From the NCBI RefSeq assembly GCF_024296665.1, contig NZ_CP100762.1, positions 2,666,001 to 2,730,000 on the forward strand: 64,000 nt of DNA. Direction: 5' to 3'. Source of the stretch: Salinilacihabitans rarus. GTDB taxonomy: Archaea; Halobacteriota; Halobacteria; Halobacteriales; Natrialbaceae. Numbering within the stretch: position 1 is the first letter of the stretch; each line of letters starts with the position of its first letter. Of the stretch, positions 1 to 64,000 are shown piece by piece. Under the pieces are notes generated by a model. That model ran no database searches, was not told where the DNA came from, and worked only from the letters and a program-made list of their open reading frames with translations. A program made the translations under genes and the position numbers.

Positions 1-1693
1 ACAGGCCCTCCGCGAGGTTCGAGCTATCGAACTGCGTCTGCTCGATCGGGTCTTTGGTCGCGACGCCGTTCTCGACGGCCAGCACGGCCTCGACCTCCGC
101 CCAGTCGCGCTCGCCGAGCTTGTTCTCCGGCGGCGGGAGTTGCTCCTCGACGTCGCCGGGCGGCTCGTCGGCCGGGCCCTCCTCGGGCTGTTGCTCGCCC
201 GCCGGCGCCCCGCTGCCGATGTCGGCGACGAGCGTGTCGCCGTCGATCGGGTGGTCCTCGGGGAGCGGGTCCTCGCCGATCATCTCGAGGGCGCGGTTGA
301 CCGGGATCGCGCCGCGGACCGCGCTGATCTTCTGGCGGGCAACCGTCGCGTCCTCCTTGGGCTGCTCGGCGCCGTGGAGGTCGAACTCGAGCGTCCAGTC
401 GCGGACGCCGAACGCCTGCTGGTGGAGGATCTGGTAGAGGCGCTCGGCGAACTTGTGCTGCTCCGGCGCGACGACGTCGGTCGCGAACTCGCGGACCTGC
501 TCGCGGGAGTTCGACCGGTTGCTCGTTTCGGTGACGCCGATGAGGATCGGCGGCACCTCCAGGACCTTCGCGATCTCGTGTTCGTTCTTCTCGCGGAAGA
601 GCCGGAAGTCCATCTCCTCGCTGATGCCCTGGCCCAGCGGTTCGAGGTCGATCTTGACGTCCTCGTCGATCTGCGTCTCGAACTTGTCGACCTCGAGGAG
701 CACCGTCCGGTGGGACTCCTCGCGAAGGCCGTCGAGCATCTGCCGGAGGTCCTTCTTGGACTCCTCGGAGAGTTCGCCGCCCGTGACCTTGATCGCTAGC
801 CGGGGGATCGTGTCGTTATCGAAAAAGTCGGTGTTGTAGTCCTTCGCCGCCTCGTCGCCGGCGATCGTTCGGATCGCCGAGACCCAGTCCGGGACGCCGT
901 AGTAGTCCTCCAGCGGGCTGGGGTTCGTGACGAAGATGAGTTCGTTCGCCGGCGCGTTCGGCAGCGCTTCGGCGCTGCCCTCGACGACGTCGCCAGTCTC
1001 GCGGTCGACGAAGATCGGCTCGCGGTCGTCGTCCTCGCCGCGCCCGCGATAGCGGTCGCCGGCCTCGCCGAAGTACCGCTTTCGACCGTCACGGATCTGG
1101 ACGTAGCCCCGCGAGGCGAGGCGGGCGTCCTCCGAGGGGATGAACGTCCCCTGTTCGGGGTGGCGCGGCTGGTCGAACCGGCTCTGGGGCTTGCGCACGC
1201 GGACCGTGTTCGCCGGCACGTGTGCGAGGCCGACCGGCTCGCCCTCGAGGTTGGTGAGGATCTCGATCGCCGCCCACCCGATGAGGTGGTAGTCCTGCCG
1301 GGCGAGTTCGAGGACCTCCTCGGGCGTGGTCGGCTCGGCCGCCTGCCGGGCCTTGGTTTGCCAGCGTGAGTCGATCCCGCGCCAGAACTCGCGGACGGTG
1401 GTGCGCTCGTCCTCGCTCGCCTCGTCCGGGTCGACGTCTCGGTGCGGGACGATCGAGAAGCCGTAGCCCACCTCGTAGCGGGCCTTCTTGCGGATGCCCG
1501 TCGCGAGCGTCTCGTTCAGTTCGAGGAAGGAGGCCAGCCGGTCGGGGTTGTACGGCGGCTTGACGCCGACGTTCAGCGAGCGGACGCGGCGGTCGGGGAG
1601 TTGCGTGCTGGTCTCGGCCTTCGAGAGTGCGTTCTGGCCGCCGATACCTTCGACGTTGACCGAGACCTTCGTGTCGTCAGTTATATATGTCAT
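1..1693 (-). CDS. Portal protein (C-terminus cut by window edge)
   Basis: This gene encodes the portal, the dodecameric ring at one capsid vertex through which DNA is packaged by terminase and leaves the head. About 564 residues are visible from an ATG at 1693, and the frame is open to base 1. The order fits the family: an N-terminal variable part, a core with EDYYGVPDWVSAI and the clip/stem region DFFDNDTIPRLAI, then EVPPILIGVT followed by a segment with NSREQVREFATDVVAPEQ, which is typical of PBSX/SPP1-like portals. After about residue 470 comes an acidic, Pro-rich linker, so an extra C-terminal domain may follow. The start is one base after the stop of the large terminase gene, so the two are probably translated together. 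The TerS-TerL-portal order supports the call. Confidence 0.85.
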   Translation of the reverse strand, partial: MTYITDDTKVSVNVEGIGGQNALSKAETSTQLPDRRVRSLNVGVKPPYNPDRLASFLELNETLATGIRKKARYEVGYGFSIVPHRDVDPDEASEDERTTVREFWRGIDSRWQTKARQAAEPTTPEEVLELARQDYHLIGWAAIEILTNLEGEPVGLAHVPANTVRVRKPQSRFDQPRHPEQGTFIPSEDARLASRGYVQIRDGRKRYFGEAGDRYRGRGEDDDREPIFVDRETGDVVEGSAEALPNAPANELIFVTNPSPLEDYYGVPDWVSAIRTIAGDEAAKDYNTDFFDNDTIPRLAIKVTGGELSEESKKDLRQMLDGLREESHRTVLLEVDKFETQIDEDVKIDLEPLGQGISEEMDFRLFREKNEHEIAKVLEVPPILIGVTETSNRSNSREQVREFATDVVAPEQHKFAERLYQILHQQAFGVRDWTLEFDLHGAEQPKEDATVARQKISAVRGAIPVNRALEMIGEDPLPEDHPIDGDTLVADIGSGAPAGEQQPEEGPADEPPGDVEEQLPPPENKLGERDWAEVEAVLAVENGVATKDPIEQTQFDSSNLAEGL

Positions 1694-1694
1694 G

Positions 1695-3029
1695 TTACAG
1701 GTAACTCACCCCGCTCGAGTCGCTGTCCGACGTCGTCGGTGTGTGCGAGAACAGCGCGTACCGGCTGGCGTCGAGCGCGTGATCGGGGACGTCGCCCGAC
1801 TTGCCGACGTGCTCCTCTTTGTAGGACTGGAACTCCTGGATGAGTTCGACGCAGCGATCCGAGACGAGCAGTCCCGGCCGCGGCGGGTCGCCCTTGCGTT
1901 CGAGGAGGCCACGGACGAACGGGATGCCCTCGTCGAGGCTCTTCTCGGCTTTCATGGCGCGGAAGCCCGCCTGCCGGAACTTGAGGATGTGCTCGGGTTC
2001 GTGCTCGCAGTAGACGACCGAGCGGTCGCAATTGCGATCGTACACCCAGCCGGACTCGTTGCGTGGATCGCAGAGGTGCTCGAACGGCTTCTCCGATTCG
2101 TAGTAGCAGTCGACCGCGATCCACTGGTCGCAGTGAGTCTGGCGCCACTCGATGAACACGCGCGGGTGGTCCCACCCCGAGTCATAGCCGTAGATCGCCG
2201 GCGCGTTCCAGTTGACCAGATCGTTGACGCCGGCCTCCGGGACGACGTGGTGCTCGCGGGTGAACGATGAGTAGACCAGCCCCTCGGCCGCGGCGAACCC
2301 CCCGTGGAGCGCTTGCTCCTCACGCTCGGTTCCCTCGAATTGCCGGCGGAGCTTCTCTTTCGCGTCCGCTGGCAGGAACGGATTCTGCAGGCTCGAGTGG
2401 ACGAACACCTCCATCGAGTCCGCCCACGGGAGTGGCTCGCCGTTGGCGTCAACCTGCCGTTCGGTGATGTCGTAGAACTGGTTGAAGCCGTTCCCCGTGG
2501 ACGTCATTAGACAGGTGTTCGGGCCGGCCTGCGTGCGCTGTCGAGAGATGAGCATCTCGTGGAGGTCGTAGAGGTCCGTGTTGTCGTAGTGGCTTGGCTC
2601 GTCCATCCAGATGCGGTGGAACTCGGAGCCGGCGTAGCGGTTCCACTTGTCGGCCGACCCGAGGCGGACGACGTGGCCCGAGACGTACGTCACCCGCTTC
2701 TGGTTCTGGTTGTAGCCCGCGACGATCGGCGAGTTTTCCGGGTCGCCGCCGGCATCGTTTGGGATGGTGTTCTCACCGGGCAGCGTCTCGAAGAACACCC
2801 GGTAGGTCGCGGGCCCGCCCTTCTGGAAGTCCGGCGCCAGGACGAGCGACTCGCCGCTCGACAGCTGCATGCTCCCGAGGTGAATCCACTGCGCGCCGGT
2901 GTAGGACTTCCCACCGCCGTAGCCTGTCCGGAGGACGACGACGTCGCTATCACCCTCTTCGAGTTCCTCGACGACGTCGAACTGGTAGTCAGCCCAGTCG
3001 AAGTCGACGGTAAGGCTACTCGTCGCCAT
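1695..3029 (-). CDS. Terminase large subunit
   Basis: This is the ATPase/nuclease motor that packages viral DNA into the prohead. It has 444 residues from the ATG at 3029; a GTG two codons upstream (3035) is also possible. Visible parts are a Walker A variant GYGGGKSYTG near residue 40, a Walker B region HRIWMDEPSH near residue 140, a coupling segment with MTSTGNGFNQFYD, and a C-terminal RNase H-like nuclease that starts with GYDSGWDHPRVF and ends with DHALDASRYALF. The gene overlaps the 3' end of the small terminase gene by 14 bases and is followed after one base by the portal gene. Both enzymatic halves look complete. Confidence 0.9.
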   Translation of the reverse strand: MATSSLTVDFDWADYQFDVVEELEEGDSDVVVLRTGYGGGKSYTGAQWIHLGSMQLSSGESLVLAPDFQKGGPATYRVFFETLPGENTIPNDAGGDPENSPIVAGYNQNQKRVTYVSGHVVRLGSADKWNRYAGSEFHRIWMDEPSHYDNTDLYDLHEMLISRQRTQAGPNTCLMTSTGNGFNQFYDITERQVDANGEPLPWADSMEVFVHSSLQNPFLPADAKEKLRRQFEGTEREEQALHGGFAAAEGLVYSSFTREHHVVPEAGVNDLVNWNAPAIYGYDSGWDHPRVFIEWRQTHCDQWIAVDCYYESEKPFEHLCDPRNESGWVYDRNCDRSVVYCEHEPEHILKFRQAGFRAMKAEKSLDEGIPFVRGLLERKGDPPRPGLLVSDRCVELIQEFQSYKEEHVGKSGDVPDHALDASRYALFSHTPTTSDSDSSGVSYL

Positions 3030-3546
3030 CGTCACCCGTCCCCACGATGTTGTTCGTTACGTCGATCTCGACCGGGCCGCCAGCCTCTCCAGTGATCTCA
3101 CGCTTCTCCGTCTTCGTATAGTCGAACGAGGTGGCGAGCAGGAACTTCGCCATCGACGTGTCGATGTCACCGTCCCGGAGGCCGCCCTGGACGAGGATCG
3201 TCTCGCCATCCGCGCGTGCGCGCATATAGGCTGCAAAAAACGCGCGTTCCCGGCCGCTCTCGTCGATGAACGTCGGATTCACCTCCTTCCAGTTCTGGAG
3301 CGTGGTGTGGCTGACGCCCGCCGCCCGCGCACACCCCGCCTCGCTTTTCGACTGGCGGGCCGCCGTGATCGCATCCCGAGCGCGCTCGTCGGTGAACTTC
3401 GAGGGGCGACCGCCGGGCTCCTCACCGTCCTCGACGTGGGTGGCACAGTGGCCCTCGTCGCCGTCGGTCCCCCAGCCGGCCGGGCGCTGGCACGGCTCGC
3501 CCGTCGCGGTGTCGGTCGAGCCGCAGACGTCCGTGTCGTCGGGCAT
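3016..3546 (-). CDS. Terminase small subunit-like DNA-binding protein
   Basis: This 176-residue protein precedes the large terminase. The N-terminus has a Cys/His cluster (CGSTDTATGEPCQRP, then GHCATH) that resembles small zinc-binding modules common in virus proteins. Residues about 55-95 hold a helix-turn-helix (GCARAAGVSHTTLQNWKE) of the type terminase small subunits use to recognise packaging sites. The C-terminus is acidic (GTGDDGDE), as expected for a tail that contacts the large subunit. Its position directly upstream of terminase, with a 14-base overlap, supports the role. The zinc module fused to a TerS-like helix-turn-helix is seen in the sequence; the packaging role is inferred from context. 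Confidence 0.75.
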   Translation of the reverse strand: MPDDTDVCGSTDTATGEPCQRPAGWGTDGDEGHCATHVEDGEEPGGRPSKFTDERARDAITAARQSKSEAGCARAAGVSHTTLQNWKEVNPTFIDESGRERAFFAAYMRARADGETILVQGGLRDGDIDTSMAKFLLATSFDYTKTEKREITGEAGGPVEIDVTNNIVGTGDDGDE

Positions 3547-3547
3547 G

Positions 3548-4771
3548 TTAGGCCTCCGGAGTCTGGTTCACGCTGGCCTCACGGGCGCGTTTCGCCTCGC
3601 CGATGCGGCGCTCGATGACCGGGCGGTAGGTCTCCGCGTCGATCTCGAAGCCGATGCAGTCCCGCTCGTTCTGGATGGCGGCAACTGCGGTGGACCCCGA
3701 TCCCATGAACGGGTCGAGGACGAGGTCGCCCGGCTCGGTCGACTGTTCGAGTAGCGTCTCCAGGAGGCCGACCGGCTTCTCCGTCGGATGCTCGTTGTCC
3801 TGCGAGGAGTGCTTGTGCAGGATGATGTCCGACATCGTCCGGTCGAGCGGCCTGGCGTCGCTCGTGTCGTGGACGGCGTAGAGGATGAACTCGTGCTGAT
3901 AGCCGTAGCGGACGCCGCCGCTTCCGAACGTTGTCTGGTTGTTCGGCGTCGATTTCAACCAGATGATGCAGTTGAGGACCTCGAAGCCGGCGTCCTCGAG
4001 GACGTCACGGAAGTCGTCGTACGTCTTCCAGGACGCGAAGGCGTAGAGGTGACCGGTCGGGGCGAGCACCCGTTTGAGTTCGGGGACGATCGCCCGCCAG
4101 AGGCCGACCGCCTCCTCGTAGCCATCGTTCTCGAGCGAGCCGGCGTGCTTGACGTCCGAGGCGCCGAGCGTCTCAGTCAGATCGATGTCGACGCCGTAGG
4201 GTGGGTCGGTGAGCACCAGATCAACGCTGTCGTCGTCGACGCGGTCGTCGATCCCCTCGACGGCGTCCTCGAAGTGGACCTCCGTCGACGGGGTGTACTC
4301 GTAGGCCGGCCGCTTCGACTTGTCGACGCGGATCTCCGCGAGCAGCTCGTCGAGGTCCTCGTCGGTCGCGTCGACGAGGTCCTGAACGTCCTCGGCCATC
4401 CCCTCGTTCAGCAAGTAGTCGTACTCGAGGGCATCCCGCTTCGTGTCGTGCTCACCGGAGATCTTGTTAAGCTCCTGGCGCCAGAGGCGGCGCTCGGGTT
4501 CGTCGATCTCGTAGAACTTGACCGGAACTTCCTCGAGGCCGATCTCCTGGGCGGCGCGCCAGCGATGCTCCCCGTCTGCGATGCAGCCGTCGACGTCGGC
4601 GACGATGGCGTTGCCGAGCCACCCCTTCGCCCGGAGGTTGTCACAGAGGAGGCCGAACATCTCCTCGCTCTGTTCGTTCGGGTTGTCGCCGTCGACGTGG
4701 AGGTCATCCGGATGGACGGTCGTCTCCTCGACAGGCTGCGGGAGGTCGTCTAAGGTGAGTTCGTTGGTCAT
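3548..4771 (-). CDS. ParB-like domain fused to DNA N6-adenine/N4-cytosine methyltransferase
   Basis: This 407-residue protein has two parts. Residues about 15-120 are a ParB/sulfiredoxin-like domain (start VHPDDLHVDGDNPNEQ, core DGEHRWRAAQEIG). Residues about 175-395 are an amino-methyltransferase with the catalytic motif TDPPYG near residue 190 and the AdoMet site DPFMGSGSTAVAA near residue 355. The catalytic motif comes before the AdoMet motif, so it is a beta-class enzyme. Such fusions are common in viruses and are thought to protect viral DNA from host restriction. No restriction endonuclease gene is adjacent, so it is likely a solitary methylase. It lies one base from the small terminase gene and two bases from the upstream small gene. 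Confidence 0.9.
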   Translation of the reverse strand: MTNELTLDDLPQPVEETTVHPDDLHVDGDNPNEQSEEMFGLLCDNLRAKGWLGNAIVADVDGCIADGEHRWRAAQEIGLEEVPVKFYEIDEPERRLWRQELNKISGEHDTKRDALEYDYLLNEGMAEDVQDLVDATDEDLDELLAEIRVDKSKRPAYEYTPSTEVHFEDAVEGIDDRVDDDSVDLVLTDPPYGVDIDLTETLGASDVKHAGSLENDGYEEAVGLWRAIVPELKRVLAPTGHLYAFASWKTYDDFRDVLEDAGFEVLNCIIWLKSTPNNQTTFGSGGVRYGYQHEFILYAVHDTSDARPLDRTMSDIILHKHSSQDNEHPTEKPVGLLETLLEQSTEPGDLVLDPFMGSGSTAVAAIQNERDCIGFEIDAETYRPVIERRIGEAKRAREASVNQTPEA

Positions 4772-4773
4772 GG

Positions 4774-4962
4774 TCAGTCCGTCTGGCCGTACGGTAGGTC
4801 AGACCGGCCGGGGGAGTCTCGCTCGCTCCCGTGTGGTGTGATGAGACCGAGGGCGCGGGCGCAGGGGAAACAGAGCGACTCACCCTGCACCGTGCGCACG
4901 GGCGGATCGTAGAGGTCCGACCCGACGCAGTTGTCGGCGGCGCCGGAGGAGCAGGTCCACAT
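4774..4962 (-). CDS. Small Cys-containing protein, provirus
   Basis: This 62-residue protein starts MWTCSSGAADNCVGSD and contains a CFPC pair near residue 33 after earlier Cys residues at 4 and 12. The four cysteines could form a small zinc ribbon. I chose the ATG at 4962 because it overlaps the stop of the upstream gene by one base (TGATG), a typical coupled start; a longer reading upstream would run into that gene. It lies two bases before the methyltransferase gene. I do not recognise the function. Confidence 0.6.
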   Translation of the reverse strand: MWTCSSGAADNCVGSDLYDPPVRTVQGESLCFPCARALGLITPHGSERDSPGRSDLPYGQTD

Positions 4963-5276
4963 CAGTCGTCCTCGTCCGACCGGTCGCCGCCGGCGGAGAT
5001 GGTGATGCCGTCGAGGATGCGCTCGACCTCGATCCCCCACATCCGCCCGAGGATGAGGAAGACGACCGAGGTGACGCCGACGACGATCTCGTAGCGCGGC
5101 GGGTCCGCATGGGTGAACATCGGCCCGAGGACGATCCCGGCCCAGACCGCGAACAGCGTCAGCGTGGCGACGGTCCGGTCGAGTGATTCATCGTCGGGCA
5201 TCAGTGCTCTCCCCAGACAGACGAGTTCGATTTTCGCGCGATCCATCGGGTCTTCGTGGCGTGGTTTGACGGACAT
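4962..5276 (-). CDS. Small membrane protein, provirus
   Basis: Up to 104 residues with two predicted membrane segments, TLTLFAVWAGIVLGPMFT and YEIVVGVTSVVFLILG, and an acidic C-terminus (GGDRSDEDD). The start is uncertain. The ATG at 5276 gives the longest product, but an ATG at 5201 follows a GGGGAG ribosome-binding-like stretch and would give a 79-residue protein that begins just before the first membrane segment. Two-span small proteins in this position of tailed viruses are sometimes holins, but nothing specific shows that here. It overlaps the next gene by one base. Confidence 0.55.
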   Translation of the reverse strand: MSVKPRHEDPMDRAKIELVCLGRALMPDDESLDRTVATLTLFAVWAGIVLGPMFTHADPPRYEIVVGVTSVVFLILGRMWGIEVERILDGITISAGGDRSDEDD

Positions 5277-5297
5277 GGCATTTCTCAGCTCTCGAGG

Positions 5298-5624
5298 TCA
5301 GACGACGGCGCCGAGGAGGAAGCCGAGGGCCAGCCCGCCGAGGGCGTAGTGGGGCTCCTGGCGGACGTCCTCGGCGATCTTCGCGCTCGAGAGCGTGGGG
5401 CCGCGGTTGGCGCCGAATGCGAGCGCGACGATGGCCCCGACATAGCGGAGGTCGCCGGTCGCACTGGCCGCGGCACCGACGCCGATCCCGATGCCGGCGG
5501 CGTGGCTCTCGGCGTGGTAGCTCAGGAAGCCGTCGCGGTCGTACGTGTCCTCGCTCGGGGCGCCTGCCTCGCGGACGAGGCGGACGAGTCGGCTCAGAAC
5601 AGTGGGGTCATCTCTCTCAGACAT
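5298..5624 (-). CDS. Small glycine/alanine-rich membrane protein, provirus
   Basis: This 108-residue protein starts at MSERDDPTVL (5624); an ATG three codons upstream is less likely. It has a soluble N-terminal 45 residues, then two or three hydrophobic stretches (AGIGIGVGAAASA, YVGAIVALAFGA, and a C-terminal ALGGLALGFLLGAVV that ends at the stop). A central charged segment (SSAKIAEDVRQEPHY) separates the hydrophobic parts. It sits between the zinc-finger gene and another small membrane protein gene in the same transcription unit. The function is unknown. Confidence 0.55.
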   Translation of the reverse strand: MSERDDPTVLSRLVRLVREAGAPSEDTYDRDGFLSYHAESHAAGIGIGVGAAASATGDLRYVGAIVALAFGANRGPTLSSAKIAEDVRQEPHYALGGLALGFLLGAVV

Positions 5625-5629
5625 GAATA

Positions 5630-6136
5630 TCACCGGGACCGGGCCTCGCGAACGGCGAGTTTAGTTGCCCGCCGGAAGATTTCCGTGTCGAATCCCTGGA
5701 TCGCGTCGACGGACTTCAGCTGGCGAACTGCGCGTCGGAGTTTCGCACCGCTCGCCTCGACGCCGGCCTCCTCGAGCCGGCGGAGCAGCGGCGTCGTCAG
5801 CCGCAGCGCCTGGACCTTCGTGAGGGTGTCGTCGTCGGCCCAGCAGCCGATCCGGCCGCAGGTCCGACAGGTCGTCCGCGGGATCGAGACCTCGAGTTCG
5901 CCGTAGTCGTCGTGGCTCTCGGTGTCGGGTTCGAGCGTGGCATGTGCGGTGCGGTGGTGGTCCTGGACATCATGATCAGTCGCACCAAACGAGACCGTGT
6001 ACGCGTCGACGTGTTTGATACGCTCAAAACAACCGTTGCAGCATTCGGGATTGTGCCAGACGACGCGGTCGAATGCTCGTGCTGCCGAGATGGACCCAGT
6101 GCCGTTCTCACTCGGTGAGGGTGCTGTCGTACTCAT
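5630..6136 (-). CDS. Two-cluster zinc-finger protein, provirus
   Basis: This 168-residue protein starts at MSTTAPSPSENG (6136). An N-terminal Cys cluster (NPECCNGCFERIKH) is followed by DHDVQDHHRTAH and a second Cys cluster (TTCRTCGRIGCWADDD); together they could hold one or two zinc ions. The C-terminal third is basic and helical (LLRRLEEAGVEASGAKLRR). Similar proteins occur in haloarchaeal virus genomes between replication and structural genes, and a nucleic-acid-binding role is plausible. An ATG 12 codons further upstream exists, but its extension is Ser/Arg-rich and less convincing. Confidence 0.65.
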   Translation of the reverse strand: MSTTAPSPSENGTGSISAARAFDRVVWHNPECCNGCFERIKHVDAYTVSFGATDHDVQDHHRTAHATLEPDTESHDDYGELEVSIPRTTCRTCGRIGCWADDDTLTKVQALRLTTPLLRRLEEAGVEASGAKLRRAVRQLKSVDAIQGFDTEIFRRATKLAVREARSR

Positions 6137-6267
6137 AGCAGAAAAGCGTCGCTCCAGGGCGGACGGAGTCATCGCCGGCGACCCTCGCGGCCGGGGTCAC
6201 CGACTCACCGCCCTGTCGCGAACAGGCTATCTATCACGTCGGCGACCGGAGGTAATAAGGATGTGCG

Positions 6268-6288
6268 CGACCGCGGTATTCGCGGTCG
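6268..6288. terminator. Stem-loop downstream of the viral regulator gene
   Basis: A perfect 8-base stem (CGACCGCG / CGCGGTCG) with a 5-base loop lies about 30 bases after the stop of the winged-helix gene and inside the 181-base gap (6137-6317) before the zinc-finger gene. It could end the early transcript or slow it. There is no clear T-run, so the terminator role is only a suggestion. On the minus strand the same gap holds an AT-rich stretch (CCTTATTACC, near 6250) that could promote the late genes. Confidence 0.35.
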
Positions 6289-6317
6289 TTGCTCTGAGGC
6301 ACACGATTTCAGGCGCT

Positions 6318-6599
6318 TCAGGATTTTTCAGCGAGTTCGACGTGAACGAAACGGAGGTCGTCGCTAGCCCGATCACGTCGGACGACCGCTTCGGCCTCGA
6401 GTCGGGCGAGCGCCTCGTCGACGGTCCGCTCGGGGAGGCCAGTCCGATCGAGGAGCTCATCCCGACCGGCGGTGCCCCCAGCGTCTTCGAGGACGTAGAC
6501 GACGTAGCGCGCACTCGGCGGGAGATCGGCATCGGCATCGGAACCGAGGTCGATGTCGTCATCGTCGCGATCGTCGGGGGCGCTCGCGTTCACGTCCAT
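6318..6599 (-). CDS. Winged-helix regulator of provirus (host-like MarR/TrmB type)
   Basis: This 93-residue protein has an acidic N-terminus (DDRDDDDIDLGSDADAD) and one winged-helix domain. The recognition part is ELLDRTGLPERTVDEALARL, followed by a wing with RRDRASDDLRFVHVE. The plan and several positions (DLPPSA, VLE, RTV, AL.RL, VV) match the host-type regulator at 40513-40809. It is probably a viral transcription switch between the replication gene upstream and the zinc-finger and structural genes downstream. Direct DNA targets cannot be read from the sequence. Confidence 0.75.
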   Translation of the reverse strand: MDVNASAPDDRDDDDIDLGSDADADLPPSARYVVYVLEDAGGTAGRDELLDRTGLPERTVDEALARLEAEAVVRRDRASDDLRFVHVELAEKS

Positions 6600-6674
6600 G
6601 GGGTTCGTTTCGTGTCGAGAGCCGCCGCTGGTCGAACCGTGGCGAACACGGCGCCGAGTGGCCGGTCGACGAGG

Positions 6675-9600
6675 TCAATCACCTGGATCAGGCGGGGCCC
6701 GCCAGTCCCAAATCGGCGTACTGTCACTGCTGGAACTGTTCGTTACCGCCTGGTCGGCGCCATCACCCCTGACAGGGTCGCGAATCGCAAGGGCCCACCT
6801 ACTAGAGTCACTATAGGGGGGAGTTTGCGACTCCTGAACGTCACAGACCCCTGAATGTGCCAGCCCGGAGGCACTATACAGCGTTGCACCGTTCGCGCCC
6901 TCGCCTTCGACTTTCTGGATCGCCGGCGGTCCGAACTCGTCGTCGGCGAGGCGCTCGAGCGTCTCGTAGACGTGTTGTTTCGAGCAACCGACAGCGTCGG
7001 CGATCTCCCGCGCCGTCCGCGACCGTCGGCTCGACCGGAGTTCCTCGACGATCGCCTCCTGGAGGTCGGTGAACACCCACTCGACGCCCGGCACCTGGAC
7101 GTCGGCGAACCCTGGCGGGATCGCGTCGGTCCGGACGAACACCGTCGCTGTGACGTCGGGATCGGTCGGGTCGCGTGCATACCGTCCGGCGGCCTGGGCG
7201 ATGTGGTTCTCGCGAACGCTCGCGAGGATCTCCTGAGCCGTCTCGGCGTCCTCGCCCTCGAAGCCGCGCCCGCGGGCGCGGTACTCTTCGCCGGCATCGT
7301 CGACGGCGAGCTCGGGTTCGGCCTCAAGACCGAGTTCGGCGAGCAGGTCGAGGACGTAGTCGTCGCCGGGATCCATGCAGCCGTTGACGAGGCCGACGCG
7401 CTCGGTCGCGAAGTCGTTGCGCGACTTCTCCTCGCCGAAGTGCATGAGTTCGGGCCGGTGACAGCCGGCGTCCTCCATCAGCTCCTCAAGGCGACCCTCG
7501 ACCTGTGCGGTCGTGATCGCCGTCCGGAACTGGGCGCCGTACTCGTCGACGAGGTGTTCGAGCAGGACCTCGAGCTTGGCCTCGTTGAGCCACTCCAGCG
7601 CCTTCTCGCCCGAGAGGGGTCGGGTAGCATCACCGACCTGGACGACGCGGAGGCCGCGTTCGTACCGGCGCCAGAGCTGCCGCTCTTTGGGGTCGAGGAC
7701 ACGCTTGGTCTTGATCCACGGGACGGTGTTCGCCTGCCAGAGCGGCACCGCGGGGTGGGCGTCCAGCCCGATCAGCGAGCGGGCGGCGCCGAAGTCGGGG
7801 ACGACCCGGACCGAGTGGACGTCGTTGTTCTCGTCGAGGACGACCGAGACCCACTCACGATTCCACTCATCGTCATCGCGAACGCCGGCCTCGAGCCGCG
7901 GGGGCTCGTGCATCGTCTTCCCGAAGCGGCGGCCGTTCGCACGCTCCTCGGCACGGAAGATCGCCCGCGCCAGCGCCGGTGCGAGCGTGTGGGCGTCCGG
8001 CTCTTCGAAGTACCAGTCACGGTCGGGCTCCTGATAGAGCGCATCCTCGAGAGCGTCGCGCTCGTTCGCCGCATCACCCTCGTAGCCCTCGTGCCGGGAG
8101 AGTTGGATGAACGCCTCCCACGTCGAGACGGGCGCGTCGATCTCGCGGAGGTAGGCGCCGACGGCCCGCCGGATGCGCTCGGTCGAGAGGTCCGCTTCGA
8201 ACGTCGGCTCCTCGTCGACGACGATGTTGTTGTGCATCCGCAGTCCGGGCGCGTACGCGAAGTTGTGCGTCGCGATGACGAGCGGCCACGTCTCGCGCTC
8301 GTCGCCCGGCGGCCCCTCACGGAAGGTATCCCACTGCGAGATCGCGGGGCAGACCGACGGCGTCTCCTCGAAGTCACCCGTTTCTTCGTCGTAGTGAGTC
8401 TCGCCTGAACAGCACGGGAGCTTCGTCTGCTGGTCGTTGTGATCCTCGAGGTAGCGGTGGGCCGTCGAGAACGGGATGCCCTGCCCGTCGCACTTCGCGT
8501 CGAGCCACTCGCTCGCGGGCTCGCCGTCGATCGTAATCTCGGCGTCGTACTCGCCGGCGGCAACGGGACAGGCTTCGCGACGGCCGAGGAGGACGTGGTA
8601 CTGCCCCCCGTGTTCTTCAGCGACGGCGACGGCCTCGTCGCGAGCGTCGCGCGTCTCCAGGAGGTGGACGACCGGCCGCCCGTCGGTGAGCTCGCTGCGG
8701 GCGCCCCACCGCGTCGCGGCGATTGTATGCGACTTCCCGAGCGACGTCGGCGCGTCGATCACGCGGTCGTCTTCGTTGCGCATCACCGCGGCGATCGTCT
8801 CGAACAGCCGGTCGCGAGCCTCGTCCGTCGACGGCCAGTTGAGCCCCCGCTTGCGTGCGTAGCGCCGACGGTCAGCAGGCTCGAGCGCATCCAGTTGGCC
8901 GATCGGGAGTGCCGAGACCGCCCGCCCATCGCTGTCCGTTTGATACTCGTCCTCGGAGGCGGGCTGGTACTTCGGGATGGCGAAGCCGAGGTCGCGGAGG
9001 TGGTCGATCCCCCTCCACCAGCGGTCGCCGGTCGCCCGTCTGGGCGAGGCGTTCTCCGGGTGCATCTCGCCGGCGTCGATGAGCGCCATGACGACGGGCC
9101 CCCCGTACCCACCTTTCGACCCGGTGTCGAGCCAGCGCTCGGCGTTGACGATGTTCGCACGGCCGTTCGAATTCGGCCCCCAAGTGGGGTAGAACGCCCG
9201 CTCGCCGGCGCTGGTCGCGACGTCGTCGTTCCACCGGTGGACGATCGTCCGTTCGGCGACCGCCTGAGCGTCGAGGCGGTCGAGGGCAGCGAAGACGTCG
9301 CGGATGTCGTCGGTCGTCTCGTCGACGTCGGTCGCGACCGGCTCGTAGTCGTCGAGGTCGAGCGTCTCGCGTGCCGGCGGTGCTTCGCGCTCGGGTGCGG
9401 CCTTCGCGACCTCGCCGGTGGCCTCGAGGATCGGTTCGAGGATGTCGGCGTTCCATTCGCGGACCTCGTTGGGAGTCCCGGGGACGTGCTCGCCGGTCGC
9501 GACGCAGACACGCTTGCCCGGGTAGATCTCGATGCTCGGGAGGTCCTCGTTCTCACCCCACGGCTCGGTGGCGAGCTCCCAACTGGCCTGCTTGACCCCC

Positions 9601-10247
9601 TCGGGGAGGTCGCCGCGGTACATCGCGTGGACGCCTGTCCCGCTCGTCGAGACGTCGGCGTAGGTCGCACCGAGGTGTTCGAGCATCGCAACGAACGCCG
9701 GGTGGACCTCTCCGGTCTCGGGACAGCGGACGTCGTCACCGTCGACGTAGACATACGGATCGTCTTCCTGCTGGAGGAACGCCCGGCCGTCGAGGCGGGG
9801 ATCGACTTCGGCCATCGCGATGGTCTCGCCGTCGACGTAGTTCTCCTCGAGACCCCACTTCCAGCGGGCGTCCTCGTCGGGATCAGCGTCCGGATGGTCG
9901 CGATCGGCCCACGGCGCAAACGGCTTCTTCTCGACGTGGCCCATCCACTGCTCGCGCTCGAGCAGTTCGTCGGGCCACACTCCCGAGATGGGGTTCGCGA
10001 AGTCGGCGTCGGCCCACTCGTCGAACCGCGTGCGCAGGTCCGTATTCGACCGCGGTCGCGACCCTCTTATGCGATTCCGCGGTCTGGTATTTGACGCTTC
10101 GTCCGAGTCGGCGCTGTCGCCATCGACGAGCTCGCGGACGGCGGCAGGCGGCGCGCCGATTGCGCCGGCGATCTCCGGGATCGACGCGTCGGGGTTGCCC
10201 TCAAGGTACTGCTCGACCTGAACCTCGAGAGGGAGTTCGTCCGTCAC
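6675..10247 (-). CDS. Virus replication protein: primase-polymerase-like plus helicase
   Basis: This 1190-residue protein is the likely replication initiator. Residues 1-45 form a small helix-turn-helix (SIPEIAGAIGAPPAAVRELV). Residues about 75-270 resemble an archaeo-eukaryotic primase fold: VYVDGDDVR near 165 as the metal-binding acidic motif, and STSGTGVHAMYRG near 198 as the SGxGxH motif. A helicase follows, with Walker A DAPTSLGKSHTIA near 500 and Walker B NIVVDEEPTFE near 675. Between these lie five cysteines (residues about 555-635) that could hold a metal or iron-sulfur cluster. A winged helix near the C-terminus (REIADAVGCSKQHVYETL) completes it. The GTG at 10247 is chosen because it forms a 4-base GTGA overlap with the previous stop. 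A GTG three codons further upstream is possible. Confidence 0.8.
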   Translation of the reverse strand: MTDELPLEVQVEQYLEGNPDASIPEIAGAIGAPPAAVRELVDGDSADSDEASNTRPRNRIRGSRPRSNTDLRTRFDEWADADFANPISGVWPDELLEREQWMGHVEKKPFAPWADRDHPDADPDEDARWKWGLEENYVDGETIAMAEVDPRLDGRAFLQQEDDPYVYVDGDDVRCPETGEVHPAFVAMLEHLGATYADVSTSGTGVHAMYRGDLPEGVKQASWELATEPWGENEDLPSIEIYPGKRVCVATGEHVPGTPNEVREWNADILEPILEATGEVAKAAPEREAPPARETLDLDDYEPVATDVDETTDDIRDVFAALDRLDAQAVAERTIVHRWNDDVATSAGERAFYPTWGPNSNGRANIVNAERWLDTGSKGGYGGPVVMALIDAGEMHPENASPRRATGDRWWRGIDHLRDLGFAIPKYQPASEDEYQTDSDGRAVSALPIGQLDALEPADRRRYARKRGLNWPSTDEARDRLFETIAAVMRNEDDRVIDAPTSLGKSHTIAATRWGARSELTDGRPVVHLLETRDARDEAVAVAEEHGGQYHVLLGRREACPVAAGEYDAEITIDGEPASEWLDAKCDGQGIPFSTAHRYLEDHNDQQTKLPCCSGETHYDEETGDFEETPSVCPAISQWDTFREGPPGDERETWPLVIATHNFAYAPGLRMHNNIVVDEEPTFEADLSTERIRRAVGAYLREIDAPVSTWEAFIQLSRHEGYEGDAANERDALEDALYQEPDRDWYFEEPDAHTLAPALARAIFRAEERANGRRFGKTMHEPPRLEAGVRDDDEWNREWVSVVLDENNDVHSVRVVPDFGAARSLIGLDAHPAVPLWQANTVPWIKTKRVLDPKERQLWRRYERGLRVVQVGDATRPLSGEKALEWLNEAKLEVLLEHLVDEYGAQFRTAITTAQVEGRLEELMEDAGCHRPELMHFGEEKSRNDFATERVGLVNGCMDPGDDYVLDLLAELGLEAEPELAVDDAGEEYRARGRGFEGEDAETAQEILASVRENHIAQAAGRYARDPTDPDVTATVFVRTDAIPPGFADVQVPGVEWVFTDLQEAIVEELRSSRRSRTAREIADAVGCSKQHVYETLERLADDEFGPPAIQKVEGEGANGATLYSASGLAHSGVCDVQESQTPPYSDSSRWALAIRDPVRGDGADQAVTNSSSSDSTPIWDWRAPPDPGD

Positions 10248-10474
10248 GCTGACCACCCCCAGTCATCGAGTGTTGTCTGGCCCTCGACGGCGGGCCGATC
10301 GGGTTCCTCGTCAGGCTCAGGGACTGGGACATTCTTGGCACGTTCCGTCCCGTCCGGTTCGGGCTCGGTCGCGTAGACGACGTCCTCGGCCTCCTCGTCG
10401 AGTTCCGGCCGTTCGGTGATATACTGGTAGGAGGCGTCGATCGCGTCGCCGGCGTACGATCGGCGACCGATCAT
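10244..10474 (-). CDS. Small acidic protein with PCNA-binding-like C-terminus, provirus
   Basis: This 76-residue acidic protein starts at MIGRRSYAG and ends in GQTTLDDWGWSA. The tail resembles a PCNA-interacting (PIP) box, Q-x-x-L-x-x-W-x-aromatic, which in archaea usually sits at the extreme C-terminus. It is coupled to both neighbours by 4-base overlaps and directly precedes the replication protein, so a role in recruiting the host sliding clamp is reasonable. The box is not perfect, because the second aromatic is one position later than usual. The rest of the protein is low-complexity and I do not recognise it. Confidence 0.65.
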   Translation of the reverse strand: MIGRRSYAGDAIDASYQYITERPELDEEAEDVVYATEPEPDGTERAKNVPVPEPDEEPDRPAVEGQTTLDDWGWSA

Positions 10475-10713
10475 GTGCGACCACCCGGGAAGTGAAGTTC
10501 ACGGCGCCGCGGACTGATCGACCCGCCGCTGTGGACGGTGAGACAGTCGAAGCACTTCGCCGAGTGTGGGTGGTCGTGGCTGTCCGCGCCCTCGTACTCG
10601 ACGCGCTCGACGGCGTCGGGGTCGAACGTCCGTCCGCAGAGCGTCGTGTACTTCAGCCCGGACTCGAGGTGGCAGCCGTAGCCGTCGCCGGCGAGCAGCA
10701 GCCACGTCGTCAC
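10471..10713 (-). CDS. Small Cys/His protein, first gene of the provirus early operon
   Basis: This 80-residue protein starts with a GTG at 10713 preceded by a G-rich stretch (GGGGGGTGGT) that can serve as a ribosome-binding site. Residues include a CHLESGLKYTTLCG segment and an HDHPHSAKCFDC segment, so Cys and His pairs could bind zinc. It is the first gene of the leftward transcript from the promoter region next to the tRNA, and it overlaps the next gene by four bases. Short zinc proteins of this kind are common as first genes in haloarchaeal proviruses. No specific function can be given. Confidence 0.6.
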   Translation of the reverse strand: MTTWLLLAGDGYGCHLESGLKYTTLCGRTFDPDAVERVEYEGADSHDHPHSAKCFDCLTVHSGGSISPRRRELHFPGGRT

Positions 10714-10845
10714 GCTACCACCCCCCGATTTCCACTGGAAACAGCAGCCCCTATCGCGAGATACAGTTCACGCCAGCCGCTTCGCTGAACTTGCGTTAGA
10801 AGACGGCTATCCTTTAAATAAGCAGGATTCCACCAATCTACAGCA
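10714..10845 (-). promoter_or_regulatory. Early promoter region of the provirus
   Basis: This 132-base non-coding stretch is more AT-rich than its surroundings. It holds TATTTAAAG on the minus strand (10812-10820), a good archaeal TATA box that would start transcription near 10790, ahead of the first early gene at 10713. An inverted repeat AGTTCA / TGAACT with a 15-base spacer (10765-10791) lies at or just after that start point and could be an operator. The region also separates the provirus from the tRNA 3' end. Confidence 0.5.
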
Positions 10846-10917
10846 AGCCTAGGCCGGGATTTGAACCCGGGCTCTCGTCCTTACCAAGGACGCGCTTTAC
10901 CGCTAAGCTACCCAGGC
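10846..10917 (-). tRNA. tRNA-Thr (anticodon GGT), provirus attachment site
   Basis: The 72-base minus-strand sequence folds as a tRNA. The acceptor stem GCCTGGG pairs with CCTAGGC (one G-T pair). The D-arm is followed by the anticodon stem CGTCC/GGACG with loop TTGGTAA, giving anticodon GGT, and the T-arm contains GGTTCAAATCC. The base after the acceptor stem is T, as known for archaeal tRNA-Thr. The 3' end borders the provirus. Insertion into a tRNA 3' half normally leaves the tRNA intact and puts a copy of its 3' end at the far side of the element, so the attachment core should lie within about 10846-10890. Confidence 0.95.
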
Positions 10918-10996
10918 GCGCATACGGTGGTTGACGTGAGTCGTCTTTATGGGTTTCGATTCGCCACGAGGCGACGGCGTCCGCCGTCGACCCGAC

Positions 10997-11680
10997 TCAG
11001 GGGTCGGTCGCCGAGGTCGCCCGGTCGGTCGGGACGCCGTCGTTCGGGGGCGTCTCGGCCTCCGCGTCCGGTTCGTCCGCGTCGAGGGCGGGGAGGCACT
11101 CGTCGGCGGGCGGGAAGCCGACGCTGGCGCCGGCGGCGAGGTCGTGGGCGGCCGCGAGCGACTCCGGCGCGGGGGTCGCGCCGACGGCGGCGGCGCCGGT
11201 CAGGACGGCGAGTTCGAGGACGTCGCGCTCCAGATTGGCGTCGAGGTCGTCGGCCTCGTCGGCGGCGGCCGCGTCGTCGCGGAGGGTCTGGTCCCGGCCG
11301 AAGTTCCTGACGGTACGGACGGCCTTGTCGGCGGCGTCGGTGCGGGCGAGCAGGTAGAAGCCGCGAGCGACGAGGATGTCGGCGGCGAGGACTTCGAGGT
11401 CGCTGTCGCCGCCGTCGTCCGCGCCGGACCAGGGCTCCTCGTGGGCGAGCGTCCGGGTCAGGCGCAGCCCCTCGTATATGAGCTGGACGCCCGCGGCCCG
11501 GTGGGCGATCGCTTCGAGGTCGGCGCCGGGGTCGATCGACGCGGCGCTCTCGAGGGTGAGGGCACCGGGGACCATCGAGGCGTCGTCGAGGACGTCGGCG
11601 ATGACGTCGTGCAGTCGCGGCGGGTCGACGTCCGCGACGGCGTCGCGGGCGGCTCGCCGACACGTATCGGCCCTGTCCAT
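10997..11680 (-). CDS. Conserved haloarchaeal protein (DUF7114-like)
   Basis: This 227-residue, mostly helical acidic protein starts MDRADTCRRAARDAV with the segment ADVDPPRLHDVIADVLDDAS. A helical core contains HRAAGVQLIYEGLRLTRTLAHEEPW and ILVARGFYLLARTDAADKAV, followed by an Asp/Glu-rich tail. The fold recalls all-helical isoprenoid-synthase relatives, but no DDxxD metal motif is present, so no reaction is claimed. I recall a haloarchaeal family of this kind (DUF7114) but cannot confirm it. It is transcribed away from the enoyl-CoA hydratase gene and leaves the tRNA-Thr gene about 80 bases downstream. Confidence 0.7.
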   Translation of the reverse strand: MDRADTCRRAARDAVADVDPPRLHDVIADVLDDASMVPGALTLESAASIDPGADLEAIAHRAAGVQLIYEGLRLTRTLAHEEPWSGADDGGDSDLEVLAADILVARGFYLLARTDAADKAVRTVRNFGRDQTLRDDAAAADEADDLDANLERDVLELAVLTGAAAVGATPAPESLAAAHDLAAGASVGFPPADECLPALDADEPDAEAETPPNDGVPTDRATSATDP

Positions 11681-11740
11681 CAGGCGGGCCTTACGGCGGA
11701 GGAGGCAAAGACCTTTGGAAACGCCACCCCCACACGGCGC

Positions 11741-12439
11741 ATGATCGAACAGGACGTAGACGGCCGCGTGCGGACGATCACGCTCGATCGGCCGGCCGCC
11801 CGCAACGCCCTCACCGTCGCCGGGCTGGAGGCCCTCGAGGCGGCGGTCGTCGACGCCGACGAACCCGTGCTCTACCTCGAAGGCGCCGGGCCGGCGTTCT
11901 GCGCCGGCGCGGACCTCGACGCGGTGGCCGACCTCGACGCCGACGGCGCCGCGGCGTTCGCGCGGCTGGGCCAGCGGGTCGCGCGTGCGATCGAATCCGC
12001 ATCGTCGGTCGTCGTCGCCGGAATCGACGGCCCCGCCCGCGGCGGCGGGCTCGAACTCGCGCTCGCCTGCGACGTGCGGGTCGCGACGCCCGACGCGACG
12101 TTCGGCGAGCCCGGGGTGACGTTCGGGCTGTTCGGCGCGTGGGGCGGCACCGTCCGCCTGCCGCGGGTCGTCGGCGAGAGCGTGGCCTTCGACCTCGCGT
12201 GTTCCGGCCGGACCCTCGACGCCGAGGCGGCGCTGCGGACGGGACTGCTATCGCGGATCGTCGACGAGCCGCGGACGGTCGCCGCCGAGATCGCGGCCAA
12301 CCCTCCGGACGCGCTCGCGGTCCTGAAGCGGCGACTGCGCGACGACGCCGACCGGGAGACGCGCGAACGACGCGAGGCCGAGGCGTTCGCGGACCTCGTC
12401 GCCGCCCACGCGGACGACGTCGCGGCGCTGCGGGAGTAG
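11741..12439 (+). CDS. Enoyl-CoA hydratase/isomerase family protein
   Basis: This 232-residue crotonase-fold enzyme probably hydrates or isomerises enoyl-CoA esters in fatty-acid or amino-acid breakdown. The family marks are ITLDRPAARNALT near residue 14, the oxyanion-hole segment GPAFCAGADLDAVADL near 50, and GPARGGGLELALACDVRVA near 95, followed by FGEPGVTFGLFGAWGGTVRLP. The usual catalytic Glu after the oxyanion loop is visible in FGEPGVTFG, while the second Glu seen in true hydratases is not obvious, so the exact reaction is open. At 232 residues it is slightly shorter than typical (about 255). The start at 11741 follows a very short leader. Confidence 0.85.
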   Translation: MIEQDVDGRVRTITLDRPAARNALTVAGLEALEAAVVDADEPVLYLEGAGPAFCAGADLDAVADLDADGAAAFARLGQRVARAIESASSVVVAGIDGPARGGGLELALACDVRVATPDATFGEPGVTFGLFGAWGGTVRLPRVVGESVAFDLACSGRTLDAEAALRTGLLSRIVDEPRTVAAEIAANPPDALAVLKRRLRDDADRETRERREAEAFADLVAAHADDVAALRE

Positions 12440-12483
12440 GAGGGTCGGCGACCGGCGTCCGCGTCGGTCGGCACAGCGGTCCG

Positions 12484-12519
12484 GGCGCCGATCAGCGCGG
12501 CGACTTCGGCGCCGATCAG
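12484..12519. repeat. Short direct repeat at the end of nadE
   Basis: GGCGCCGATCAG occurs at 12484-12495 and again at 12508-12519, a 24-base period. The second copy includes the stop codon of nadE. This probably reflects a small tandem duplication just beyond the end of the gene. No function is apparent. The gap between the two convergent genes (12440-12515) otherwise shows nothing. Confidence 0.5.
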
Positions 12520-13310
12520 TGCAGCGGCTCCGGGGCCGGCGGGGCGGTCCGCTTGTGCCCGCTGGCCTCGTACATCGTCCGCACGCGCTCGACGGTCGCC
12601 TCGTCGACGCCGAGTTCGCGGGCGGTCGCCGCGGCCGACAGCGGGCCGTCGACGTGGGCGACGAGGATCGAGTCGAGGGTGTCGTAGTCGATCCCCAGTT
12701 CGCCCTCGTCGGTCTGGTCGGCCCACAGTTCGGCCGTCGCGGGCTTGCTCGCCAGATCGTCGGGGACGCCGACGTGGCGGGCCAGCTGGCGGACCTGACC
12801 CTTGTAGAGGTTCCCGATCGGGTGGCAGTCGACGGCGCCGTCGCCGTACTTGGTGAAGTAGCCGACGGCCGCCTCGCTCCGGTTGCCCGTTCCGAGGACG
12901 AGCCGGTTCTCGTGGTTCGCGACGAGGTAGTTGCACACCGCCCGGACGCGCGCTCGTGCGTTGCCGACGGCCACGTGGTCGCCCGCCGCCTCGGGGTAGG
13001 CGTCGAGGAACGCGTCGACGACGGGTTCGACCTCGATCACGTCGTAGGGGATCTCGAGCGACTCCGCGACGCGCTCGGCGTCGCTCATGTTCTCCTCGCT
13101 GCTGACCCGGGCCGGGAGGACGAGCCCGCGGAGGTTCTCGGCGCCGAGCGCCTCGACGGCGAGGTGGGCGGTGAGCGTGCTGTCGATGCCGCCGGAGAGC
13201 CCGAGGACGGCGCCGTCGGCCCCTGCCGCGTCGACCCGCTCGCGGACGAACGTGACGATGTGTTCGCGATGTCGTTCTAGCTCCGCCTCGGAGAATCGGA
13301 CGTCGATCAT
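12516..13310 (-). CDS. nadE: NAD synthetase (ammonia-dependent)
   Basis: This enzyme makes NAD from deamido-NAD, ATP and ammonia, the last step of NAD biosynthesis. It has 264 residues from MIDVRFSEAELERH. The ATP-pyrophosphatase P-loop LGLSGGIDSTL is near residue 40, RVRAVCNYLV near 120, GTGNRSEAAVGYFTKYGDG near 140-160 and KPATAELWADQTDE near 195, all hallmarks of the family. There is no glutaminase domain, so free ammonia is the expected nitrogen donor, as in other haloarchaea. The C-terminus is slightly extended (GHKRTAPPAPEPLH). The gene converges on the enoyl-CoA hydratase gene. Confidence 0.95.
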   Translation of the reverse strand: MIDVRFSEAELERHREHIVTFVRERVDAAGADGAVLGLSGGIDSTLTAHLAVEALGAENLRGLVLPARVSSEENMSDAERVAESLEIPYDVIEVEPVVDAFLDAYPEAAGDHVAVGNARARVRAVCNYLVANHENRLVLGTGNRSEAAVGYFTKYGDGAVDCHPIGNLYKGQVRQLARHVGVPDDLASKPATAELWADQTDEGELGIDYDTLDSILVAHVDGPLSAAATARELGVDEATVERVRTMYEASGHKRTAPPAPEPLH

Positions 13311-13407
13311 CACCCCAACGTTCGCCCGCGGCGACCTAATAGCCTCGCCTAACGCGTGAAACGTGGACGTTCGTCGAGTTCGGTGGGCGTCGGAAGCAGG
13401 TGGAAGC

Positions 13408-13608
13408 TCACCAGCCGACCCGGAGCACCATGGCCCCCGCATCGCGCAGCTCCGGCGCGAGGTCGTCGAGGGAGTCCACCGAGACGTACCGCGGGGTCCG
13501 GGGACTCGCGTCGAGGCCGTGCCGGGCGACGTAATCGCGAAACGACGTCGGGCCGAACACCGACCGCTCCGAGTTCGCCAGCTCCCACAGTGCGGGCTCG
13601 AACACCAT
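13408..13608 (-). CDS. Small conserved-looking protein of unknown function
   Basis: This 66-residue protein starts MVFEPALWELANSE and has a balanced composition with third-position GC bias like its neighbours. It includes SVFGPTSFRDYVARHGLDA and a C-terminal strand-rich stretch DAGAMVLRVGW. There is no motif that reveals a function. It lies between nadE and tRNA-Gly on the same strand. The composition and clean start favour a real gene over a chance frame. Confidence 0.5.
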   Translation of the reverse strand: MVFEPALWELANSERSVFGPTSFRDYVARHGLDASPRTPRYVSVDSLDDLAPELRDAGAMVLRVGW

Positions 13609-13673
13609 GTCGGGTGAGACGAAACTCTCTACTGACGGTATTTGTCCGCTGTGGTTGCGGAGCCGCCCGGAAG

Positions 13674-13744
13674 TGCGCCGGCCGGGAATTGAACCCGGGC
13701 TATGAGCTTGGGAAGCTCATGTCCTACCACTAGACCACCGGCGC
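13674..13744 (-). tRNA. tRNA-Gly (anticodon CCC)
   Basis: The 71-base minus-strand sequence has acceptor stem GCGCCGG/CCGGCGC with discriminator A and a D-arm (GGTCTAGTGGTAGGAC). The anticodon stem TGAGC/GCTCA has loop TTCCCAA, giving anticodon CCC, and the T-arm contains GGTTCAATTCC. No intron is present. The flanking DNA on the 3' side shows no element junction like the one at tRNA-Thr. Confidence 0.95.
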
Positions 13745-14132
13745 GCGTCGTCACCTCGTTGGTTTCCCCTCGCGGCACTTGAACGTAGCGCTTCGGCCGT
13801 TCGCGGGGCCGACGGCCACAACGATTAAGCGGACCTGCTGCCGGCCACAAGCCTCAATACGGCCGTTTCCCACGTGCCGAGTAGGCGACGACGGCCTCGA
13901 ACGGTCGGGGTGGACGGCTCGGGCGAAGGACGGCGCAGGGAGCGGACGGACGGGTCCGCTCCGATGGGGGCGTCCGTGTCGGGCCGTCTCCGGCGAGCGA
14001 CGCTCGCCGGGACGAGCGACACCGGACCGTGACGTGAATCGAGCCAGGAGGGCGCTGGCGCTTCGATTCACTTCTCGTTTCGACCGACCGCGACCCGCGA
14101 GCGGCGGCGTCGCGGCCGAGAACCCGCGCCGA
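13745..14132. other. Gene-poor stretch with a cluster of perfect hairpins
   Basis: No convincing gene is present in these 388 bases. Frames that are open have Arg/Pro-rich, shadow-like products. Three inverted repeats stand out. The first is at 13940-13961 (GAGCGGAC / GTCCGCTC, 6-base loop). The second is at 13990-14010 (CCGGCGAGCG and its perfect complement around one base). The third is at 14034-14071 (GTGAATCGA and GCCAG pairing with CTGGC and TCGATTCAC, with a 3-base bulge). They could encode a structured RNA, act as transcription ends, or be remnants of a small repeat family. Confidence 0.5.
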
Positions 14133-14378
14133 TCAGAGCACGCCACGGAGGCGCACCGCGTCGTCGGTGATCTCCTCGACGCTGCCGTCGTCCAGCGGGT
14201 GGGCGTCCGCGGTGGCCTCCCCCCAGCCGAGTTTGGCCTTGACCGTGTCGGCGATTCCGGGGTCGGGTTCGACGTACGCCCGGCCGTCGCGGACCTCGAC
14301 GACGCGGCCGACCTCGGTGCCGTCGACGTTCAGTACGCGTTTCCCCTCGTCCGATTTCGTGAGCCTCGCGTCCGTCAT
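14133..14378 (-). CDS. PRC-barrel domain protein
   Basis: This 81-residue protein from MTDARLTKSDEGKRV is essentially one small beta-barrel. The strand pattern RVLNVDGTEVGRVVEVRDGRAYVEPDP is typical of PRC-barrel modules, followed by DTVKAKLGWGEA and a final VEEITDDAVRLRG strand. In archaea these modules are found alone and may bind RNA or proteins in ribosome or photosynthetic-complex assembly, but the haloarchaeal single-domain form has no firmly known role. An upstream in-frame ATG 18 codons earlier gives a Thr/Ala-rich extension that I reject. Confidence 0.75.
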   Translation of the reverse strand: MTDARLTKSDEGKRVLNVDGTEVGRVVEVRDGRAYVEPDPGIADTVKAKLGWGEATADAHPLDDGSVEEITDDAVRLRGVL

Positions 14379-14672
14379 GGTGCCGGTCGCCCTGGGCGCC
14401 GCAGTCGCCGTCCCTACGGCCGTGGGGGGCATAAAGCGCCGAAACCGTTGTCCCGGATTCCAGCGGTTCGCCCGCGCCGCCGCCGGGTAATTCGTCGTTG
14501 ACGCCGCCGGAGCGGCGAGGCGCGCCCGCGAGGGGCCGAAACCGATCCGACCGTCGCCGGTCGTCGATCGAGGCGTCGGACGGCCTGACAGTGGCGGAAA
14601 CCGACGGAAAGAGCCTATTAGGCGCGTACAACGGAAGGATTATCCCGGTAGAAACGTACTAGCACTCGATCA
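14379..14672. other. Intergenic region between divergent genes
   Basis: These 294 bases separate the PRC-barrel gene from the TraB-family gene. The right part (14610-14665) is less GC-rich, with GCCTATTAGG and GGATTATCC as possible TATA-type elements for the rightward gene. No gene, RNA or repeat is otherwise visible. Confidence 0.3.
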
Positions 14673-15380
14673 ATGGACGAATTCCCGTCGTTCGACGACC
14701 CCCGCGTCGCGCCGCGGTTCTGCCGCCGCCCGTCGGGCGACGCCGACCTGACGCTCGTGGGCGTGGTCCACGACCATCCCGCCAGCGTCGGCCGCGTCGA
14801 GGCGGTCCTCGACGCCGTCCGCCCCGACGTCCTCGCGCTCGAACTCCCGCCCGCCGCGGTGCCGCTGTACCGGGCGTACGCCCGGGAGGAGCCGCGTTTC
14901 GGCGGCGAGATGAGCGCGGCGATCCGTGCCGCGCCCGGGGCGGAGGTCGCCGGCATCGACGCGCCGAGCTGGTCGTTCCTCCGGCGGCTGCTCGCGCGCC
15001 TGCTGGCCGACCGCGTCCCGCCGTCGACGGCGCGGCGCGTCCTCGCCAGCCTCGGGGGCGCGACCCGGACCGCGCTGGCCTGCCGGGTCGCGGCGACGCT
15101 CACGCACGCCACGTCGATGACGGTGGCGTTCGACGACCCCGTCGACTACGAGTGTACGCGCGCGGACCCGCCGGAACGGCAGGCCGCCCACGAGCGTGCA
15201 CACGTCGCGGGCGTGGCGGCGCTGCTGGGCGGGGCGGAGTCGAGCGCGCTCGCCTACCGCGACGAGACGCGCGAGCGGTGTATGATCGACCGCCTGACGT
15301 CGCTGCGCTCGGCGGGGTCGGTCGTCGCCGTCGTCGGCGTCGACCACCTCGACGCGCTCGAGGCGGCGCTGGCCGACTAG
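14673..15380 (+). CDS. TraB/PrgY-family protein, soluble short form
   Basis: This 235-residue protein shows the family signature of TraB/PrgY and related GumN/Tiki proteins. GVVHDHPAS near residue 30 supplies the conserved GxxH-type motif, LALELPPAAVPLY near 53 supplies the ExxP-like motif, and YRDETRERCMIDRL near 195 is the conserved C-terminal Arg/Asp motif. The Tiki members are metalloproteases and the bacterial TraB members inhibit peptide pheromones; haloarchaeal substrates are unknown. Many archaeal members have C-terminal membrane helices, but here the protein ends after SVVAVVGVDHLDALEAAL, so it is probably soluble. Its stop overlaps the convergent HalOD1 gene by four bases. Confidence 0.75.
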   Translation: MDEFPSFDDPRVAPRFCRRPSGDADLTLVGVVHDHPASVGRVEAVLDAVRPDVLALELPPAAVPLYRAYAREEPRFGGEMSAAIRAAPGAEVAGIDAPSWSFLRRLLARLLADRVPPSTARRVLASLGGATRTALACRVAATLTHATSMTVAFDDPVDYECTRADPPERQAAHERAHVAGVAALLGGAESSALAYRDETRERCMIDRLTSLRSAGSVVAVVGVDHLDALEAALAD

Positions 15381-15709
15381 CGCCGGGCGGCCGGCGCCGG
15401 CGGTTCGATCACGATTTCGCCGTCGCCGTAGACCGTGACCCGGTGGTCGTGGACGAAGACGACGAGGTGGCCGCCGGTTCGCGGACTGCCGTCGTGTCGC
15501 GGCCGGAAGAGCGCGTCCAGCGCGTCGGGGTCGACGGCGTCGTACAGCGAGATGCGGCCGTCGGTGACGTCGACGCCCATGCAGTCGGCCAGCGCGTGGA
15601 CGACCGTCGTCGAGAGGGTCGCGGGGCCGTCGGGGTCGTGGTACGTCCGGTAGACGGGTGGCGGACTCGCGGGCGGTCCGTGGGGGGCGGGTGCGGGGTG
15701 CGGTCTCAT
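15377..15709 (-). CDS. HalOD1 output-domain protein
   Basis: This 110-residue protein consists of a Pro-rich N-terminus and one HalOD1 domain, an output module confined to haloarchaeal signalling proteins. The visible pattern is LSTTVVHALADCMGVD, ISLYDAVDPDALDALF, and a C-terminal hairpin GHLVVFVHDHRVTVYGDGEI. No receiver or other input domain is present, so it acts as a stand-alone output or adaptor, perhaps by pairing with another regulator. Upstream, CGCTTTTACC on the minus strand near 15745 is a possible TATA element. It is convergent with, and slightly overlaps, the TraB-family gene. Confidence 0.8.
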   Translation of the reverse strand: MRPHPAPAPHGPPASPPPVYRTYHDPDGPATLSTTVVHALADCMGVDVTDGRISLYDAVDPDALDALFRPRHDGSPRTGGHLVVFVHDHRVTVYGDGEIVIEPPAPAARR

Positions 15710-15776
15710 GACGTCGCGTGCCTGCTACCCTTCTCGGGCCCGACGGTAAAAGCGTAATCGTTCCTTACCCGCCGGC

Positions 15777-16106
15777 TCACCGCCGGAGCGTCGAGATACA
15801 GTTCCAGCAGTAGGTGAACGTCGGGTCGGCCTCGTTGGTCGCCCCGCAGCGGGGGCAGGTCACCGTCTCGCCGTCGAATTCGAGGGCGTCGTGGTCGTGG
15901 TCGATCTGCGACCCGTCCGGGTCGTCGACCGGGCCGGGGTAGCTCTCCGACCCCCCGGGCGGCCGAAAACTCGCGTGGTTGCCGTTGGTGAGCGACGGGG
16001 CCGGCGAGCCGTCGTCGTTCCCGCGGCGCGCGTAGAAGTAGTACAGTAGCAGGTGGAGGAGCGCGAACAGGACCACGTATCCGACGAGCCACTGCCAGAG
16101 CTCCAT
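15777..16106 (-). CDS. Membrane-anchored zinc-ribbon protein (DUF7577-like)
   Basis: This 109-residue protein starts with one membrane segment (LWQWLVGYVVLFALLHLLLY), then a polar, disordered linker rich in Gly, Ser, Asp and His. It ends in a zinc ribbon VTCPRCGATNEADPTFTYCWNC, in which two CxxC pairs face the cytoplasm or the outside depending on orientation. Such single-span zinc-ribbon proteins are widespread in haloarchaea (I recall the name DUF7577). Their role is unknown. The gene is flanked by the HalOD1 and acyltransferase genes on the same strand, with gaps of about 60 bases. Confidence 0.75.
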   Translation of the reverse strand: MELWQWLVGYVVLFALLHLLLYYFYARRGNDDGSPAPSLTNGNHASFRPPGGSESYPGPVDDPDGSQIDHDHDALEFDGETVTCPRCGATNEADPTFTYCWNCISTLRR

Positions 16107-16161
16107 CGGTGTGACATACTCTCTCTAGGCACTTGGATATTCCCCGTGCGAACTCCGGCGG

Positions 16162-17061
16162 CTAGTTCGGCGGCCGGAGGTCGCGCTCGAACTCGTCGAA
16201 GACTTCGAGGTCGTCGTCCAGTTCGTACTCGATGCGGCGCTCGTCCTGTCGGTTTCGCCCGGCCTCCTCCAGCGGGACGGCGACGTCCTCCCAGCCGGGT
16301 TTGATCTTGACGCTCTTTGCGGGCATCCCGACGGCGATGTGGTGGTCGGGGACGTCGTGCTGGACGACGGCGCGCGCGCCGACGATGGCGTTCTCGCCGA
16401 CTCTGTTGCCCGCGCGCACCATCGCGTCGAAGGTGACCCGGGCGTCGTCCTCGACGACCGTGTGGTAGTTGCGCACCTCGGTCTGGTCGACGACGTCGTG
16501 ATCGTGGCTGTAGAGGTGGACGCCGTCGGAGAGGGAGACGCGGTCGCCGATCGTCAGCCGACCCCGGTCGTCCAAGTGGACGTCGTCGTGGATCACCACG
16601 TTGTCGCCGACGCGGATGTTGTGGCCGTAGGTGAACGTGATCCCCTTGAAGAACCGGCAGTTCTCCCCGCACTCCTCGAAGAGGTGGGTCGCGAGCATCG
16701 ACCGGAACCGCAGCGCGAACTCGACGTTGTCCGCGATCGGCAGGCTGTCGAACTGCCGCCAGAGCCACTGGAGGTGCTTCGACCGGCGGAACGCCTCCTC
16801 GTCTTTCTCGGCGTAGTACTCGCTCTCCAGCGTGGTGTTGCAGGGGTCGTAGCTCTGCAAGCGGACCCGCTCGGCCGGCGAGACCGACTCGCCCGCCTGC
16901 CAGCGCTCGTAGGCCTCCCGGTCCCCGGTGAGGTCGAGCAGGACGTCCTCGACGACCGCGCAGGTGTCCTCGTCGCTCGAGAGCCGGTCGTCGACCTCCG
17001 CGATGAACTCCCGCATCCCCGTCTCGGCCTCCTCGGGCAGCGAGACGTGCCGCTTGGTCAT
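16162..17061 (-). CDS. Left-handed beta-helix acyltransferase
   Basis: This 299-residue protein has a helical N-terminal half and a C-terminal hexapeptide-repeat domain (residues about 150-265). The repeats read as NIRVGDNVVIHDDVHLDDRG, LTIGDRVSLSDGVHLYSHDH and NRVGENAIVGARAVV, ending in VGMPAKSVKIKPGWE. This is the maltose/galactoside O-acetyltransferase plan, and HLYSHDHDVVDQ carries the likely catalytic His. The N-terminal part with YDPCNTTLESEYYAEKDEE is longer than in sugar acetyltransferases, so the acceptor could be a sugar or lipid in the cell envelope. I start at MTKRHVSLPEE; an ATG 11 codons upstream exists. Confidence 0.8.
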   Translation of the reverse strand: MTKRHVSLPEEAETGMREFIAEVDDRLSSDEDTCAVVEDVLLDLTGDREAYERWQAGESVSPAERVRLQSYDPCNTTLESEYYAEKDEEAFRRSKHLQWLWRQFDSLPIADNVEFALRFRSMLATHLFEECGENCRFFKGITFTYGHNIRVGDNVVIHDDVHLDDRGRLTIGDRVSLSDGVHLYSHDHDVVDQTEVRNYHTVVEDDARVTFDAMVRAGNRVGENAIVGARAVVQHDVPDHHIAVGMPAKSVKIKPGWEDVAVPLEEAGRNRQDERRIEYELDDDLEVFDEFERDLRPPN

Positions 17062-17164
17062 ACCCCGTCGTAGCGCACCGGAGTTCATAGGCATTCGGTT
17101 GTGTCACCGTTACCGCCCCGGTCGCAATCGCGGGAGGGGACGGTCCTCGACGCCCGGTCGGGGC

Positions 17165-17371
17165 TCACTCCCCCGTGGCCGAGGCGAGGGTGGCCAACAG
17201 CGCCGGCACCCCGACGGCGGCCGCGGCGCCGCCGAGGAGAACGAGGAGGGGGACGAGAACCTCCCTGACGCCGGGTGGCGCCTGCACGAACACCAGCGCG
17301 CCGAGCAGGACCGCGTTCAGCGCCAGCAGCCACGTCATCCGATCGAGTTTCCGGTGGAGGGCGTCGTCCAT
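17165..17371 (-). CDS. Small two-span membrane protein
   Basis: This 68-residue protein starts MDDALHRKLDRMTWLLALNAVLL and has two membrane segments (TWLLALNAVLLGALVFVQA and VLVPLLVLLGGAAAAVGVPALL). The short basic N-terminus before the first segment suggests it faces the cytoplasm. No function is known to me. It is divergent from the aldo/keto reductase gene; the ~110-base gap between them contains the promoters. Confidence 0.6.
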   Translation of the reverse strand: MDDALHRKLDRMTWLLALNAVLLGALVFVQAPPGVREVLVPLLVLLGGAAAAVGVPALLATLASATGE

Positions 17372-17480
17372 ACCCGCCGACTGTCGGCCGACTGCAATAA
17401 CTCGGTCGGTGCCGAATAAACCGCGATATCGCGGGCGGCGTTCCGTACCCGATAAGTGGCCTCGCTCCCAACCCGGTGAC

Positions 17481-18587
17481 ATGCAGTACCAGGAACTCGG
17501 CACCTCGGGCGTCGAGGTCAGCGAGGTCGGCTTCGGCGCGTGGGTCGTCGGCACCGACTGGTGGGGCGACCGCTCGGAGGCCGACGCACGCGAGATGATC
17601 GAGCGCGCCCTCGACTGCGGGATCACCTACTTCGACACGGGTGACGTCTACGGCCACGGCCGCAGCGAGCAACTGCTCGGCGAGGCGCTCGCGGACGTCC
17701 GCGAGGACGTGACCGTCGCCACCAAGGTCGGCTACGACTTCTACGACAACCCGCAGGCCGGCCACGGCGAACTCCCGAAGGAGATCGACCCCGACTACCT
17801 CCGCGAGGCCGTCGAGAAGAGCCTCGAACGGCTCGACACCGATTACGTCGACGTCCTCCAGTTGCACAACGCGAACGTCGACGAGATCACCCCCGACGTG
17901 CTCGAACTGCTCGACGAACTCGAGGAGGAGGGCGTGATCGAGGCCCGCGGCCTCGCGCTTGGCCCCTCCATCGGCTGGCTCGCCGAGGGCGACTTCGCCA
18001 TCGAGGAGGAGTTCGACGCCGTCCAACTGGTCTGGAACCTCTTAGAGCAGGAGGTCGGCAACCACTTCCTCGACACCATCGCGGAGACCGGGTCGACGAC
18101 GAGCCTGATCCCCCGCGTACCCCACTCCTCGGGCCTCCTCAACGAGCAGGTCACCCCCGACACCGAACTCGGCGAGGGCGACCACCGCGGCTTCCGCCCC
18201 GACGAGTGGTACGAGACCGGCTGGGAGAAACTCGAACGACTGCGCTTCCTGGAACGCGCGGAGCGTGGCTCCGCGGAGGATTCGAGCGGGCAGAGCCCGC
18301 GAGAACGCGACGGAGAGCGCACGATGGCTCAGGCGTCGATCGCGTGGCTGCTCAGCCACGACCCCGTCGCCACCGTCACGCCCACCTTCCGGACGCCCGC
18401 CGACGTCGAGGCGTGGGCGGCCGCCAGCGACGTCCCGAAGCTCTCCGACGAGGAGATGGCCCGCGTCGCCGACCTGTACGCCGAGAACTTCGGCGTCGAC
18501 CGCGACGACGGCATGGACGCGCTGCGCTCGTCGGTCGACGGCGCCGACATCGAGGCGGCGGGGCTGGACAAACTGGCCGCGGACTGA
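17481..18587 (+). CDS. Aldo/keto reductase with an in-frame insert
   Basis: This 368-residue NADPH-dependent oxidoreductase of the AKR superfamily reduces aldehydes or ketones in the cytoplasm; the substrate cannot be told. The catalytic tetrad is present: Asp52 and Tyr57 (FDTGDVYGHG), Lys82 (ATKVGY) and His129 (LQLHN). The C-terminal cofactor region TVTPTFRTPADVEAW is intact. The insert lies between LERLRFLE and RTMAQASIAWLL (about residues 259-280), where family members normally run straight on, and consists of a hydrophilic stretch such as RGSAEDSSGQSPRE. Its DNA is the double hairpin at 18258-18300. The frame is kept, so the enzyme may still work, because the insert lies in a surface loop. 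Confidence 0.9.
   Translation: MQYQELGTSGVEVSEVGFGAWVVGTDWWGDRSEADAREMIERALDCGITYFDTGDVYGHGRSEQLLGEALADVREDVTVATKVGYDFYDNPQAGHGELPKEIDPDYLREAVEKSLERLDTDYVDVLQLHNANVDEITPDVLELLDELEEEGVIEARGLALGPSIGWLAEGDFAIEEEFDAVQLVWNLLEQEVGNHFLDTIAETGSTTSLIPRVPHSSGLLNEQVTPDTELGEGDHRGFRPDEWYETGWEKLERLRFLERAERGSAEDSSGQSPRERDGERTMAQASIAWLLSHDPVATVTPTFRTPADVEAWAAASDVPKLSDEEMARVADLYAENFGVDRDDGMDALRSSVDGADIEAAGLDKLAAD
18258..18300. repeat. Double-hairpin insert within the aldo/keto reductase gene
   Basis: Two inverted repeats lie in a row: GCGGAGC-GTG-GCTCCGC (18258-18274), an 11-base spacer GGAGGATTCGA, then GCGGGC-AGA-GCCCGC (18286-18300). They coincide with the extra hydrophilic residues in the protein, so this looks like a small palindromic element that was inserted without breaking the frame. 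Compare 24639-24676 and 60994-61035. Confidence 0.55.
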
Positions 18588-18659
18588 CGGCTCCCGGCCG
18601 AAACCACGACCTCGCCGGTGCCAGCGCGATCAGTACCTATTTTTCCCGGACCTCGAATG

Positions 18660-18796
18660 TCCGCCCACGACGGTCCAGTGGGACGAGATCACCCACGTGA
18701 CGAAGGTCGATCCGGCCAAACCGCTGCCGTCGCGGCGACTGCTTTCACGACGACGAGGAGCGGTACCTGAGTACGATCCCGTCGAAGCCGGCGTAG
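18660..18796 (+). pseudogene. Possible decayed gene (geranylgeranylglyceryl-phosphate synthase-like start)
   Basis: In one frame (from 18670) the DNA reads TVQWDEITHVTKVDPAKPLP, which resembles the N-terminus of haloarchaeal geranylgeranylglyceryl phosphate synthases. No start codon precedes it, and the similarity stops after about 20 codons. In another frame a C-terminal-looking stretch (CFHDDEERYLSTIPSKPA) ends at a TAG at 18794. This could be an internally deleted remnant, but the match is short and read by eye. The rest of the 237-base gap between the two flanking genes shows nothing. Confidence 0.2.
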
Positions 18797-18824
18797 AGGC
18801 GGCGGCCGGCGAGGACGGCGGGGG

Positions 18825-20258
18825 CTACGGCGACAGCGCCCGCTCGACCGCCCGCGCGACGCTCCGTGCCTTCGTCGCCAGTTCCTCGGAGACCAGTCCG
18901 TCGGCGACCGCCTCCGCCAGCTCGTCCTCGTCGACGACCGCGACCTCGCCGTCCGGCCGGCGGATCACGTCGACGTAGAGGTCGACGTACCGCGCGCAGT
19001 CGGGGAAGAGTTCGACCGGCGTACAGACGTTGACGTAGGTTCCCTTCGCCGTCCCGTCGGCGTCCCTGTACGTCGTCGGGTACCACCACCGCCCCTCGCG
19101 GAGTTTCGTGACGGCGACGTCGCCGTCCTCCTTCGGGACGCCGAGGGCGTCGTAGGTGCCGCCGCCGCGCATCGACCGTTCGAGGGTGACTTTCCCCTCG
19201 GGGTCCCACGCGGTCACCTCGCCGGTGCCGAGCGTGACGAGTCGTCCGTCGGGCTTGCCGTGGCCCAGCGAGAGGCGGTCGCCCTCCGCGGGGCCGAACT
19301 GCCGGGCGACGGCGTCGAAGGGGAAGTCGTCCGCGCTCGCGCCGTCGTCGTCGCAGACGGCCTCGGCGAAGTCAACCGCGGCGCTGGCGGCCCGGTCGGC
19401 CGTCTTGATCCGGTGGTGGCCCGCCATCGTCGTCTCGACCGCGCGTCTGGCCTCGTCGAGGGCGAACCGCGACTCGCGGCCGAACCAGACCCACGCGGTG
19501 GCCCGGGGGGCGGCGAGCGGTCCGGGGTCGCCGTCCCCGGCGTCGACGAGCGCGTCGTCGAGGGCCCGCGCGCGCTCGCCGGCCCGTTCGAGCGCCTCGC
19601 CCATCGCGTCGAGGTCGGCGTCCGCGGCGGTGCGGCGCCAGCGTACGCCCCACCCGTCGGGGACGTCGACGGAGAGCAGGTCCGTCATCCCGACGAGTTC
19701 GTTCGCCCGCTCGCCCGACAGCGCCGCGGAGACGCCGTCGCGCGCCCGCGAGAGCGTCACCAGCCCCGTCCGCACTTCGAGCGTCGGCGCCACGCGCGGG
19801 CGGTCGTCGTCCCACGGCGGCGTCGGTTCGCGCACCTGAACGCGGTAGCGGTCGCCCGCGTCGACGTAGCCGTCGACGTCGTCGTACTTGAGATAGCCCC
19901 GGCGGCCGTCGCCGAGGTCGACGACCGCGCCGCGGCCGCCGGCCGCCTCGCGCACCTCGGCGTCGAAGACCGCGCCGCGGGGGGCGTCGGCGTCCCAGCG
20001 GAAGGCGTCGACCGCGACGCCGGCGATGTCGTCCGCGACCCGGTCGACCGCGGCCGGATCGCCCGACACCTCGACGCCCTGCCGGTCGCGGGTCGTCTCG
20101 ACCGCGACGGCGGCCGGCGCGGCGGGGAACGTCTCGTCGAACCGCTCGCGGATCGGTTCGGAGGCCTGGACCACGTCGACGCCGTTCTCGTCCAGCAGCC
20201 GCGTCAGCGCCGTCGCGTAGATGCCCCTGACCCGGCCCGTCGTCCGAGCCTCGCTCAT
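18825..20258 (-). CDS. fau-1: Probable ribonuclease FAU-1 (RNase E/G-like, AU-rich RNA binding)
   Basis: This 477-residue protein starts at MSEARTTGRVRGIYATALTRLL. The N-terminal half is an S1-like RNA-binding part with VRGIYATALTRLLDE and GRRGYLKYDDVDGYVDAGD, which matches the RNase E/G-like portion of FAU-1. The C-terminal half holds a DUF402-type barrel: RMW-like strands ending in YVDLYVDVIRRPDGEVAVVD followed by DELAEAVADGLVSEELA. In Pyrococcus and Haloferax relatives this protein binds AU-rich RNA and acts in ribosomal RNA maturation. The length matches the family (about 470). Its start overlaps the stop of the upstream gene by four bases (ATGA), so the pair is one transcription unit. 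Confidence 0.9.
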   Translation of the reverse strand: MSEARTTGRVRGIYATALTRLLDENGVDVVQASEPIRERFDETFPAAPAAVAVETTRDRQGVEVSGDPAAVDRVADDIAGVAVDAFRWDADAPRGAVFDAEVREAAGGRGAVVDLGDGRRGYLKYDDVDGYVDAGDRYRVQVREPTPPWDDDRPRVAPTLEVRTGLVTLSRARDGVSAALSGERANELVGMTDLLSVDVPDGWGVRWRRTAADADLDAMGEALERAGERARALDDALVDAGDGDPGPLAAPRATAWVWFGRESRFALDEARRAVETTMAGHHRIKTADRAASAAVDFAEAVCDDDGASADDFPFDAVARQFGPAEGDRLSLGHGKPDGRLVTLGTGEVTAWDPEGKVTLERSMRGGGTYDALGVPKEDGDVAVTKLREGRWWYPTTYRDADGTAKGTYVNVCTPVELFPDCARYVDLYVDVIRRPDGEVAVVDEDELAEAVADGLVSEELATKARSVARAVERALSP

Positions 20259-20632
20259 CGCAGCGTCTCGCGGTCGGCCGCGAACCGGACGCGGTCGTGG
20301 ACCGTCGGCCCGAGCGTCAGTTCGACGTACTCGTCGTCCAGCGGTCGGCCGTCCTCGACGTAGACGCCCCACGAGTCGAACCGGAGCCAGCCGCGCATCT
20401 CCGCGCCGTGGGTCGTCACGTCGAGGGACTCGACCCGGTGGTCGGGGTACTCGGCGCTCGAGTGGGCCATCTCCACGTCCGAGTAGACGACGTCGTGGTC
20501 GTCGAAGAACGATTCGAGCGCGCGGGCGTCCGCCGCGACCGCCTCGACGACGGCTTCGGAGGCCGCCCGGAGGTCGTCGGTTCCGAGGCCGACCTCGCGG
20601 AGCGCCCGCTGGGTTCGCTGGTCGAAGTGCAT
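20255..20632 (-). CDS. Conserved haloarchaeal protein coupled to FAU-1 (DUF7532-like)
   Basis: This 125-residue protein starts MHFDQRTQRALREVGL. It has an N-terminal helical half and a C-terminal strand-rich half (GWLRFDSWGVYVEDGRP, YVELTLGPTVHDRVRF). It overlaps the FAU-1 gene by four bases and is first in the transcription unit, so its product may act with FAU-1 in RNA handling. I recall such a haloarchaeal family (DUF7532) but cannot confirm the number. There is no catalytic motif I recognise. Confidence 0.65.
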   Translation of the reverse strand: MHFDQRTQRALREVGLGTDDLRAASEAVVEAVAADARALESFFDDHDVVYSDVEMAHSSAEYPDHRVESLDVTTHGAEMRGWLRFDSWGVYVEDGRPLDDEYVELTLGPTVHDRVRFAADRETLR

Positions 20633-20676
20633 GCTCCCGGGTAGGGAGGCGGGACCTTAGTCGATTCCGGGTTCGG

Positions 20677-20808
20677 TCAGTCGTCGGCGGGCGAGCGGGC
20701 GGGGTCGGTCGCGTCGTCCGACGCGGGGGTCTCCGGTCGCGCTCGATCCTCCTCGTCGTCCGGTCCGGGCGGCGCCGTGTACAGGAATCCGCGGCTGGAA
20801 AGTCGCAT
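20677..20808 (-). CDS. Possible very small acidic protein
   Basis: This open frame of 43 codons starts MRLSSRGFLYTAPPGPDDEE and has a strongly acidic, disordered tail (RARPETPASDDATDP). The N-terminus looks like a conserved short segment. It is transcribed toward the FAU-1 unit and divergent from the PrsW gene. There is no domain; it could equally be a chance frame. Confidence 0.3.
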   Translation of the reverse strand: MRLSSRGFLYTAPPGPDDEEDRARPETPASDDATDPARSPADD

Positions 20809-20840
20809 GGACCCGGATCGGGGTCGAACCTCCTTAAGCG

Positions 20841-20885
20841 GTACCCTAATACTCGTATTGGTATTTAATATCATACTAGTACAGG
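20841..20885. promoter_or_regulatory. AT-rich divergent promoter region
   Basis: In this GC-rich genome the stretch from 20845 to 20884 is conspicuously AT-rich. It contains TATTTAATA (20862-20870), a good TATA box for the rightward PrsW gene with a start site near 20893, and several spaced ATACT/GTATT/ACTAGT blocks that form imperfect inverted repeats. These could bind a dimeric regulator. The left-facing gene would use the opposite strand. Confidence 0.45.
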
Positions 20886-20925
20886 CTCGCCAACGTATTT
20901 CCACGCCGTGGCCCATACCGGGGGT

Positions 20926-21933
20926 ATGAAGCGCAGACGCGACCTAGTCGAGCGGTTCGCCGACGACGAGGCCGACCTCTACGACATCTCGACGTGGGAA
21001 CCCCGTTCGCTACTCGACCGCTTCTCGTACGGGCTGTACGCCGCCATCAACTACGGACTGCACGGCATCGTCCTGCTCGTCGCGTTCGTGATCACGATTT
21101 CGTTGCTGGCCTCGCCGGCGCTGATCGTCGCCGATCAGCCGATCCTCGGCGTCTTCTTCGCGCTGTCGGTCGTCCCCGCGCTCCTGCTCGCGGCGTTTAT
21201 CTGGCGCTCCGACATCACGACCAGCGAACCGCTCGGCCTGCTCGTCGCGACGTTCCTGCTCGCCGTGCTGTTCGCGACGTTCGCCGCCGTGGTCAACTCG
21301 GTCGCGTCGTTTCGCCTGCAGGCGATCCCGGTCGTCGGCAGCATCCTCTTTTTCTACCTCGTGGTCGGCCCCGTCGAGGAGGCGGTCAAACTCCTCGCCG
21401 TGCGCGTGCTGGCCTACCGGAACGCGAGTTTCGACGCGGTCATCGACGGCGCGGTGTACGGCGCCATCGCGGGGCTCGGGTTCGCCGCCATCGAGAACGT
21501 GATCTACATCGCCGGCACCATCGCCGACGTCGAGGCGGGGTTCTTCGCGGCCGCGACCGGGATCACGACCCTTCGCGCGCTCGTCGGCCCGGGCCACGTC
21601 ATCTACTCGGCGATCGCCGGCTACTACCTCGGCCTCGCGAAGTTCAACCCCCGCTACGCCGGCCCGCTCGTCGTCAAGGGACTGCTCATCGCCGCGTTCG
21701 TCCACGGGACGTACAACTCCACGGTCGGCGTGGTGCCGTCGATCCTCTCCGGACTGTTCCCGGTGGGCCCCGAACTCGCGTTCGTCGGCTACGTCGTCGC
21801 CTTCGACGCGGCGATCGGCTACTACCTCTACCGGAAACTCAGCCGTTACCGTCGGACCTACCGCGCCGTCCGATCCCACGAGGAGACCGACCCGGCGCCG
21901 GAATTGACCGAGTTCGACCCCGCGCGCCGCTGA
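20926..21933 (+). CDS. PrsW-family intramembrane metalloprotease
   Basis: This 335-residue membrane protein has about eight hydrophobic segments. The family motifs are present: VGPVEEAVKLLAV (EExxK) near residue 150, FAAIENVIYIAG (ENxxY) near 190, GPGHVIYSAIAGYY (first His) near 224 and FVHGTYNSTVG (second His) near 262. PrsW in Bacillus cleaves an anti-sigma factor; archaea have no sigma factors, so the substrate must differ, possibly a membrane-tethered regulator or surface-protein precursor. The ATG at 20926 follows a GGGGG stretch; a GTG six codons upstream (20908) is an alternative. Confidence 0.9.
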   Translation: MKRRRDLVERFADDEADLYDISTWEPRSLLDRFSYGLYAAINYGLHGIVLLVAFVITISLLASPALIVADQPILGVFFALSVVPALLLAAFIWRSDITTSEPLGLLVATFLLAVLFATFAAVVNSVASFRLQAIPVVGSILFFYLVVGPVEEAVKLLAVRVLAYRNASFDAVIDGAVYGAIAGLGFAAIENVIYIAGTIADVEAGFFAAATGITTLRALVGPGHVIYSAIAGYYLGLAKFNPRYAGPLVVKGLLIAAFVHGTYNSTVGVVPSILSGLFPVGPELAFVGYVVAFDAAIGYYLYRKLSRYRRTYRAVRSHEETDPAPELTEFDPARR

Positions 21934-21978
21934 TCTCCGGGCATAAGTGCTATATGTTAACGTACCGTGTTGTCGCCC

Positions 21979-22362
21979 ATGACCGTCGAGCGATCGCGAG
22001 ACGATGCGGGCACGACCGAGCGCTGGGATCGGGTGTTCGCGGCGCTCTCGGCGGAACCGCGCCGGCGGCTCCTCGCGTCGCTGCGCGAGGTCCCGCCCGA
22101 GCGGCCGGTGTCGCTCCCTGAGGCCGCGGCGTCCCCGACCGACCCGGTCGATCGGGACGCCCTCCGCGTCAGGTTGCGCCACCGTCACCTCCCGCTGCTC
22201 TCGGACTACGGCTACGTCCGCTGGGCCGACGACCCCTTCCACGCCCGGCGCGGCCCGGCCTTCGACGAGGTGTCGGTCGTACTGGAGGCGCTCGTCACGA
22301 ACGCCGGCGCGTTCCCGGAGCGGCTGGTACGCGGCTGCCACCGACTCGAACGCGAGCGGTGA
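21979..22362 (+). CDS. Winged-helix transcription-regulator-like protein
   Basis: This 127-residue protein starts at MTVERSRDD. It has the pattern WDRVFAALSAEPRRRLLASLRE, the first helices of a haloarchaeal winged-helix fold (DUF7344 type), then VRLRHRHLPLLSDYGYVRWADD, where the wing and following strand would lie. The rest (VSVVLEALVTNAGAFPERLVRGCHRL) is helical and may mediate dimerisation. The direct target is unknown. It follows the PrsW gene after 45 bases with a TATA-like GTGCTATATG between them, so it may be transcribed alone. Confidence 0.7.
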   Translation: MTVERSRDDAGTTERWDRVFAALSAEPRRRLLASLREVPPERPVSLPEAAASPTDPVDRDALRVRLRHRHLPLLSDYGYVRWADDPFHARRGPAFDEVSVVLEALVTNAGAFPERLVRGCHRLERER

Positions 22363-22366
22363 GCGG

Positions 22367-22966
22367 CTAGTCGAGGTGCGCCTCCAGCAGCCGTTCGACG
22401 TACTTCGCCAGCACGTCGACTTCGAGGTGGACGGGGTCGCCGGGTTCTTTCTCCGAGAGCGTCGTCACCTCGTAGGTCGTCGGGATGATCGCGACCCGCA
22501 CGCGGTCGCCCTCGCGCTCGGCGACCGTGAGGCTGATCCCGTCGAGCGTGATCGACCCCTTCTCGACGACGTAGCTGTCGTACCCCTCGGGGAGCCGGAA
22601 CTCGAAGTACCAGTCCTCGCCGACCGACTCGATCGTCTCCACCGTCGCCACCGCGTCGACGTGTCCCTGGACGACGTGCCCGTCGAACCGGCCGTCGGCG
22701 GGCATCGCCCGCTCGACGTTGACCGTCTCGCCGACGTCGAGGTCGCCGAGGTAGGTCCGTGCGACCGTCTCGGCCGCGAGGAAGACCTCGAACCACGCGC
22801 CCTCCTCGAAGCGCTCGACGGTCAGGCAGGCCCCGCTGACGCTGATACTCCGGCCGTGGGCCAGCCCCGCGGCCGCCCCGTCGGCCGCGATCCGTAGCCG
22901 CAGGCCGTCCTCGGTCTCCTCGCGGGCGACGATCTCTCCGGTCTCCTCGACGATCCCCGTGAACAT
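22367..22966 (-). CDS. ribE: Riboflavin synthase, alpha chain type
   Basis: This enzyme disproportionates two molecules of 6,7-dimethyl-8-ribityllumazine to riboflavin. It has 199 residues from MFTGIVEETGEIV, the invariant N-terminus of the family. Two homologous lumazine-binding barrels are visible: residues 1-90 with ISVSGACLTVERFEE and TYLGDLDVGETVNVERAM, and residues 93-190 with GHVVQGHVDAVATV and ITLDGISLTVAEREG. This is the bacterial-type enzyme, unlike the distinct riboflavin synthase of methanogens, and haloarchaea are known to have it. The gene converges on the regulator gene. Confidence 0.95.
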   Translation of the reverse strand: MFTGIVEETGEIVAREETEDGLRLRIAADGAAAGLAHGRSISVSGACLTVERFEEGAWFEVFLAAETVARTYLGDLDVGETVNVERAMPADGRFDGHVVQGHVDAVATVETIESVGEDWYFEFRLPEGYDSYVVEKGSITLDGISLTVAEREGDRVRVAIIPTTYEVTTLSEKEPGDPVHLEVDVLAKYVERLLEAHLD

Positions 22967-23077
22967 ACTCGGGGGTGGCCGCCGGGAGCCGAAATACGTT
23001 CCGATCCCGCGACGCATCTCGATTTCGTGACGGGAACGGTCGTCGCGTTTTTGCCCGAGCGCGCGCTACCCCGACCG

Positions 23078-23320
23078 ATGTCCGGCATCCTCGATACGAT
23101 CGCACTCGCGAGCGCCCTCGTCCTCGCGATTCCCGCGGCGCTGGCCGGCCTCGAGTTCCTGTTCGTCCGCGGCGACCACGTCACCGGGGTCGTCCTCCTC
23201 GTGCTCTCGGCGGGGCTCGTCGTCGGTCAACAGCGGCTCACGCTCCCGTCTGACGTTCCGGCTGAGGTCGCGAAACGCGTCCTCGGCTCGATTCCGAAAG
23301 AGCCCGAGGAGGACGACTAG
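23078..23320 (+). CDS. Small two-span membrane protein
   Basis: This 80-residue protein starts at MSGILDTIALASALVLAIPAAL. It has two membrane segments (TIALASALVLAIPAALAGLEFLF and VTGVVLLVLSAGLVVGQQ), then a C-terminal soluble tail ending PKEPEEDD. Proteins of this plan are conserved in haloarchaea (DUF7533-like), without a known role. The 3' end overlaps that of the convergent M24-type gene by four bases. Confidence 0.65.
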   Translation: MSGILDTIALASALVLAIPAALAGLEFLFVRGDHVTGVVLLVLSAGLVVGQQRLTLPSDVPAEVAKRVLGSIPKEPEEDD

Positions 23321-24375
23321 ACCTCGAACGCCGCCGCGGGCTCCAGCGAGCGCGCCGGCGCCGCGAGCGTCCGCGGTCCGTCCGCCTCGACCACGAGGAG
23401 ATCCGCGAGGCGGACCCGGTTTTCCGTTCCGACGGCGACGTCGAGGCGGACGACACTCCCGGGACCGACCTCGTCGTCGCCCCGCGCGGGCCGTTCGACG
23501 GGGTCGAGGCCGACGCCGCGGACGCGCGTCTCGATCCCGTCGTCCTCGGCGAAGCCGAACGCCCGGACCTCGGCTTCGAGGTCGGCCTCGACGGCCGTCA
23601 CCGACTGTACGTCCGCCGTCAGCAGCGCCCGGGCCGACCGGAACGCGTGCGTGATCGCCACGTGCGCGCGCCGCTCCGGGCCGCCCTCGCCGTCGACGAC
23701 CAGCGTGCGGACGAGGGCGCCGCGGTAGCCGCCGGGTTCGCGCGGGGCGACCGAGACGACGATCGGTTCGCCGGCGCGCAGCGGCCCCGTTCCCGGCGCC
23801 GACACCGCCGTTCCGTCCGCCGGGGACGCCCCCGCGGCGACGACCTCGCGGTCGATTTCCCGGCGAAGCCGTTCGGGTGTCAGCGCCTCGTCGTCGCCCC
23901 GGAGGGCGCCGTCGACGACGGCCGCCCCGGCGAGGGTCGACGCCGCCCGGCGAAGCCCCTCGCTCGCGGCCGCCTGCGCGCGCTCGATCCGCTCGACCTC
24001 CGCCGGCGTCTTCCGCGCCCGCGCCCGTTCGAGGGCGTCGGTCGACGCGAGTTCGAGGCCGGCGCCTTCGAAGTAGAGCGCGGCGTCGTGTGGGATCGCC
24101 CGCGGACTCAGCACCCGCTCGGCGCCGGCGTCGGCGAGGGCCGACGCGAGGGCCGTCGCGGGGTGGGCCGCGTCGCTCGGGGCCGCCCCCCGGCGGCGCC
24201 ACGACTCGCCGTCGAACGCGAGCGCGCGGATCGTCCCGGGTTCGGGGTCGTCCCCGCCGGCGCAGTAACGGATCGCGGGGTCGCGGGCGCGGCCGACGTG
24301 GACGAAGGCGTCGGCGTCGCGGGCGTCGAGTTCCGCGGCGAGGGTCGACTCGGCGCGGTTCCGCGGGCCGGTCAC
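23317..24375 (-). CDS. M24 (creatinase/prolidase) homologue lacking its metal ligands
   Basis: This 352-residue protein has the two-domain M24 plan: a creatinase-like N-domain with DAFVHVGRARDPAIRYCAG and a pita-bread C-domain from about residue 125 (ARKTPAEVERIERAQ). All five metal ligands of M24 peptidases seem to be lost. The DxG..SDITRT region reads VSVAPREPGGYRGALVRT, the GHGIG His region reads RGVGLDPVER, the IEPG Glu reads RLDVAVG and the RIED Glu reads RLADLLVV. It is therefore probably a binding or regulatory pseudoenzyme rather than a peptidase. Its start overlaps the stop of the UvrD-type helicase gene by four bases, which suggests joint expression. Confidence 0.8.
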   Translation of the reverse strand: MTGPRNRAESTLAAELDARDADAFVHVGRARDPAIRYCAGGDDPEPGTIRALAFDGESWRRRGAAPSDAAHPATALASALADAGAERVLSPRAIPHDAALYFEGAGLELASTDALERARARKTPAEVERIERAQAAASEGLRRAASTLAGAAVVDGALRGDDEALTPERLRREIDREVVAAGASPADGTAVSAPGTGPLRAGEPIVVSVAPREPGGYRGALVRTLVVDGEGGPERRAHVAITHAFRSARALLTADVQSVTAVEADLEAEVRAFGFAEDDGIETRVRGVGLDPVERPARGDDEVGPGSVVRLDVAVGTENRVRLADLLVVEADGPRTLAAPARSLEPAAAFEV

Positions 24376-26276
24376 GGCGTCTCGGCTTCGACCTCCGGCG
24401 CGGCGGGCTCCTGGGCCTGCTCGACCAGTTCGTCGAGGCTGGCGCCGGTTGGCTGCCCGTTCAGCAGGACGTCGATCGGGAGGGTGGGGGCGCCGTCGAC
24501 GAGGTTCTCGAGCAAGACGAGTCGCTCGCGGGCGCGGGACATGCCGACGTAGAAGACGCGCCGTTCGTTGTCGGTGAGGACGGGGACCGGCGAGGTGGTC
24601 TTCGTGAACTCCTCGACGCCGGGGACGTCCTCGACTCCGCCGGTTTCACCGGCTCCGTTCGACGTCTCCGACGTCGCTCGGTCCTCGACGGTGGCGACCA
24701 TCTGCTCGACGACCTTCTCGGTGAGGTCGGTCGCGACGAAGACGTGGTCGGCCTCGCGACCCTTCGCGGAGTGGATCGTACCGACGCGGACGCGGTCGGT
24801 CTCCATCCCCTGGTAGGTGCCGATGGCGAAGTACGCCTGAACGCTCTTCTTCTGGAAGTTCGTGACCTTCCGGACCATGTCCGCCGCGGAGGCGGGGCCG
24901 GGCATGAACGGGGCGTAGTCCGTGACGACCTCCTTGGGGATCGTCAACTCTTCGAGGTCGTCGACGCCGGCGTCCTCCTTGCGCTCGTCGATCTCGTCGA
25001 AGAACTCGTCGCGCTCGTTCGTCCCGAACGCCGAGTCCATGAGCATGTCGGCGAGTCGGCGGGCCTGCAGGCCGGTGACGTCCTCGCCGGCGTCGAGGCG
25101 CTCGACCGCCCGGACGTACTGGGTGAGGCGGTCGGTCCACATCCGCTGGTCGGTCATCGCCGTGAACGGGACGCCCTCGGTGATGAACTCGTCGATGAAC
25201 TGGAACATCTGGTAGCGCGCCCGGAACAGCAGCATGATCGTCCCCTCGCCGTCGACGAGGGTGCGCCGGACCATTCGGACGAGGTCGAGCATCGACGGGC
25301 TCCGGTGGGCCTCGACGGTGCCGCCCTCCTTGCGTGGCTTGAGGTCCTTGTCCTGGCGCTTCTCGATGTGGCGAATCTCCCGGTTGACCGCGTTGAGGAC
25401 GTTCGAGGGCAGACGATAGGAGTTCGGCAGGATGACGTCCTCGTCGACCGCCTCGTCCAGGAGCAACGCGGGGTCGGCGCCCTGCCAGGAGTAGACGACC
25501 TGGTCGTCGTCGCCGGCGATCAGGACCTTCTTCATGTGGGGTTTCCACTCCTGGTAGACGTCGTACTGCAGCGTCGTGATGTCCTGGAACTCGTCGATCA
25601 CGAGGTAGTCGACGTTCGGGAGCAGCGACCGCTGTTTCACCCGTTCGAGCATGTCGGCGAAGCCGATCTTCCCCTCCGTACCCTTGTAGTTGCGCCAGGC
25701 GCGGATCGCCTCGGGGACGTCGATGCGGTCGTCGTCGGAGGGCCACGTCGGCGTGTACTTGTTGCCCTCCTGGGCGTTCGGGTCGATCTCCGGCGGCAGG
25801 CGGACCTCCTCGACGTTCCACTGGAAGGGGACGTCGTACCAGTCGGAGACGTCGCGCCGGGTGCGCTGGAGCCACTGGCTGGTCGCGATGACCTTGTTGC
25901 CGATCGTCGTCGACCGGGCGGTCCGGCGGCCGGCACCGGAGTACTCGTCCTCGTATTCGATGCCGTACTGGTCGCAGAACTCCTCTTTGTCCTTCTCGCC
26001 GATGACGTCGCCGCGGGAGAGATCGAGCAGGTCGTAGGCCTTGGCGTGCATCGTGCAGACGTTGCCCTGCAGCGCCCGGGGGCTCTCGTCGAGGCGCTCG
26101 GCGAGGCGCTCGCGGACCTCCTGTGCGGCCGCTCGCGTGTACGAGACGACGAGAATGTCCCGGAAGGAGACGTCGTCTTCCTCGAGGATGTCCTCGACGC
26201 GGTTGAGGAGGGCCGTCGTCTTCCCGCTGCCGGGGCCGCCGAACAGGCGGGTGACGTGCGTGTCCGTCGTAGCCAT
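24372..26276 (-). CDS. UvrD/Rep-type superfamily 1 DNA helicase
   Basis: This 634-residue ATP-driven 3'-5' helicase has all core motifs: Walker A FGGPGSGKTTALL at residues 12-24, the Q-motif-like start, motif II VIDEFQDIT near 225, motif III DDDQVVYSWQGAD near 255, motif V VGTIHSAKGREADHVFVA near 495 and motif VI RRVFYVGMSRARERLVL near 580. It probably works in repair or restart of stalled replication. An extra hydrophilic stretch (ATSETSNGAGETGG) after VATVEDR lies on a double hairpin (24639-24676). A TATA-like CTTATAG on the minus strand (26301-26307) lies about 27 bases before the start, so the message is nearly leaderless. Confidence 0.92.
   Translation of the reverse strand: MATTDTHVTRLFGGPGSGKTTALLNRVEDILEEDDVSFRDILVVSYTRAAAQEVRERLAERLDESPRALQGNVCTMHAKAYDLLDLSRGDVIGEKDKEEFCDQYGIEYEDEYSGAGRRTARSTTIGNKVIATSQWLQRTRRDVSDWYDVPFQWNVEEVRLPPEIDPNAQEGNKYTPTWPSDDDRIDVPEAIRAWRNYKGTEGKIGFADMLERVKQRSLLPNVDYLVIDEFQDITTLQYDVYQEWKPHMKKVLIAGDDDQVVYSWQGADPALLLDEAVDEDVILPNSYRLPSNVLNAVNREIRHIEKRQDKDLKPRKEGGTVEAHRSPSMLDLVRMVRRTLVDGEGTIMLLFRARYQMFQFIDEFITEGVPFTAMTDQRMWTDRLTQYVRAVERLDAGEDVTGLQARRLADMLMDSAFGTNERDEFFDEIDERKEDAGVDDLEELTIPKEVVTDYAPFMPGPASAADMVRKVTNFQKKSVQAYFAIGTYQGMETDRVRVGTIHSAKGREADHVFVATDLTEKVVEQMVATVEDRATSETSNGAGETGGVEDVPGVEEFTKTTSPVPVLTDNERRVFYVGMSRARERLVLLENLVDGAPTLPIDVLLNGQPTGASLDELVEQAQEPAAPEVEAETP
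24639..24676. repeat. Double-hairpin insert within the helicase gene
   Basis: Two hairpins lie in a row on the plus strand: GCCGGT-TTC-ACCGGC (24639-24653), a 6-base spacer TCCGTT, then CGACGTC-TCC-GACGTCG (24660-24676). They encode the hydrophilic insert in the protein. On the coding strand the spacer reads AACGGA followed by GC, similar to the spacer in the GTPase gene at 61010-61017. Confidence 0.5.
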
Positions 26277-26439
26277 TGTAGCTGTTCACGAACGCGACAC
26301 CTATAAGTGACGTGGGTTTTCCTCGGCGGCGGATTCGACAAATCTTTCGCCAGTCGCCGCGTTCGGCGGTTTCCCGGCCGTCCGCCGTCACCCGTCGACC
26401 GTTCCGGGGCGACCGGGCGGTTCGCCGCGCCGTCGCGGA

Positions 26440-26534
26440 TCACGTCCGTACACTCCGGGCTGGCGTGGGTCGTCGACGTCGGTCGGCACGTACGCGTCCG
26501 TCACGAACGACCCGCAGTTCTGGCACTCGGGCAC
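26440..26534 (-). pseudogene. Remnant of a small zinc-knuckle protein gene (DUF7563-like)
   Basis: From a GTG at 26534 the minus strand reads VPECQNCGSFVTDAYV and then PTDVDDPR, which matches the first half of a haloarchaeal small zinc-finger family. Intact members continue with RVF inside this stretch and a second CPxC pair after DDPR. Here both are missing: the frame goes on as QPGVYVIRDGAANRP with no stop before the helicase gene. It looks like a gene broken by deletions. The remaining bases of the gap (26277-26439 and 26535-26644) hold the helicase promoter and nothing else clear. Confidence 0.4.
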
Positions 26535-26644
26535 GTGACCTCACGTCGTCGTAACTATCCCACAGGGCACACTCGTATCGACGTGTCGACGTCAAAATCG
26601 GCCGACGCGGCGTCGCGCCGGTCACGCCCTCGTCGGGGCGGCCG

Positions 26645-26830
26645 TCACTCCCGCGGATCCCACCCGCAGACGGTACACCAGGTCGCCGACGTGTCGTGGA
26701 GGCCGCCGCAGTCCGGACACTGCTTCTTGTTGTGGTCGCGTTCCCACCCCGTTCGCTCGACGGCGTGACCGCGGTCCGTCAGGAACTGGTCGAAAACGTC
26801 CTCGCCGGCACCGTCGGGTGAGGATGCCAT
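26645..26830 (-). CDS. HVO_0416-family zinc-finger protein
   Basis: This 61-residue protein starts MASSPDGAGEDVFDQFLTDRGH, contains WERDHNKKQCPDCGGLHD and ends with CTVCGWDPRE. Two CxxC pairs form one zinc knuckle. The combination of VFDQFL and KKQCPDCGGLHD is distinctive of the haloarchaeal family named after HVO_0416 of Haloferax volcanii, whose role is not known. A TATA element TTTAATAC on the minus strand (26852-26859) lies about 25 bases before the start codon, so the message is leaderless. Confidence 0.85.
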   Translation of the reverse strand: MASSPDGAGEDVFDQFLTDRGHAVERTGWERDHNKKQCPDCGGLHDTSATWCTVCGWDPRE

Positions 26831-26974
26831 ACGTGTGTTAAGGTACACCACGGTATTAAATCGTCGGGTCCGGACAGGCACTGCCTCCTTCGTCGCCGCG
26901 AACCCGTCGTCGCGCCGACGGATCGCCTCCCGCGGCCCGTCGTCTTTTTCCCCCTCTCGTCCCAACGGTCGGGC

Positions 26975-27799
26975 ATGAGCGACCTCCGCCTCGACGCGAC
27001 CCAGCTCGACCGCTACTCGAGACACGTCATCATGGACGAGGTCGGCCCGGAGGGACAAAAGCGGCTGCTCGACGCGTCGGTGCTGGTCGTCGGGGCGGGC
27101 GGGCTGGGCTCGCCGGCGATCCAGTACCTCGCGGCGGCCGGCGTCGGCCGACTGGGCGTCGTCGACGACGACGTCGTCGAGCGATCGAACCTCCAGCGGC
27201 AGGTCGTCCACGGCGACGAGGACGTCGGCCGCCCCAAGGTCGACAGCGCCGCCGACTTCGTCGCCCGGCTGAACCCCGACGTCGACGTCGAAGCCCGCGA
27301 GACGCGGCTGGCCCCCGACACCGTCGCGGACCTCGTCGACGGCTACGACGTCGTCCTCGACGCCAGCGACAACTTCGCGACGCGGTACCTGCTCAACGAC
27401 TACTGCGCGCTGACCGGGACGCCGCTCTCCCACGGCGCGATCTATCGCTTCGAGGGGCAGGTGACGACGTTCTCGAACGACGAGGACTCCCCCTGCTACC
27501 GCTGTATCTTCCCGGAGGCACCCGAACCCGGCACCGTCCCCGACTGCGCGACGACGGGCGTCCTCGGCGTCCTGCCGGGGACGGTCGGCTGCATTCAGGC
27601 CACCGAGGTCGTCAAGCACCTCATCGGCCGCGGCGACCTCCTCGAAGGGCGTCTCCTGCTGTACGACGCGATGGGGATGACCTTCGAGACCGTCTCGGTT
27701 CGACCGAACCCGGACTGTCCCGTCTGCGGCGACGACCCGGCGATCGAGTCGGTCCACGACGTCGAGTACGAGGAGACCTGTTCGATCTCGGCGGACTGA
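26975..27799 (+). CDS. ubaA: E1-like SAMP-activating enzyme (UbaA/MoeB/ThiF family)
   Basis: This 274-residue enzyme adenylates the C-terminal Gly of small ubiquitin-like proteins (SAMPs). In Haloferax volcanii the single UbaA serves both protein sampylation and sulfur transfer for molybdopterin and tRNA thiolation. The N-terminal YSRHVIMDEVGPEGQ is followed by the nucleotide-binding GAGGLGSPAIQYLAAAGV near residue 41 and the catalytic loop PDCATTGVLGVLPG with Cys near 190. Zinc is held by CYRC near 174 and CPVC near 248. The length fits. The gene converges with the JAMM protease gene 22 bases away, so the conjugating and likely deconjugating enzymes are neighbours. Confidence 0.93.
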   Translation: MSDLRLDATQLDRYSRHVIMDEVGPEGQKRLLDASVLVVGAGGLGSPAIQYLAAAGVGRLGVVDDDVVERSNLQRQVVHGDEDVGRPKVDSAADFVARLNPDVDVEARETRLAPDTVADLVDGYDVVLDASDNFATRYLLNDYCALTGTPLSHGAIYRFEGQVTTFSNDEDSPCYRCIFPEAPEPGTVPDCATTGVLGVLPGTVGCIQATEVVKHLIGRGDLLEGRLLLYDAMGMTFETVSVRPNPDCPVCGDDPAIESVHDVEYEETCSISAD

Positions 27800-27821
27800 C
27801 GCCGGTCCGGGTCGAGTCGGC

Positions 27822-28277
27822 TCACGCTCGCTCGTCGTCCACGACGATCCGCTCGCGCTCGAACCGCTCCTCGCCCGCCCGCCAGCGCCACGACCGTACC
27901 GTCGTCTCGTCCGCGGACGAGACGATCACGTGGGATCGATCGGGCCACGCCGCCGCCTCGGCGTCCGTCGGCGAGGGCGCCGGCGGCCCGCGCGGGTGGG
28001 AGTGGTAGAAGCCGACGATCTCCTCGCCTCGCGATTCGAGCCGTTCGAACGTTTCGAGCGCCTCGACCGGGTCGATCCGGTAGCGTCGCCGCGGTTCGTC
28101 GGCCGCGTTCCGCGTCCGGTAGCGCGACGCCACCCGACTCCGCTCGTCGCCGAACGTGCCGCCGAGGACGCCACAGACCTCCTCGGGCGCGCCCGCACGC
28201 GCCTCGGCGACGATCGCCTCGCGGATCGACCGCGGCAGGACGAGCGTCGGCGCCGCGCCCGGGCGGTCGTCGCTCAC
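27822..28277 (-). CDS. JAMM/MPN+ metalloprotease, likely desampylase
   Basis: This 151-residue single-domain JAMM protein has the full catalytic set: Glu33 (PEEVCGVLGG), His92 and His94 (FYHSHPRG) and Asp105 (PSPTDAEAA), the zinc and acid/base residues of active isopeptidases. Archaeal members such as HvJAMM1 remove SAMP from target proteins. The neighbouring E1-like gene supports that role. The GTG start at 28277 is chosen because it overlaps the stop of the upstream gene as GTGA. It is thus translationally coupled to the cobalamin-binding-like gene. Confidence 0.88.
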   Translation of the reverse strand: MSDDRPGAAPTLVLPRSIREAIVAEARAGAPEEVCGVLGGTFGDERSRVASRYRTRNAADEPRRRYRIDPVEALETFERLESRGEEIVGFYHSHPRGPPAPSPTDAEAAAWPDRSHVIVSSADETTVRSWRWRAGEERFERERIVVDDERA

Positions 28278-29200
28278 GCCTCGGCCCGCCGTTCGAGGTC
28301 GGCGAGCGGGACCGCGACGTCGGCCGGCGGCGCCTCGAACCGCTCGGGGTGGACGATCGGCGCGAGCGCCTCCAGCGTGTCCACCAGCCGCGGGCCCGGC
28401 CGGTTGAGGTAGTGGTCGCCGTCCATCGCCCACGCGCGGCCCTCGCGGACGGCGGTCAGGTCGTCCCACCCCTCGCGGTCCGTGAGGTCCGCGAGGTTCG
28501 CCGCCGTCCGGTCGAGGCCGAAGCCACAGGGGGCGACGACCAGTACCTCGGGGTCGTACGCGACCAGTTCCGCCCACTCGCGCGGCCGCGAGCGCTCGCC
28601 CGGGTCGGCCAGCCCGTACTCGCCGCCGGCCCACGAGACGAGTTCCGCGGTCCAGTGGCCCGCGACCATGACGGGATCGGTCCAGTCGAGGATCGCCACC
28701 CGGGGGCGCTCCTCGGTCGCGAGGTCGGCGGTCCACTCGCGGACGGCGTCGATCCGGCCGTCGAGCGCGCGGATCACCTCCCGCGCGCGCTCCTCGCGGC
28801 CCGTCGCCTCGCCCACGCGTTCGAGGTCCGCGAGCACGTCGTCGACGGTGTGGGGATCGGTCGTCAACACCTCGGGATCGGCCTCGATCCCCGCGAGGGC
28901 GCGCTCGACGACGACCTCGTCGACCGCGCAGACGTCGCACATCCCCTGCGTGACGATCAGGTCCGGGTCGAGGTCGTCGAGCGTCTCGACGTCGACGTCG
29001 TAGACCCCCTCGTCGGCCGCTTCGAGCACCTGCCGGTCGATCTCGCCGCTCGCGGCGTCCGCGTCGATCCGCGAGGCGGTGACCGCGGGCGTCTCCCGGG
29101 CCGCTGGCGGATAGTCGCACTCGTGGGAGACGCCGACTGGGTCGAGCCCCAGCGCGTAGACGATTTCCGTCGCCGACGGGAGCGTCGTGACGATTCGCAT
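28274..29200 (-). CDS. BtuF-like cobalamin-binding protein, cytoplasmic form
   Basis: This 308-residue protein has the fold of class III solute-binding proteins (FecB/BtuF), two lobes joined by a helix. The N-lobe starts MRIVTTLPSATEIVYALGLD, the conserved core of BtuF. A segment VTQGMCDVCAVDEVVVE is typical of the archaeal/cyanobacterial subgroup, and DGDHYLNRPGPRLVDTLEAL closes the C-lobe. There is no signal peptide or lipobox, so unlike ABC-transporter components it should stay in the cytoplasm. It may bind corrinoid or another tetrapyrrole there. It is coupled to the JAMM gene by a 4-base overlap. Confidence 0.8.
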   Translation of the reverse strand: MRIVTTLPSATEIVYALGLDPVGVSHECDYPPAARETPAVTASRIDADAASGEIDRQVLEAADEGVYDVDVETLDDLDPDLIVTQGMCDVCAVDEVVVERALAGIEADPEVLTTDPHTVDDVLADLERVGEATGREERAREVIRALDGRIDAVREWTADLATEERPRVAILDWTDPVMVAGHWTAELVSWAGGEYGLADPGERSRPREWAELVAYDPEVLVVAPCGFGLDRTAANLADLTDREGWDDLTAVREGRAWAMDGDHYLNRPGPRLVDTLEALAPIVHPERFEAPPADVAVPLADLERRAEA

Positions 29201-29235
29201 GGCCGTCGCTACGGACCCGCGGCTCAAAAAGCGTG

Positions 29236-29754
29236 CTAGCGGTCGTCCCCGTTCCCGTCGTCGGCGCCACCTTCCGCGCCGAGTTCGTCCGGCCGGAACT
29301 CGTCGCCCGCGACGTCGGCGTCCGCCTCCTCGTCGTACTCCATAGTCGCGTGACCCTCGGGCGATCCCTCCTCGATCTCGATGGTGATCCCCGACTCGGC
29401 GGGCCGGTCGGGCCGGCCGAGCAGGCGCTCGACGCCGCGTTCGGTCTCGGCGTTGATCTCCCAGAGGGTTCGTACGGCGCGGTCGACGTCGCGGGCGACC
29501 TCGCTTGCGTTCCGGTCGCGGGTGAACTCCTGGACGCTCCGGGCGCCCTCGGGGTGGAGGTACTGGAGGGGGTGGTCCGACGGCACCTCCCGCAGGTCGA
29601 CCTGGAGCCCCCAGAGGTACGGCAGCAACTGGACGGCGTACCCCTGTGGCTTCGGCGCGCGCCGGCCGGCGGCGGTCAGCGCGACGGTGACGGCCGTCGA
29701 CTCCGCGTCGGTGTCGTAGTAGATGCCCGGCAGGGCGGGAATGTCGATCTTCAC
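29236..29754 (-). CDS. Conserved haloarchaeal protein of unknown function
   Basis: This 172-residue protein starts MKIDIPALPGIYYDTD. The first 75 residues are strand-rich (STAVTVALTAAGRR, GYAVQLLPYLWGLQVDLREV), the middle is helical (SEVARDVDRAVRTLWEINAETERGV) and the last 50 residues are acidic and disordered. I do not recognise the family. A good TATA element GTATAAAAC on the minus strand (29811-29819) lies about 60 bases upstream of the start. It is downstream of the M32 carboxypeptidase gene on the same strand. Confidence 0.65.
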   Translation of the reverse strand: MKIDIPALPGIYYDTDAESTAVTVALTAAGRRAPKPQGYAVQLLPYLWGLQVDLREVPSDHPLQYLHPEGARSVQEFTRDRNASEVARDVDRAVRTLWEINAETERGVERLLGRPDRPAESGITIEIEEGSPEGHATMEYDEEADADVAGDEFRPDELGAEGGADDGNGDDR

Positions 29755-29850
29755 GGTGGCGGACCGACGGGGCCCCGACGGGAGAGCGTGCGCCCGGCAC
29801 TCCCACCCCCGTTTTATACGACCCGGGGTATCGACGCGGCGTGGGCCACG

Positions 29851-31365
29851 CTACAGGTCGTAGAGGTCCCGGAACTTCCCGTCGACGTACGATAGGAAGT
29901 AGTCGGCCGTCAGCGGTTCGCCGGTCGCCACCTCGATCAGTTCCTCGGTGGTGTACCGCTGGCCGTGGCGGTGGACGTGCTCGGTCAGCCAGTCGCGTAT
30001 CGGCGCGAACTCGCCCTCGCGGACGAGGTCGTCGACCGCGAGGTCCTCGCGCATCGCGGCGTCGAGTTGGGCGGCCAGCACGCTCCCGACGGTGTAGTTC
30101 TGGAAGCGCGCGAAGCCGGACGACCAGTGGGTGTCCTGCAGGCACCCCTCGGCGTCGCTCTCGGGGCTCACGCCGAGGTACGACTCCATCTTCCGGTTCC
30201 ACTCCTCGGGAATCTCCTCGACGGGGAGGTGGCCCTCGACGAACGCGCGGTCGATCTCACAGCGCAGGAGCACGTGGAGGTGGTAGGTGAGTTCGTCCGC
30301 CTCGACCCGGATCGGATTGTCGGGGTCGACCCGGTTGACCGCGGCGTAGGCCTCGTCGACGGTGACGTCTTCGAGGCCGGGGAGGTGCTCTCTCACCGTC
30401 GGGAGGAAGAACTCCCAGAACGCCCGCGAGCGGCCGACGTGGTTCTCCCAGAACCGCGACTGGGACTCGTGGACGCCCGACGACCGCGAGGCGCCAAGCG
30501 GCGTGCCGTACTCCTCGTCCGGGAGGCCGAGCTGGTAGGTGGCGTGGCCGAACTCGTGGATCGTCGCCAGCAGCGCGTCGAGCGGGTCCTCGGGGTCGAA
30601 CCGGGTGGTGACGCGGGCGTCGAACTGGTTGCCCGCCACGAACGGGTGCGACGCGGTGTCGAGGCGGCCCCGGTCCCACTCGAACCCCAGTGCGTCGAGG
30701 GCGGCCTCCGAGAGCGTCCGCTGGCGCTCCTCGTCGTACTCGCGGCCGCGGAACGGCGACGGCAGGTCGCGGCCGCGTTCGCGGATCTCCTCGATCAGCG
30801 GGACGAGGTGCTCGCGCAGGTCGTCGAAGATCCGTTCGACGGTCTCCAGCGGGAGGTAGGGCTCGGCGTCCTCGAACAGCACCCGGTAGGGGTTCTCCGC
30901 GGGGTCGATCGCCCGCGCCCGCTCGCAGTGGAGGTCGATCAACTCGGCCAGCGCCGGCGCGAACCGCTCGAAGTCGTCGGCCTCCTTCGCCTCCTGCCAG
31001 ACCTGCTGGCTCTCGGTCCGGTGGCGCGCGAGCCGTTCGACCAGTTCCGCGGGCACCCCGGCGGCCCGCTGGTGTTCGCGGCGCAGTTCGCGGACGACCG
31101 CCGCGCGCTCGTCCGGGAGGTCGGCGCCGCGCAGCGTCTCGAGCCACTCGCCGACCGCGTCGTCGACGAGCAGGTCGTGTTCGACCGACGACAGCGTCGA
31201 TAGCTGCTCGGCCCGCGCCGGCGTCCCCCCGTCTGGCATCGTCACCCGCTGATCCCAGGCCAGCACCATCGACGCCTGCCTGACGTTCGCGAGCTTCCGC
31301 GACCGGTCGAGGAGTCGCTCGTACGCCCCCGGTTCGGCCGCCTGATCCTCGTCCGTGACCCCCAT
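29851..31365 (-). CDS. Carboxypeptidase Taq, M32 family (copy 1)
   Basis: This 504-residue zinc carboxypeptidase removes C-terminal amino acids. The active-site motif IHEFGHATYQLGL lies near residue 270, followed by GVHESQSRFWENHVGRS (third ligand Glu and conserved HES motif), RVEADELTYHLHVLLRCEIDR and DTHWSSGFARFQNYTVGSVLAAQL. The start MGVTDEDQAAEPGAYERLLD gives the expected family length (about 500). A paralogue lies at 34440-35966 on the same strand. Strong conservation of the catalytic parts in both suggests both are active. Confidence 0.95.
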   Translation of the reverse strand: MGVTDEDQAAEPGAYERLLDRSRKLANVRQASMVLAWDQRVTMPDGGTPARAEQLSTLSSVEHDLLVDDAVGEWLETLRGADLPDERAAVVRELRREHQRAAGVPAELVERLARHRTESQQVWQEAKEADDFERFAPALAELIDLHCERARAIDPAENPYRVLFEDAEPYLPLETVERIFDDLREHLVPLIEEIRERGRDLPSPFRGREYDEERQRTLSEAALDALGFEWDRGRLDTASHPFVAGNQFDARVTTRFDPEDPLDALLATIHEFGHATYQLGLPDEEYGTPLGASRSSGVHESQSRFWENHVGRSRAFWEFFLPTVREHLPGLEDVTVDEAYAAVNRVDPDNPIRVEADELTYHLHVLLRCEIDRAFVEGHLPVEEIPEEWNRKMESYLGVSPESDAEGCLQDTHWSSGFARFQNYTVGSVLAAQLDAAMREDLAVDDLVREGEFAPIRDWLTEHVHRHGQRYTTEELIEVATGEPLTADYFLSYVDGKFRDLYDL

Positions 31366-31423
31366 ATTTCGTCTCGAAAGAGTGAATCGAGGGACGTTAA
31401 GCTCTTGGGCCGATGACAGGCCG

Positions 31424-32167
31424 CTAGAACCCGCCGAACTTGTCCCGCCGGTAGAGGTCGAGTTCGGTCACCGACGAGCGCTCGCGCGTCGCGGCGAAGG
31501 CGATCGCCGCGGCCACCTCCTCGGGTTCGGTCACCTCGCCCGCGTCGAACCGCTCGGCGAAGGTGTCGCCGTCGGTCGTCTCGAACTCCGTGCGCACCTC
31601 CGAGGGGTTGACGACGGTGACGCCGACGCCGTCGCCGCCGACCTGCGCGGCGACGCTCTTGGCGAAGCCGCGCACCCACCACTTCGTCGCGGCGTAGACG
31701 GGGTTGAACGGTCGCGGGTACTGGCCCGCGAAACTCCCGACGAAGAGCAGGTGGCCCTCGCGCTCGCGGACGTGCGGGAGCGCCGCCCGCGTCGCGTAGA
31801 AGACGCCGTCGACGTTGGTCGCCTGCATCAGGCGGTACTCATCGGTCGGCAGCGACTCGACGTCGCTGCCCCGCGCCAGACCCGCGTTGTTCACGAGCAC
31901 GTCGAGTCCGCCGAAGGCGTCGACGGCCGCCTCGACGAGCGCCTCGACCTGCGCCTCCTCGCGGACGTCCGTCGGGACCGCGAGCGCCTCGACGCCGTGG
32001 GCGTCTTCGAGTTCGGCCGCCAGCGCCTCGATTCGGTCCTCGCTGCGCGCGGCGAGTGCCACGTTCGCGCCCTCGGCGGCGAGCGCGCGGCAGGTCGCCG
32101 CGCCGATGCCGGAACTCGCTCCCGTGACGATCGCCGCCGCCCCGTCGAGGCGTCTCTCGGATGCCAT
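31424..32167 (-). CDS. Short-chain dehydrogenase/reductase (SDR)
   Basis: This 247-residue NAD(P)-dependent oxidoreductase has the cofactor motif TGASSGIGAATC near residue 15, the NNAG motif in DVLVNNAGLARG near 90, a Ser in LFVGSFAGQY and the catalytic YAATK near 157. It is most like the general classical SDR group that includes YdfG- and FabG-like enzymes; Arg residues after the second strand (AARSED) suggest NADP. The substrate is unknown. The gene lies between the M32 gene and the Tm-1-like gene with small gaps on both sides. Confidence 0.9.
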   Translation of the reverse strand: MASERRLDGAAAIVTGASSGIGAATCRALAAEGANVALAARSEDRIEALAAELEDAHGVEALAVPTDVREEAQVEALVEAAVDAFGGLDVLVNNAGLARGSDVESLPTDEYRLMQATNVDGVFYATRAALPHVREREGHLLFVGSFAGQYPRPFNPVYAATKWWVRGFAKSVAAQVGGDGVGVTVVNPSEVRTEFETTDGDTFAERFDAGEVTEPEEVAAAIAFAATRERSSVTELDLYRRDKFGGF

Positions 32168-32236
32168 GCGCGTGACATCGCGTTCGAGGGGGTTCGGCCT
32201 TTCGGCGACGGGAAGGCGGAGGCGAGTGGAGGGCGT

Positions 32237-33463
32237 CTACGCCTCGGGACCGAGGCCGGCCTCGCGTACGTACTCGTCGAGTTGTTCGGCGATGGCCTCC
32301 GCGAACGCGTCGTCGTTGATCGCGGCGTCGAGTTCGAGCAGTTCGACGTCGTCGCCGAGGTTCTTCCGGAGCGCCTCGAACAGCGCCGCGTCGGCCTCGG
32401 GGTCGTGGAAGTCCTCGCCCTCCGCGTCGAGCATCGAGACGCCCCCGAGCGGGAGCGCGAGCGTCGTCGGCCCCGTCGCGGCGGTGAGCTTCTCGGCGAG
32501 GATCTCGCCGAGTTCGGCGTTCTCCTCGGGCGTCGTCCGCATCAGCGTCACCTGCGGGTTGTGGACGTGGAAGGTGCGCCCCTCGAACTCCGCCGGGACC
32601 GACTCGCGGGGCCCGAAGTTGACCATGTCGAGCGCCCCGGTCGAGACCACCTGCGGGGTGCCGGTCTCGGCCGCGGCGTCGAGCCGATCCGGGCCGGCGT
32701 TGAGGACGCCGCCGACGAGTTCGTCGGCCCACTCGGTGGTCGTCACGTCCAGTACGCCGTCGATGACCCCCTGGCGGACGAGGTCCTCCATCGCGCGGCC
32801 GCCGGTGCCGGTCGCGTGGAAGACGATCGTCTCGTAGCCGCGGTCTTCGAGGTACTCGCGGGCCGTCTGGACGCAGGGGGTCGTGACGCCGAACATCGTG
32901 ATCCCGATCGTGGGCCGGTCCTCGACCTCGACGTCGGGTTCGTTCGCGACCATCCCGACCGTCGCGAGGGCGGCGTTGGCGATCACCTTCCGCGAGAGCT
33001 GGTTGAGTCCCTCGATGTCCGCGACGGAGTACATCATCGCGACGTCTTTGGCGCCGACGTACGGCTCGGTGTCGCCCGAGGCCATCGTCGAGACCATCAG
33101 CTTCGGGACGCCCACGGGCAGCGCCCGCATCGCCTCGGTCGCGATGGAGGTGTTGCCGGAGCCGCCGAGGCCGAGTACTCCGTCGAGGACGCCCGCCTCG
33201 TGCAGGCGCGTCGCGACGGCCGCGGCACCCTCGCCCATCGCCGTCATCGCCTCGCCGCGGTCGGCGTCCTCGCGCAGGCGTTCGAGGGTGGTGTCGGCCG
33301 CTTCGGCTACCTCCGCGGCCGACGTGTCCGGCTCGATCTCGGGGTCGCCCATCACGCCGACGTCGACGACGTGGACGTCGACCCCCTGGGACTCGACGAC
33401 GTCCCGCGCGAAGCCGATCTCTTCGCCTTTCGTGTCTAACGTGCCGACGATGACGACCGCCAT
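32237..33463 (-). CDS. Tm-1-like ATP-binding domain protein (UPF0261)
   Basis: This 408-residue protein starts MAVVIVGTLDTKGEEIGFARD, the signature of the UPF0261/Tm-1 N-terminal family. Other marks are GLGGSGNTSIATEAMRALPV near residue 95, PYVGAKDVAMMYSVADIEGL near 140 and HATGTGGRAMEDLV near 225. The plant Tm-1 protein uses this domain to bind ATP and inhibit tobamovirus replication; microbial family members have no established reaction. Its start overlaps the stop of the next gene by one base (TGATG), so the two are co-translated. Confidence 0.85.
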   Translation of the reverse strand: MAVVIVGTLDTKGEEIGFARDVVESQGVDVHVVDVGVMGDPEIEPDTSAAEVAEAADTTLERLREDADRGEAMTAMGEGAAAVATRLHEAGVLDGVLGLGGSGNTSIATEAMRALPVGVPKLMVSTMASGDTEPYVGAKDVAMMYSVADIEGLNQLSRKVIANAALATVGMVANEPDVEVEDRPTIGITMFGVTTPCVQTAREYLEDRGYETIVFHATGTGGRAMEDLVRQGVIDGVLDVTTTEWADELVGGVLNAGPDRLDAAAETGTPQVVSTGALDMVNFGPRESVPAEFEGRTFHVHNPQVTLMRTTPEENAELGEILAEKLTAATGPTTLALPLGGVSMLDAEGEDFHDPEADAALFEALRKNLGDDVELLELDAAINDDAFAEAIAEQLDEYVREAGLGPEA

Positions 33464-34296
33464 CAGAGGTCGATCCCCTTGAACTCGCGGGCCTGATTCT
33501 CGATCGCCTCCTCGGTGGGCAGGCGTTCGAGGCTGGAGGCGCCGAAGAAGCCGACCACGCCCTCGGTGTTCTCGAGGACGTACGCGGCGTCGTCGGGCCA
33601 GGCGATCGGACCGCCGTGACAGATCACGAGCACGTCCTCGTCGACCTCCTTGGCGGCGTCGTGGTGGGCCTGTACCCGCTCGGCGGCCGCTTCGAGGTCG
33701 AGGGCGGTCTCGGCGCCGATGTCGCCCGACGTGGTCAGGCCCATGTGCGAGACGACGACGTCGGCGCCCGCCTCGGTCATCTCGCGGGCCTGCTCCTCGC
33801 TGAACACGTACGGACACGTCAGCATCTCCTGTTCGGCGGCCTCCTGGATCATGTCGACCTCCTTGTCGTAGCCCATCCCCGTCTCCTCGAGGTTCTGGCG
33901 GAAGCCGCTGTCCTCGTCGATGAGGCCGACGGTGGGGAAGTTCTGGACGCCCGAGAAGCCCCGCCGCTTCAGGTCCTCGATGAAGACGTCCATCTGCCGG
34001 AACGGGTCGGTGCCGTTGACCCCGGCCAGCACCGGCGTGTCCTCGACTACCGGCAGCACCTCGTGGCCCATCTCGACGACGATCTCGTTCGCGTCGCCGT
34101 ACGGCAACAGCCCCGCCAGCGACCCCCGGCCGTTCATCCGGTAGCGCCCGGAGTTGTAGATGATGAGCAGGTCGACGCCGCCGCGCTCGGCGAACTTCGC
34201 CGAGATGCCGGTGCCCGCGCCCGCGCCGACGATCGGTTCCCCGTTCGAGACGGTCTCCTCGAGTCGCTCGCGCGACTCCTCGCGTGTGAATTCCAT
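33463..34296 (-). CDS. PEP-hydrolase-like TIM-barrel protein, Tm-1 partner
   Basis: This 277-residue TIM-barrel protein is of the phosphoenolpyruvate-hydrolase-like family (PF09370 type). The features are GEPIVGAGAGTGISAKFAERG near residue 20, LLIIYNSGRYRMNGRGSLAG near 45, LAGVNGTDPF near 90, FPTVGLIDEDSGFRQNLEE near 120 and DVLVICHGGPIAWPDDA near 225. In plants and fungi this domain is fused to the Tm-1-like domain, whereas here it is a separate gene directly upstream. A minus-strand TATA-like GGTATATG (34322-34329) lies about 27 bases before the start, so the two-gene unit is leaderless. The reaction is unknown. Confidence 0.85.
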   Translation of the reverse strand: MEFTREESRERLEETVSNGEPIVGAGAGTGISAKFAERGGVDLLIIYNSGRYRMNGRGSLAGLLPYGDANEIVVEMGHEVLPVVEDTPVLAGVNGTDPFRQMDVFIEDLKRRGFSGVQNFPTVGLIDEDSGFRQNLEETGMGYDKEVDMIQEAAEQEMLTCPYVFSEEQAREMTEAGADVVVSHMGLTTSGDIGAETALDLEAAAERVQAHHDAAKEVDEDVLVICHGGPIAWPDDAAYVLENTEGVVGFFGASSLERLPTEEAIENQAREFKGIDL

Positions 34297-34439
34297 GCAC
34301 GACTGACGTCGACACGCGGGGACATATACCTACGTCGTGGTTCCCGCGACCGTGCCGTCGACGGAACGTATATGGCGCCTGAACGGTCGGCGAGAACAGA
34401 GAGTCGCGGTTCGCGGGCGGTCGTCCCCGGGGCCGGGGC

Positions 34440-35966
34440 TCAGTAGCCGTCGAGGTCGTACAACTCGCCGTACTTCCCCTTCGCGTACTCGAGGAAGTGG
34501 TCGGCGGCGTACTCCTCGCCCGTCGCCTCCTCGATCAGGTCGGGCGTGGTGTAGCGCTTGCCGTGGCGGTGGACGTTCTCGCGCAGCCAGCCGTTGAGCC
34601 GGTCGAAGTCGCCGGTGCGGACGTCCCCGGAGAGGTCGCCGAGTTCGTCCTCGGCGGCGGCGTACAGTTGCGCCGCGAGCACCGACCCCAGCGAGTACGT
34701 CGGGAAGTAGCCGAACGAGCCGTGGCTCCAGTGGATGTCCTGCAGACACCCCTCGGCGTCGGTCTCGGGGCGGACGCCGAGGTACTCCTCGTACTTGTCG
34801 TTCCAGACCTCGGGCACGTCCTCGACGTCGAGGTCGCCCGAGATGAGGTCGCGTTCGATCTCGAAGCGGATCACGATGTGGAGGTGGTAGGTGAGTTCGT
34901 CCGCCTCGACCCGGATGAGGTTGTCGTCGTACACCTGATTGGCGGCCTCGTAGGCCTCCCCGGGGCCGACGTCCTCGAGTTCGGGGAACCGCTCGCGAGC
35001 GGTCGGCAGGAAGTACTCCCAGAAGGCCTTCGAGCGGCCGACGTGGTTCTCCCAGAGCCGGGACTGGGACTCGTGGACGGTGAGGTCGCGCGACTCGCCC
35101 AGCGGCGTCGCGTACCCCTCGTCGGGGAGCCCGAGGGTGTAGTTGGCGTGGCCGAACTCGTGGATCGTCGAGGTGAGCGAGCCCAGCAGGTCGGACTCGT
35201 CGAACCGCGTCGTCACGCGGGCGTCGAACTGGGTGCCCGAGGAGAACGGGTGCGGCGCGGTGTCGAGGCGGCCCCGGTCCCACTCGTACCCCAGCGCGTC
35301 GAGGGCGTCGCGGGCGAGCGCCTCCTGGTCGTCGTCTGCGAAGGTACCCGAGAAGGCGTCGGTGGCGAGGTCGGCGTCGCCGTCCTCGATCGCCTCGATC
35401 AGCGGCACGAGTTCGTCGCGCAGGCGTTCGAGTACCCGCTCGGCCGTTTCGAGGTCGAGATAGGGCTCGTAGTCGGCGAACAGCACCGCGTACGGGTCGG
35501 CGTCGGGGTCGATGTGGTTTGCGTACTCGCGTTTGAGTTCGACGAGTTTCTCGAGCGTCGGCGCGAAGGCCTCGAAGTCGTCCTCCTCTTTGGCCTCCTT
35601 CCAGACGGGGTGGGCGTTCGAGGTCGTCTCGGAAATCTCCTCGACGAGTTCGCTCGGGACGCTCGTCGCCCGGTCGTACCGGCGTCGCACCTCGCGGACG
35701 ACCGCCGCCCGCTCGCCGGAGAGGTCCTCGCCCTCGAGTTCGTCGAGCAACTCGCCGGTCTCGTCGGCCGTCAGCAGTTCGTGGCCGACCGACGACAGCG
35801 TCGACAGCTGTTTCGCCCGCGCGGGCGTCCCGCCCTCGGGCATCACGACCTCCTGATCCCAGCGGAGGACCCCCGCGGCGTTCTGGACGTTCGCGATCCG
35901 TTCGACGCGCGATTCGAGTTCCTCGTAGGCGTCGCCCTCCGCGGACCGTGCTTGATCGGTGGACAT
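34440..35966 (-). CDS. Carboxypeptidase Taq, M32 family (copy 2)
   Basis: This 508-residue paralogue of the protein at 29851-31365 has IHEFGHANYTLGL near residue 267, LTVHESQSRLWENHVGRS, RVEADELTYHLHIVIRFEIER and DIHWSHGSFGYFPTYSLGSV. The start MSTDQARSAEGDAYEELE at 35966 matches the length of the other copy; longer readings upstream lack conserved sequence. The copies align over their full length but differ at many positions, so this is an old duplication. Poly-T at 36046-36052 lies in the upstream gap. Confidence 0.95.
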   Translation of the reverse strand: MSTDQARSAEGDAYEELESRVERIANVQNAAGVLRWDQEVVMPEGGTPARAKQLSTLSSVGHELLTADETGELLDELEGEDLSGERAAVVREVRRRYDRATSVPSELVEEISETTSNAHPVWKEAKEEDDFEAFAPTLEKLVELKREYANHIDPDADPYAVLFADYEPYLDLETAERVLERLRDELVPLIEAIEDGDADLATDAFSGTFADDDQEALARDALDALGYEWDRGRLDTAPHPFSSGTQFDARVTTRFDESDLLGSLTSTIHEFGHANYTLGLPDEGYATPLGESRDLTVHESQSRLWENHVGRSKAFWEYFLPTARERFPELEDVGPGEAYEAANQVYDDNLIRVEADELTYHLHIVIRFEIERDLISGDLDVEDVPEVWNDKYEEYLGVRPETDAEGCLQDIHWSHGSFGYFPTYSLGSVLAAQLYAAAEDELGDLSGDVRTGDFDRLNGWLRENVHRHGKRYTTPDLIEEATGEEYAADHFLEYAKGKYGELYDLDGY

Positions 35967-36109
35967 CGAATCGAAATACTCGTGGCCGGCCAAAGAAGTT
36001 CGCGTTTCGCTGTCACCCCCCAACCGGGGGACAGTAGGCGCCAGTTTTTTTCGTACTCGGACAGTACTCGCAGAGCGACGCACGCCCCTCCACGAATCCC
36101 CCGAGAGCC

Positions 36110-36970
36110 ATGTCCCTGTTAGCACTCCTCGCACTCGTATCGCTGATCGTCGTCGGACTGGCCGTTCCGACGTGCGCGGTCTGTGGAGTCAACCCGCTCG
36201 TGCTCCTCCGCGAGCGGGGCGAACTCCGCGCGCGAGCGATCGAGGTGAGCCCCTACGTCGCCGTCCTCGGGGCCGTCTACCTCTTCAACCGGTGGTCGCA
36301 CGCGGGCGGCCAGCGCGTCTCCGAGGCGGTCGGCCTGCACATCACCGACGCCCTCTACGCCGTGGAAGGCGACTTCGTCGCGGCCCTGCAGGCGGCCATC
36401 CCGCCCGGGCTGACCGGCTACTTCTCGTTCGTCTACCTGTTCGGCTTCACCTTCCTGCTCGTGTTCCCGATTCTGGCGTACCTGGTCCACCCCGCCCGGC
36501 GGCCGCTGAAGGAACTCTTCGTCGCCTACGCGGTCAACTACGGCGTCGGCGCCGTCTGTTACGTCCTCTTCGTCGCCCAGGGGCCGCGGAAGGTCCTCGC
36601 CACCGTCGGCGCGCCGATGTTCGAGCGCTACCCGGAGGTGGTGACGCTCACCGCGGCGGTCAACACCAGCACGAACGTCTTCCCGTCGCTGCACACCTCG
36701 CTCGCGGTGACCGTGGCGCTGTTCGCCTGGCGGACCCGCGCCCGGTACCGCCCGTGGGCGTGGCTCGCGACGTTCCTCGCGGCGAACGTCCTCGTCGCCA
36801 CGATGTACCTCGGCATCCACTGGCTGGTCGACGTGGTCGCGGGGGTCGTCCTCGCCGTCGCCAGCGTGCTGATCGCGCTGACCGTCGTCCGGGCGGACGA
36901 GGGCGAGCGGGACGGAGAGCGGGCCGGGGGCGCGGCCCGGGCGGTCGAGTCGGCGTCGGCCGGCGACTAG
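36110..36970 (+). CDS. PAP2-type membrane phosphatase/phosphotransferase
   Basis: This 286-residue membrane protein has about six hydrophobic segments. The three PAP2 motifs are recognisable in the variant form seen in inositol phosphotransferase-like members: GPRKVLATVG near residue 162, VFPSLHTSLAVTVAL near 200 (His in PSLH) and YLGIHWLVDVVAG near 238 (catalytic His). Such enzymes dephosphorylate lipid phosphates or transfer phosphate head groups at the membrane. An N-terminal segment with PTCAVCG follows the first hydrophobic span. The stop overlaps the convergent M20 gene by four bases. Confidence 0.88.
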   Translation: MSLLALLALVSLIVVGLAVPTCAVCGVNPLVLLRERGELRARAIEVSPYVAVLGAVYLFNRWSHAGGQRVSEAVGLHITDALYAVEGDFVAALQAAIPPGLTGYFSFVYLFGFTFLLVFPILAYLVHPARRPLKELFVAYAVNYGVGAVCYVLFVAQGPRKVLATVGAPMFERYPEVVTLTAAVNTSTNVFPSLHTSLAVTVALFAWRTRARYRPWAWLATFLAANVLVATMYLGIHWLVDVVAGVVLAVASVLIALTVVRADEGERDGERAGGAARAVESASAGD

Positions 36971-38043
36971 GGCCGCGGCCACGACTCGGCCGCCCGCCGG
37001 TAGATCCCGTAACACCGTTCGAGGACCTCGATCGAGACGCTCTCGTCGGCGGTGTGGGCCTCGCCAGGCTCCGCGGCCCCGCAGACCACGCACTCGGTCC
37101 CCGCCGCCGAGAGCCACCCGGCGTCGGTCGCGTGGGGCTTTGCCACCGCCTCGGGCGACCCCGACTGCGCCGCGTCGGCGGCGTCGAGAACCGCCTCGAC
37201 GAACGCCTCGTCGGTACACGCCATCGGCGGCAGGTCCTGGTCGACGGTCCACTCGACGCCCTCGATCCCCTCGACGCGTTCGAGGGGGGTGCGCTCGCCC
37301 GGCACCGTCCGCTCGTCGACGGTCACCTCGCAGCGCTCGGGGACCACGTTCATCGCCGTCCCGCCCTCGATCCCGGTGACGACGACGCTCCCCGCCAGAG
37401 CCTCGCCGGCCACCTCGACCGACGGGGGTTCGACGTCGCGCACGAGCGAGACGGCGTCCGTCGCGCGGTAGACGGCGTTCGCGCCCGCCTCCGGTTCGCT
37501 CGCGTGTGCCGCCGCGCCGCGGGCGACGATCGTACTCCCGCGACGGCCCTTGTGGGCGACGGCGACGTCCGTGACGCCCGCCGCGGAGTAGCCCGTCGAG
37601 CCCTCGCCGACGACGGCGTAGTCGGGAGCGAAGCCGTTCTCGATCGCGTAGCGGGCGCCGACGCCGCCGTCTTCCTCGCCGACGAAACTCGCGAAGACGA
37701 GTTCGCCCGCCGGGTCCGCGTCCCGGAAGCCGACGGCGGCGGCCGCGAGCGACCCCTTCATGTCGGCCGTCCCGCGGCCGTGGAGGCGGCCGTCGCGCTC
37801 TTCGACGACGTACTCGCCGTCCTCGACCTGCGCGTCGTCCGGCGGGACGACGTCGTGGTGGCCGACGAGCGCCACCCGGTCGCCGGAGCCCTTCCGGGCG
37901 AGCACGTTCCCGGCGCCGTCTCTGGTCACGTCGGCGTCGGTCTCGCGTCGCAGCCACTCCTCCAGATAGTCGCCGGCGGCCGTCTCGTCCCCGTGGCTCG
38001 GGATCGAGACGAACTCGCGGGCGAGCGTCGTGAGGTCGTCCAT
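36967..38043 (-). CDS. M20-family peptidase (ArgE/DapE/Acy1-type)
   Basis: This 358-residue zinc amidohydrolase starts at MDDLTTLAREFVSIPS. Metal-binding motifs are VALVGHHDVVPPDD near residue 70 (first His with Asp), GRGTADMKGSLAAA near 95, FVGEEDGGVGAR near 125 (catalytic and ligand Glu) and VVGEGSTGYSAAG near 150. The dimerisation domain follows the HKGRRGS segment, and the last ligand His is in GEAHTADESVSIEVL. It may be an acetyl-lysine or acetyl-ornithine deacetylase-like enzyme or a dipeptidase. The genome context gives no clue, because no arginine or lysine genes are nearby. Confidence 0.88.
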   Translation of the reverse strand: MDDLTTLAREFVSIPSHGDETAAGDYLEEWLRRETDADVTRDGAGNVLARKGSGDRVALVGHHDVVPPDDAQVEDGEYVVEERDGRLHGRGTADMKGSLAAAAVGFRDADPAGELVFASFVGEEDGGVGARYAIENGFAPDYAVVGEGSTGYSAAGVTDVAVAHKGRRGSTIVARGAAAHASEPEAGANAVYRATDAVSLVRDVEPPSVEVAGEALAGSVVVTGIEGGTAMNVVPERCEVTVDERTVPGERTPLERVEGIEGVEWTVDQDLPPMACTDEAFVEAVLDAADAAQSGSPEAVAKPHATDAGWLSAAGTECVVCGAAEPGEAHTADESVSIEVLERCYGIYRRAAESWPRP

Positions 38044-38199
38044 GCGGGCCCTCCGTCGGCGGGTCAACTAAAGCCCACGGCGCGGCGCGAGTTCCTCCGG
38101 CGTGGCAACCGGTTCCTGTGAGCCTCCCCGCCCGCCTCCGGCGATCCCATCCCCGCCGTCCCCGCAGCCTTTTACGCGCACGCGACCAACCGGCGGGTA

Positions 38200-40062
38200 A
38201 TGAACGTCGTGCCGGACACGAGCGTGGTCATCGACGGCCGCGTCTCCGCGGCGATCGATGACGGGCAGTACGAGGGAGCGACGGTGTCGGTCCCCGAGGC
38301 GGTCGTCGCCGAACTCGAGGCACAGGCCAACGACGGCATCGACACCGGCTGGGAGGGTCTCGAGGAACTCCAGCGGCTGGCCGACCTCGCCGAGGAGGGG
38401 GTCGTCGAACTGGAGTACGTCGGTTCCCGCCCGAGCGCCATCGAGCGCGGGCACGCCTCCGAGGGCGAGGTGGACGCGCTCATCCGCGACCTCGCCGAGG
38501 ACCTCGACGCCACCTTCGTCACCAGCGACGTCGTTCAGGCGGAGGTCGCGAGAGCCAAGGGGCTCGACGTGGACTACATCTCGCCCGAACGCCGCCGGGT
38601 GGGCGAACTCGCGATCGAGGACTTCTTCGACGACGAGACGATGAGCGTCCACCTCAAGACCGACGCGGTGCCGATGGCCAAACGCGGCGCGCTGGGCGCG
38701 ATGCGCTACGAACCGATCGACGACGAGCCGATGGCCGAGGCGACCGTCGACGAGTACGCCCGCGAAATCGTCGACGGCGCCCGGGAGGCCTCCGGCGGCT
38801 TCATCGAACTCTCGGAGCCGGGGATGAAGATCGTCCAGTTTCGCGACTACCGGATCGCCATCGCCCGGCCGCCCTTCTCCGACGGCATCGAGATCACCGC
38901 CGTCAGGCCGATCGCCCAGACCGACATCGAGGACTACGACCACGCCGACGAGTTGAAAGAGCGCCTGCTGGAGCGCCAGCGCGGCGTCCTCATTTCGGGC
39001 TCCCCGGGGGCCGGGAAGTCGACGTTCGCCCAGTCGGTCGCCCGCTACCTCTCCGAACACGACTACGCCGTCAAGACGATGGAGAAACCCCGCGACCTGC
39101 AGGTCGGCCCGGAGATCACCCAGTACACCGAACTCGGCGGCCGGATGGAGAAGACCGCCGACGCCCTGCTGATGGTCCGGCCGGACTACACCATCTACGA
39201 CGAGGTCCGCAAGACCGACGACTTCGAGGTGTTCGCGGACATGCGACTGGCGGGCGTCGGCATGATCGGCGTCGTCCACGCCACCCGGCCGATCGACGCC
39301 CTCCAGCGGCTGGTCGGTCGCGTCGAACTCGGGATGATCCCCCAGGTGGTAGACACCGTCGTCTTCATCGAGGCCGGCGAGGTCGACACCGTCTACGACG
39401 TACACACCGAAGTCAAGGTGCCCGCGGGGCTCACCGAGGAGGACCTCGCTCGCCCGGTCATCCTCGTCACCGACTTCGAGACCGGCGAACCGGCCTACGA
39501 GATCTACACGTTCAACCGGCAGGTCGTCACCGTCCCGCTGACCGACGAGGACGGCGAGCGCGAGTCCGGCGTCGACCGCATCGCGAAAGGCGAGATCGAA
39601 CGCGAGATCCGCTCGATCGCCCGCGGCTACGTCGACGTCCACCTGAAGGGCAAAGACCGCGCGGTCGTCTACGTCGAGGAGGACGACATCTCGAGCGTCA
39701 TCGGCAAGGGCGGCGGCCGCATCCAGGACGTCGAGAACCGCCTCGGCATCGACATCGACGTCCGCACCCACGACGAGAACCCCCACTACGGGACCGGCGG
39801 CGGTTCGAACGCCGGCGGCGCGAGCGCGAGCGCCGGCGGGTCGGGCCAGATGGTCACCCCGGAGATCACCTCCCGGCACATCGTCATCCCGGTCGACGGC
39901 CACCACGGCGAGACCGTCGAGGTGCAGGCCGGCGACGACTACCTCTTCACGGCGACGGTGAGCCGCGGCGGGGAGATCCAGGTGTCGCGTGGCAGCGCGA
40001 TCGCCGACGAGCTAGAGCAGGCGATCGACCGCAAACAGCCGATCACGGTCGTCTCGTCCTGA
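38200..40062 (+). CDS. PIN-domain, PilT-like ATPase and KH-domain protein
   Basis: This 620-residue protein is conserved in archaea. Residues 1-130 are a PIN ribonuclease domain with acidic active-site residues (VPDTSVVIDGRVS, EAVVAELEAQA, SEGEVDALIRDLAEDLDATF). Residues about 200-440 are a secretion-type ATPase with Walker A ISGSPGAGKSTFAQSVARYL near 267 and the Walker B-like segment YTIYDEVRKTDDFEVF. Residues about 490-540 are a KH RNA-binding domain with the GKGGGRIQDVE loop. The arrangement suggests an ATP-driven RNase or RNA remodeller, but the substrate is unknown. A Gly/Ser-rich linker (NAGGASASAGGSG) separates the KH part from a C-terminal domain. Confidence 0.92.
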   Translation: MNVVPDTSVVIDGRVSAAIDDGQYEGATVSVPEAVVAELEAQANDGIDTGWEGLEELQRLADLAEEGVVELEYVGSRPSAIERGHASEGEVDALIRDLAEDLDATFVTSDVVQAEVARAKGLDVDYISPERRRVGELAIEDFFDDETMSVHLKTDAVPMAKRGALGAMRYEPIDDEPMAEATVDEYAREIVDGAREASGGFIELSEPGMKIVQFRDYRIAIARPPFSDGIEITAVRPIAQTDIEDYDHADELKERLLERQRGVLISGSPGAGKSTFAQSVARYLSEHDYAVKTMEKPRDLQVGPEITQYTELGGRMEKTADALLMVRPDYTIYDEVRKTDDFEVFADMRLAGVGMIGVVHATRPIDALQRLVGRVELGMIPQVVDTVVFIEAGEVDTVYDVHTEVKVPAGLTEEDLARPVILVTDFETGEPAYEIYTFNRQVVTVPLTDEDGERESGVDRIAKGEIEREIRSIARGYVDVHLKGKDRAVVYVEEDDISSVIGKGGGRIQDVENRLGIDIDVRTHDENPHYGTGGGSNAGGASASAGGSGQMVTPEITSRHIVIPVDGHHGETVEVQAGDDYLFTATVSRGGEIQVSRGSAIADELEQAIDRKQPITVVSS

Positions 40063-40074
40063 GCGGCCGCTCGC

Positions 40075-40467
40075 TCACTCCTCGCGGTAGAGTTCGGGGT
40101 TTCGCCACCAGAACAGCCCCCAGCCGAGCGTGAAGCCGACGATCATCGCGACGACGTCCCGGAGCAACTGGTTCAGGCCGGTGTCGAGGACGAGCGCGAG
40201 CGCGATCCCCGCGCCGAGCGCGGAGGCGACCACGACGAACAGCGCGTCGCCGACGATCCGTGCCCGCGAGTGCTCCCAGTAGGAGCGTCGATCCTCGTCG
40301 TACCAGACGCCGACGTAGACCAGCACCGGCGACATGAACGCGATCGTCGTCACGACCCGCCACTCCAGAGCGACGTCGAGAAGCCAGTTGATCGTCGACG
40401 ACGCCGCCGCCGCGACGAGCAACCCGAGAAGTAGCCACGCCCAGCGTGGCAACGACTCCCTGTCCAT
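40075..40467 (-). CDS. Conserved haloarchaeal membrane protein
   Basis: This 130-residue protein starts MDRESLPRWAWLLLGLLVAA and has four hydrophobic segments. The segments include SPVLVYVGVWYDED, IVGDALFVVVASALGAGIALALVL and VVAMIVGFTLGWGLFWWRNPEL. It is a typical small multi-span protein of haloarchaea with no functional motif. It converges on the PIN-ATPase gene and is followed upstream by the winged-helix gene on the same strand. Confidence 0.7.
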   Translation of the reverse strand: MDRESLPRWAWLLLGLLVAAAASSTINWLLDVALEWRVVTTIAFMSPVLVYVGVWYDEDRRSYWEHSRARIVGDALFVVVASALGAGIALALVLDTGLNQLLRDVVAMIVGFTLGWGLFWWRNPELYREE

Positions 40468-40512
40468 GCGTCCAACTCGTTCGCGCCGGGAAAATAGCTT
40501 ACCCCGGAGCCG

Positions 40513-40809
40513 TCACTCGGCGCAACAGGCGTCCTTGTTCGCGCCGGACTCCTCGACGCCGCTGCCGTCGGCCGCGACCGGGTCGTCGATTCGGTAGAGA
40601 CTCTGCCGGGCGTCCGCGAAGTAGATGTTCTCGTCGACGACGCCGATCTCACCGAGGCGTTCGAGCGCGTATCGAACCGTCCGCGCCGACAGCATCGACT
40701 CCTCGACGATCTGCTTCTGGGTCAGCGGACCGTCGTACTCGAGTACCTTGAACACCAGTTTCGCACTCGGCGGCAGATCCGATATCTCCTCTCCGTCGGT
40801 CTCTTCCAT
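40513..40809 (-). CDS. Winged-helix MarR/TrmB-type regulator
   Basis: This 98-residue protein has one winged-helix domain (DLPPSAKLVFKVLEYDG, QIVEESMLSARTVRYALERL, then a wing with DENIYFADARQSLYRID). It ends in an extended tail with GANKDACCAE; the adjacent cysteines could sense redox state or bind metal. A TATA element TTTTATAC on the minus strand (40833-40840) lies about 24 bases before the start, so the message is leaderless. Neighbouring DUF5305 and surface genes lie upstream on the same strand. Its plan matches the provirus regulator at 6318-6599. Confidence 0.85.
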   Translation of the reverse strand: MEETDGEEISDLPPSAKLVFKVLEYDGPLTQKQIVEESMLSARTVRYALERLGEIGVVDENIYFADARQSLYRIDDPVAADGSGVEESGANKDACCAE

Positions 40810-40832
40810 GTTACGATTCGAAACCTGCAGCA

Positions 40833-40840
40833 GTATAAAA
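40833..40840 (-). promoter_or_regulatory. TATA box of the winged-helix regulator gene
   Basis: TTTTATAC on the minus strand is centred about 27 bases before the ATG at 40809, so transcription should start at or next to the start codon. TTCGAA (40817-40822), a perfect 6-base palindrome, lies between the two and could be part of an autoregulatory site. Confidence 0.55.
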
Positions 40841-40930
40841 GTTGAGCCTTACTGGGATGGCCCGCCCCGACGCGGATCGGCCGGCGGCGCCGCCGGCCGA
40901 ACGCGGCTCTTACCGGGCGTGAACGACGGA

Positions 40931-42049
40931 TTACCGGTCCGGACAGCCGAGGTCGTCGTCGGGCCGGCCGTCGGGGGACGCCGGCGTCCCCTCCGGCGGG
41001 CGGTCGTCGTCTTCGGGCGGTTTCGCCTCGGTGTTCGTCTCCGGCCACGCGGTCTCCTTCCAGTTGCCCCGCTCTGCGTAGTAGTAGACGACGTCGTCGC
41101 TGACGACGGCGAACAGGTCCCGCTGGCGGTCGTGGACGACGCGCTCGCCGGTGTCGATGGCGACGTCGACGACGTCCTCTAAGGTGTCGAGGGCGACGTG
41201 GTGGTCGCCGATCCGCATCGGGATCGTCCCCCGGGAGATCCACTCGGCGTACCGGCGCTCGTGGACCGCCCGGCGGGCGGCCTCGGGGTCGGCCGGCGAC
41301 CGGCGCGCGACGAACGCGGCGCCGGCCAGCGAGACCGCCGCCAGCGCCGCCAGCCCGCCGACGCGCAACGGACTCGGCGTCTCGGTCACCTCGACCTCGA
41401 CCGTCTCGGGGTGGTCCTCGTCGTCCGCGAGCGACTCCTCGAGCCAGTAGGCGTCGGCGCCCACCCGCAACGGGCTGGTGGCCGTCAACGCGCCCTCGTT
41501 CGCCCCGGTGTCGTACGCGACGCGCAGCGCCAGCGAGACTTCGACCGTGCCGACCCCGCGAAGTTCGGACTCGACCTCGCGGGTCCGGTCGACGACCTCG
41601 CGGACGTCGAGGGCCGCCTCGGAGCGCGCGAGGCCGTCCTCGACGGGGGCCTCCTCCCGGAGGACGACGTCGCGGTCCTCCCAGAACGTCTCGCCGTCGC
41701 GGACCGCCTCGTACCGGACCGCCAGTTCGTGGGTGACCGCGGCGTCGTCGCTCGGGACCGCCGTCTCCGGCGTCAGCGTCAGCGTCGGCGTGGCGTTCGT
41801 CAGGTAGACCGAACTCTCCTCGAGGCTCTCCCCCGCCTCCCAGAGGCCGTCCTCGACGACGACGGCGCTCGTGTGGACCTCCGTCTCGACGGTTTCCGCG
41901 GTCCGCTCCTGGGTCGCGGTCGTCGTCTCCGGCGTGGCGACCACCCACCCCGCCGACGCCGCCGAGACCAGCCCCACCAGCGCCAGCGCGACGACGAGCG
42001 TCCGGCCGCGCTCCGCGATCAGCAATTCGAGGCGCGGACTGTCGATCAC
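40931..42049 (-). CDS. DUF5305 membrane protein of the surface-protein locus
   Basis: This 372-residue protein has an N-terminal membrane segment (TLVVALALVGLVSAASAGWVV), a large extracytoplasmic beta-rich part (residues about 45-235) and a second span (RVGGLAALAAVSLAGAAFVA). The cytoplasmic tail contains RRYAEWISRGTIP and a stretch with DVVYYYAERGNWKE, and ends in an acidic, Pro-rich tail. This is the plan of DUF5305, a haloarchaeal family often next to SipW-like signal peptidases. It may anchor, fold or regulate secreted fibre subunits. The start is GTG at 42049, overlapping a short upstream frame as GTGA. It is the last gene of the leftward arm. Confidence 0.75.
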   Translation of the reverse strand: MIDSPRLELLIAERGRTLVVALALVGLVSAASAGWVVATPETTTATQERTAETVETEVHTSAVVVEDGLWEAGESLEESSVYLTNATPTLTLTPETAVPSDDAAVTHELAVRYEAVRDGETFWEDRDVVLREEAPVEDGLARSEAALDVREVVDRTREVESELRGVGTVEVSLALRVAYDTGANEGALTATSPLRVGADAYWLEESLADDEDHPETVEVEVTETPSPLRVGGLAALAAVSLAGAAFVARRSPADPEAARRAVHERRYAEWISRGTIPMRIGDHHVALDTLEDVVDVAIDTGERVVHDRQRDLFAVVSDDVVYYYAERGNWKETAWPETNTEAKPPEDDDRPPEGTPASPDGRPDDDLGCPDR

Positions 42050-42162
42050 GGTCGGCTCACCCCCGACGATCGCCGCCGGTCGCCGGGTCCGTCGACGCCC
42101 GCGACCGTGCGGCCGACCCGCGTCCGATCCCCTCGGTCGGCTCGGTCGATCGAACCACTCAC
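42046..42162 (-). CDS. Possible short leader peptide before the DUF5305 gene
   Basis: This frame of 38 codons starts with GTG at 42162, is rich in Arg, Asp and Gly (SIDRADRGDRTRVGRTVAGV) and ends with a TGA that overlaps the DUF5305 start codon (GTGA). That geometry is typical of coupled genes in this window. It may instead be an untranslated leader: ACCCGT-(7 bases)-ACGGGT at 42168-42186 and a GTTATACC TATA-like element next to it suggest a separate promoter here. There is no domain. Confidence 0.25.
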   Translation of the reverse strand: MSGSIDRADRGDRTRVGRTVAGVDGPGDRRRSSGVSRP

Positions 42163-42214
42163 AGTACCACCCGTACCGGCCACGGGTATAACGATACTGG
42201 CCGACGCGGGGCGG

Positions 42215-43378
42215 CTACCGCCGGTTACGGAGCTTTCGCGCGATCCGGATCGAGAGGGGAACGTCCCCGCCGGGACGCCGGACGCGGAGGTCGCTGCTCC
42301 CGAAGAGGGCGACGACGACCGCCGCCGCGACGCCGACGATCACCGCGTCGACCGCCGCGATCGCGACGAACGGGTGGATCGCGTGGAGGCAGGCCAGAAG
42401 CCACGCCGGGAGCACCGCGAGGTAGCGGTACTCGCCGACGTGGCGGACGTACTCGCCGGGTTCCGCCGGCGCCGCGAGCGTAACGGTCGCCGCCGCCTCG
42501 TCGCGGATTCCCACGCGGAGCACCTCTGGCTCGACCGCGACGCCGTCGCTCTCGGGTTCGAGGACGGTCACGACCGGGAGGTAGCCGGCGTTGTCGATCG
42601 TCCGCGACAGTTCGCCCGTCTCCCCCGGGGGGACCACCTGCGGGTCGTCGGTCGGTTCCCCGGCGCCCACCAGCCCGTACTCGGTCGTCCCCGACGGCAC
42701 GACCATCGCCGCCGTCGCGAACGTGACGAGCACGACGAGCACGAGCGCGAGCGTCGTCCGGAAGGCGAGGACGTTCTCGCGGCCCCGCGTCCGTCTCGTC
42801 TCGCGGCGGGCACCCGAGTCGAACAGCAACCCGAGGCCCAGCAGCGCGACGCCGAGGCCGATCAGCACCGCGCCGGCGTCGTCGCCCTCGAACGCCGCGG
42901 TCACCCCGACCGGGGCCGCGAGGGCGTCGGCCGCCGCTTCGAGCCCCTCGTGGGCCGCCATCACGGCCGTCCCGAGGTGCGGGATCGTCACTACCTCGCC
43001 GTTCGCTTGCAGGGCGACGGCGACGATCTGCCCCTCCGCGACGGCCGCCTCGCCGCCGTCCTGATCGGTGACGGGGTTCGCGTCGCCTTTCGTGACGTAG
43101 CCGCCGTCGGTCTCGCCGACGACGCGGTGGGTGGTCAGCCCGCCGTCGTGTAACGTCGCCGCGTCGAAGACGACCACGTCGCCCCCCTCGACCGGGCCGG
43201 CCAGCGCGCTCGGGACCGCGACGAAGCCGTCGCCGGCGTTCATCGCCGGCGCCATGCTCCCCGTCGCGACGTAGCCGAGCAGGATCGGCTGGCCCAGCAG
43301 TTGTCCGAGCACGAGCGAGAGGGCCACCAGCGCGAGGAGTGCGGTCGCGGCCCGCGAGAGGGCGGTGCGAGCGGTCAT
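42215..43378 (-). CDS. SipW-like type I signal peptidase
   Basis: This 387-residue membrane protease of the archaeal/ER type uses Ser and His instead of Ser and Lys. The catalytic Ser41 lies in VATGSMAPAM after an N-terminal span, His84 in LTTHRVVGE, and Asp99/Asp105 in TKGDANPVTDQD. After the protease part come several spans (VLIGLGVALLGLGLLF, LALVLVVLVTFATAAMVV and, near the C-terminus, ACLHAIHPFVAIAAVDAVIV), with a beta-rich region between them. Such peptidases with extra C-terminal domains often sit beside TasA/DUF1102 fibre genes and process them. It lies 45 bases after the CARDB gene. Confidence 0.88.
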   Translation of the reverse strand: MTARTALSRAATALLALVALSLVLGQLLGQPILLGYVATGSMAPAMNAGDGFVAVPSALAGPVEGGDVVVFDAATLHDGGLTTHRVVGETDGGYVTKGDANPVTDQDGGEAAVAEGQIVAVALQANGEVVTIPHLGTAVMAAHEGLEAAADALAAPVGVTAAFEGDDAGAVLIGLGVALLGLGLLFDSGARRETRRTRGRENVLAFRTTLALVLVVLVTFATAAMVVPSGTTEYGLVGAGEPTDDPQVVPPGETGELSRTIDNAGYLPVVTVLEPESDGVAVEPEVLRVGIRDEAAATVTLAAPAEPGEYVRHVGEYRYLAVLPAWLLACLHAIHPFVAIAAVDAVIVGVAAAVVVALFGSSDLRVRRPGGDVPLSIRIARKLRNRR

Positions 43379-43423
43379 CGCGTCGACCCCGGTGCGATCG
43401 TCGCAGCGTTCGGCCGCGTATCG

Positions 43424-44560
43424 TTACGCACGGCGCCGCGTCACCCCCAGCAGGAGGAACACCCCGACGGCGGCCGGGGGCAGGACCGCGGCGCCCGCGC
43501 TCGGCGGCAACTCGCGGACGCCCGTCGGGACCGCGCTCCGGTCCCCGACCGTCACCGACCCCGCGGGGTCGCCGTCGACGGCCACCTCGTACGTCCCGGG
43601 GTCGTCGAGACGCCGCTCGAACGCCACCCGGGTCTCCTCGCCGGGATCGAGTTCGATCCGCTCCGTCTCGACGACGACGGTACCGACGGCGAACTCGACG
43701 TCGGTCTCGCCCGTCGCGTTGCCGACGTTCCCGACCGTCGCCTCCGCCCGGACGGGTTCGCCCGGTTCGATCCGCGCCGATTCGAGGCCGACGTCCCGCA
43801 CCTCGAACGCGGGCGCGGGTTCGCCCGACGGCCGGACGATCACCGTCTGGGTCGCGCCCGTCGATCCGATCTTCACCTTCCCCACCTCGTCTACCGTGCG
43901 CTCGAACGTGACCGTCCGCGTCCCGCCGGCCCCGACGACGACCCGCTCGGTGTCGACGACGAGTCCGTCGACGACGAGTTCGGCGGTCGTGCTCCCGTCC
44001 CCGTCGCCGCGATTCTCGTAGGTCTGGGTGACGGTGACGGCGTCGCCCACGGGGAGTTCGGTCGGGGAAACGGTGGTGTCGACGTGGTGGATGTCGGGGT
44101 CGCCGACGGCGTCCCCGTCTCCCGCCACGGCGACGACGGTGAACGTCTCGGTTCCCCCGGTTGCGACGTGGGTGTCGATCGAGACGCCGACGGAGACGGT
44201 TTCGCCGGCGGCGAGTTCGACGGGATTCGAGTCGTTGATCTCGTCGGTCGGGTCGCCGTCGGCGTAGAACGTGACGCCGTCGACCTCCGCCTCGATCCAC
44301 GCGGACCTCGACTCGTCGGTCGTGATCGTGAACACGTCGTCGAACTCGGAGTTTGCTCGGTCGTTTACCCGATCGAACTGCAACTCGATTTCGCCGTCCG
44401 AGACGGCGACGAACTCGCCGTTCGGCCCGCTGTGGGGGGCTATACCGACGCCGGCGGTCGGTTCGTCGACCGGCGTCGCTCCGGTGGGAACCGCGAGACC
44501 GACGGCGAGTGCTCCCGCCAGCAGAACGAACGCGACGATGGAGATTGCGGCCCGGGGCAT
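43424..44560 (-). CDS. Secreted CARDB/DUF1102-like surface protein with C-terminal anchor
   Basis: This 378-residue protein has an N-terminal signal segment (AAISIVAFVLLAGALAVGLA). The first domain includes GVGIAPHSGPNGEFVAV and ANSEFDDVFTITTDES, as in DUF1102/TasA-like proteins. Two CARDB-type beta-sandwich repeats follow (TVTQTYENRGDGDGSTTAEL near 180 and RAEATVGNVGNATGETDV near 280). It ends with a Pro-rich stalk and a C-terminal hydrophobic anchor (AAVLPPAAVGVFLLLGV) plus RRR. It is probably an accessory surface protein, for example a base or adaptor for a TasA-like fibre. It lies between the DUF1102 and signal-peptidase genes. Confidence 0.78.
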   Translation of the reverse strand: MPRAAISIVAFVLLAGALAVGLAVPTGATPVDEPTAGVGIAPHSGPNGEFVAVSDGEIELQFDRVNDRANSEFDDVFTITTDESRSAWIEAEVDGVTFYADGDPTDEINDSNPVELAAGETVSVGVSIDTHVATGGTETFTVVAVAGDGDAVGDPDIHHVDTTVSPTELPVGDAVTVTQTYENRGDGDGSTTAELVVDGLVVDTERVVVGAGGTRTVTFERTVDEVGKVKIGSTGATQTVIVRPSGEPAPAFEVRDVGLESARIEPGEPVRAEATVGNVGNATGETDVEFAVGTVVVETERIELDPGEETRVAFERRLDDPGTYEVAVDGDPAGSVTVGDRSAVPTGVRELPPSAGAAVLPPAAVGVFLLLGVTRRRA

Positions 44561-44608
44561 GCGTCTGGACGGAACTCGCGTGTCTGGCGCGACTCGAATA
44601 GACGGGGG

Positions 44609-45178
44609 TCAGTTCGCTATCAGCGTGAGCGTCCCCCCGTCTTTGTCGGCCTCACCGGCGGAGTCGGTCGTTCTCCTCCCGGTTCGGACGGTCGCGTTCA
44701 CGTCGACGGTGGCGCCGTCGGACAGCGTGTACTGGTCGCCGCTCCCGTCGTCGTCGGCCAGGGACAGTTGGACCTCCGAACGGACGTTCCCGCTGCCGTC
44801 CGTTTCGACGACGACGGTCGTCGTGGCAGTTTGGTCGCCGCTCCCGTCGTCGAACCCGACGGTTATCGGACTTCCGTCGGCAGTATTGTTCGCAAGCGTC
44901 AGGATCCCGTCGACTACGGTCTCTGCGTCGTCGTTGAATCCATCGCCGGTGCTCGAATCCCCGAGGTCGATTTCGGCCGCGTCCCCCGAGTCGGAGCCAT
45001 CGGCCGCGTACGGGCCGTTCACGCTGATGCCGAGGTAGGCGCTCCGGTCGCCGACGGTCTCGACGGTTACGGTCCGATCCGCCTGCACCCGACTGAACGC
45101 GCCCGATCCCAGCACCGCGCCGCCGCCGGCGACGATCGTTCCCAGTCCGAGCAACACGTTGCGTCTGTTCATTCTCAT
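44609..45178 (-). CDS. DUF1102/TasA-like secreted protein, first gene of leftward arm
   Basis: This 189-residue protein has a SipW-type signal: basic NRRN, then a hydrophobic run (VLLGLGTIVAGGGAVLGSGAFS), with cleavage expected near SGAFS. The mature part begins VQADRTVTVETVGDRSAYLGI, a typical DUF1102 start, and continues as an Asp/Gly/Thr-rich beta-sandwich ending GGTLTLIAN. In Bacillus, TasA and camelysin with the same signal type form amyloid-like or donor-strand biofilm fibres, and archaeal bundling pili are built from homologous subunits. A second paralogue lies across the divergent promoter at 45994-46818. Confidence 0.8.
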   Translation of the reverse strand: MRMNRRNVLLGLGTIVAGGGAVLGSGAFSRVQADRTVTVETVGDRSAYLGISVNGPYAADGSDSGDAAEIDLGDSSTGDGFNDDAETVVDGILTLANNTADGSPITVGFDDGSGDQTATTTVVVETDGSGNVRSEVQLSLADDDGSGDQYTLSDGATVDVNATVRTGRRTTDSAGEADKDGGTLTLIAN

Positions 45179-45410
45179 CGTGTATCACCGATCGATCCGT
45201 CCGCCGGCCGTAGGCGTCGATTACGGCCAGCGGACGGCTCCTGTGCCATTCCTGCCGCCCACCCCCTTTGTATTGAGTAGCTGGAACGTCCGAAGGGTCG
45301 GCCGTACCGCCGTTCAAGCCTCGTCTGAACCGCGTCCGGCGAGCCGATCGCCCCTCCCGGCCGCAGAACCGCGCCTGAGCCACTCTACCGCCCGCTGGCG
45401 GCAACAAGCG

Positions 45411-45452
45411 TTATATGTCAGGCGAACGTTCAGTAACGAACGACGGACGTTC
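45411..45452 (+). promoter_or_regulatory. Divergent-arm promoter and candidate operator
   Basis: TTATAT (45411-45416) is a TATA box about 40 bases before the ATG at 45455. Between the two lie a perfect palindrome GAACGTTC (45424-45431), an overlapping CGTT-CAGT-AACG repeat (45427-45438) and a near copy GGACGTTC (45445-45452). Their position around the start site suggests binding of a repressor, possibly the winged-helix product of the next gene. The rest of the 276-base intergenic gap (45179-45454) shows no further feature that I can support. Confidence 0.45.
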
Positions 45453-45454
45453 TG

Positions 45455-45991
45455 ATGGGGACCAAAAGCGAGGGACGTACGGACCGAGGGAAGGTCTTCG
45501 ACCTGCTCAGTAACCACCGGCGACGGTACGTGATCCACTACTGCAAACGCGAGGACGACCCGGTCGAACTCGGGGACCTCGCCGAGCACGTCGCGGCGTG
45601 GGAACTGGACAAGACGGTCGAGGAACTCACGTCGGCGGAGCGAAAGCGCGTCTACACGGCCCTCCAGCAGACCCACCTCCCGACGCTCGAACGCGCGGAG
45701 ATGATCGAGTTCGACGACCGGACGATCGAACTGACCGAGAACGCCGAACACCTCGACGTGTACCTCGACGTCGTCCCCGACGACTCGATCCCGTGGGGGG
45801 TGTACTACCTCGGGCTGTCGACGGTCGCGGTTGCGGTGCTGGCGGGGCTGTGGCTCGGGTGGCTCCCGACGGAGACGGTCCCGACGCTCGGCTGGGCGAC
45901 CGCCGTCGTCGCGCTGTTCGCGAGTTCGGCCGTCGTCCACGTGGTCCAGAACCGACGGATGCGCCTCGGCGAGGTGGAGCGACCGCCGTAA
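45455..45991 (+). CDS. Membrane-anchored winged-helix protein (DUF7344 type)
   Basis: This 178-residue protein has an N-terminal winged helix (VFDLLSNHRRRYVIHYCKRED, then LTSAERKRVYTALQQTHLPT and MIEFDDRTIELTENA) of the haloarchaeal DUF7344 kind. Two membrane spans follow (GVYYLGLSTVAVAVLAGLWLG and LGWATAVVALFASSAVVHVV). It can bind DNA near the membrane, so it is a plausible sensor-regulator of the surface-protein locus on either side. It is transcribed rightward and followed after two bases by the second TasA-like gene, in one unit. Confidence 0.8.
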   Translation: MGTKSEGRTDRGKVFDLLSNHRRRYVIHYCKREDDPVELGDLAEHVAAWELDKTVEELTSAERKRVYTALQQTHLPTLERAEMIEFDDRTIELTENAEHLDVYLDVVPDDSIPWGVYYLGLSTVAVAVLAGLWLGWLPTETVPTLGWATAVVALFASSAVVHVVQNRRMRLGEVERPP

Positions 45992-45993
45992 TC

Positions 45994-46818
45994 ATGGCCG
46001 ATACGTCTCGGATCACGCGACGGGCCGCGCTGGGGCTGGTAGGCGGCGGTGCGCTTCTCACGGCCGGGGAGACGCTCGGCGTCACCAGTGTGACGAGCAC
46101 CCGGGAGGTGAGCGTGAGCGTGAACGGGGATTCCGGCGGATTCGTCGGCCTGCTCGTCAACGACCAGGTCCGGAAAAACCGGCGGGAACGCCTCGTCGAC
46201 GTGACGAACAACACCGACGAGGCGATCGACGTGACCGTCTCGCTGTCCGATTGCGGCCACGGGGCGCTCTACGGCCCCGACGGTGTCTCGGGGTGTACGG
46301 TCGAGTTCGGCCTCGCCGCGTCGGGGCTCGCCGGCGACTCGAAAACCGTCGAGGTCGAGGCCGCGGCCGGCGGGATTTCCGTTCCGTTCGCGATCACGGC
46401 CACCTCGTCGGCGCTGTCGTTCGAGGCGACCCGGTCGACGGACGCCGCGTTCGGTACCGGCACCGACGGCGCGGTCGAGATCACGACCGTGAAAAAATTC
46501 CGGGCGAGCGCGGGCGACGACGACTGGACGGTCGAGGAGATCGAAGCCGTCTCGAACGACGAGCCCTCCGAACTGGACCACGTGGCGTTCGAGGTACGGG
46601 CCGACGCGGGCGACGGCGACGTGGTCGGGACGTTCGAAGAGTCCGCCGGCGGGAACGAGTACTTGCGGTCCGGTTCGAACGACGACCCTGCAATCACCAT
46701 CGAACCCGACGGCGGCCACGGGATAGACCGAAACGCCGCGTACGAACTGACGGTTACCGTCTCCGACACCGCCAGCAACTTCGACTCCGCGACGGAACTC
46801 ACGAGGGCCACGCCCTGA
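45994..46818 (+). CDS. Second DUF1102/TasA-like secreted protein
   Basis: This 274-residue protein starts MADTSRITRRAALGLVGGGA with a twin-Arg-containing hydrophobic signal, then a segment VTSVTSTREVSVSVNGDSGG that resembles the start of the mature domain of the protein at 44609-45178. The rest is a beta-rich domain with long Asp/Glu/Ser-rich loops, such as FEVRADAGDGDVVGTFEE, and it ends at LTRATP with no C-terminal anchor. It could be the major or minor subunit of a surface fibre. It is two bases downstream of the winged-helix gene. Confidence 0.72.
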   Translation: MADTSRITRRAALGLVGGGALLTAGETLGVTSVTSTREVSVSVNGDSGGFVGLLVNDQVRKNRRERLVDVTNNTDEAIDVTVSLSDCGHGALYGPDGVSGCTVEFGLAASGLAGDSKTVEVEAAAGGISVPFAITATSSALSFEATRSTDAAFGTGTDGAVEITTVKKFRASAGDDDWTVEEIEAVSNDEPSELDHVAFEVRADAGDGDVVGTFEESAGGNEYLRSGSNDDPAITIEPDGGHGIDRNAAYELTVTVSDTASNFDSATELTRATP

Positions 46819-46913
46819 TTCGCCTCCCGTCGTTCACGTAAGCCGGTAGTACTCGGCCGTCCCGGTGATCGAAACCCGAACGCCTTTTTAGCGCCGCCCT
46901 CCCACCTCAACCC

Positions 46914-47237
46914 ATGTCGACCGAATCGATCAGCGACCGACGCGAGCACGTCCGCTCGGTCGGCGTGACGGCGCTCGCGGCGCTTGCCGGCGTGGGAGCG
47001 GCGCTCGCGTCCGCGGCGATCACGAGCGGCGTCGATCCCACGACGGCGGCCGGCGACTCCCGGGCGCTCGCGATCGTCCTCGCGGCGATCCTGCTCCAGT
47101 TCCCGGTGCTCTCCTCGACGGGCATCTACGACGACGACGAGTTGGGGCCCAAACACTACCTGTTCGTCGCGTTCATGACCTTCTCGCTGTGGTTCGTGAC
47201 GTGGGGCATCCTGCTCTCGACCGGCGCGGGGGTCTAG
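46914..47237 (+). CDS. EMC6-like small membrane protein
   Basis: This 107-residue protein has three hydrophobic segments: VGVTALAALAGVGAALASAAI, ALAIVLAAILLQFPVL and YLFVAFMTFSLWFVTWGILL, with the loop STGIYDDDELGPKH between the last two. This plan matches the archaeal EMC6-like (Rab5-interacting) family, related to a subunit of the eukaryotic membrane-insertase complex. The stop is one base from the start of the ABCE1 gene, so the two are probably translated together. The role in membrane-protein insertion is inferred from the distant family. Confidence 0.65.
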   Translation: MSTESISDRREHVRSVGVTALAALAGVGAALASAAITSGVDPTTAAGDSRALAIVLAAILLQFPVLSSTGIYDDDELGPKHYLFVAFMTFSLWFVTWGILLSTGAGV

Positions 47238-47238
47238 C

Positions 47239-49053
47239 GTGGCCGAGGACAGCATCGCCGTCGTCGACCTCGACCGGTGCCAGCCCGACCGGTGTAACTA
47301 CGAGTGCAAGAACTACTGCCCGCCGAACCGGACGGGCAAGGAGTGTATCACGCTCCGGGGCGAGGCGGCCGACGAGGGCCAGCCGGATCAGATCCGCATC
47401 TCCGAGGAGATCTGTCTCGGCGAGACCTGTGGCATCTGCGTCGAGAAGTGCCCGTTCGACGCCATCGAGATCATCAACCTCCCACAGGAGCTCCAGGACG
47501 ACCCCGCCCACCGCTACGGCGAGAACGCCTTCTCGCTGTACGGCCTGCCCGCCCCGCAGGAGGGGCAGGTGACGGGCATCCTCGGACCGAACGGGATCGG
47601 GAAGACGACCGCGGTGCGGATCCTCGCGGGCGAACTCGAACCCAACCTCGGGCGCTTCGAGGAGCCGCCGGGCTGGGACGCCGTCCTCGACGCCTACCGG
47701 GGCACCGAACTGCAAGACTACATCGCCGACGTCCGCGACGGCGAGGTCACCGTCGCCCGCAAGCCCCAGTACGTCGACCAGATTCCGAACCAGTTCGACG
47801 GCAACACGCGCGAACTGCTCGAGCAAACCAACGAGCGCGACGCGCTCGACTCGCTCGTCGAGCGCCTCTCGATCGGGCCGGTGCTGGAGCAGGAGATCGA
47901 CGACCTCTCCGGGGGCGAACTCCAGCGCGTGGCGCTTGCGGCGACGCTCGCCCGCGATACGGACTTTTACTTCCTCGACGAGATCACCCCCTACCTCGAC
48001 ATCGGCCAGCGGGTCACCGCGGCGCGTCTCGTCCGCGAACTCGCCGAGGAGGAGGGCAAGTCGATGCTCGTCGTCGAACACGACCTCGCGATCCTCGACC
48101 TGCTCTGTGACACCCTCCACGTCGCCTACGGTGAGCCCGGCGCCTACGGCGTGATCACGGCGCCGAAGTCGGTGCGCAACGGGATCAACGAGTACCTCGC
48201 GGGCTACCTCGAAAACGAGAACATGCGGATCCGCCCGGACCGCATCGAGTTCGAGGAACACGCCCCGCGGGCGGTCACGAGCGGCGAGACGCTCGTCGAG
48301 TACCCCGACCTCGTGAAGTCCTACGGCGACGGCGAGTTCTCCCTCGACGTCGAGGGCGGCGCGATCCGCGAGAACGAGGTCCTGGGGATCGTCGGCCCGA
48401 ACGGGATCGGGAAGTCGACGTTCGCGAAGCTGCTGACCGGGAAACTCGACCCGGACGAGGGCGACGCCGACCTCGACCTCGACGTCTCGTACAAGCCCCA
48501 GTACGTCACCATCGACCAGCACATGCGGGTCGACGCGTTCCTCTCGTCGATCACGGACCAGTTTGGCTCCTCGTACTGGAACACCGAGATCGCCCAGCCC
48601 CTGCAGCTAGAGCGGATCATGGAGCAGAACCTCTCGGACCTCTCCGGCGGGGAGCGCCAGCGGGTCGCCATCGCGGCCTGTCTGTCGGACGACGCCGACC
48701 TCTTCCTGCTCGACGAGCCCTCGGCGCACCTCGACGTCGAACAGCGGGTACAGGCGACCCGCGCCATCCGCCGGTACGCCGAAGGGCAGGACGCGACGGT
48801 GCTCGTCATCGACCACGACATCTACATGATCGACCTGCTCGCGGATCGGCTGATGGTCTTCGACGGCGAGCCGGCGGTCCACGGTCACGCCAGCCAGCCC
48901 CAGCCGATGCGCGACGGCATGAACGAGTTCCTCGCGAACCTCGAGGTCACGTTCCGCCGCGACGAGCGCACCTCCCGGCCGCGGATCAACAAGCCCGACT
49001 CGCAACTCGACAAGGAGCAGCGCCAGCAGGGCGAGTACTACTACGCGCCCTGA
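47239..49053 (+). CDS. rli1: ABCE1/Rli1 ribosome-recycling ATPase
   Basis: This 604-residue cytoplasmic protein splits ribosomes after termination. Two iron-sulfur clusters are at the N-terminus (Cys14, 19, 23, 27 in CQPDRCNYECKNYC, then CLGETCGICVEKCP near residues 58-73). Two ABC domains follow, each with Walker A GPNGIGKTT/ST, signature LSGGELQRVA or LSGGERQRVA, and Walker B FLDEITPYLD or LLDEPSAHLD. A hinge segment joins them. The start is GTG at 47239. The length equals the archaeal family standard. The 3' end overlaps the convergent gene by 13 bases. Confidence 0.96.
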   Translation: MAEDSIAVVDLDRCQPDRCNYECKNYCPPNRTGKECITLRGEAADEGQPDQIRISEEICLGETCGICVEKCPFDAIEIINLPQELQDDPAHRYGENAFSLYGLPAPQEGQVTGILGPNGIGKTTAVRILAGELEPNLGRFEEPPGWDAVLDAYRGTELQDYIADVRDGEVTVARKPQYVDQIPNQFDGNTRELLEQTNERDALDSLVERLSIGPVLEQEIDDLSGGELQRVALAATLARDTDFYFLDEITPYLDIGQRVTAARLVRELAEEEGKSMLVVEHDLAILDLLCDTLHVAYGEPGAYGVITAPKSVRNGINEYLAGYLENENMRIRPDRIEFEEHAPRAVTSGETLVEYPDLVKSYGDGEFSLDVEGGAIRENEVLGIVGPNGIGKSTFAKLLTGKLDPDEGDADLDLDVSYKPQYVTIDQHMRVDAFLSSITDQFGSSYWNTEIAQPLQLERIMEQNLSDLSGGERQRVAIAACLSDDADLFLLDEPSAHLDVEQRVQATRAIRRYAEGQDATVLVIDHDIYMIDLLADRLMVFDGEPAVHGHASQPQPMRDGMNEFLANLEVTFRRDERTSRPRINKPDSQLDKEQRQQGEYYYAP

Positions 49054-49802
49054 CGGTCGGTCGCCGCCGTTCTGACGAGGACGTACAGCCCCGCCAGCGC
49101 GAGCGCCAGCCCCGGCAGCGCGTAGCCGACGACCGCGCCCGAAACGACGAACCCGCCGGCCGCCCCGGCCGCCGCGCCGACCGCGGCGGCGACGACCCCG
49201 AGGAGGACGAGCGCGGCGGCGGCCGTCGCGGCGAGTCCGGAGTCGTCGTCGGCCGGGTCCGGCCGTTCGCGCGGATCGACCAGCCGCCACCCGGGCGCGC
49301 GGTCGGCCGAGAGGCGATACCGGCCGTCGGTGGCCGACGCGAGGAGGCGGTCGCCCGCGGTTTCGAGCGCGCTCGCCAGCCAGCCGGTCGGCTCGTCGGC
49401 GTTCGCGCCGGCGTCGGTTCGCGCGAGCAGGACGCGCTCGCCGACGAGGTGGCCGATCGAACTCGCGTCGTAGCCGACGTCCTCGACGATCCGCGCGAGG
49501 AGGAACGCCTCGGACCACGGAATCGGCTTCTCCAGTGCGAACGCGACCACCTCGTCGTGGGGCAGGGCGACTTCGAGGCGGACCGTCGTCTCGTCGACCG
49601 ACCGCAGGTCGATCACCCGCCCCTCGACGTACCCTTCCGCGGTCGTCGCGACGTGGACCCGGCCGAGTTCGTCCGCGAGCCGTCGTTCGGGCGGGTCGGC
49701 CTCCTCGTAGCCGCCGCCCGCCCGGCGCTCGCCCGGGACGCGCTCTCGACCCCGGTCGACTTCGACCTCGACCTCGTCGCGCTCCTCGTCCGCGCCGGTC
49801 AT
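49041..49802 (-). CDS. Haloarchaeal membrane protein of unknown function
   Basis: This 253-residue protein has an acidic N-terminal soluble part of about 170 residues (with LEVALPHDEVVAFALEKPIPW and GHLVGERVLLARTDAG) and a C-terminal membrane region of two or three spans (AAAALVLLGVVAAAVGAAAG, VVSGAVVGYALPGLALALAGLYVLV). It shares no motif with known enzymes. It converges with the ABCE1 gene and overlaps its last 13 bases on the opposite strand. Confidence 0.6.
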   Translation of the reverse strand: MTGADEERDEVEVEVDRGRERVPGERRAGGGYEEADPPERRLADELGRVHVATTAEGYVEGRVIDLRSVDETTVRLEVALPHDEVVAFALEKPIPWSEAFLLARIVEDVGYDASSIGHLVGERVLLARTDAGANADEPTGWLASALETAGDRLLASATDGRYRLSADRAPGWRLVDPRERPDPADDDSGLAATAAAALVLLGVVAAAVGAAAGAAGGFVVSGAVVGYALPGLALALAGLYVLVRTAATDRQGA

Positions 49803-50106
49803 CCGGCACCACCCGTCCGGGCGTCGACGGGGCGAACCCGAACCCGAGTGCGAGCGCGGCCGCTGTCGATGCGGTCGTCTCTCGTCGCGGCCCCCTGCCG
49901 CCGATTCGCGCGTCTCACGTCGATCACCGGTTCGTGTGCCCGTACGGGCCCCGGCGGCTAAGTCGTTGGCGCCCGCGGCCCGCGGTCGCCGGCGGCCGCG
50001 TCGACCCCGTCCCCGTCGTGCTCGTCGGTCGACGTCTCGAACGGGGGGTCGTCGGCCTCACGTCGTGGGGTTCGTTCCCGGGTGCTACGTGCGCGGTCGC
50101 CGCGAG
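49803..50106. other. Intergenic stretch without recognisable gene
   Basis: These 304 bases contain no frame with a convincing start and composition. The sequence is very GC-rich, with a CG-repeat-like part around 49970-50010, and without an AT-rich TATA-type stretch except for CGGCTAAGTC near 49958. The promoter of the leftward membrane-protein gene should lie here, but no element is clear. Confidence 0.3.
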
Positions 50107-50628
50107 TCAGGCCAGCAGCCGCTGGCAACTGCCACAGAGCTTTTCCTCTTTGATGTCGACTTCGTGGACGGTCGGCGAGAAGTTCATCACGCAGCGCTGG
50201 TTGTCGCAGTGTTCGAGGCCGTAGGTGTGGCCGATCTCGTGGACGATCTCCTTGCGGACGCGGTCCTCGAAGATGTCCGAGGCGCTCTTGTTCGAGAAGC
50301 CGCCGTCCGAGGAGGTCTGCAGGCGGTAAGTCGAGACGACGCTCCCGCTGCCGTCGAGGTAGGCCAGTCCGAAGACGTAGTTTCGCCGCCGGTAGAAGAG
50401 GTCGTGGGGGGTGATCGCGATGTTCTTGTCGCCGCGGCCGACGCGTTCGGCCAGTTGGATGAACGTCTCGGCGCAGTACTGGTTGCGCCCGGGGTCGTAC
50501 GCGCCGTCCGGAACCGACTGCGCGTCGTTGACGGTGACGTCACAGTCGTAGACCGATCGCAACGCCGAGGAGGCCGCCCGCTTGACCGTGGCGGGCACGT
50601 TGCCGACCGGCACGATGTCGACGAGCAT
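50107..50628 (-). CDS. amzA: Archaemetzincin zinc protease
   Basis: This 173-residue protease is of the metzincin clan. The active-site motif HEIGHTYGLEHC starts at His130 (ligands His130, His134, His140; catalytic Glu131) and is followed by DNQRCVMNFS. A second zinc is bound by Cys141, Cys146, Cys165 and Cys168 (LCGSC), the hallmark of archaemetzincins. The start MLVDIVPVGNVPATVKRA is the conserved N-terminus; longer upstream readings are unrelated. Its physiological substrate is unknown. It is divergent from the UPF0146 gene across a 39-base gap. Confidence 0.93.
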   Translation of the reverse strand: MLVDIVPVGNVPATVKRAASSALRSVYDCDVTVNDAQSVPDGAYDPGRNQYCAETFIQLAERVGRGDKNIAITPHDLFYRRRNYVFGLAYLDGSGSVVSTYRLQTSSDGGFSNKSASDIFEDRVRKEIVHEIGHTYGLEHCDNQRCVMNFSPTVHEVDIKEEKLCGSCQRLLA

Positions 50629-50667
50629 GAAAACTGGTATGGCGGCCCGGGGCATAAACGTCCCGCC

Positions 50668-51087
50668 GTGGCACGAACTCGCCGGAATCTGGAGGGGATC
50701 CTCGCCCGCTTGGAGGGGTACGACCGCGTCGTCGAGGTCGGGATCGGTCGCCGGAGCGAGGTCGCGGCGGCGCTCGCCGCCCGCGGCGTCCACGTCGTCG
50801 CCACCGACGTTCACCCCCGCGAGGTTCCCGACGGCGTCCGGTTCGTCGTCGACGACGTCGTCGACCCCGACCTCGACGTGTACGCGGGCGCGGACGCGCT
50901 CTACGCGCTGAACCTGCCGCCGGAACTCCACCGGCCGACGCGAGCGGTCGCCCGCCGCGTCGGCGCGGACTTCCTGTTCACGACGCTGGGCGGCGACGGG
51001 CCGGCGGTGCCGGTCGAGCGGGAGTCGGTCCCCGGCGACACGCTATTCCTCGCCCGGGACGGCCCCGGGACCCCCGACGGCGGGTGA
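50668..51087 (+). CDS. UPF0146 family protein
   Basis: This 139-residue protein starts with GTG at 50668 and has an incomplete Rossmann-type fold resembling the nucleotide-binding half of methyltransferases: RVVEVGIGRRSEVAAALAARGV near residue 20, HVVATDVHPREVPDGVRF near 42, and ALYALNLPPELHRPTRAVA near 80. The family is archaeal and its role is unknown. The AdoMet-binding Gly-rich loop reads GIGRRSEVA, in place of the classical GxGxG, so methyl transfer is uncertain. The start region has GCATAAAC as a weak TATA element. Confidence 0.8.
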   Translation: MARTRRNLEGILARLEGYDRVVEVGIGRRSEVAAALAARGVHVVATDVHPREVPDGVRFVVDDVVDPDLDVYAGADALYALNLPPELHRPTRAVARRVGADFLFTTLGGDGPAVPVERESVPGDTLFLARDGPGTPDGG

Positions 51088-51132
51088 CCCGAATCCGGCG
51101 GGCTTTATCCGCTCCGGCCCGTTCGCCCCGCC

Positions 51133-51999
51133 ATGAACGTAGACGCCGTCGTCCTCGACGTCGACGGGGTGCTCGTGGACGTCGCCGACTCCTACCGGCG
51201 GGCGATCCTCGAGTCCGTCGAGCGGGTCCACGACCGGACGATCCGCCGGGAGGACGTCCAGCGGTTCAAGGACGCGGGCGGGTTCAACAACGACTGGGAA
51301 CTCACCTACGCCGCCGCGCTGTACGTGCTGGCGACCGGCGAGGGCTACCGCCGCTCGATCGAAGGGTTCACCGACGCCGTCGCCGCCGAGGGCGGCGGCC
51401 TCGACGCCGCCGAGCGCGTCGTCCGCGACGACATCGGCGCGACGGCGACCCAGCGGCTCCGCGAGCGCTGGGACCGCGAGCGCCTCCGGGACGTGTTCCA
51501 GCAACTGTACCTCGGGGCCGACCTCTACCGCGCCCTCGAAGGGGGCGACCCCGACGTCGAGACCCGCGGCTACATCCACGACGAACCCGTCATCATCGCG
51601 GCGGAGACGGTCGACTCCCTCGCCGGGAACTACGACGTCGGCGTCCTCACGGGTCGGCCGGCCGCCGAGGCCGAAATCGCCCTCGACCGCGCCGGCCTCG
51701 ACGTCCCCGCCGACCGCCGGTTCACGATGGACGACTGGGAGGAGGGCAAACCCCACCCGCGCGCGCTGACGACGCTCGCCGAGCGGTTCGACGCGGACGC
51801 CGTCGCCTTCGTCGGGGACACGCTGGACGACGTCCGGACGGCGAACAACGCCCGCGAGGCCGACCCCGACCGCGAGTACCACGGCGTCGGCGTCCTCACC
51901 GGCGGGCTGACCGGCGACGAAGGACGGGAGAAGTACGAGGCCGAGGGGGCCGCGGCGGTGATCGAGTCGGTGAACGCGCTGCCCGAGTTGCTCGAGTAG
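51133..51999 (+). CDS. HAD-superfamily hydrolase (TIGR01548-like)
   Basis: This 288-residue phosphatase of the haloacid-dehalogenase superfamily has nucleophile motif [17 protein letters not shown] near residue 6, a helical cap domain, motif [14 protein letters not shown] near 172, a Lys in [10 protein letters not shown] near 207 and motif [13 protein letters not shown] near 225. Motif I has DVDG, the usual DxDG of phosphatases. The plan and the segment [18 protein letters not shown] match the TIGR01548 subfamily. The substrate is unknown. The stop is one base from the end of the convergent GDPD gene. Confidence 0.88.
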
Positions 52000-52000
52000 C

Positions 52001-52834
52001 TCACTCGCTCCCGCCGACGCGTCCCAGTCCCGGGTAGTCGGCGATGATCCCGTCGACGCCCGCCGCCGCCAGGTCGTCGAACTGCACCCAGTTCTCGACG
52101 GTCCAGACGTTCACCGTCCGCCCCTCCTCGTGGGCGACCGCGAGCACGTCGACCGACGGCTTCCCGCCCGCAGGCCCCGCGTCCGACCCGGCCGCGAGCG
52201 CGGTCCCGGCGACCGCGTTCCGCGGGGGGTGGACCGCCTCGCAGTCGTACCGGCGGGCGACCGCGAGCCCGGATTCGAGGTCGTTCCGGACGAGCGCCGC
52301 CGCGGCGTACTCGGGGGCGACGTCCCGGGCGGCCGCGAGCGCCCCCTCGCAGAACGACGAGAGGAGGACCTCGCCGGCGAAGGCGTCGCAGTCGGCGACG
52401 ACGCGCTCGACGAACGGCGCCCACAGGTCACGCCGGGTCTCCCGTTCGGCCTCGGGCAGCGACTCGCCCGGCCGCAGGTCCGCAGTCCCCGGGTTCTTCA
52501 GCTCCACGTTCACCCCGACGGTCGCCGGCACCGCCTCGAAGAGGTCGGCGAGGGTCGGCACCTGCTGGTCGGTCCCCAGGACCCGCGTCTCGCGGAGGTC
52601 CGAGAGCGGCGTCTCCCAGACGCGTCCCTCGGCGTCGGTGAGCGGCCGGCCGTCGCGGACGCCGTCGAGGCGGGCGTCGTGGAAGACGACGGGCGTCCCG
52701 TCGGCCGCGGGCTGGACGTCGACTTCGAGCATCGCCGTGTCGGGGTCGGCGGCGGCCCGCTCGGCCGCGGCGACGGTGTTCTCGGGCGCGACGCCGGCGT
52801 AGCCCCGGTGGGCGATGACGACGGGATCGGTCAT
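52001..52834 (-). CDS. ugpQ: Glycerophosphodiester phosphodiesterase
   Basis: This 277-residue enzyme hydrolyses glycerophosphodiesters to glycerol phosphate and an alcohol. The active-site motif IAHRGYAGVAPENTVAA is at residues 7-23, with EVDVQPAADGTPVVFHDA near 37 giving metal ligands and catalytic His, and VGVNVELKNPG near 106. No signal peptide is present, so it is cytoplasmic. The TIM barrel has a Gly/Ala-rich insertion near residue 210 (GTALAAGSDAGPAGGKPS). It may recycle lipid head groups. The gene symbol follows the bacterial cytoplasmic enzyme. Confidence 0.9.
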   Translation of the reverse strand: MTDPVVIAHRGYAGVAPENTVAAAERAAADPDTAMLEVDVQPAADGTPVVFHDARLDGVRDGRPLTDAEGRVWETPLSDLRETRVLGTDQQVPTLADLFEAVPATVGVNVELKNPGTADLRPGESLPEAERETRRDLWAPFVERVVADCDAFAGEVLLSSFCEGALAAARDVAPEYAAAALVRNDLESGLAVARRYDCEAVHPPRNAVAGTALAAGSDAGPAGGKPSVDVLAVAHEEGRTVNVWTVENWVQFDDLAAAGVDGIIADYPGLGRVGGSE

Positions 52835-52945
52835 CGACCGCGACGACGCGCTCCGTCGGGTTGTATCCTCCGGCGCGACGGCGCGTGCCCCGCCGGCGCA
52901 GGTGCGCGCCGACCGTTGATACGCCCGCGCGCCGAACGCCCGCCC

Positions 52946-53206
52946 ATGGCCGACGCCACGCTCGATTCGGTCGAGTCGGACCTCGACCGCGCGGCCGACC
53001 TCCCCGCCGCGGAGGCGATTCCGTTGCTGCGGGACGCCCGAGACCGCCTCGCGTCGCTCGCGGACGATCCGGCCGTCGACGCGGACGCGCGGGCGGCGCT
53101 CGCGGACCGTGTCGACCAGCGACTCCGCGAGGTCGCGGAGCGCGACGCCTACGACGCCGGCGAGATGGGCGCGGCGATGAACCCCGAGGACGACGACGCG
53201 CCCTGA
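52946..53206 (+). CDS. Small helical protein, haloarchaeal
   Basis: This 86-residue, acidic, all-helical protein starts MADATLDSVESDLDRAADLP. It has helices LLRDARDRLASLADD and ALADRVDQRLREVAERDAYD and an acidic tail with GEMGAAMNPEDDDAP. It looks like a two-helix bundle with regular heptad spacing. The function is unknown to me. It lies between GDPD and the Moco-domain gene, transcribed convergently with the latter (six-base gap). Confidence 0.6.
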   Translation: MADATLDSVESDLDRAADLPAAEAIPLLRDARDRLASLADDPAVDADARAALADRVDQRLREVAERDAYDAGEMGAAMNPEDDDAP

Positions 53207-53212
53207 CCGGCC

Positions 53213-53689
53213 CTACGCCTCGGGCACGAACGGCTCCTCGCCGACGGTCTCGAACGCCTCGGGATCGTCCGACGGCGACAGCACGAGCGTCTCCATCCGC
53301 GCGACTCCCTTCGCGCTGCGCGTCCCCGAGACGTCCGGGGCGACGAACCGGGTCGCGTACGACTCGGTGTCGGCGATGGGGACGCCGTCGTGGACCAGCG
53401 CGAGCACCCCGTCGAGCGCCGCGAGGACGTCGACGCAGACGCGATAGCCGTCGCCCGCCTCGACGGCGAGGTGGGTCGTCTCCCCCGGCGGGTCGGCGAG
53501 GTCGAGCAGCGCCGCGACCGGGACGCCGGTCCACGCCGCCACGTGGCTGCTCCCCGTGGCGCAGTCGACGTCGACGGTCCGCGTCACGGTCGGGAGCGAC
53601 GCGAGGTCCTCGTCGGTGACCGCGACGCGGTCGGCGCCGACGACGGTGATCGGCTCCGGGAGCGCCCCCGCGCGTTCGGCTGTACTCAT
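53213..53689 (-). CDS. Molybdopterin-domain-like protein, small
   Basis: This 158-residue protein resembles one sulfite-oxidase-type molybdopterin domain (PF00174-like): PITVVGADRVAVTDEDLASLP, then TRTVDVDCATGSSHVAAWTGV with the conserved Cys that would bind molybdenum, then VPVAALLDLADPPGETTHLAVEA. The C-terminal part (YATRFVAPDVSGTRSAKGVARME) matches the end of the same domain. At 158 residues it lacks the dimerisation domain and is near the minimum size. A larger homologue with a membrane part lies at 56937-58034. Confidence 0.7.
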   Translation of the reverse strand: MSTAERAGALPEPITVVGADRVAVTDEDLASLPTVTRTVDVDCATGSSHVAAWTGVPVAALLDLADPPGETTHLAVEAGDGYRVCVDVLAALDGVLALVHDGVPIADTESYATRFVAPDVSGTRSAKGVARMETLVLSPSDDPEAFETVGEEPFVPEA

Positions 53690-53805
53690 GCGCGAGGGTA
53701 CGCGGCACGGGCGCTAAACCGCTGTGGTCGGCGGGTCGCGTGGCCGCGGCGGCGAGCGTGGCCGGACTCCGACCCTTTATCCCGCCGCCGTCCGCACGTT
53801 CTTCC

Positions 53806-54474
53806 ATGCGAATCGCACTGCTCGGTGGCACGGGCGACATCGGACAGGGACTCGCCCTCCGGTGGGCGTACGACACGAACCACGAGGTACTGATCGGCTC
53901 GCGCGACCCCGAGCGCGCGCGGACGGCGGCCGAGGAGTACGAGACGGAACTCGACAGCCGCGGCGTCGAGGCGTCGATCAAGGGGTTCGCCAACGAGATG
54001 GCCGCCGACCGCGCGGACGTGGTCGTCCTCGCGGTGCCGCCGTACCACGCCGGCGACACGGTCGACGCCGTCGCCGACAAACTCGACGCGGAGACGGTGC
54101 TCGTCTCCCCCGCGGTCGGGATGAAAGGCGACGAGGACGGCCTCCACTACCACCCGCCGTCGGCCGGCAGCGTGACGGCGCTGGTCGCGGGGCGGGCGCC
54201 CGACGGGGTGTCCGTCGTCGGCGCGTTCCACAACCTCGCGGCGGACAAACTGGCGAACCTCGACGCGGAACTCGACCTCGACACCCTGCTCGTCGGCGAC
54301 GACGAGGACGCCAAGGAGACCGTGGGCCAACTCGCGGAGGGAATCGAGGGGCTGCGCGCGCTCGACGCCGGTCCGGTCGCCAACGCGGCGGAAGTCGAGA
54401 GCATCACTCCGCTCGCGATCAACATCGCACGCTACAACGACGGCATGCACGACGTCGGCGTGCGGTTCCACTGA
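53806..54474 (+). CDS. npdG: F420H2:NADP oxidoreductase (NADPH-dependent F420 reductase)
   Basis: This 222-residue enzyme transfers hydride between coenzyme F420 and NADP. The N-terminal MRIALLGGTGDIGQGLALRWA holds the nucleotide-binding GGTGDIG loop, VLIGSRDPERA binds the NADP phosphate, VVVLAVPPYHAGDT is the middle strand and VSPAVGMKGDED and VVGAFHNLAADKL complete the family pattern. It ends DGMHDVGVRFH. Haloarchaea make F420 in small amounts, and this enzyme links it to the NADP pool. The ATG at 53806 gives the standard length. Confidence 0.92.
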   Translation: MRIALLGGTGDIGQGLALRWAYDTNHEVLIGSRDPERARTAAEEYETELDSRGVEASIKGFANEMAADRADVVVLAVPPYHAGDTVDAVADKLDAETVLVSPAVGMKGDEDGLHYHPPSAGSVTALVAGRAPDGVSVVGAFHNLAADKLANLDAELDLDTLLVGDDEDAKETVGQLAEGIEGLRALDAGPVANAAEVESITPLAINIARYNDGMHDVGVRFH

Positions 54475-54531
54475 GCGGACGCGGGCCGTTCCCCTTCGAG
54501 CGATCCGGTGAAAACGTCCCCCGACTGCCGG

Positions 54532-54801
54532 TCAGGCACCGGCGGACTCGAGGGCTTCCTCGATGGCCTCGCGCTGGGTGACGCCGACGAAGCGCTCGAC
54601 GACGCCGTCCTCGTTCTCAATGATGAGCGTCGGTAGCGAGCGCACCTGGTACTCGTTGGCGACGTCCTGCTGTTCGTCGACGTTTACCTTCTCGACCTCG
54701 AAGCGCCCCTCCCAGTCCTCCTCCAGTTCGTCGAGGATCGGGTCCTGGGTCTTACAGGGGCCACACCAGTCCGCGTAGAAGTCCTTGAGCGTGACAGTCA
54801 T
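54532..54801 (-). CDS. Thioredoxin
   Basis: This 89-residue protein has the active-site motif DFYADWCGPCKTQDP (Cys13, Cys16) near its start and the conserved cis-Pro in SLPTLIIENEDGVVERFVG near residue 60. The N-terminus is short compared with E. coli thioredoxin (about 108), because it lacks the first strand and helix. An ATG three codons upstream is possible. It reduces disulfides in the cytoplasm. It converges with npdG across 57 bases. Confidence 0.92.
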   Translation of the reverse strand: MTVTLKDFYADWCGPCKTQDPILDELEEDWEGRFEVEKVNVDEQQDVANEYQVRSLPTLIIENEDGVVERFVGVTQREAIEEALESAGA

Positions 54802-54932
54802 ACCGTTCATCGACCTTTCCCGCGCGCCGCGGATAAGCGTTTCTCACCAGTGTGTGCTTGCCGCAGGTCCGCTCTGACCGCCGTCGAACGGGCCGGCGGC
54901 CGCGGTGGGCCGTGACCCACGCCTCCGGGCGG

Positions 54933-55102
54933 TCAGGTCTCGTCCCCGAGCCACCCGAGGAACGTGCCGTCGATCAGCGTCCCGGTCTGGCGCTCGACGG
55001 CGGCCGTGAGGTACTCGACGGCCGACTCGCCGGTCGGCGGGAGCGTCCACATCCCGTCGCTGAGCGGACGTCGTCGACGAGGTCCGTGTCCGTGCTCGCC
55101 AT
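54933..55102 (-). pseudogene. Frameshifted small gene of unknown function
   Basis: From an ATG at 55102 the first 13 codons read MASTDTDLVDDVR in one frame. The rest, SDGMWTLPPTGESAVEYL and VERQTGTLIDGTFLGWLGDET, lies in another frame that ends at TGA 54933-54935. The total length (170 bases) is not a multiple of three, so a single-base shift near 55065 is likely. A TATA element TTATAGAT on the minus strand (55121-55128) lies about 23 bases before the first ATG, as in neighbouring leaderless genes. It could instead be a 39-codon gene starting at 55052. A sequencing error is a real alternative. Confidence 0.45.
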
Positions 55103-55223
55103 AGTCGGCTGTCGGACGGTATCTATAATGAAAGTGCCCGACTCCCGCCGGCCGCAGTCGAGGGCCTCGACCGGTCCGAACCCGGGTCGAAAGCTTTAGT
55201 GCCGGGGGTACGAAAGTTCGGAC

Positions 55224-55385
55224 ATGGACCGCGGAGAGAACTCCGGCGGGCTGATGTCCAGTGCCGGGCTCGTCCGGTACTTCGACGCAGAGGACACGAA
55301 CGCCATCCGCATCGACCCGAAGACGGTCATCGCCACCGGCGTCCTGCTGGGCGTGCTCGTCCAGTTGCTGACGTTCGTCTCGTAG
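55224..55385 (+). CDS. secG: Preprotein translocase Sec61-beta/SecG subunit
   Basis: This 53-residue protein is the small subunit of the SecYE-beta channel. The cytoplasmic part reads [20 protein letters not shown] and [17 protein letters not shown] leads into one membrane span ending LVQLLTFVS. Both the AGLVRYFD pattern and IRIDPKTV are diagnostic of archaeal Sec61-beta. The ATG at 55224 lies about 25 bases after GCTTTAGTG, a weak TATA-type element, so the message is near-leaderless. The gene is easily missed because of its size. Confidence 0.93.
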
Positions 55386-55516
55386 ACCGGCCCGCCGACC
55401 GCCCGTCCCCGCTCGAACCCGACCCGCGTCGCCGAGCCGCTGCGCCGCGAGCCGCGCGAATCGGAGCCGCGCGGCGCGACGCGGCCTTTTTCACCGTCCT
55501 CTCCCTACCCCGTCGC

Positions 55517-56110
55517 ATGTCACTGACCGCAGGCGTCGTCGCCGTCCAGGGCGACGTCTCCGAGCACGCCGACGCCGTTCGCCGGGCCGGCGCGGCCCGG
55601 GGCGAGGCGGTCACCGTCCGCGAGATTCGCGAGGCGGGGGTCGTCCCCGACTGCGACGTCCTCGCGATGCCGGGCGGCGAGTCGACGACCATCTCGCGGC
55701 TCGTCCGCGAGGAGGGGATCGCCGACGAGATTCGCGCCCACGTCGCCGCGGGAAAGCCCCTCCTTGCGACCTGTGCGGGGCTGATCGTCGCCTCGCGCGA
55801 CGCCGGCGACGAGCGCGTCGACCCGCTGGGGCTGGTCGACGTGACCGTCCGGCGCAACGCCTTCGGCCGCCAGCGGGACAGCTTCGAGGCGTCGATCGAG
55901 GTCGACGGCCTCGACGAGCCGTTCCCGGCGGTGTTCATCCGCGCGCCGGTCGTCGAGTCCGTCGGCGACGCCTCGGTGCTCGCGACGGTCGACGGCCGGC
56001 CGGTCGCGGTACGCGACGGCCCCGTCGTCGGCACCTCCTTTCACCCCGAACTGACGGCCGACCCGCGGCTCCACGACCTCGCGCTTTTCGGGGACGGCGC
56101 GGGGGAGTGA
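55517..56110 (+). CDS. pdxT: PLP synthase glutaminase subunit
   Basis: This 197-residue class I glutaminase supplies ammonia to PdxS for pyridoxal 5'-phosphate synthesis. It has the N-terminal GVVAVQGDVSEHADAV, the oxyanion-hole motif MPGGESTTISRLV near residue 51, nucleophile Cys86 in LLATCAGLIVAS and the His-Glu pair in GTSFHPELTADPRLH near 175. It is full length. Its partner PdxS is not in this window. It is preceded by Sec61-beta on the same strand but separated from it by 131 bases. Confidence 0.95.
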   Translation: MSLTAGVVAVQGDVSEHADAVRRAGAARGEAVTVREIREAGVVPDCDVLAMPGGESTTISRLVREEGIADEIRAHVAAGKPLLATCAGLIVASRDAGDERVDPLGLVDVTVRRNAFGRQRDSFEASIEVDGLDEPFPAVFIRAPVVESVGDASVLATVDGRPVAVRDGPVVGTSFHPELTADPRLHDLALFGDGAGE

Positions 56111-56177
56111 CCGCGGGCGCCGCCCGACGGCTGGCCGGGCGACCAGACTTTTCTCCCTCGCCCCCGTTCGTGCGCCC

Positions 56178-56645
56178 ATGAATGCGTCAATCGACGCGGT
56201 GCGCGTCGCGGGCACCCCGCAGGGACCGGTGCCCGTGCTCGTGCTCGCGGTCGAGGGAGAGGAGGACGTGGTGCCGATCTTCATCGGGTTCGAGGAGGCG
56301 ACCAGCATCGCCCGCGGGCTCGAAGCCGAGGACATCGGGCGGCCGCTGACCCACGACCTCCTGCTCGACGTGATGGAGGAACTCGGCGGCCGGATCGATC
56401 GCGTCGTCGTCAGCGAAATCGAGGAGCGCGAGGACGGGCAGGGCGGGACCTACATCGCCGACCTCCACGTCGAGACGCCCAGAACCTCCGTCGTGATCGA
56501 CGCCCGGCCGAGCGACTCGCTCGCGCTCGCCGCCCGGACGAACGCCCCCATCGAGGTCACCGAGGCCGTCTTCGAGAGCGGCCGAGACGACAGGGGGAAG
56601 TTCGAGCAACTGGAAGACATCCGCGAGGTACCCGGTGACCTGTAG
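56178..56645 (+). CDS. DUF151 bifunctional nuclease family protein
   Basis: This 155-residue protein has the DUF151 pattern: VPVLVLAVEGEEDVVPIFIG near residue 17, ATSIARGLEAEDIGRPLTHD near 40, LLDVMEELGGRIDRVVVSEI near 60 and VVIDARPSDSLALAARTNAP near 103. Members in plants and bacteria have been reported as nucleases, but the archaeal role is unclear. The gene is immediately followed by hisE with no gap, so the two are co-transcribed and probably co-translated. Confidence 0.88.
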   Translation: MNASIDAVRVAGTPQGPVPVLVLAVEGEEDVVPIFIGFEEATSIARGLEAEDIGRPLTHDLLLDVMEELGGRIDRVVVSEIEEREDGQGGTYIADLHVETPRTSVVIDARPSDSLALAARTNAPIEVTEAVFESGRDDRGKFEQLEDIREVPGDL

Positions 56646-56930
56646 ATGGACGACACGCTCGCGGAGCTGTTCGCGGTGATCGAAGACCGCAAGGAAACGC
56701 TGCCCGAGGGCTCTTACACCGCCTCGCTGTTCGCCCACGAGAAAGGCGAGAACGCGGTGCTGGAGAAACTCGGCGAGGAGACGACCGAACTGGTGCTGGC
56801 GGCCAAAGACGACGACAGCGACGAGATCACCCACGAGGCCGCCGACATCGTCTACCACCTGCTCGTCTTGCTCTCGATGAAAGAGGTGGGGATCGAGGAA
56901 CTCGAGGCGGAACTGGAGGCGCGACGCTGA
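56646..56930 (+). CDS. hisE: Phosphoribosyl-ATP diphosphatase
   Basis: This enzyme hydrolyses phosphoribosyl-ATP to phosphoribosyl-AMP in histidine synthesis. It has 94 residues with the family pattern LAELFAVIEDRKETLPEGSY, EKLGEETTELVLAAKDDD and DEITHEAADIVYHLLVLL, including the Glu and Asp metal ligands of the MazG-like fold. The length is standard. It follows the DUF151 gene without a gap, and no other his gene is nearby, which shows that histidine genes are scattered, as is usual in haloarchaea. Confidence 0.95.
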   Translation: MDDTLAELFAVIEDRKETLPEGSYTASLFAHEKGENAVLEKLGEETTELVLAAKDDDSDEITHEAADIVYHLLVLLSMKEVGIEELEAELEARR

Positions 56931-56936
56931 CCCCTC

Positions 56937-58034
56937 TCAGTCGAAACCGCTGATCAACGTCACGAGCCACTGGGCCGGGTCGTCCCGGTCGCGCACCTCG
57001 ACGCGGACGACCCACTTCACCCACTGGAACCCCCGTCGGCCGGGGGCCACCAGCCGCGCCGGCGCGCCGTGGCCGTGGCTCAGTCGCTCGCCGCCGACGT
57101 GGGTCGCCACGAGGGCGTCGCGGGCCTCCTCGATCGGTAGCGTCCACCGGTAGCCGGTCGTGGAGACGAACCGGACGTGTGACGCCTCCGCGGGCGGTCC
57201 CGCCCGGTCGAGCAGGTCGCCGACGCGGACGCCACGCCACTCCCGGACGGCGTACCAGCCGCTCGTGCAGTCGAGCAACGCCTCGCGCTCGGCGTCCGGG
57301 TCGAGCGATCCGTAATCGAGGTCGAGCGGCGTCTCGACGAGGCCGTCGACGACGAGCGACCACGCCGCGCGGTCGATCGGATCGGGGTCGTCCGCGACCC
57401 ACGAGGTGACGGGGAAGCTCCCATTGCCGTCGCCCTCGTCCTCGACTGGCCGCGACCCGGTGAACCGCCGCTCGGCGCCGCCGGTCCCGAGCGTGGCGCT
57501 CGCGAGTTCCTGCAGGCGGTAGAGGACCGCGCCGGCGACGAACAGCCCCGCGAACCGCAGCGCCGTGCGCCGCCCCTCGAAGTCGACCCGGCGGGGGCGC
57601 CGGAAGCGCGTCGCGAGGTGGGCAAGCGCCAGCGGGACGAGCGCCAGCCCGAAGCCGACGTGGACGCTCAGCAGCGTCCAGTAGGCGATTCGCGTCTCCG
57701 GGCCGACGACGCCGACGACCCAGGCGACCCCCGTCGCCAGCGCGCCGAGGGCGGCGACGGCGGTCAGGACCGACAGGGCGGTCGTCGGCCGCCATCGGTC
57801 GCGGTTCAGCAGCCGCCCGCGCACCCGGGAGAGCTTGAACGCGAGCAGGAAGACGAGCGTGATCCCGACCACGCGGTGGAGCCGGAAGACGTACCACCCG
57901 TCGGGCGTCCCGACGGTGAAAGAGAGCAGGCCGCTCGCGACCTCGACGCAGACGAGCGCGAGCAGCGACCAGTCGACGAGCCGCGGCGGCGGCTGGACGC
58001 GCTTGAGGAGGCGTCCGCGGCGTCGCCCGGGCAT
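56937..58034 (-). CDS. Membrane-cytochrome and molybdopterin-domain fusion protein
   Basis: This 365-residue protein has four N-terminal spans (VDWSLLALVCVEVASGLL, VVGITLVFLLAFKLSRV, ALSVLTAVAALGALATG and TLLSVHVGFGLALVPLALAHLATR) with conserved-type His in FRLHRVVG and LSVHVGFG, and HLATRF, so heme b binding is likely. After a further hydrophobic segment, a sulfite-oxidase-type molybdopterin domain follows (PLDLDYGSLDPDAEREALLD, then CTSGWYAVREWRGVRVGDLL with the Mo-binding Cys, and GHGAPARLVAPGRRGFQWVKW). It may be a membrane oxidoreductase that passes electrons between quinone and an outside substrate. The start is at MPGRRRGRLLKRV. Confidence 0.82.
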   Translation of the reverse strand: MPGRRRGRLLKRVQPPPRLVDWSLLALVCVEVASGLLSFTVGTPDGWYVFRLHRVVGITLVFLLAFKLSRVRGRLLNRDRWRPTTALSVLTAVAALGALATGVAWVVGVVGPETRIAYWTLLSVHVGFGLALVPLALAHLATRFRRPRRVDFEGRRTALRFAGLFVAGAVLYRLQELASATLGTGGAERRFTGSRPVEDEGDGNGSFPVTSWVADDPDPIDRAAWSLVVDGLVETPLDLDYGSLDPDAEREALLDCTSGWYAVREWRGVRVGDLLDRAGPPAEASHVRFVSTTGYRWTLPIEEARDALVATHVGGERLSHGHGAPARLVAPGRRGFQWVKWVVRVEVRDRDDPAQWLVTLISGFD

Positions 58035-58090
58035 CGTCCCGAATACGGTCGCCGGCGGGAAGTAACCGCCGGCGCCCACGGCGGCCGAGG

Positions 58091-58106
58091 TGAAACGATC
58101 GTTTCA
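58091..58106. promoter_or_regulatory. Perfect 16-base palindrome between divergent genes
   Basis: TGAAACGATCGTTTCA is its own complement. It lies 57 bases before the start of the molybdopterin-membrane gene and 43 bases before the start of the lipoprotein gene. Both spacings fit a binding site for a dimeric regulator that could control both genes. Confidence 0.5.
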
Positions 58107-58148
58107 GCTACCCGAACGGACTTTGACGGGGCGACCGTCGTCTCGGCC

Positions 58149-59507
58149 ATGCGACGACGACGACTCCTCGCGACGACGGCGGTCTGTGCCGCCGCTGGCT
58201 GTCTCTCGGAGCCCTCGAACGCGAACGATCCGGCGGAGAACGGGGCCGACGACGACGGGGCGACCTTCGCCGTCGACCTCGACCGGCCGCCGTACGTCGT
58301 CTCGATGGACGAGCGCCTCCCCGAGGTCGCGCGGGCGAACGCGGTCACGCCCGCGGCCGACCTGAACGACGCGGCGGCCGCGGCCGTCGAGACGGCGATC
58401 GAGGCGGACCGGTACGAGACGGCCGACCCCGACGAGGCCCTCCTCGACGGGCTGTTTCGACTGCAGTACGTCGAGGTCGACGGGACGATCTACGAGGTCG
58501 ACCGGAAGATGCCGGAACACGTCGTCTCGGGGACCGAGGTCCCGGAGCGCGAGGTCGACCCGGACCGGACGATCGGCCTGATGGACGACCGGATCCGCGC
58601 CCTCGGCGTCGACAACCGCGAGATCGTCGGCGCGGTCGTGACGGTCGTCCGCCGCGACGGTCCCACCGGCGAGACCTACCGCGCGACGGCCCTCGACGGG
58701 GAACTCGACGCCTTCCTCGAGACGTACGACCACGTCGCCTACCCCGACGACGGCGACGACGGCCCGGCGCCCGAGGGGTACGTCGAACTCGCGTACGCGT
58801 ACGAGGAAGGCGAGCCCCCGTACTGGATCGAACTGGAAGCGGTCCCGCCCGAGGAGCGCTACGGCGCGCCCGTGACGGACGTCGCGGCGTATCCCGACGC
58901 GGTCGCCGACCTCCTGCGCGAGGCGGCCGAACGGCGGACGGCGCAGGTCCGCGACCTCCCGGCGGGCCTGCGCGAGGCGGTCGCCGACGAGGGCTACGTC
59001 CGCCTCGAGGACCGCGTCTACGAACCGGAACTCCGCGAGATCGACCACGAGGCGGTGCCCGTGACCGTCGCGGTCCGCGACGTCGACGAGGCGGACCGCT
59101 CGCTCGCGCTCGCGGTCGAGACCGACCGGGAGGACGTTCGAATCTTCAGCGGCGCGCCGGCGCCGTTCGGCGTCCTCAACGCCGTTCCGGCCGACGGCGA
59201 CGAACGCGCGCTCCTCTGGAGCGACGCGTACGAGGCGAGCGACCACGTCCACGTCGACGAGACCGGGGGGAGCGTCGCGGTCAACGACATCGGCCTCACG
59301 ACCACCCTCGACCCCGGCGAGCCGACCTCCGAGACGTACGAGGCCCGTCCCGAGTGGGGGTTCGACGCGGGCGCGTACGTCGTCGAGACCTCGCTGTCGG
59401 TCGAGTGGGGCGACCGCGGCGACGGCGCGTCGGCGAGCTATCCGTTCTCGCTTACGATTTCGGTCCCGGAGTCCCGACGGTCCCTGCACTCGCCCGGGCG
59501 AGTTTGA
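58149..59507 (+). CDS. Secreted lipoprotein of unknown function
   Basis: This 452-residue protein starts MRRRRLLATTAVCAAAGCLSEP, a basic N-terminus with a hydrophobic run and a lipobox AAGC, so it is a membrane-anchored extracellular lipoprotein. After an acidic linker come two or three beta-rich domains, with repeated-looking elements ALLDGLFRLQYVEVDGTIYE and LREAVADEGYVRLEDRVYEPE, each of the form G-x-(FY)-(V)-x-x-(ED)-(D)-x-(I/V)-Y-E. The C-terminal part (VEWGDRGDGASASYPFSLTI) ends without an anchor. I do not recognise a family. It faces the molybdopterin-membrane gene across a palindrome. Confidence 0.7.
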   Translation: MRRRRLLATTAVCAAAGCLSEPSNANDPAENGADDDGATFAVDLDRPPYVVSMDERLPEVARANAVTPAADLNDAAAAAVETAIEADRYETADPDEALLDGLFRLQYVEVDGTIYEVDRKMPEHVVSGTEVPEREVDPDRTIGLMDDRIRALGVDNREIVGAVVTVVRRDGPTGETYRATALDGELDAFLETYDHVAYPDDGDDGPAPEGYVELAYAYEEGEPPYWIELEAVPPEERYGAPVTDVAAYPDAVADLLREAAERRTAQVRDLPAGLREAVADEGYVRLEDRVYEPELREIDHEAVPVTVAVRDVDEADRSLALAVETDREDVRIFSGAPAPFGVLNAVPADGDERALLWSDAYEASDHVHVDETGGSVAVNDIGLTTTLDPGEPTSETYEARPEWGFDAGAYVVETSLSVEWGDRGDGASASYPFSLTISVPESRRSLHSPGRV

Positions 59508-59535
59508 TCCCCGGCGGCGGTGACCGTCACGTGCG

Positions 59536-59883
59536 ATGGCGCTCCAGCAACTCGAACACGCCGACGACCACATGCAGGAGTGTATCGACAACTGCCTCGA
59601 GGCCGCGCAGGTCTGCGAGTGGTGTGCGGACGCCTGCGCCGACGAGGGCGAGGGGATGGCCCGCTGTATCCGGCTCTGCCGGGACGTCGCGGACGTGACG
59701 TCGCTGCACGCCCGGTTCATGGCGCGCAACTCGGGCTACCACGCGGATCTGGCGGCGATCTGTGCGGACCTCTGCGAGGAGTGCGCCGAGGAGTGTGCCC
59801 GACACGACCACGACCACTGTCAGGCCTGCGCCGAGATCCTGCCGGAGTGTGCCGAGAGCTGTCGGCAGATGGCGTCGGCCTGA
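59536..59883 (+). CDS. Four-helix-bundle copper-binding protein (DUF326-like)
   Basis: This 115-residue protein is rich in Cys in the pattern C-x3-C: MQECIDNCLEAAQVCEWCAD, then ARCIRLCRDVADV, ICADLCEECAEECARHDHDH and ILPECAESCRQMA. These spacings fit the four-helix bundle of cytosolic copper-storage proteins and related ferredoxin-like DUF326 members, in which Cys residues point into the bundle core and hold Cu(I). There is no signal sequence, so it should act in the cytoplasm. It follows the lipoprotein gene by 28 bases. Confidence 0.85.
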   Translation: MALQQLEHADDHMQECIDNCLEAAQVCEWCADACADEGEGMARCIRLCRDVADVTSLHARFMARNSGYHADLAAICADLCEECAEECARHDHDHCQACAEILPECAESCRQMASA

Positions 59884-59886
59884 CGG

Positions 59887-60297
59887 TCAGTAGCGGTCGG
59901 CCCGCCCGTCGGCGTAGCCGGATCGGTCGGGGCCGAGCGCGCCGCCGAGCGCGCCCGCGACGGCGCTTTCGAGCGCGAGGACGAGCGAGACGACCACGGC
60001 GGCGCCGAAGATGCCGAGTCCGGCGAGACCCGAGAGCGCGCCGCCGAGGGGGCCGCCGATCCACCCCGCGAGGCTGACGACCAGGGCGACGAGGAACCCG
60101 AACAGGATGCCGCCGAGCGCGCCGGCGAGCAGGCCGTGCCAGAAGCCGTTGCCGAGGCCGCCGCCGGCGAGGTAGCCGGCGACGAAGCCGCCGACGACGC
60201 CGGCGGTGAGCTGGCCGAGCCCCGGTAACGCCAGACCGACGATTCCGATGGCGGTCGCGACGACGAAGCCGATGAGGACGGCACGCCAGTTCGTCAT
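59887..60297 (-). CDS. DUF5518-type membrane protein
   Basis: This 136-residue protein has four or five Gly/Ala-rich membrane segments (AVLIGFVVATAIGIVGLA, GVVGGFVAGYLAGGG, LLAGALGGILFGFLVALVVS, GALSGLAGLGIFGAAVVVSLV) and the segment GGLGNGFWHGLLAGA in the second loop. This is the usual form of DUF5518 in haloarchaea, with unknown function. The C-terminus is polar (SGYADGRADRY). It converges on the copper-protein gene with a three-base gap. Confidence 0.72.
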   Translation of the reverse strand: MTNWRAVLIGFVVATAIGIVGLALPGLGQLTAGVVGGFVAGYLAGGGLGNGFWHGLLAGALGGILFGFLVALVVSLAGWIGGPLGGALSGLAGLGIFGAAVVVSLVLALESAVAGALGGALGPDRSGYADGRADRY

Positions 60298-60385
60298 ACC
60301 GGCGGTAGGGCGTCGACCAAGGTAAGCCCTGAGGACTCGTCGCGTAACGAACGGCCTTTTATGATCGCGTCACGTACTCGCGGCC

Positions 60386-61411
60386 ATGATTTTCGAGGAC
60401 CTTCCGACGACGCCGACGTCGGAAGAGCTGATCGACAAGGCGTTCTCGCGGGCGGCGCGGGCCGGCAGGGCGCGTCGGGGCCTCGAGGCCCAGCAGTCGA
60501 TGCTCCAGACGGCGTCGAACATCGTCTCGGACAACCTGGAGAACGTGGTGACCGCGTGGCCCGACTTCGGCTACGAGGCGGAGGTCCACCCGTTCTACTA
60601 CGAACTCGCCGACGCCATCGTCGACGTCGACGAGTTGCGCCAGCACCTCTCGGAGGTGATGTGGGCCAGCCGCAAGGCCCGCGAGATCCACGAGGAGTAC
60701 CAGCCCAAACTGCGCAAGACCGACGTCGACACCGCCCGCAAGCACCGCAAGCAGGCGTTCGCCCGCCTCGCGGACGTCGTCGAGCAGGTCGACGACGACC
60801 TGCGCGCGATCAACGAGGCGCGAAACGACCTGCGCGACCTGCCCGACATCGACCCCGAGGCGCCGACGATCGTCGTAGCGGGCTACCCCAACGTCGGCAA
60901 GTCGTCGTTCGTCAACGCGGTCACGAACGCCCGCGGGGAGACGGCGTCGTACCCGTTCACGACGAAGGGGATCGGCCTCGGCCACTTCGAGGGGGCGGAC
61001 CTGTCCGCCGAATCGGAGCGGACCGAACGGTCCGCGATGCGCGACCACGTCCGGTACCAGATCGTCGACACGCCGGGGCTGCTCGACCGGCCGCCGGAGG
61101 AGCGCAACGAGATCGAGTCGCAGGCGGTCAGCGCGCTGGAGCACCTCGCCGACTGCGTGCTCGTCCTGCTCGATCCCAGCGGCGAGTGTGGCTACCCCCT
61201 CGACTCCCAACTGGAACTGCGCGAGGACATCGCGGACCGCTTCTCGGGGGTGCCGACGCTCACGGTCGCGAACAAGGCCGACCGCTCCCGGGAGGTCGAC
61301 GCCGACGTCGACTACCACATGAGCGTCGAGACCGGCGAGAACGTCGAGGCGGTGCTCGACGCGGCCGTCGAGGCGATCGACTACGAACCCGAACTCCCGT
61401 TCGAACGTTGA
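60386..61411 (+). CDS. NOG1-family GTPase with an in-frame insert
   Basis: This 341-residue GTPase of the Obg/NOG1 group is likely involved in large-ribosomal-subunit assembly. Residues 1-155 are the NOG1 N-terminal helical domain (SEELIDKAFSRAARAGRARR, then DLRAINEARNDLRDLPDIDP). The GTPase domain has G1 GYPNVGKSSFVNAV near 170, G2 YPFTTKGIGLGHF, G3 VDTPGLLDR and G4 VANKADRS. Between GLGHFEG and RDHVRYQIVDTPG lie about 15 extra residues (ADLSAESERTERSAM), which other family members lack as far as I recall. Their DNA is the double hairpin at 60994-61035. The insert follows switch I and may lie on the surface. Confidence 0.93.
   Translation: MIFEDLPTTPTSEELIDKAFSRAARAGRARRGLEAQQSMLQTASNIVSDNLENVVTAWPDFGYEAEVHPFYYELADAIVDVDELRQHLSEVMWASRKAREIHEEYQPKLRKTDVDTARKHRKQAFARLADVVEQVDDDLRAINEARNDLRDLPDIDPEAPTIVVAGYPNVGKSSFVNAVTNARGETASYPFTTKGIGLGHFEGADLSAESERTERSAMRDHVRYQIVDTPGLLDRPPEERNEIESQAVSALEHLADCVLVLLDPSGECGYPLDSQLELREDIADRFSGVPTLTVANKADRSREVDADVDYHMSVETGENVEAVLDAAVEAIDYEPELPFER
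60994..61035. repeat. Double-hairpin insert within the NOG1 gene
   Basis: Two inverted repeats lie in a row: GGCGGAC-CT-GTCCGCC (60994-61009), an 8-base spacer GAATCGGA, then GCGGACC-GAAC-GGTCCGC (61018-61035). They coincide with the extra residues in the GTPase. The first loop is only two bases on paper, so in practice the top base pair would open. The pattern is like the inserts at 18258 and 24639. Confidence 0.55.
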
Positions 61412-61412
61412 T

Positions 61413-61691
61413 ATGCGCACCGTTGGAACCCTCACGATGATCGAACTCGCGGTCGGGATGTCGATGGCCGGGCCGATGTTCGTCGTCGGCGTCGAGTTCG
61501 CCCGGACCGGTCAGCCGGCCGTCGGCATCAGCTTCTTCGCGCTGGGTGCGTTCGCGCTGTTTTTCCCGTCGTACGTCGTCAGGCGGATCGGCGGGCCGCG
61601 GACGTGGATCCGGCGGCGACTCGGCGGCGCGGACGACGCCGAGTCCGAGGCCGACCGCTCCGGCCTGTTCGATCGCCTGCTGAATCGGTGA
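61413..61691 (+). CDS. Small two-span membrane protein downstream of NOG1
   Basis: This 92-residue protein has two membrane segments (MIELAVGMSMAGPMFVVGVEF and AVGISFFALGAFALFFPSYVV) and a basic to acidic cytoplasmic tail (RRIGGPRTWIRRRLGGADDAE). It begins one base after the NOG1 stop, so it is translated with the GTPase. The pairing is a sign of functional linkage, perhaps ribosome or membrane-insertion related, but this is only inferred. The family is a haloarchaeal one without a known role. Confidence 0.7.
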   Translation: MRTVGTLTMIELAVGMSMAGPMFVVGVEFARTGQPAVGISFFALGAFALFFPSYVVRRIGGPRTWIRRRLGGADDAESEADRSGLFDRLLNR

Positions 61692-61701
61692 GCGGGCCCG
61701 C

Positions 61702-62979
61702 TCACCCGGCGCTCGCGGACTCGTACTCGACGGTCTCGACCCGGACGGTGACCGCCTCCCCGGTCCGCCGCTCGACGCGTTCGGCGACGTCGGCGGCCAG
61801 TTCGTCCGGCGCGGCCGCCCCGTCCTGGGCGACGACGACCGTCGCCTCGCGCGGGCCGGTAAACGGCGACATGTCGGCGTACTCGACGCGGACGGAGACC
61901 GCGGTGAGGTTCTCGTGGCCCGACTCTTCGAGGGCTTCGTCGGCCGCCCGCTGGATTTCGCGGTCGACCATCGTCTGCTGGACGGTCGCGCCGACGACCG
62001 CGAGCGTGACCGCGGCGACGACGAGGCCGAGCGCCGCAACCGTCGCCCGCGACCACTCGAACTTGCCGCCGGGGGAGGGCCGCTCGCGCTCGTGGTAGCC
62101 GAGGACCACCAGCACCGTGAGCACCGAGACGTTGATGACGACCATCGTGACGACCAGCAAGACGGTGGTGCCGATCGCGAGTTCCGGTTCGAGGAAGGCG
62201 ACGGCGATGCCGGCCGCGCCGGCCGACGGGATGAGCGCGGCGGCGATCATGACGCCGATGATCGAGGTGGGGCCTTTCGTCGTCAGGCCGATGCCGGCGG
62301 CGGTGCCGGCGGCGGCGCCGACGACCAGCGAGAGCGCGTTGGGCGCGAGGCGGACGCCGAAGAGGTCGAGCGACGGCAGCGAAAGCGGCGCGGGGACGAA
62401 GCCGCCGAACCGGAACCCCGCCGCGAGGACCGCCCCGGCGGCGACCGCCAGCCCGAGGCCGTACAGTTGCATCCAGAGGCTGTCGGCGATCATCTCGCGG
62501 TCGCCCGTGACGGCGCCGACGCTCGCTGTCAGCGCGGGGCCGATGATCGGCGCGATCACCATCGAGCCGACGACGATCGCCGGCGAGTCGACCAGCAACC
62601 CCGCGGTGGCGATGAGCGCGCTCAGGATCATCAGCGCCGCGTACGAGCCCCGATCGCGGCTCAGGTCGCGCGCCTTCGCTCGCAGTTCGACGCCCGTCAG
62701 CGGCTTGTACTCGCCGACGTAGCGCCGTTCGATCGTCTCCGAGGTAGCGGTCATCGCCGCCTCGCCGCTCGCGACGACCGTGTACTCGTCGGTCGCGACC
62801 CCCGCCGCTTCGAGCGCGTCGAGCGCGTCGCCGACGGCGTTGCTCGGCACCGGCGTCTGCAGGAGGACCCCCTCCCGACCGGCGACTTCGAGGGCGGTGA
62901 CGGTGAACTCGTGCTCTTCGAGGGCCTCGCGGGCGGCGTCGCGGCGATCCGCGGGAACGACGACGTTGAGGACGCGCAC
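61702..62979 (-). CDS. DUF389 (TIGR00341-type) membrane protein, copy 1
   Basis: This 425-residue protein is chosen from the GTG at 62979 (RVLNVVVPADRRDAAREAL), because family members begin at this strand; an ATG 13 codons upstream gives an extra basic tail. An N-terminal cytoplasmic regulatory part of about 130 residues (ALEVAGREGVLLQTPVP) precedes the DUF389 core of about eight spans. The hallmark stretches are DSPAIVVGSMVIAPIIGPAL and TSIIGVMIAAALIPSAGAAGI. The C-terminal soluble tail ends VRVETVEYESASAG. A second copy follows at 63040. Function is unknown; a transporter-like role has been suggested. Confidence 0.85.
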   Translation of the reverse strand: MRVLNVVVPADRRDAAREALEEHEFTVTALEVAGREGVLLQTPVPSNAVGDALDALEAAGVATDEYTVVASGEAAMTATSETIERRYVGEYKPLTGVELRAKARDLSRDRGSYAALMILSALIATAGLLVDSPAIVVGSMVIAPIIGPALTASVGAVTGDREMIADSLWMQLYGLGLAVAAGAVLAAGFRFGGFVPAPLSLPSLDLFGVRLAPNALSLVVGAAAGTAAGIGLTTKGPTSIIGVMIAAALIPSAGAAGIAVAFLEPELAIGTTVLLVVTMVVINVSVLTVLVVLGYHERERPSPGGKFEWSRATVAALGLVVAAVTLAVVGATVQQTMVDREIQRAADEALEESGHENLTAVSVRVEYADMSPFTGPREATVVVAQDGAAAPDELAADVAERVERRTGEAVTVRVETVEYESASAG

Positions 62980-63039
62980 GGACGGTAGTCGACGGCGAGG
63001 GGGAAAAGCCTCGGCCATGCAGCCCCCTCGCGCCCGCGA

Positions 63040-64000
63040 TCAGCGCTGGATCACGTCGACGAACCGCACCTCGATCTCGACGCCGTCGTCGGCGTGGCGG
63101 TCGATCCGCGCGGTCAGTTCCTCGGCCAGTTCGGGCGACGCCGCGCCGGGCGGCCCGCCGATGGTGACGATCACGCGCTCGGGGCCGCGGATCGGGAAGT
63201 CGTCGTTCAGGGTGACCTCGAGGTTCAGCAACTCGTACTCCTCGTATCGCTCTTCGGAGAGGACGAGTTGTGCCTCCTCGCGTGCGTTCTGCTCGAAGCT
63301 CGCGTTCGTGTACGACGCGTAGGTGATCCCGGCGAGCAGCGCCGAGAAGAGGAGGCCGGCGGCGACGAGGGCGAGGATGCGCCGCCGGACGCGCTGCTGG
63401 GTCGGTCCGAGTTCGAACAGGTGTTCGGGCCGGTAGCCGGCGTACCAGAGGGTGACGAGGCCCGCGAGGTTGACCGAGAGGAGGTTGACGAACACGAGCG
63501 CGGTCGCGCCGATGGCGGCGCTGGGATTGCCCCACGCGAGGGCGATGCCGGCGGCGGCGGCCGGCGGGATGAGCGCCGCGGCGATCATGACGCCGACGAG
63601 GGCGACCGAGATGCCCGTCGAGATGCTGACGATGCCCGCGACGCCCGCCCCGAGCGCGATCGCAAGCGAGAGCAGGTCCGGGGTGAGCCGCTCGGATATC
63701 TCGCCGACCTCGGTGATGTTCAGCCCCGGCGGGACGACGTTGAGCATCTGGACCGTCCACGCGAAGACCGCCGCCGAAGCGATCGCGACGATCACGCCGA
63801 GTATCTGGTAGCTCACGCTGTGGGAGAACAGTTCCTCCTCGTCGATCACCGAGCCGACGCTCGCGCCCAGCGCGGGGCCGATCAGCGGCGCGATCACCAT
63901 CGAGCCGACGACCACCGCGGGCGAATCGAGCAACAGCCCCGCGGTCGCCACCACCGCGCTGACGACCGTCATCGTGACGTAGATCCCCAGCGTCGGCGTG
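63040..64000 (-). CDS. DUF389 membrane protein, copy 2 (N-terminus cut by window edge)
   Basis: At least 319 residues are visible; the frame is open to base 64000, and the first Met in the visible part (63972) is internal to the membrane core, so the true start lies outside. The core matches copy 1: DSPAVVVGSMVIAPLIGPAL and SVALVGVMIAAALIPPAAAAGI, with loops FAWTVQMLNVVPPGLNI. The tail has QRVRRRILALVAAGLLF and ends with EIEVRFVDVIQR. The gap to copy 1 is about 60 bases, so the two form a tandem pair, probably from duplication. Each copy differs strongly outside the core. Confidence 0.85.
   Translation of the reverse strand, partial: TPTLGIYVTMTVVSAVVATAGLLLDSPAVVVGSMVIAPLIGPALGASVGSVIDEEELFSHSVSYQILGVIVAIASAAVFAWTVQMLNVVPPGLNITEVGEISERLTPDLLSLAIALGAGVAGIVSISTGISVALVGVMIAAALIPPAAAAGIALAWGNPSAAIGATALVFVNLLSVNLAGLVTLWYAGYRPEHLFELGPTQQRVRRRILALVAAGLLFSALLAGITYASYTNASFEQNAREEAQLVLSEERYEEYELLNLEVTLNDDFPIRGPERVIVTIGGPPGAASPELAEELTARIDRHADDGVEIEVRFVDVIQR

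Follow-up and report, generated by a model that had tools for sequence, protein, structure and literature searches.

A probable Tat-fimbria locus of Salinilacihabitans rarus and its conservation across haloarchaea

Gene content and layout of the locus

Six genes lie at positions 40931-46818 of the window, the 64,000-nucleotide stretch of Salinilacihabitans rarus DNA analysed here, and a check of the open reading frames confirmed that all six are real, intact and placed at the coordinates that the initial annotation had given (Table 1). Read from the left, the minus-strand arm holds a DUF5305 protein, a SipW-like peptidase, a CARDB anchor and a secreted subunit, and the plus-strand arm holds a DUF7344 protein and a second secreted subunit. 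The spacing of the genes is operon-like, with gaps of 165 bp between DUF5305 and peptidase, 45 bp between peptidase and anchor, 48 bp between anchor and main subunit, and 2 bp between DUF7344 and the second subunit. An Rfam scan of positions 40000-47300 returned zero matches. Two small genes adjoin the locus and fall outside the conserved set described below: one directly downstream for an EMC6_arch membrane protein (46914-47237, PF19094, 2.2e-27), and one just downstream of the DUF5305 gene for a winged-helix protein (40513-40809, HTH_24, 1.2e-4).

Table 1. Features of the locus, in positions of the window
Feature	Position	Strand	Description and matches
DUF5305 membrane protein	40931..42049	-	two TM segments; PF17231 1.9e-54
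SipW/ER-type signal peptidase	42215..43378	-	extra C-terminal membrane region; TIGR02228 2.1e-13
TafF-slot anchor	43424..44560	-	signal peptide, N-terminal beta domain, CARDB 4.4e-15, C-terminal TM 353-375
TafE-type Tat-fimbria subunit	44609..45178	-	189 aa; Tat signal MRMNRRNVLLGLGTIVAGGGAVLGSGA; NCBIfam TafE, PDB 9p0a
Divergent intergenic region, TafE-type subunit to regulator	45179..45454	.	276 bp
TATA/BRE-like promoter element, regulator-TafC operon	45400..45419	+	GGCAACAAGCGTTATATGTC; core AANAAGN[GA]TTAT
DUF7344 winged helix	45455..45991	+	two C-terminal TM (112-130, 145-165); PF24035 3e-29
TafC-slot subunit	45994..46818	+	274 aa; Tat signal SRITRRAALGLVGGG; NCBIfam TafC 2.9e-11

Judged by its residues, the peptidase is of the ER/SipW type, with a predicted Ser41-His84 dyad; S41, H84, D99 and D105 are 100% conserved in the 62 rows of the alignment. 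The SipW profile NF046067 matched it at 8e-6 with 25.5 of the 190 bits set as equivalog cut-off, and thus falls under that threshold. The gene is one of two signal peptidase genes in its genome, and we propose that it encodes a dedicated subunit peptidase. The CARDB protein beside it is proposed to be the fibre anchor. Its orthologues in the same slot of other loci (e.g., L061, L043 and L074) are 35-47% identical over more than 250 amino acids, and its N-terminal domain resembles a Haloarcula anchor protein at 1.8e-6. TafF is our own name for the anchor slot adjoining TafE and was returned by no tool. The DUF5305 gene is present in a single copy in the genome, and an assembly or anchoring role is proposed for its product.

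The DUF7344 winged helix is a putative regulator of the locus and occupies the same slot in relatives. Domains of this family are common in the genome (31 matches), the nearest full-length paralogue being 44% identical. By plain count, 13 of 68 loci have the core of this putative promoter element between -47 and -53 relative to the start of the regulator. The divergent intergenic region also holds three copies of GRACGTYC, at 45284, 45424 and 45445. The motif was considered as an operator of the regulator and is not claimed as such, because it was picked after looking and is not conserved in relatives: it lies upstream of the regulator in 2 of 68 loci, the window being one of them.

The secreted subunits and their nearest relatives

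The main subunit matched the NCBIfam profile TafE at 3.1e-18 and TafA at 3.4e-11. These profiles stand for the proteins that make up the Tat-fimbriae, or tafi, of haloarchaea, described by Galeva et al. (iScience 2025, 28:111793, as cited in PMC12687288). An independent search of solved structures matched PDB chain 9p0a_C at 2.1e-15; the entry was released on 2025-07-23 under the name 'Structure of Natrinema sp. J7-2 Tafi pilus'. The window protein and this pilin are 38% identical over 162 residues, and their signals are almost identical. All 215 of 215 residues of the 9P0A chain are identical to a protein of Natrinema gari JCM 14663 (L074:2413-3138(-)), whose gene stands directly after those for SipW and TafF and divergent from a DUF7344 regulator, in an arrangement like that of the window. 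The initial annotation had stated that no haloarchaeal locus of this kind was known to be described in function, a statement that the 2025 description of tafi and the structure of July 2025 have put out of date.

The signal of the window main subunit bears a twin arginine (MNRRNVLLGLG). Of 75 TafE-like proteins of relatives, about 72 share the RR motif and the other three have RK. We infer signal cleavage at A27|F28; the 9P0A model covers 188 of the 215 residues of its chain, which fits a mature start at F28, as judged from length only. The predicted model, built on a 62-sequence alignment, is beta-rich (pLDDT 77) with an N-terminus of low confidence. Its best structural match was the tafi pilin 9p0a (Z 7.8), and the second best was the Pyrobaculum bundling pilus 7ueg (Z 7.1, 112 aligned residues, 3.5 A), which held Foldseek rank 1 at E 7.9e-3. 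SafA and other donor-strand pilins ranked below 7ueg, and the TasA fibre 8aur came at rank 38 with E 1.0. A structural relation of the main subunit to archaeal bundling pili, as initially suggested, is supported, and its nearest relatives are tafi proteins rather than TasA. Since the Z-scores are middling, more weight falls on the homology to 9P0A in sequence. When solved structures were searched with the main subunit by sequence, the Pyrobaculum bundling pilus was not matched, and that pilus is not known to be Tat-exported.

The second subunit shares its early mature region with the first, as had been noticed from the sequence: a profile-profile comparison of the two families aligned the first ~58 columns with a probability of 97% (E 2.3e-11). 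Its predicted model (pLDDT 87) comprises two Ig-like domains after unfolded residues 1-18. N-termini of low confidence are thus common to both subunit models, as expected of a donor strand. Because two Ig-like domains are predicted, we propose that the protein serves as a minor or tip subunit. No tafi or TasA structure was among the matches listed for the model, although a missing match does not mean a different fold. The annotation of this subunit as TasA-like was not borne out. Neither secreted protein matched the TasA, M73 or DUF1102 families of Pfam at E<=1, and the designation of both as DUF1102/TasA-like was likewise not confirmed. A weak DUF1102 similarity (0.0048) was found elsewhere, in the Haloarcula TafF-slot anchor.

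Haloarcula argentinensis DSM 12282 provided a reference locus (G055:C19, here L002; also L110) that scores above the TafA, TafC and TafE cut-offs. Its gene order is SipW-like peptidase, DUF5305, TafC, DUF7344 and TafA, followed by the divergent TafE and TafF-type anchor. The window locus shares with it the TafE-like and TafC-like subunits, DUF7344, DUF5305, the SipW-like peptidase and the TafF-type anchor, but differs in having CARDB domains in the anchor and in lacking TafA, for which neither the NCBIfam profiles nor the gene content of the window locus revealed an equivalent. A TafA match is also missing from most Natrialbaceae loci, including the Natrinema locus with the solved pilin. With bit scores of 66 against 155 for TafE, 44 against 190 for TafA and 43 against 410 for TafC, the window subunits fall short of the curated NCBIfam cut-offs for equivalogs of the Haloarcula type.

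Proposed assembly and alternative readings

The six-gene locus is very probably a tafi locus that makes a donor-strand-assembled surface pilus. This identification rests on the NCBIfam TafE, TafA and TafC matches, the 9P0A match, the 9P0A-identical protein in the sister locus, the shared partner genes and the RR signals. Although genuine and strongly conserved, the locus belongs to an already known kind rather than to a new system. It connects Tat-fimbriae, themselves described only recently, with a single gene set conserved across haloarchaea and gives probable roles to genes so far named by their domains (DUF5305, DUF7344, CARDB anchor and SipW-like peptidase).

In the proposed mechanism, TafE would fold in the cytoplasm and be exported by Tat, genes for TatC being present in the genome. 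The linked Ser-His peptidase of SipW type would then cut TafE after Ala27, and the freed N-terminal ~18 residues could enter the groove of a neighbouring subunit and so polymerise the fibre, with the 44609..45178 product as the proposed main pilin. The TafC-slot protein may become a minor or tip subunit, and the CARDB/TafF protein would use its C-terminal membrane segment to anchor the fibre, with DUF5305 possibly helping at the membrane. The membrane-bound winged helix is envisaged to govern transcription from the divergent promoters.

The initial annotation had read the six genes as a locus for surface fibres, with a pair of related subunits, a peptidase of SipW type and a winged-helix membrane protein linked to them. 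That reading is supported, while its comparison with TasA gives way to tafi as the nearest relatives. TasA carries a Sec-type signal, against Tat signals in the window, where neither TasA nor TapA family was matched. In Bacillus tapA-sipW-tasA a Ser-His peptidase of SipW type likewise sits beside fibre subunits, and the proposed donor-strand principle offers a further likeness (PMC9674648). A strict haloarchaeal TasA/TapA-SipW biofilm fibre, in which SipW would cut Sec-exported TasA orthologues, could draw on the SipW-type peptidase adjoining beta-rich secreted subunits and on the presence of 8aur among the Foldseek matches. It is very improbable given the lack of a TasA or M73 family match, the RR signals on the subunits, and best matches to tafi in both sequence and structure, and the TasA/SipW reading of the locus is superseded.

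Two further explanations accept the genes as they stand and doubt the fibre. The subunits might be non-polymerising adhesins associated with the S-layer, secreted or anchored, with the peptidase and regulator serving general envelope remodelling. CARDB and Ig-like domains are indeed common in monomeric surface proteins, and a pair of Ig-like domains makes up the predicted second subunit, but in the sister Natrinema locus the main-subunit slot holds a protein whose structure was solved as that of a pilus subunit, and we hold this explanation to be highly unlikely. The lack of a TafA-equivalent gene, together with the fact that the genome has just one TafE-like gene, might instead mark the locus as a degenerate tafi remnant that makes no fibre without TafA. 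We give this the least credence of the three, as all six reading frames are intact and most Natrialbaceae loci, the one with the solved pilus among them, have no TafA match either.

Conservation and the export signal of the second subunit

The genes of the tafi locus are co-conserved far above chance. In 43 loci chosen by TafE, a set that takes in the window and two reference loci, the regulator and the peptidase were each present in 41, and DUF5305 in 37. Of the 80 loci chosen by the regulator, some of which end at contig ends or flank limits, 77 contained a TafE-like gene, 70 the peptidase, 63 TafF and 59 DUF5305. A less biased test than either choice of loci is the distance from DUF5305 to TafE: of 80 DUF5305 matches in 61 genomes, 67 lay within 10 kb of a TafE match, against ~1% expected. 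The gene order, whose conservation among haloarchaea the initial annotation had proposed as a check, was recovered in its canonical form in 32 of the 80 regulator-chosen loci; its conservation is strongest in Natrialbaceae, since gene order deviates more often in L082-L122. In three genomes (G005, G032 and G045) TafE-like genes are clustered and number ten or more per genome, which suggests multiple or variable fimbriae.

The TafE slot remains Tat-type, whereas the signal in the TafC slot alternates. A Tat signal occurs there in the window, in Haloarcula, in Halorubrum and in some others, while most Natrialbaceae have a hydrophobic one that lacks RR; the Natrinema gari locus, whose pilin is identical to 9P0A, has such a Sec-type second subunit and in this differs from the window. 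Signal classes were assigned automatically at first, false reading frames and uncertain loci were removed by hand before the regulator tree was used, and three loci were set by hand to Sec-like for high hydropathy. On this tree the Tat/Sec label of the TafC slot has to change 7 times, and well supported branches leave no way around at least 3 of these changes. The mature N-terminus of the TafC-slot protein is conserved across Tat-type and Sec-type loci (L043-L122). The alternation could stem equally well from replacement of the gene in this slot or from a change of signal. It is possible, if somewhat short of probable, that tafi are not uniformly Tat-exported, the TafC slot having switched repeatedly between Tat and Sec while TafE stayed with Tat, and that TafC is an exchangeable tip adhesin. 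In that case a single pilus would combine subunits that fold before export with others that fold only afterwards, and the locus offers the Tat/Sec alternation in a testable form.

The C-terminal ends of TafC-slot proteins also differ. TafC of Haloarcula argentinensis (L002 4983-6269) ends in a LamG domain, a concanavalin A-like lectin (PF13385, 2.6e-24), while the last domain of the second subunit of the window is Ig-like. This difference suggests that TafC may be a tip adhesin whose C-terminal ends are swappable. The LamG domain itself suggests a glycan-binding fibre tip in Haloarcula.
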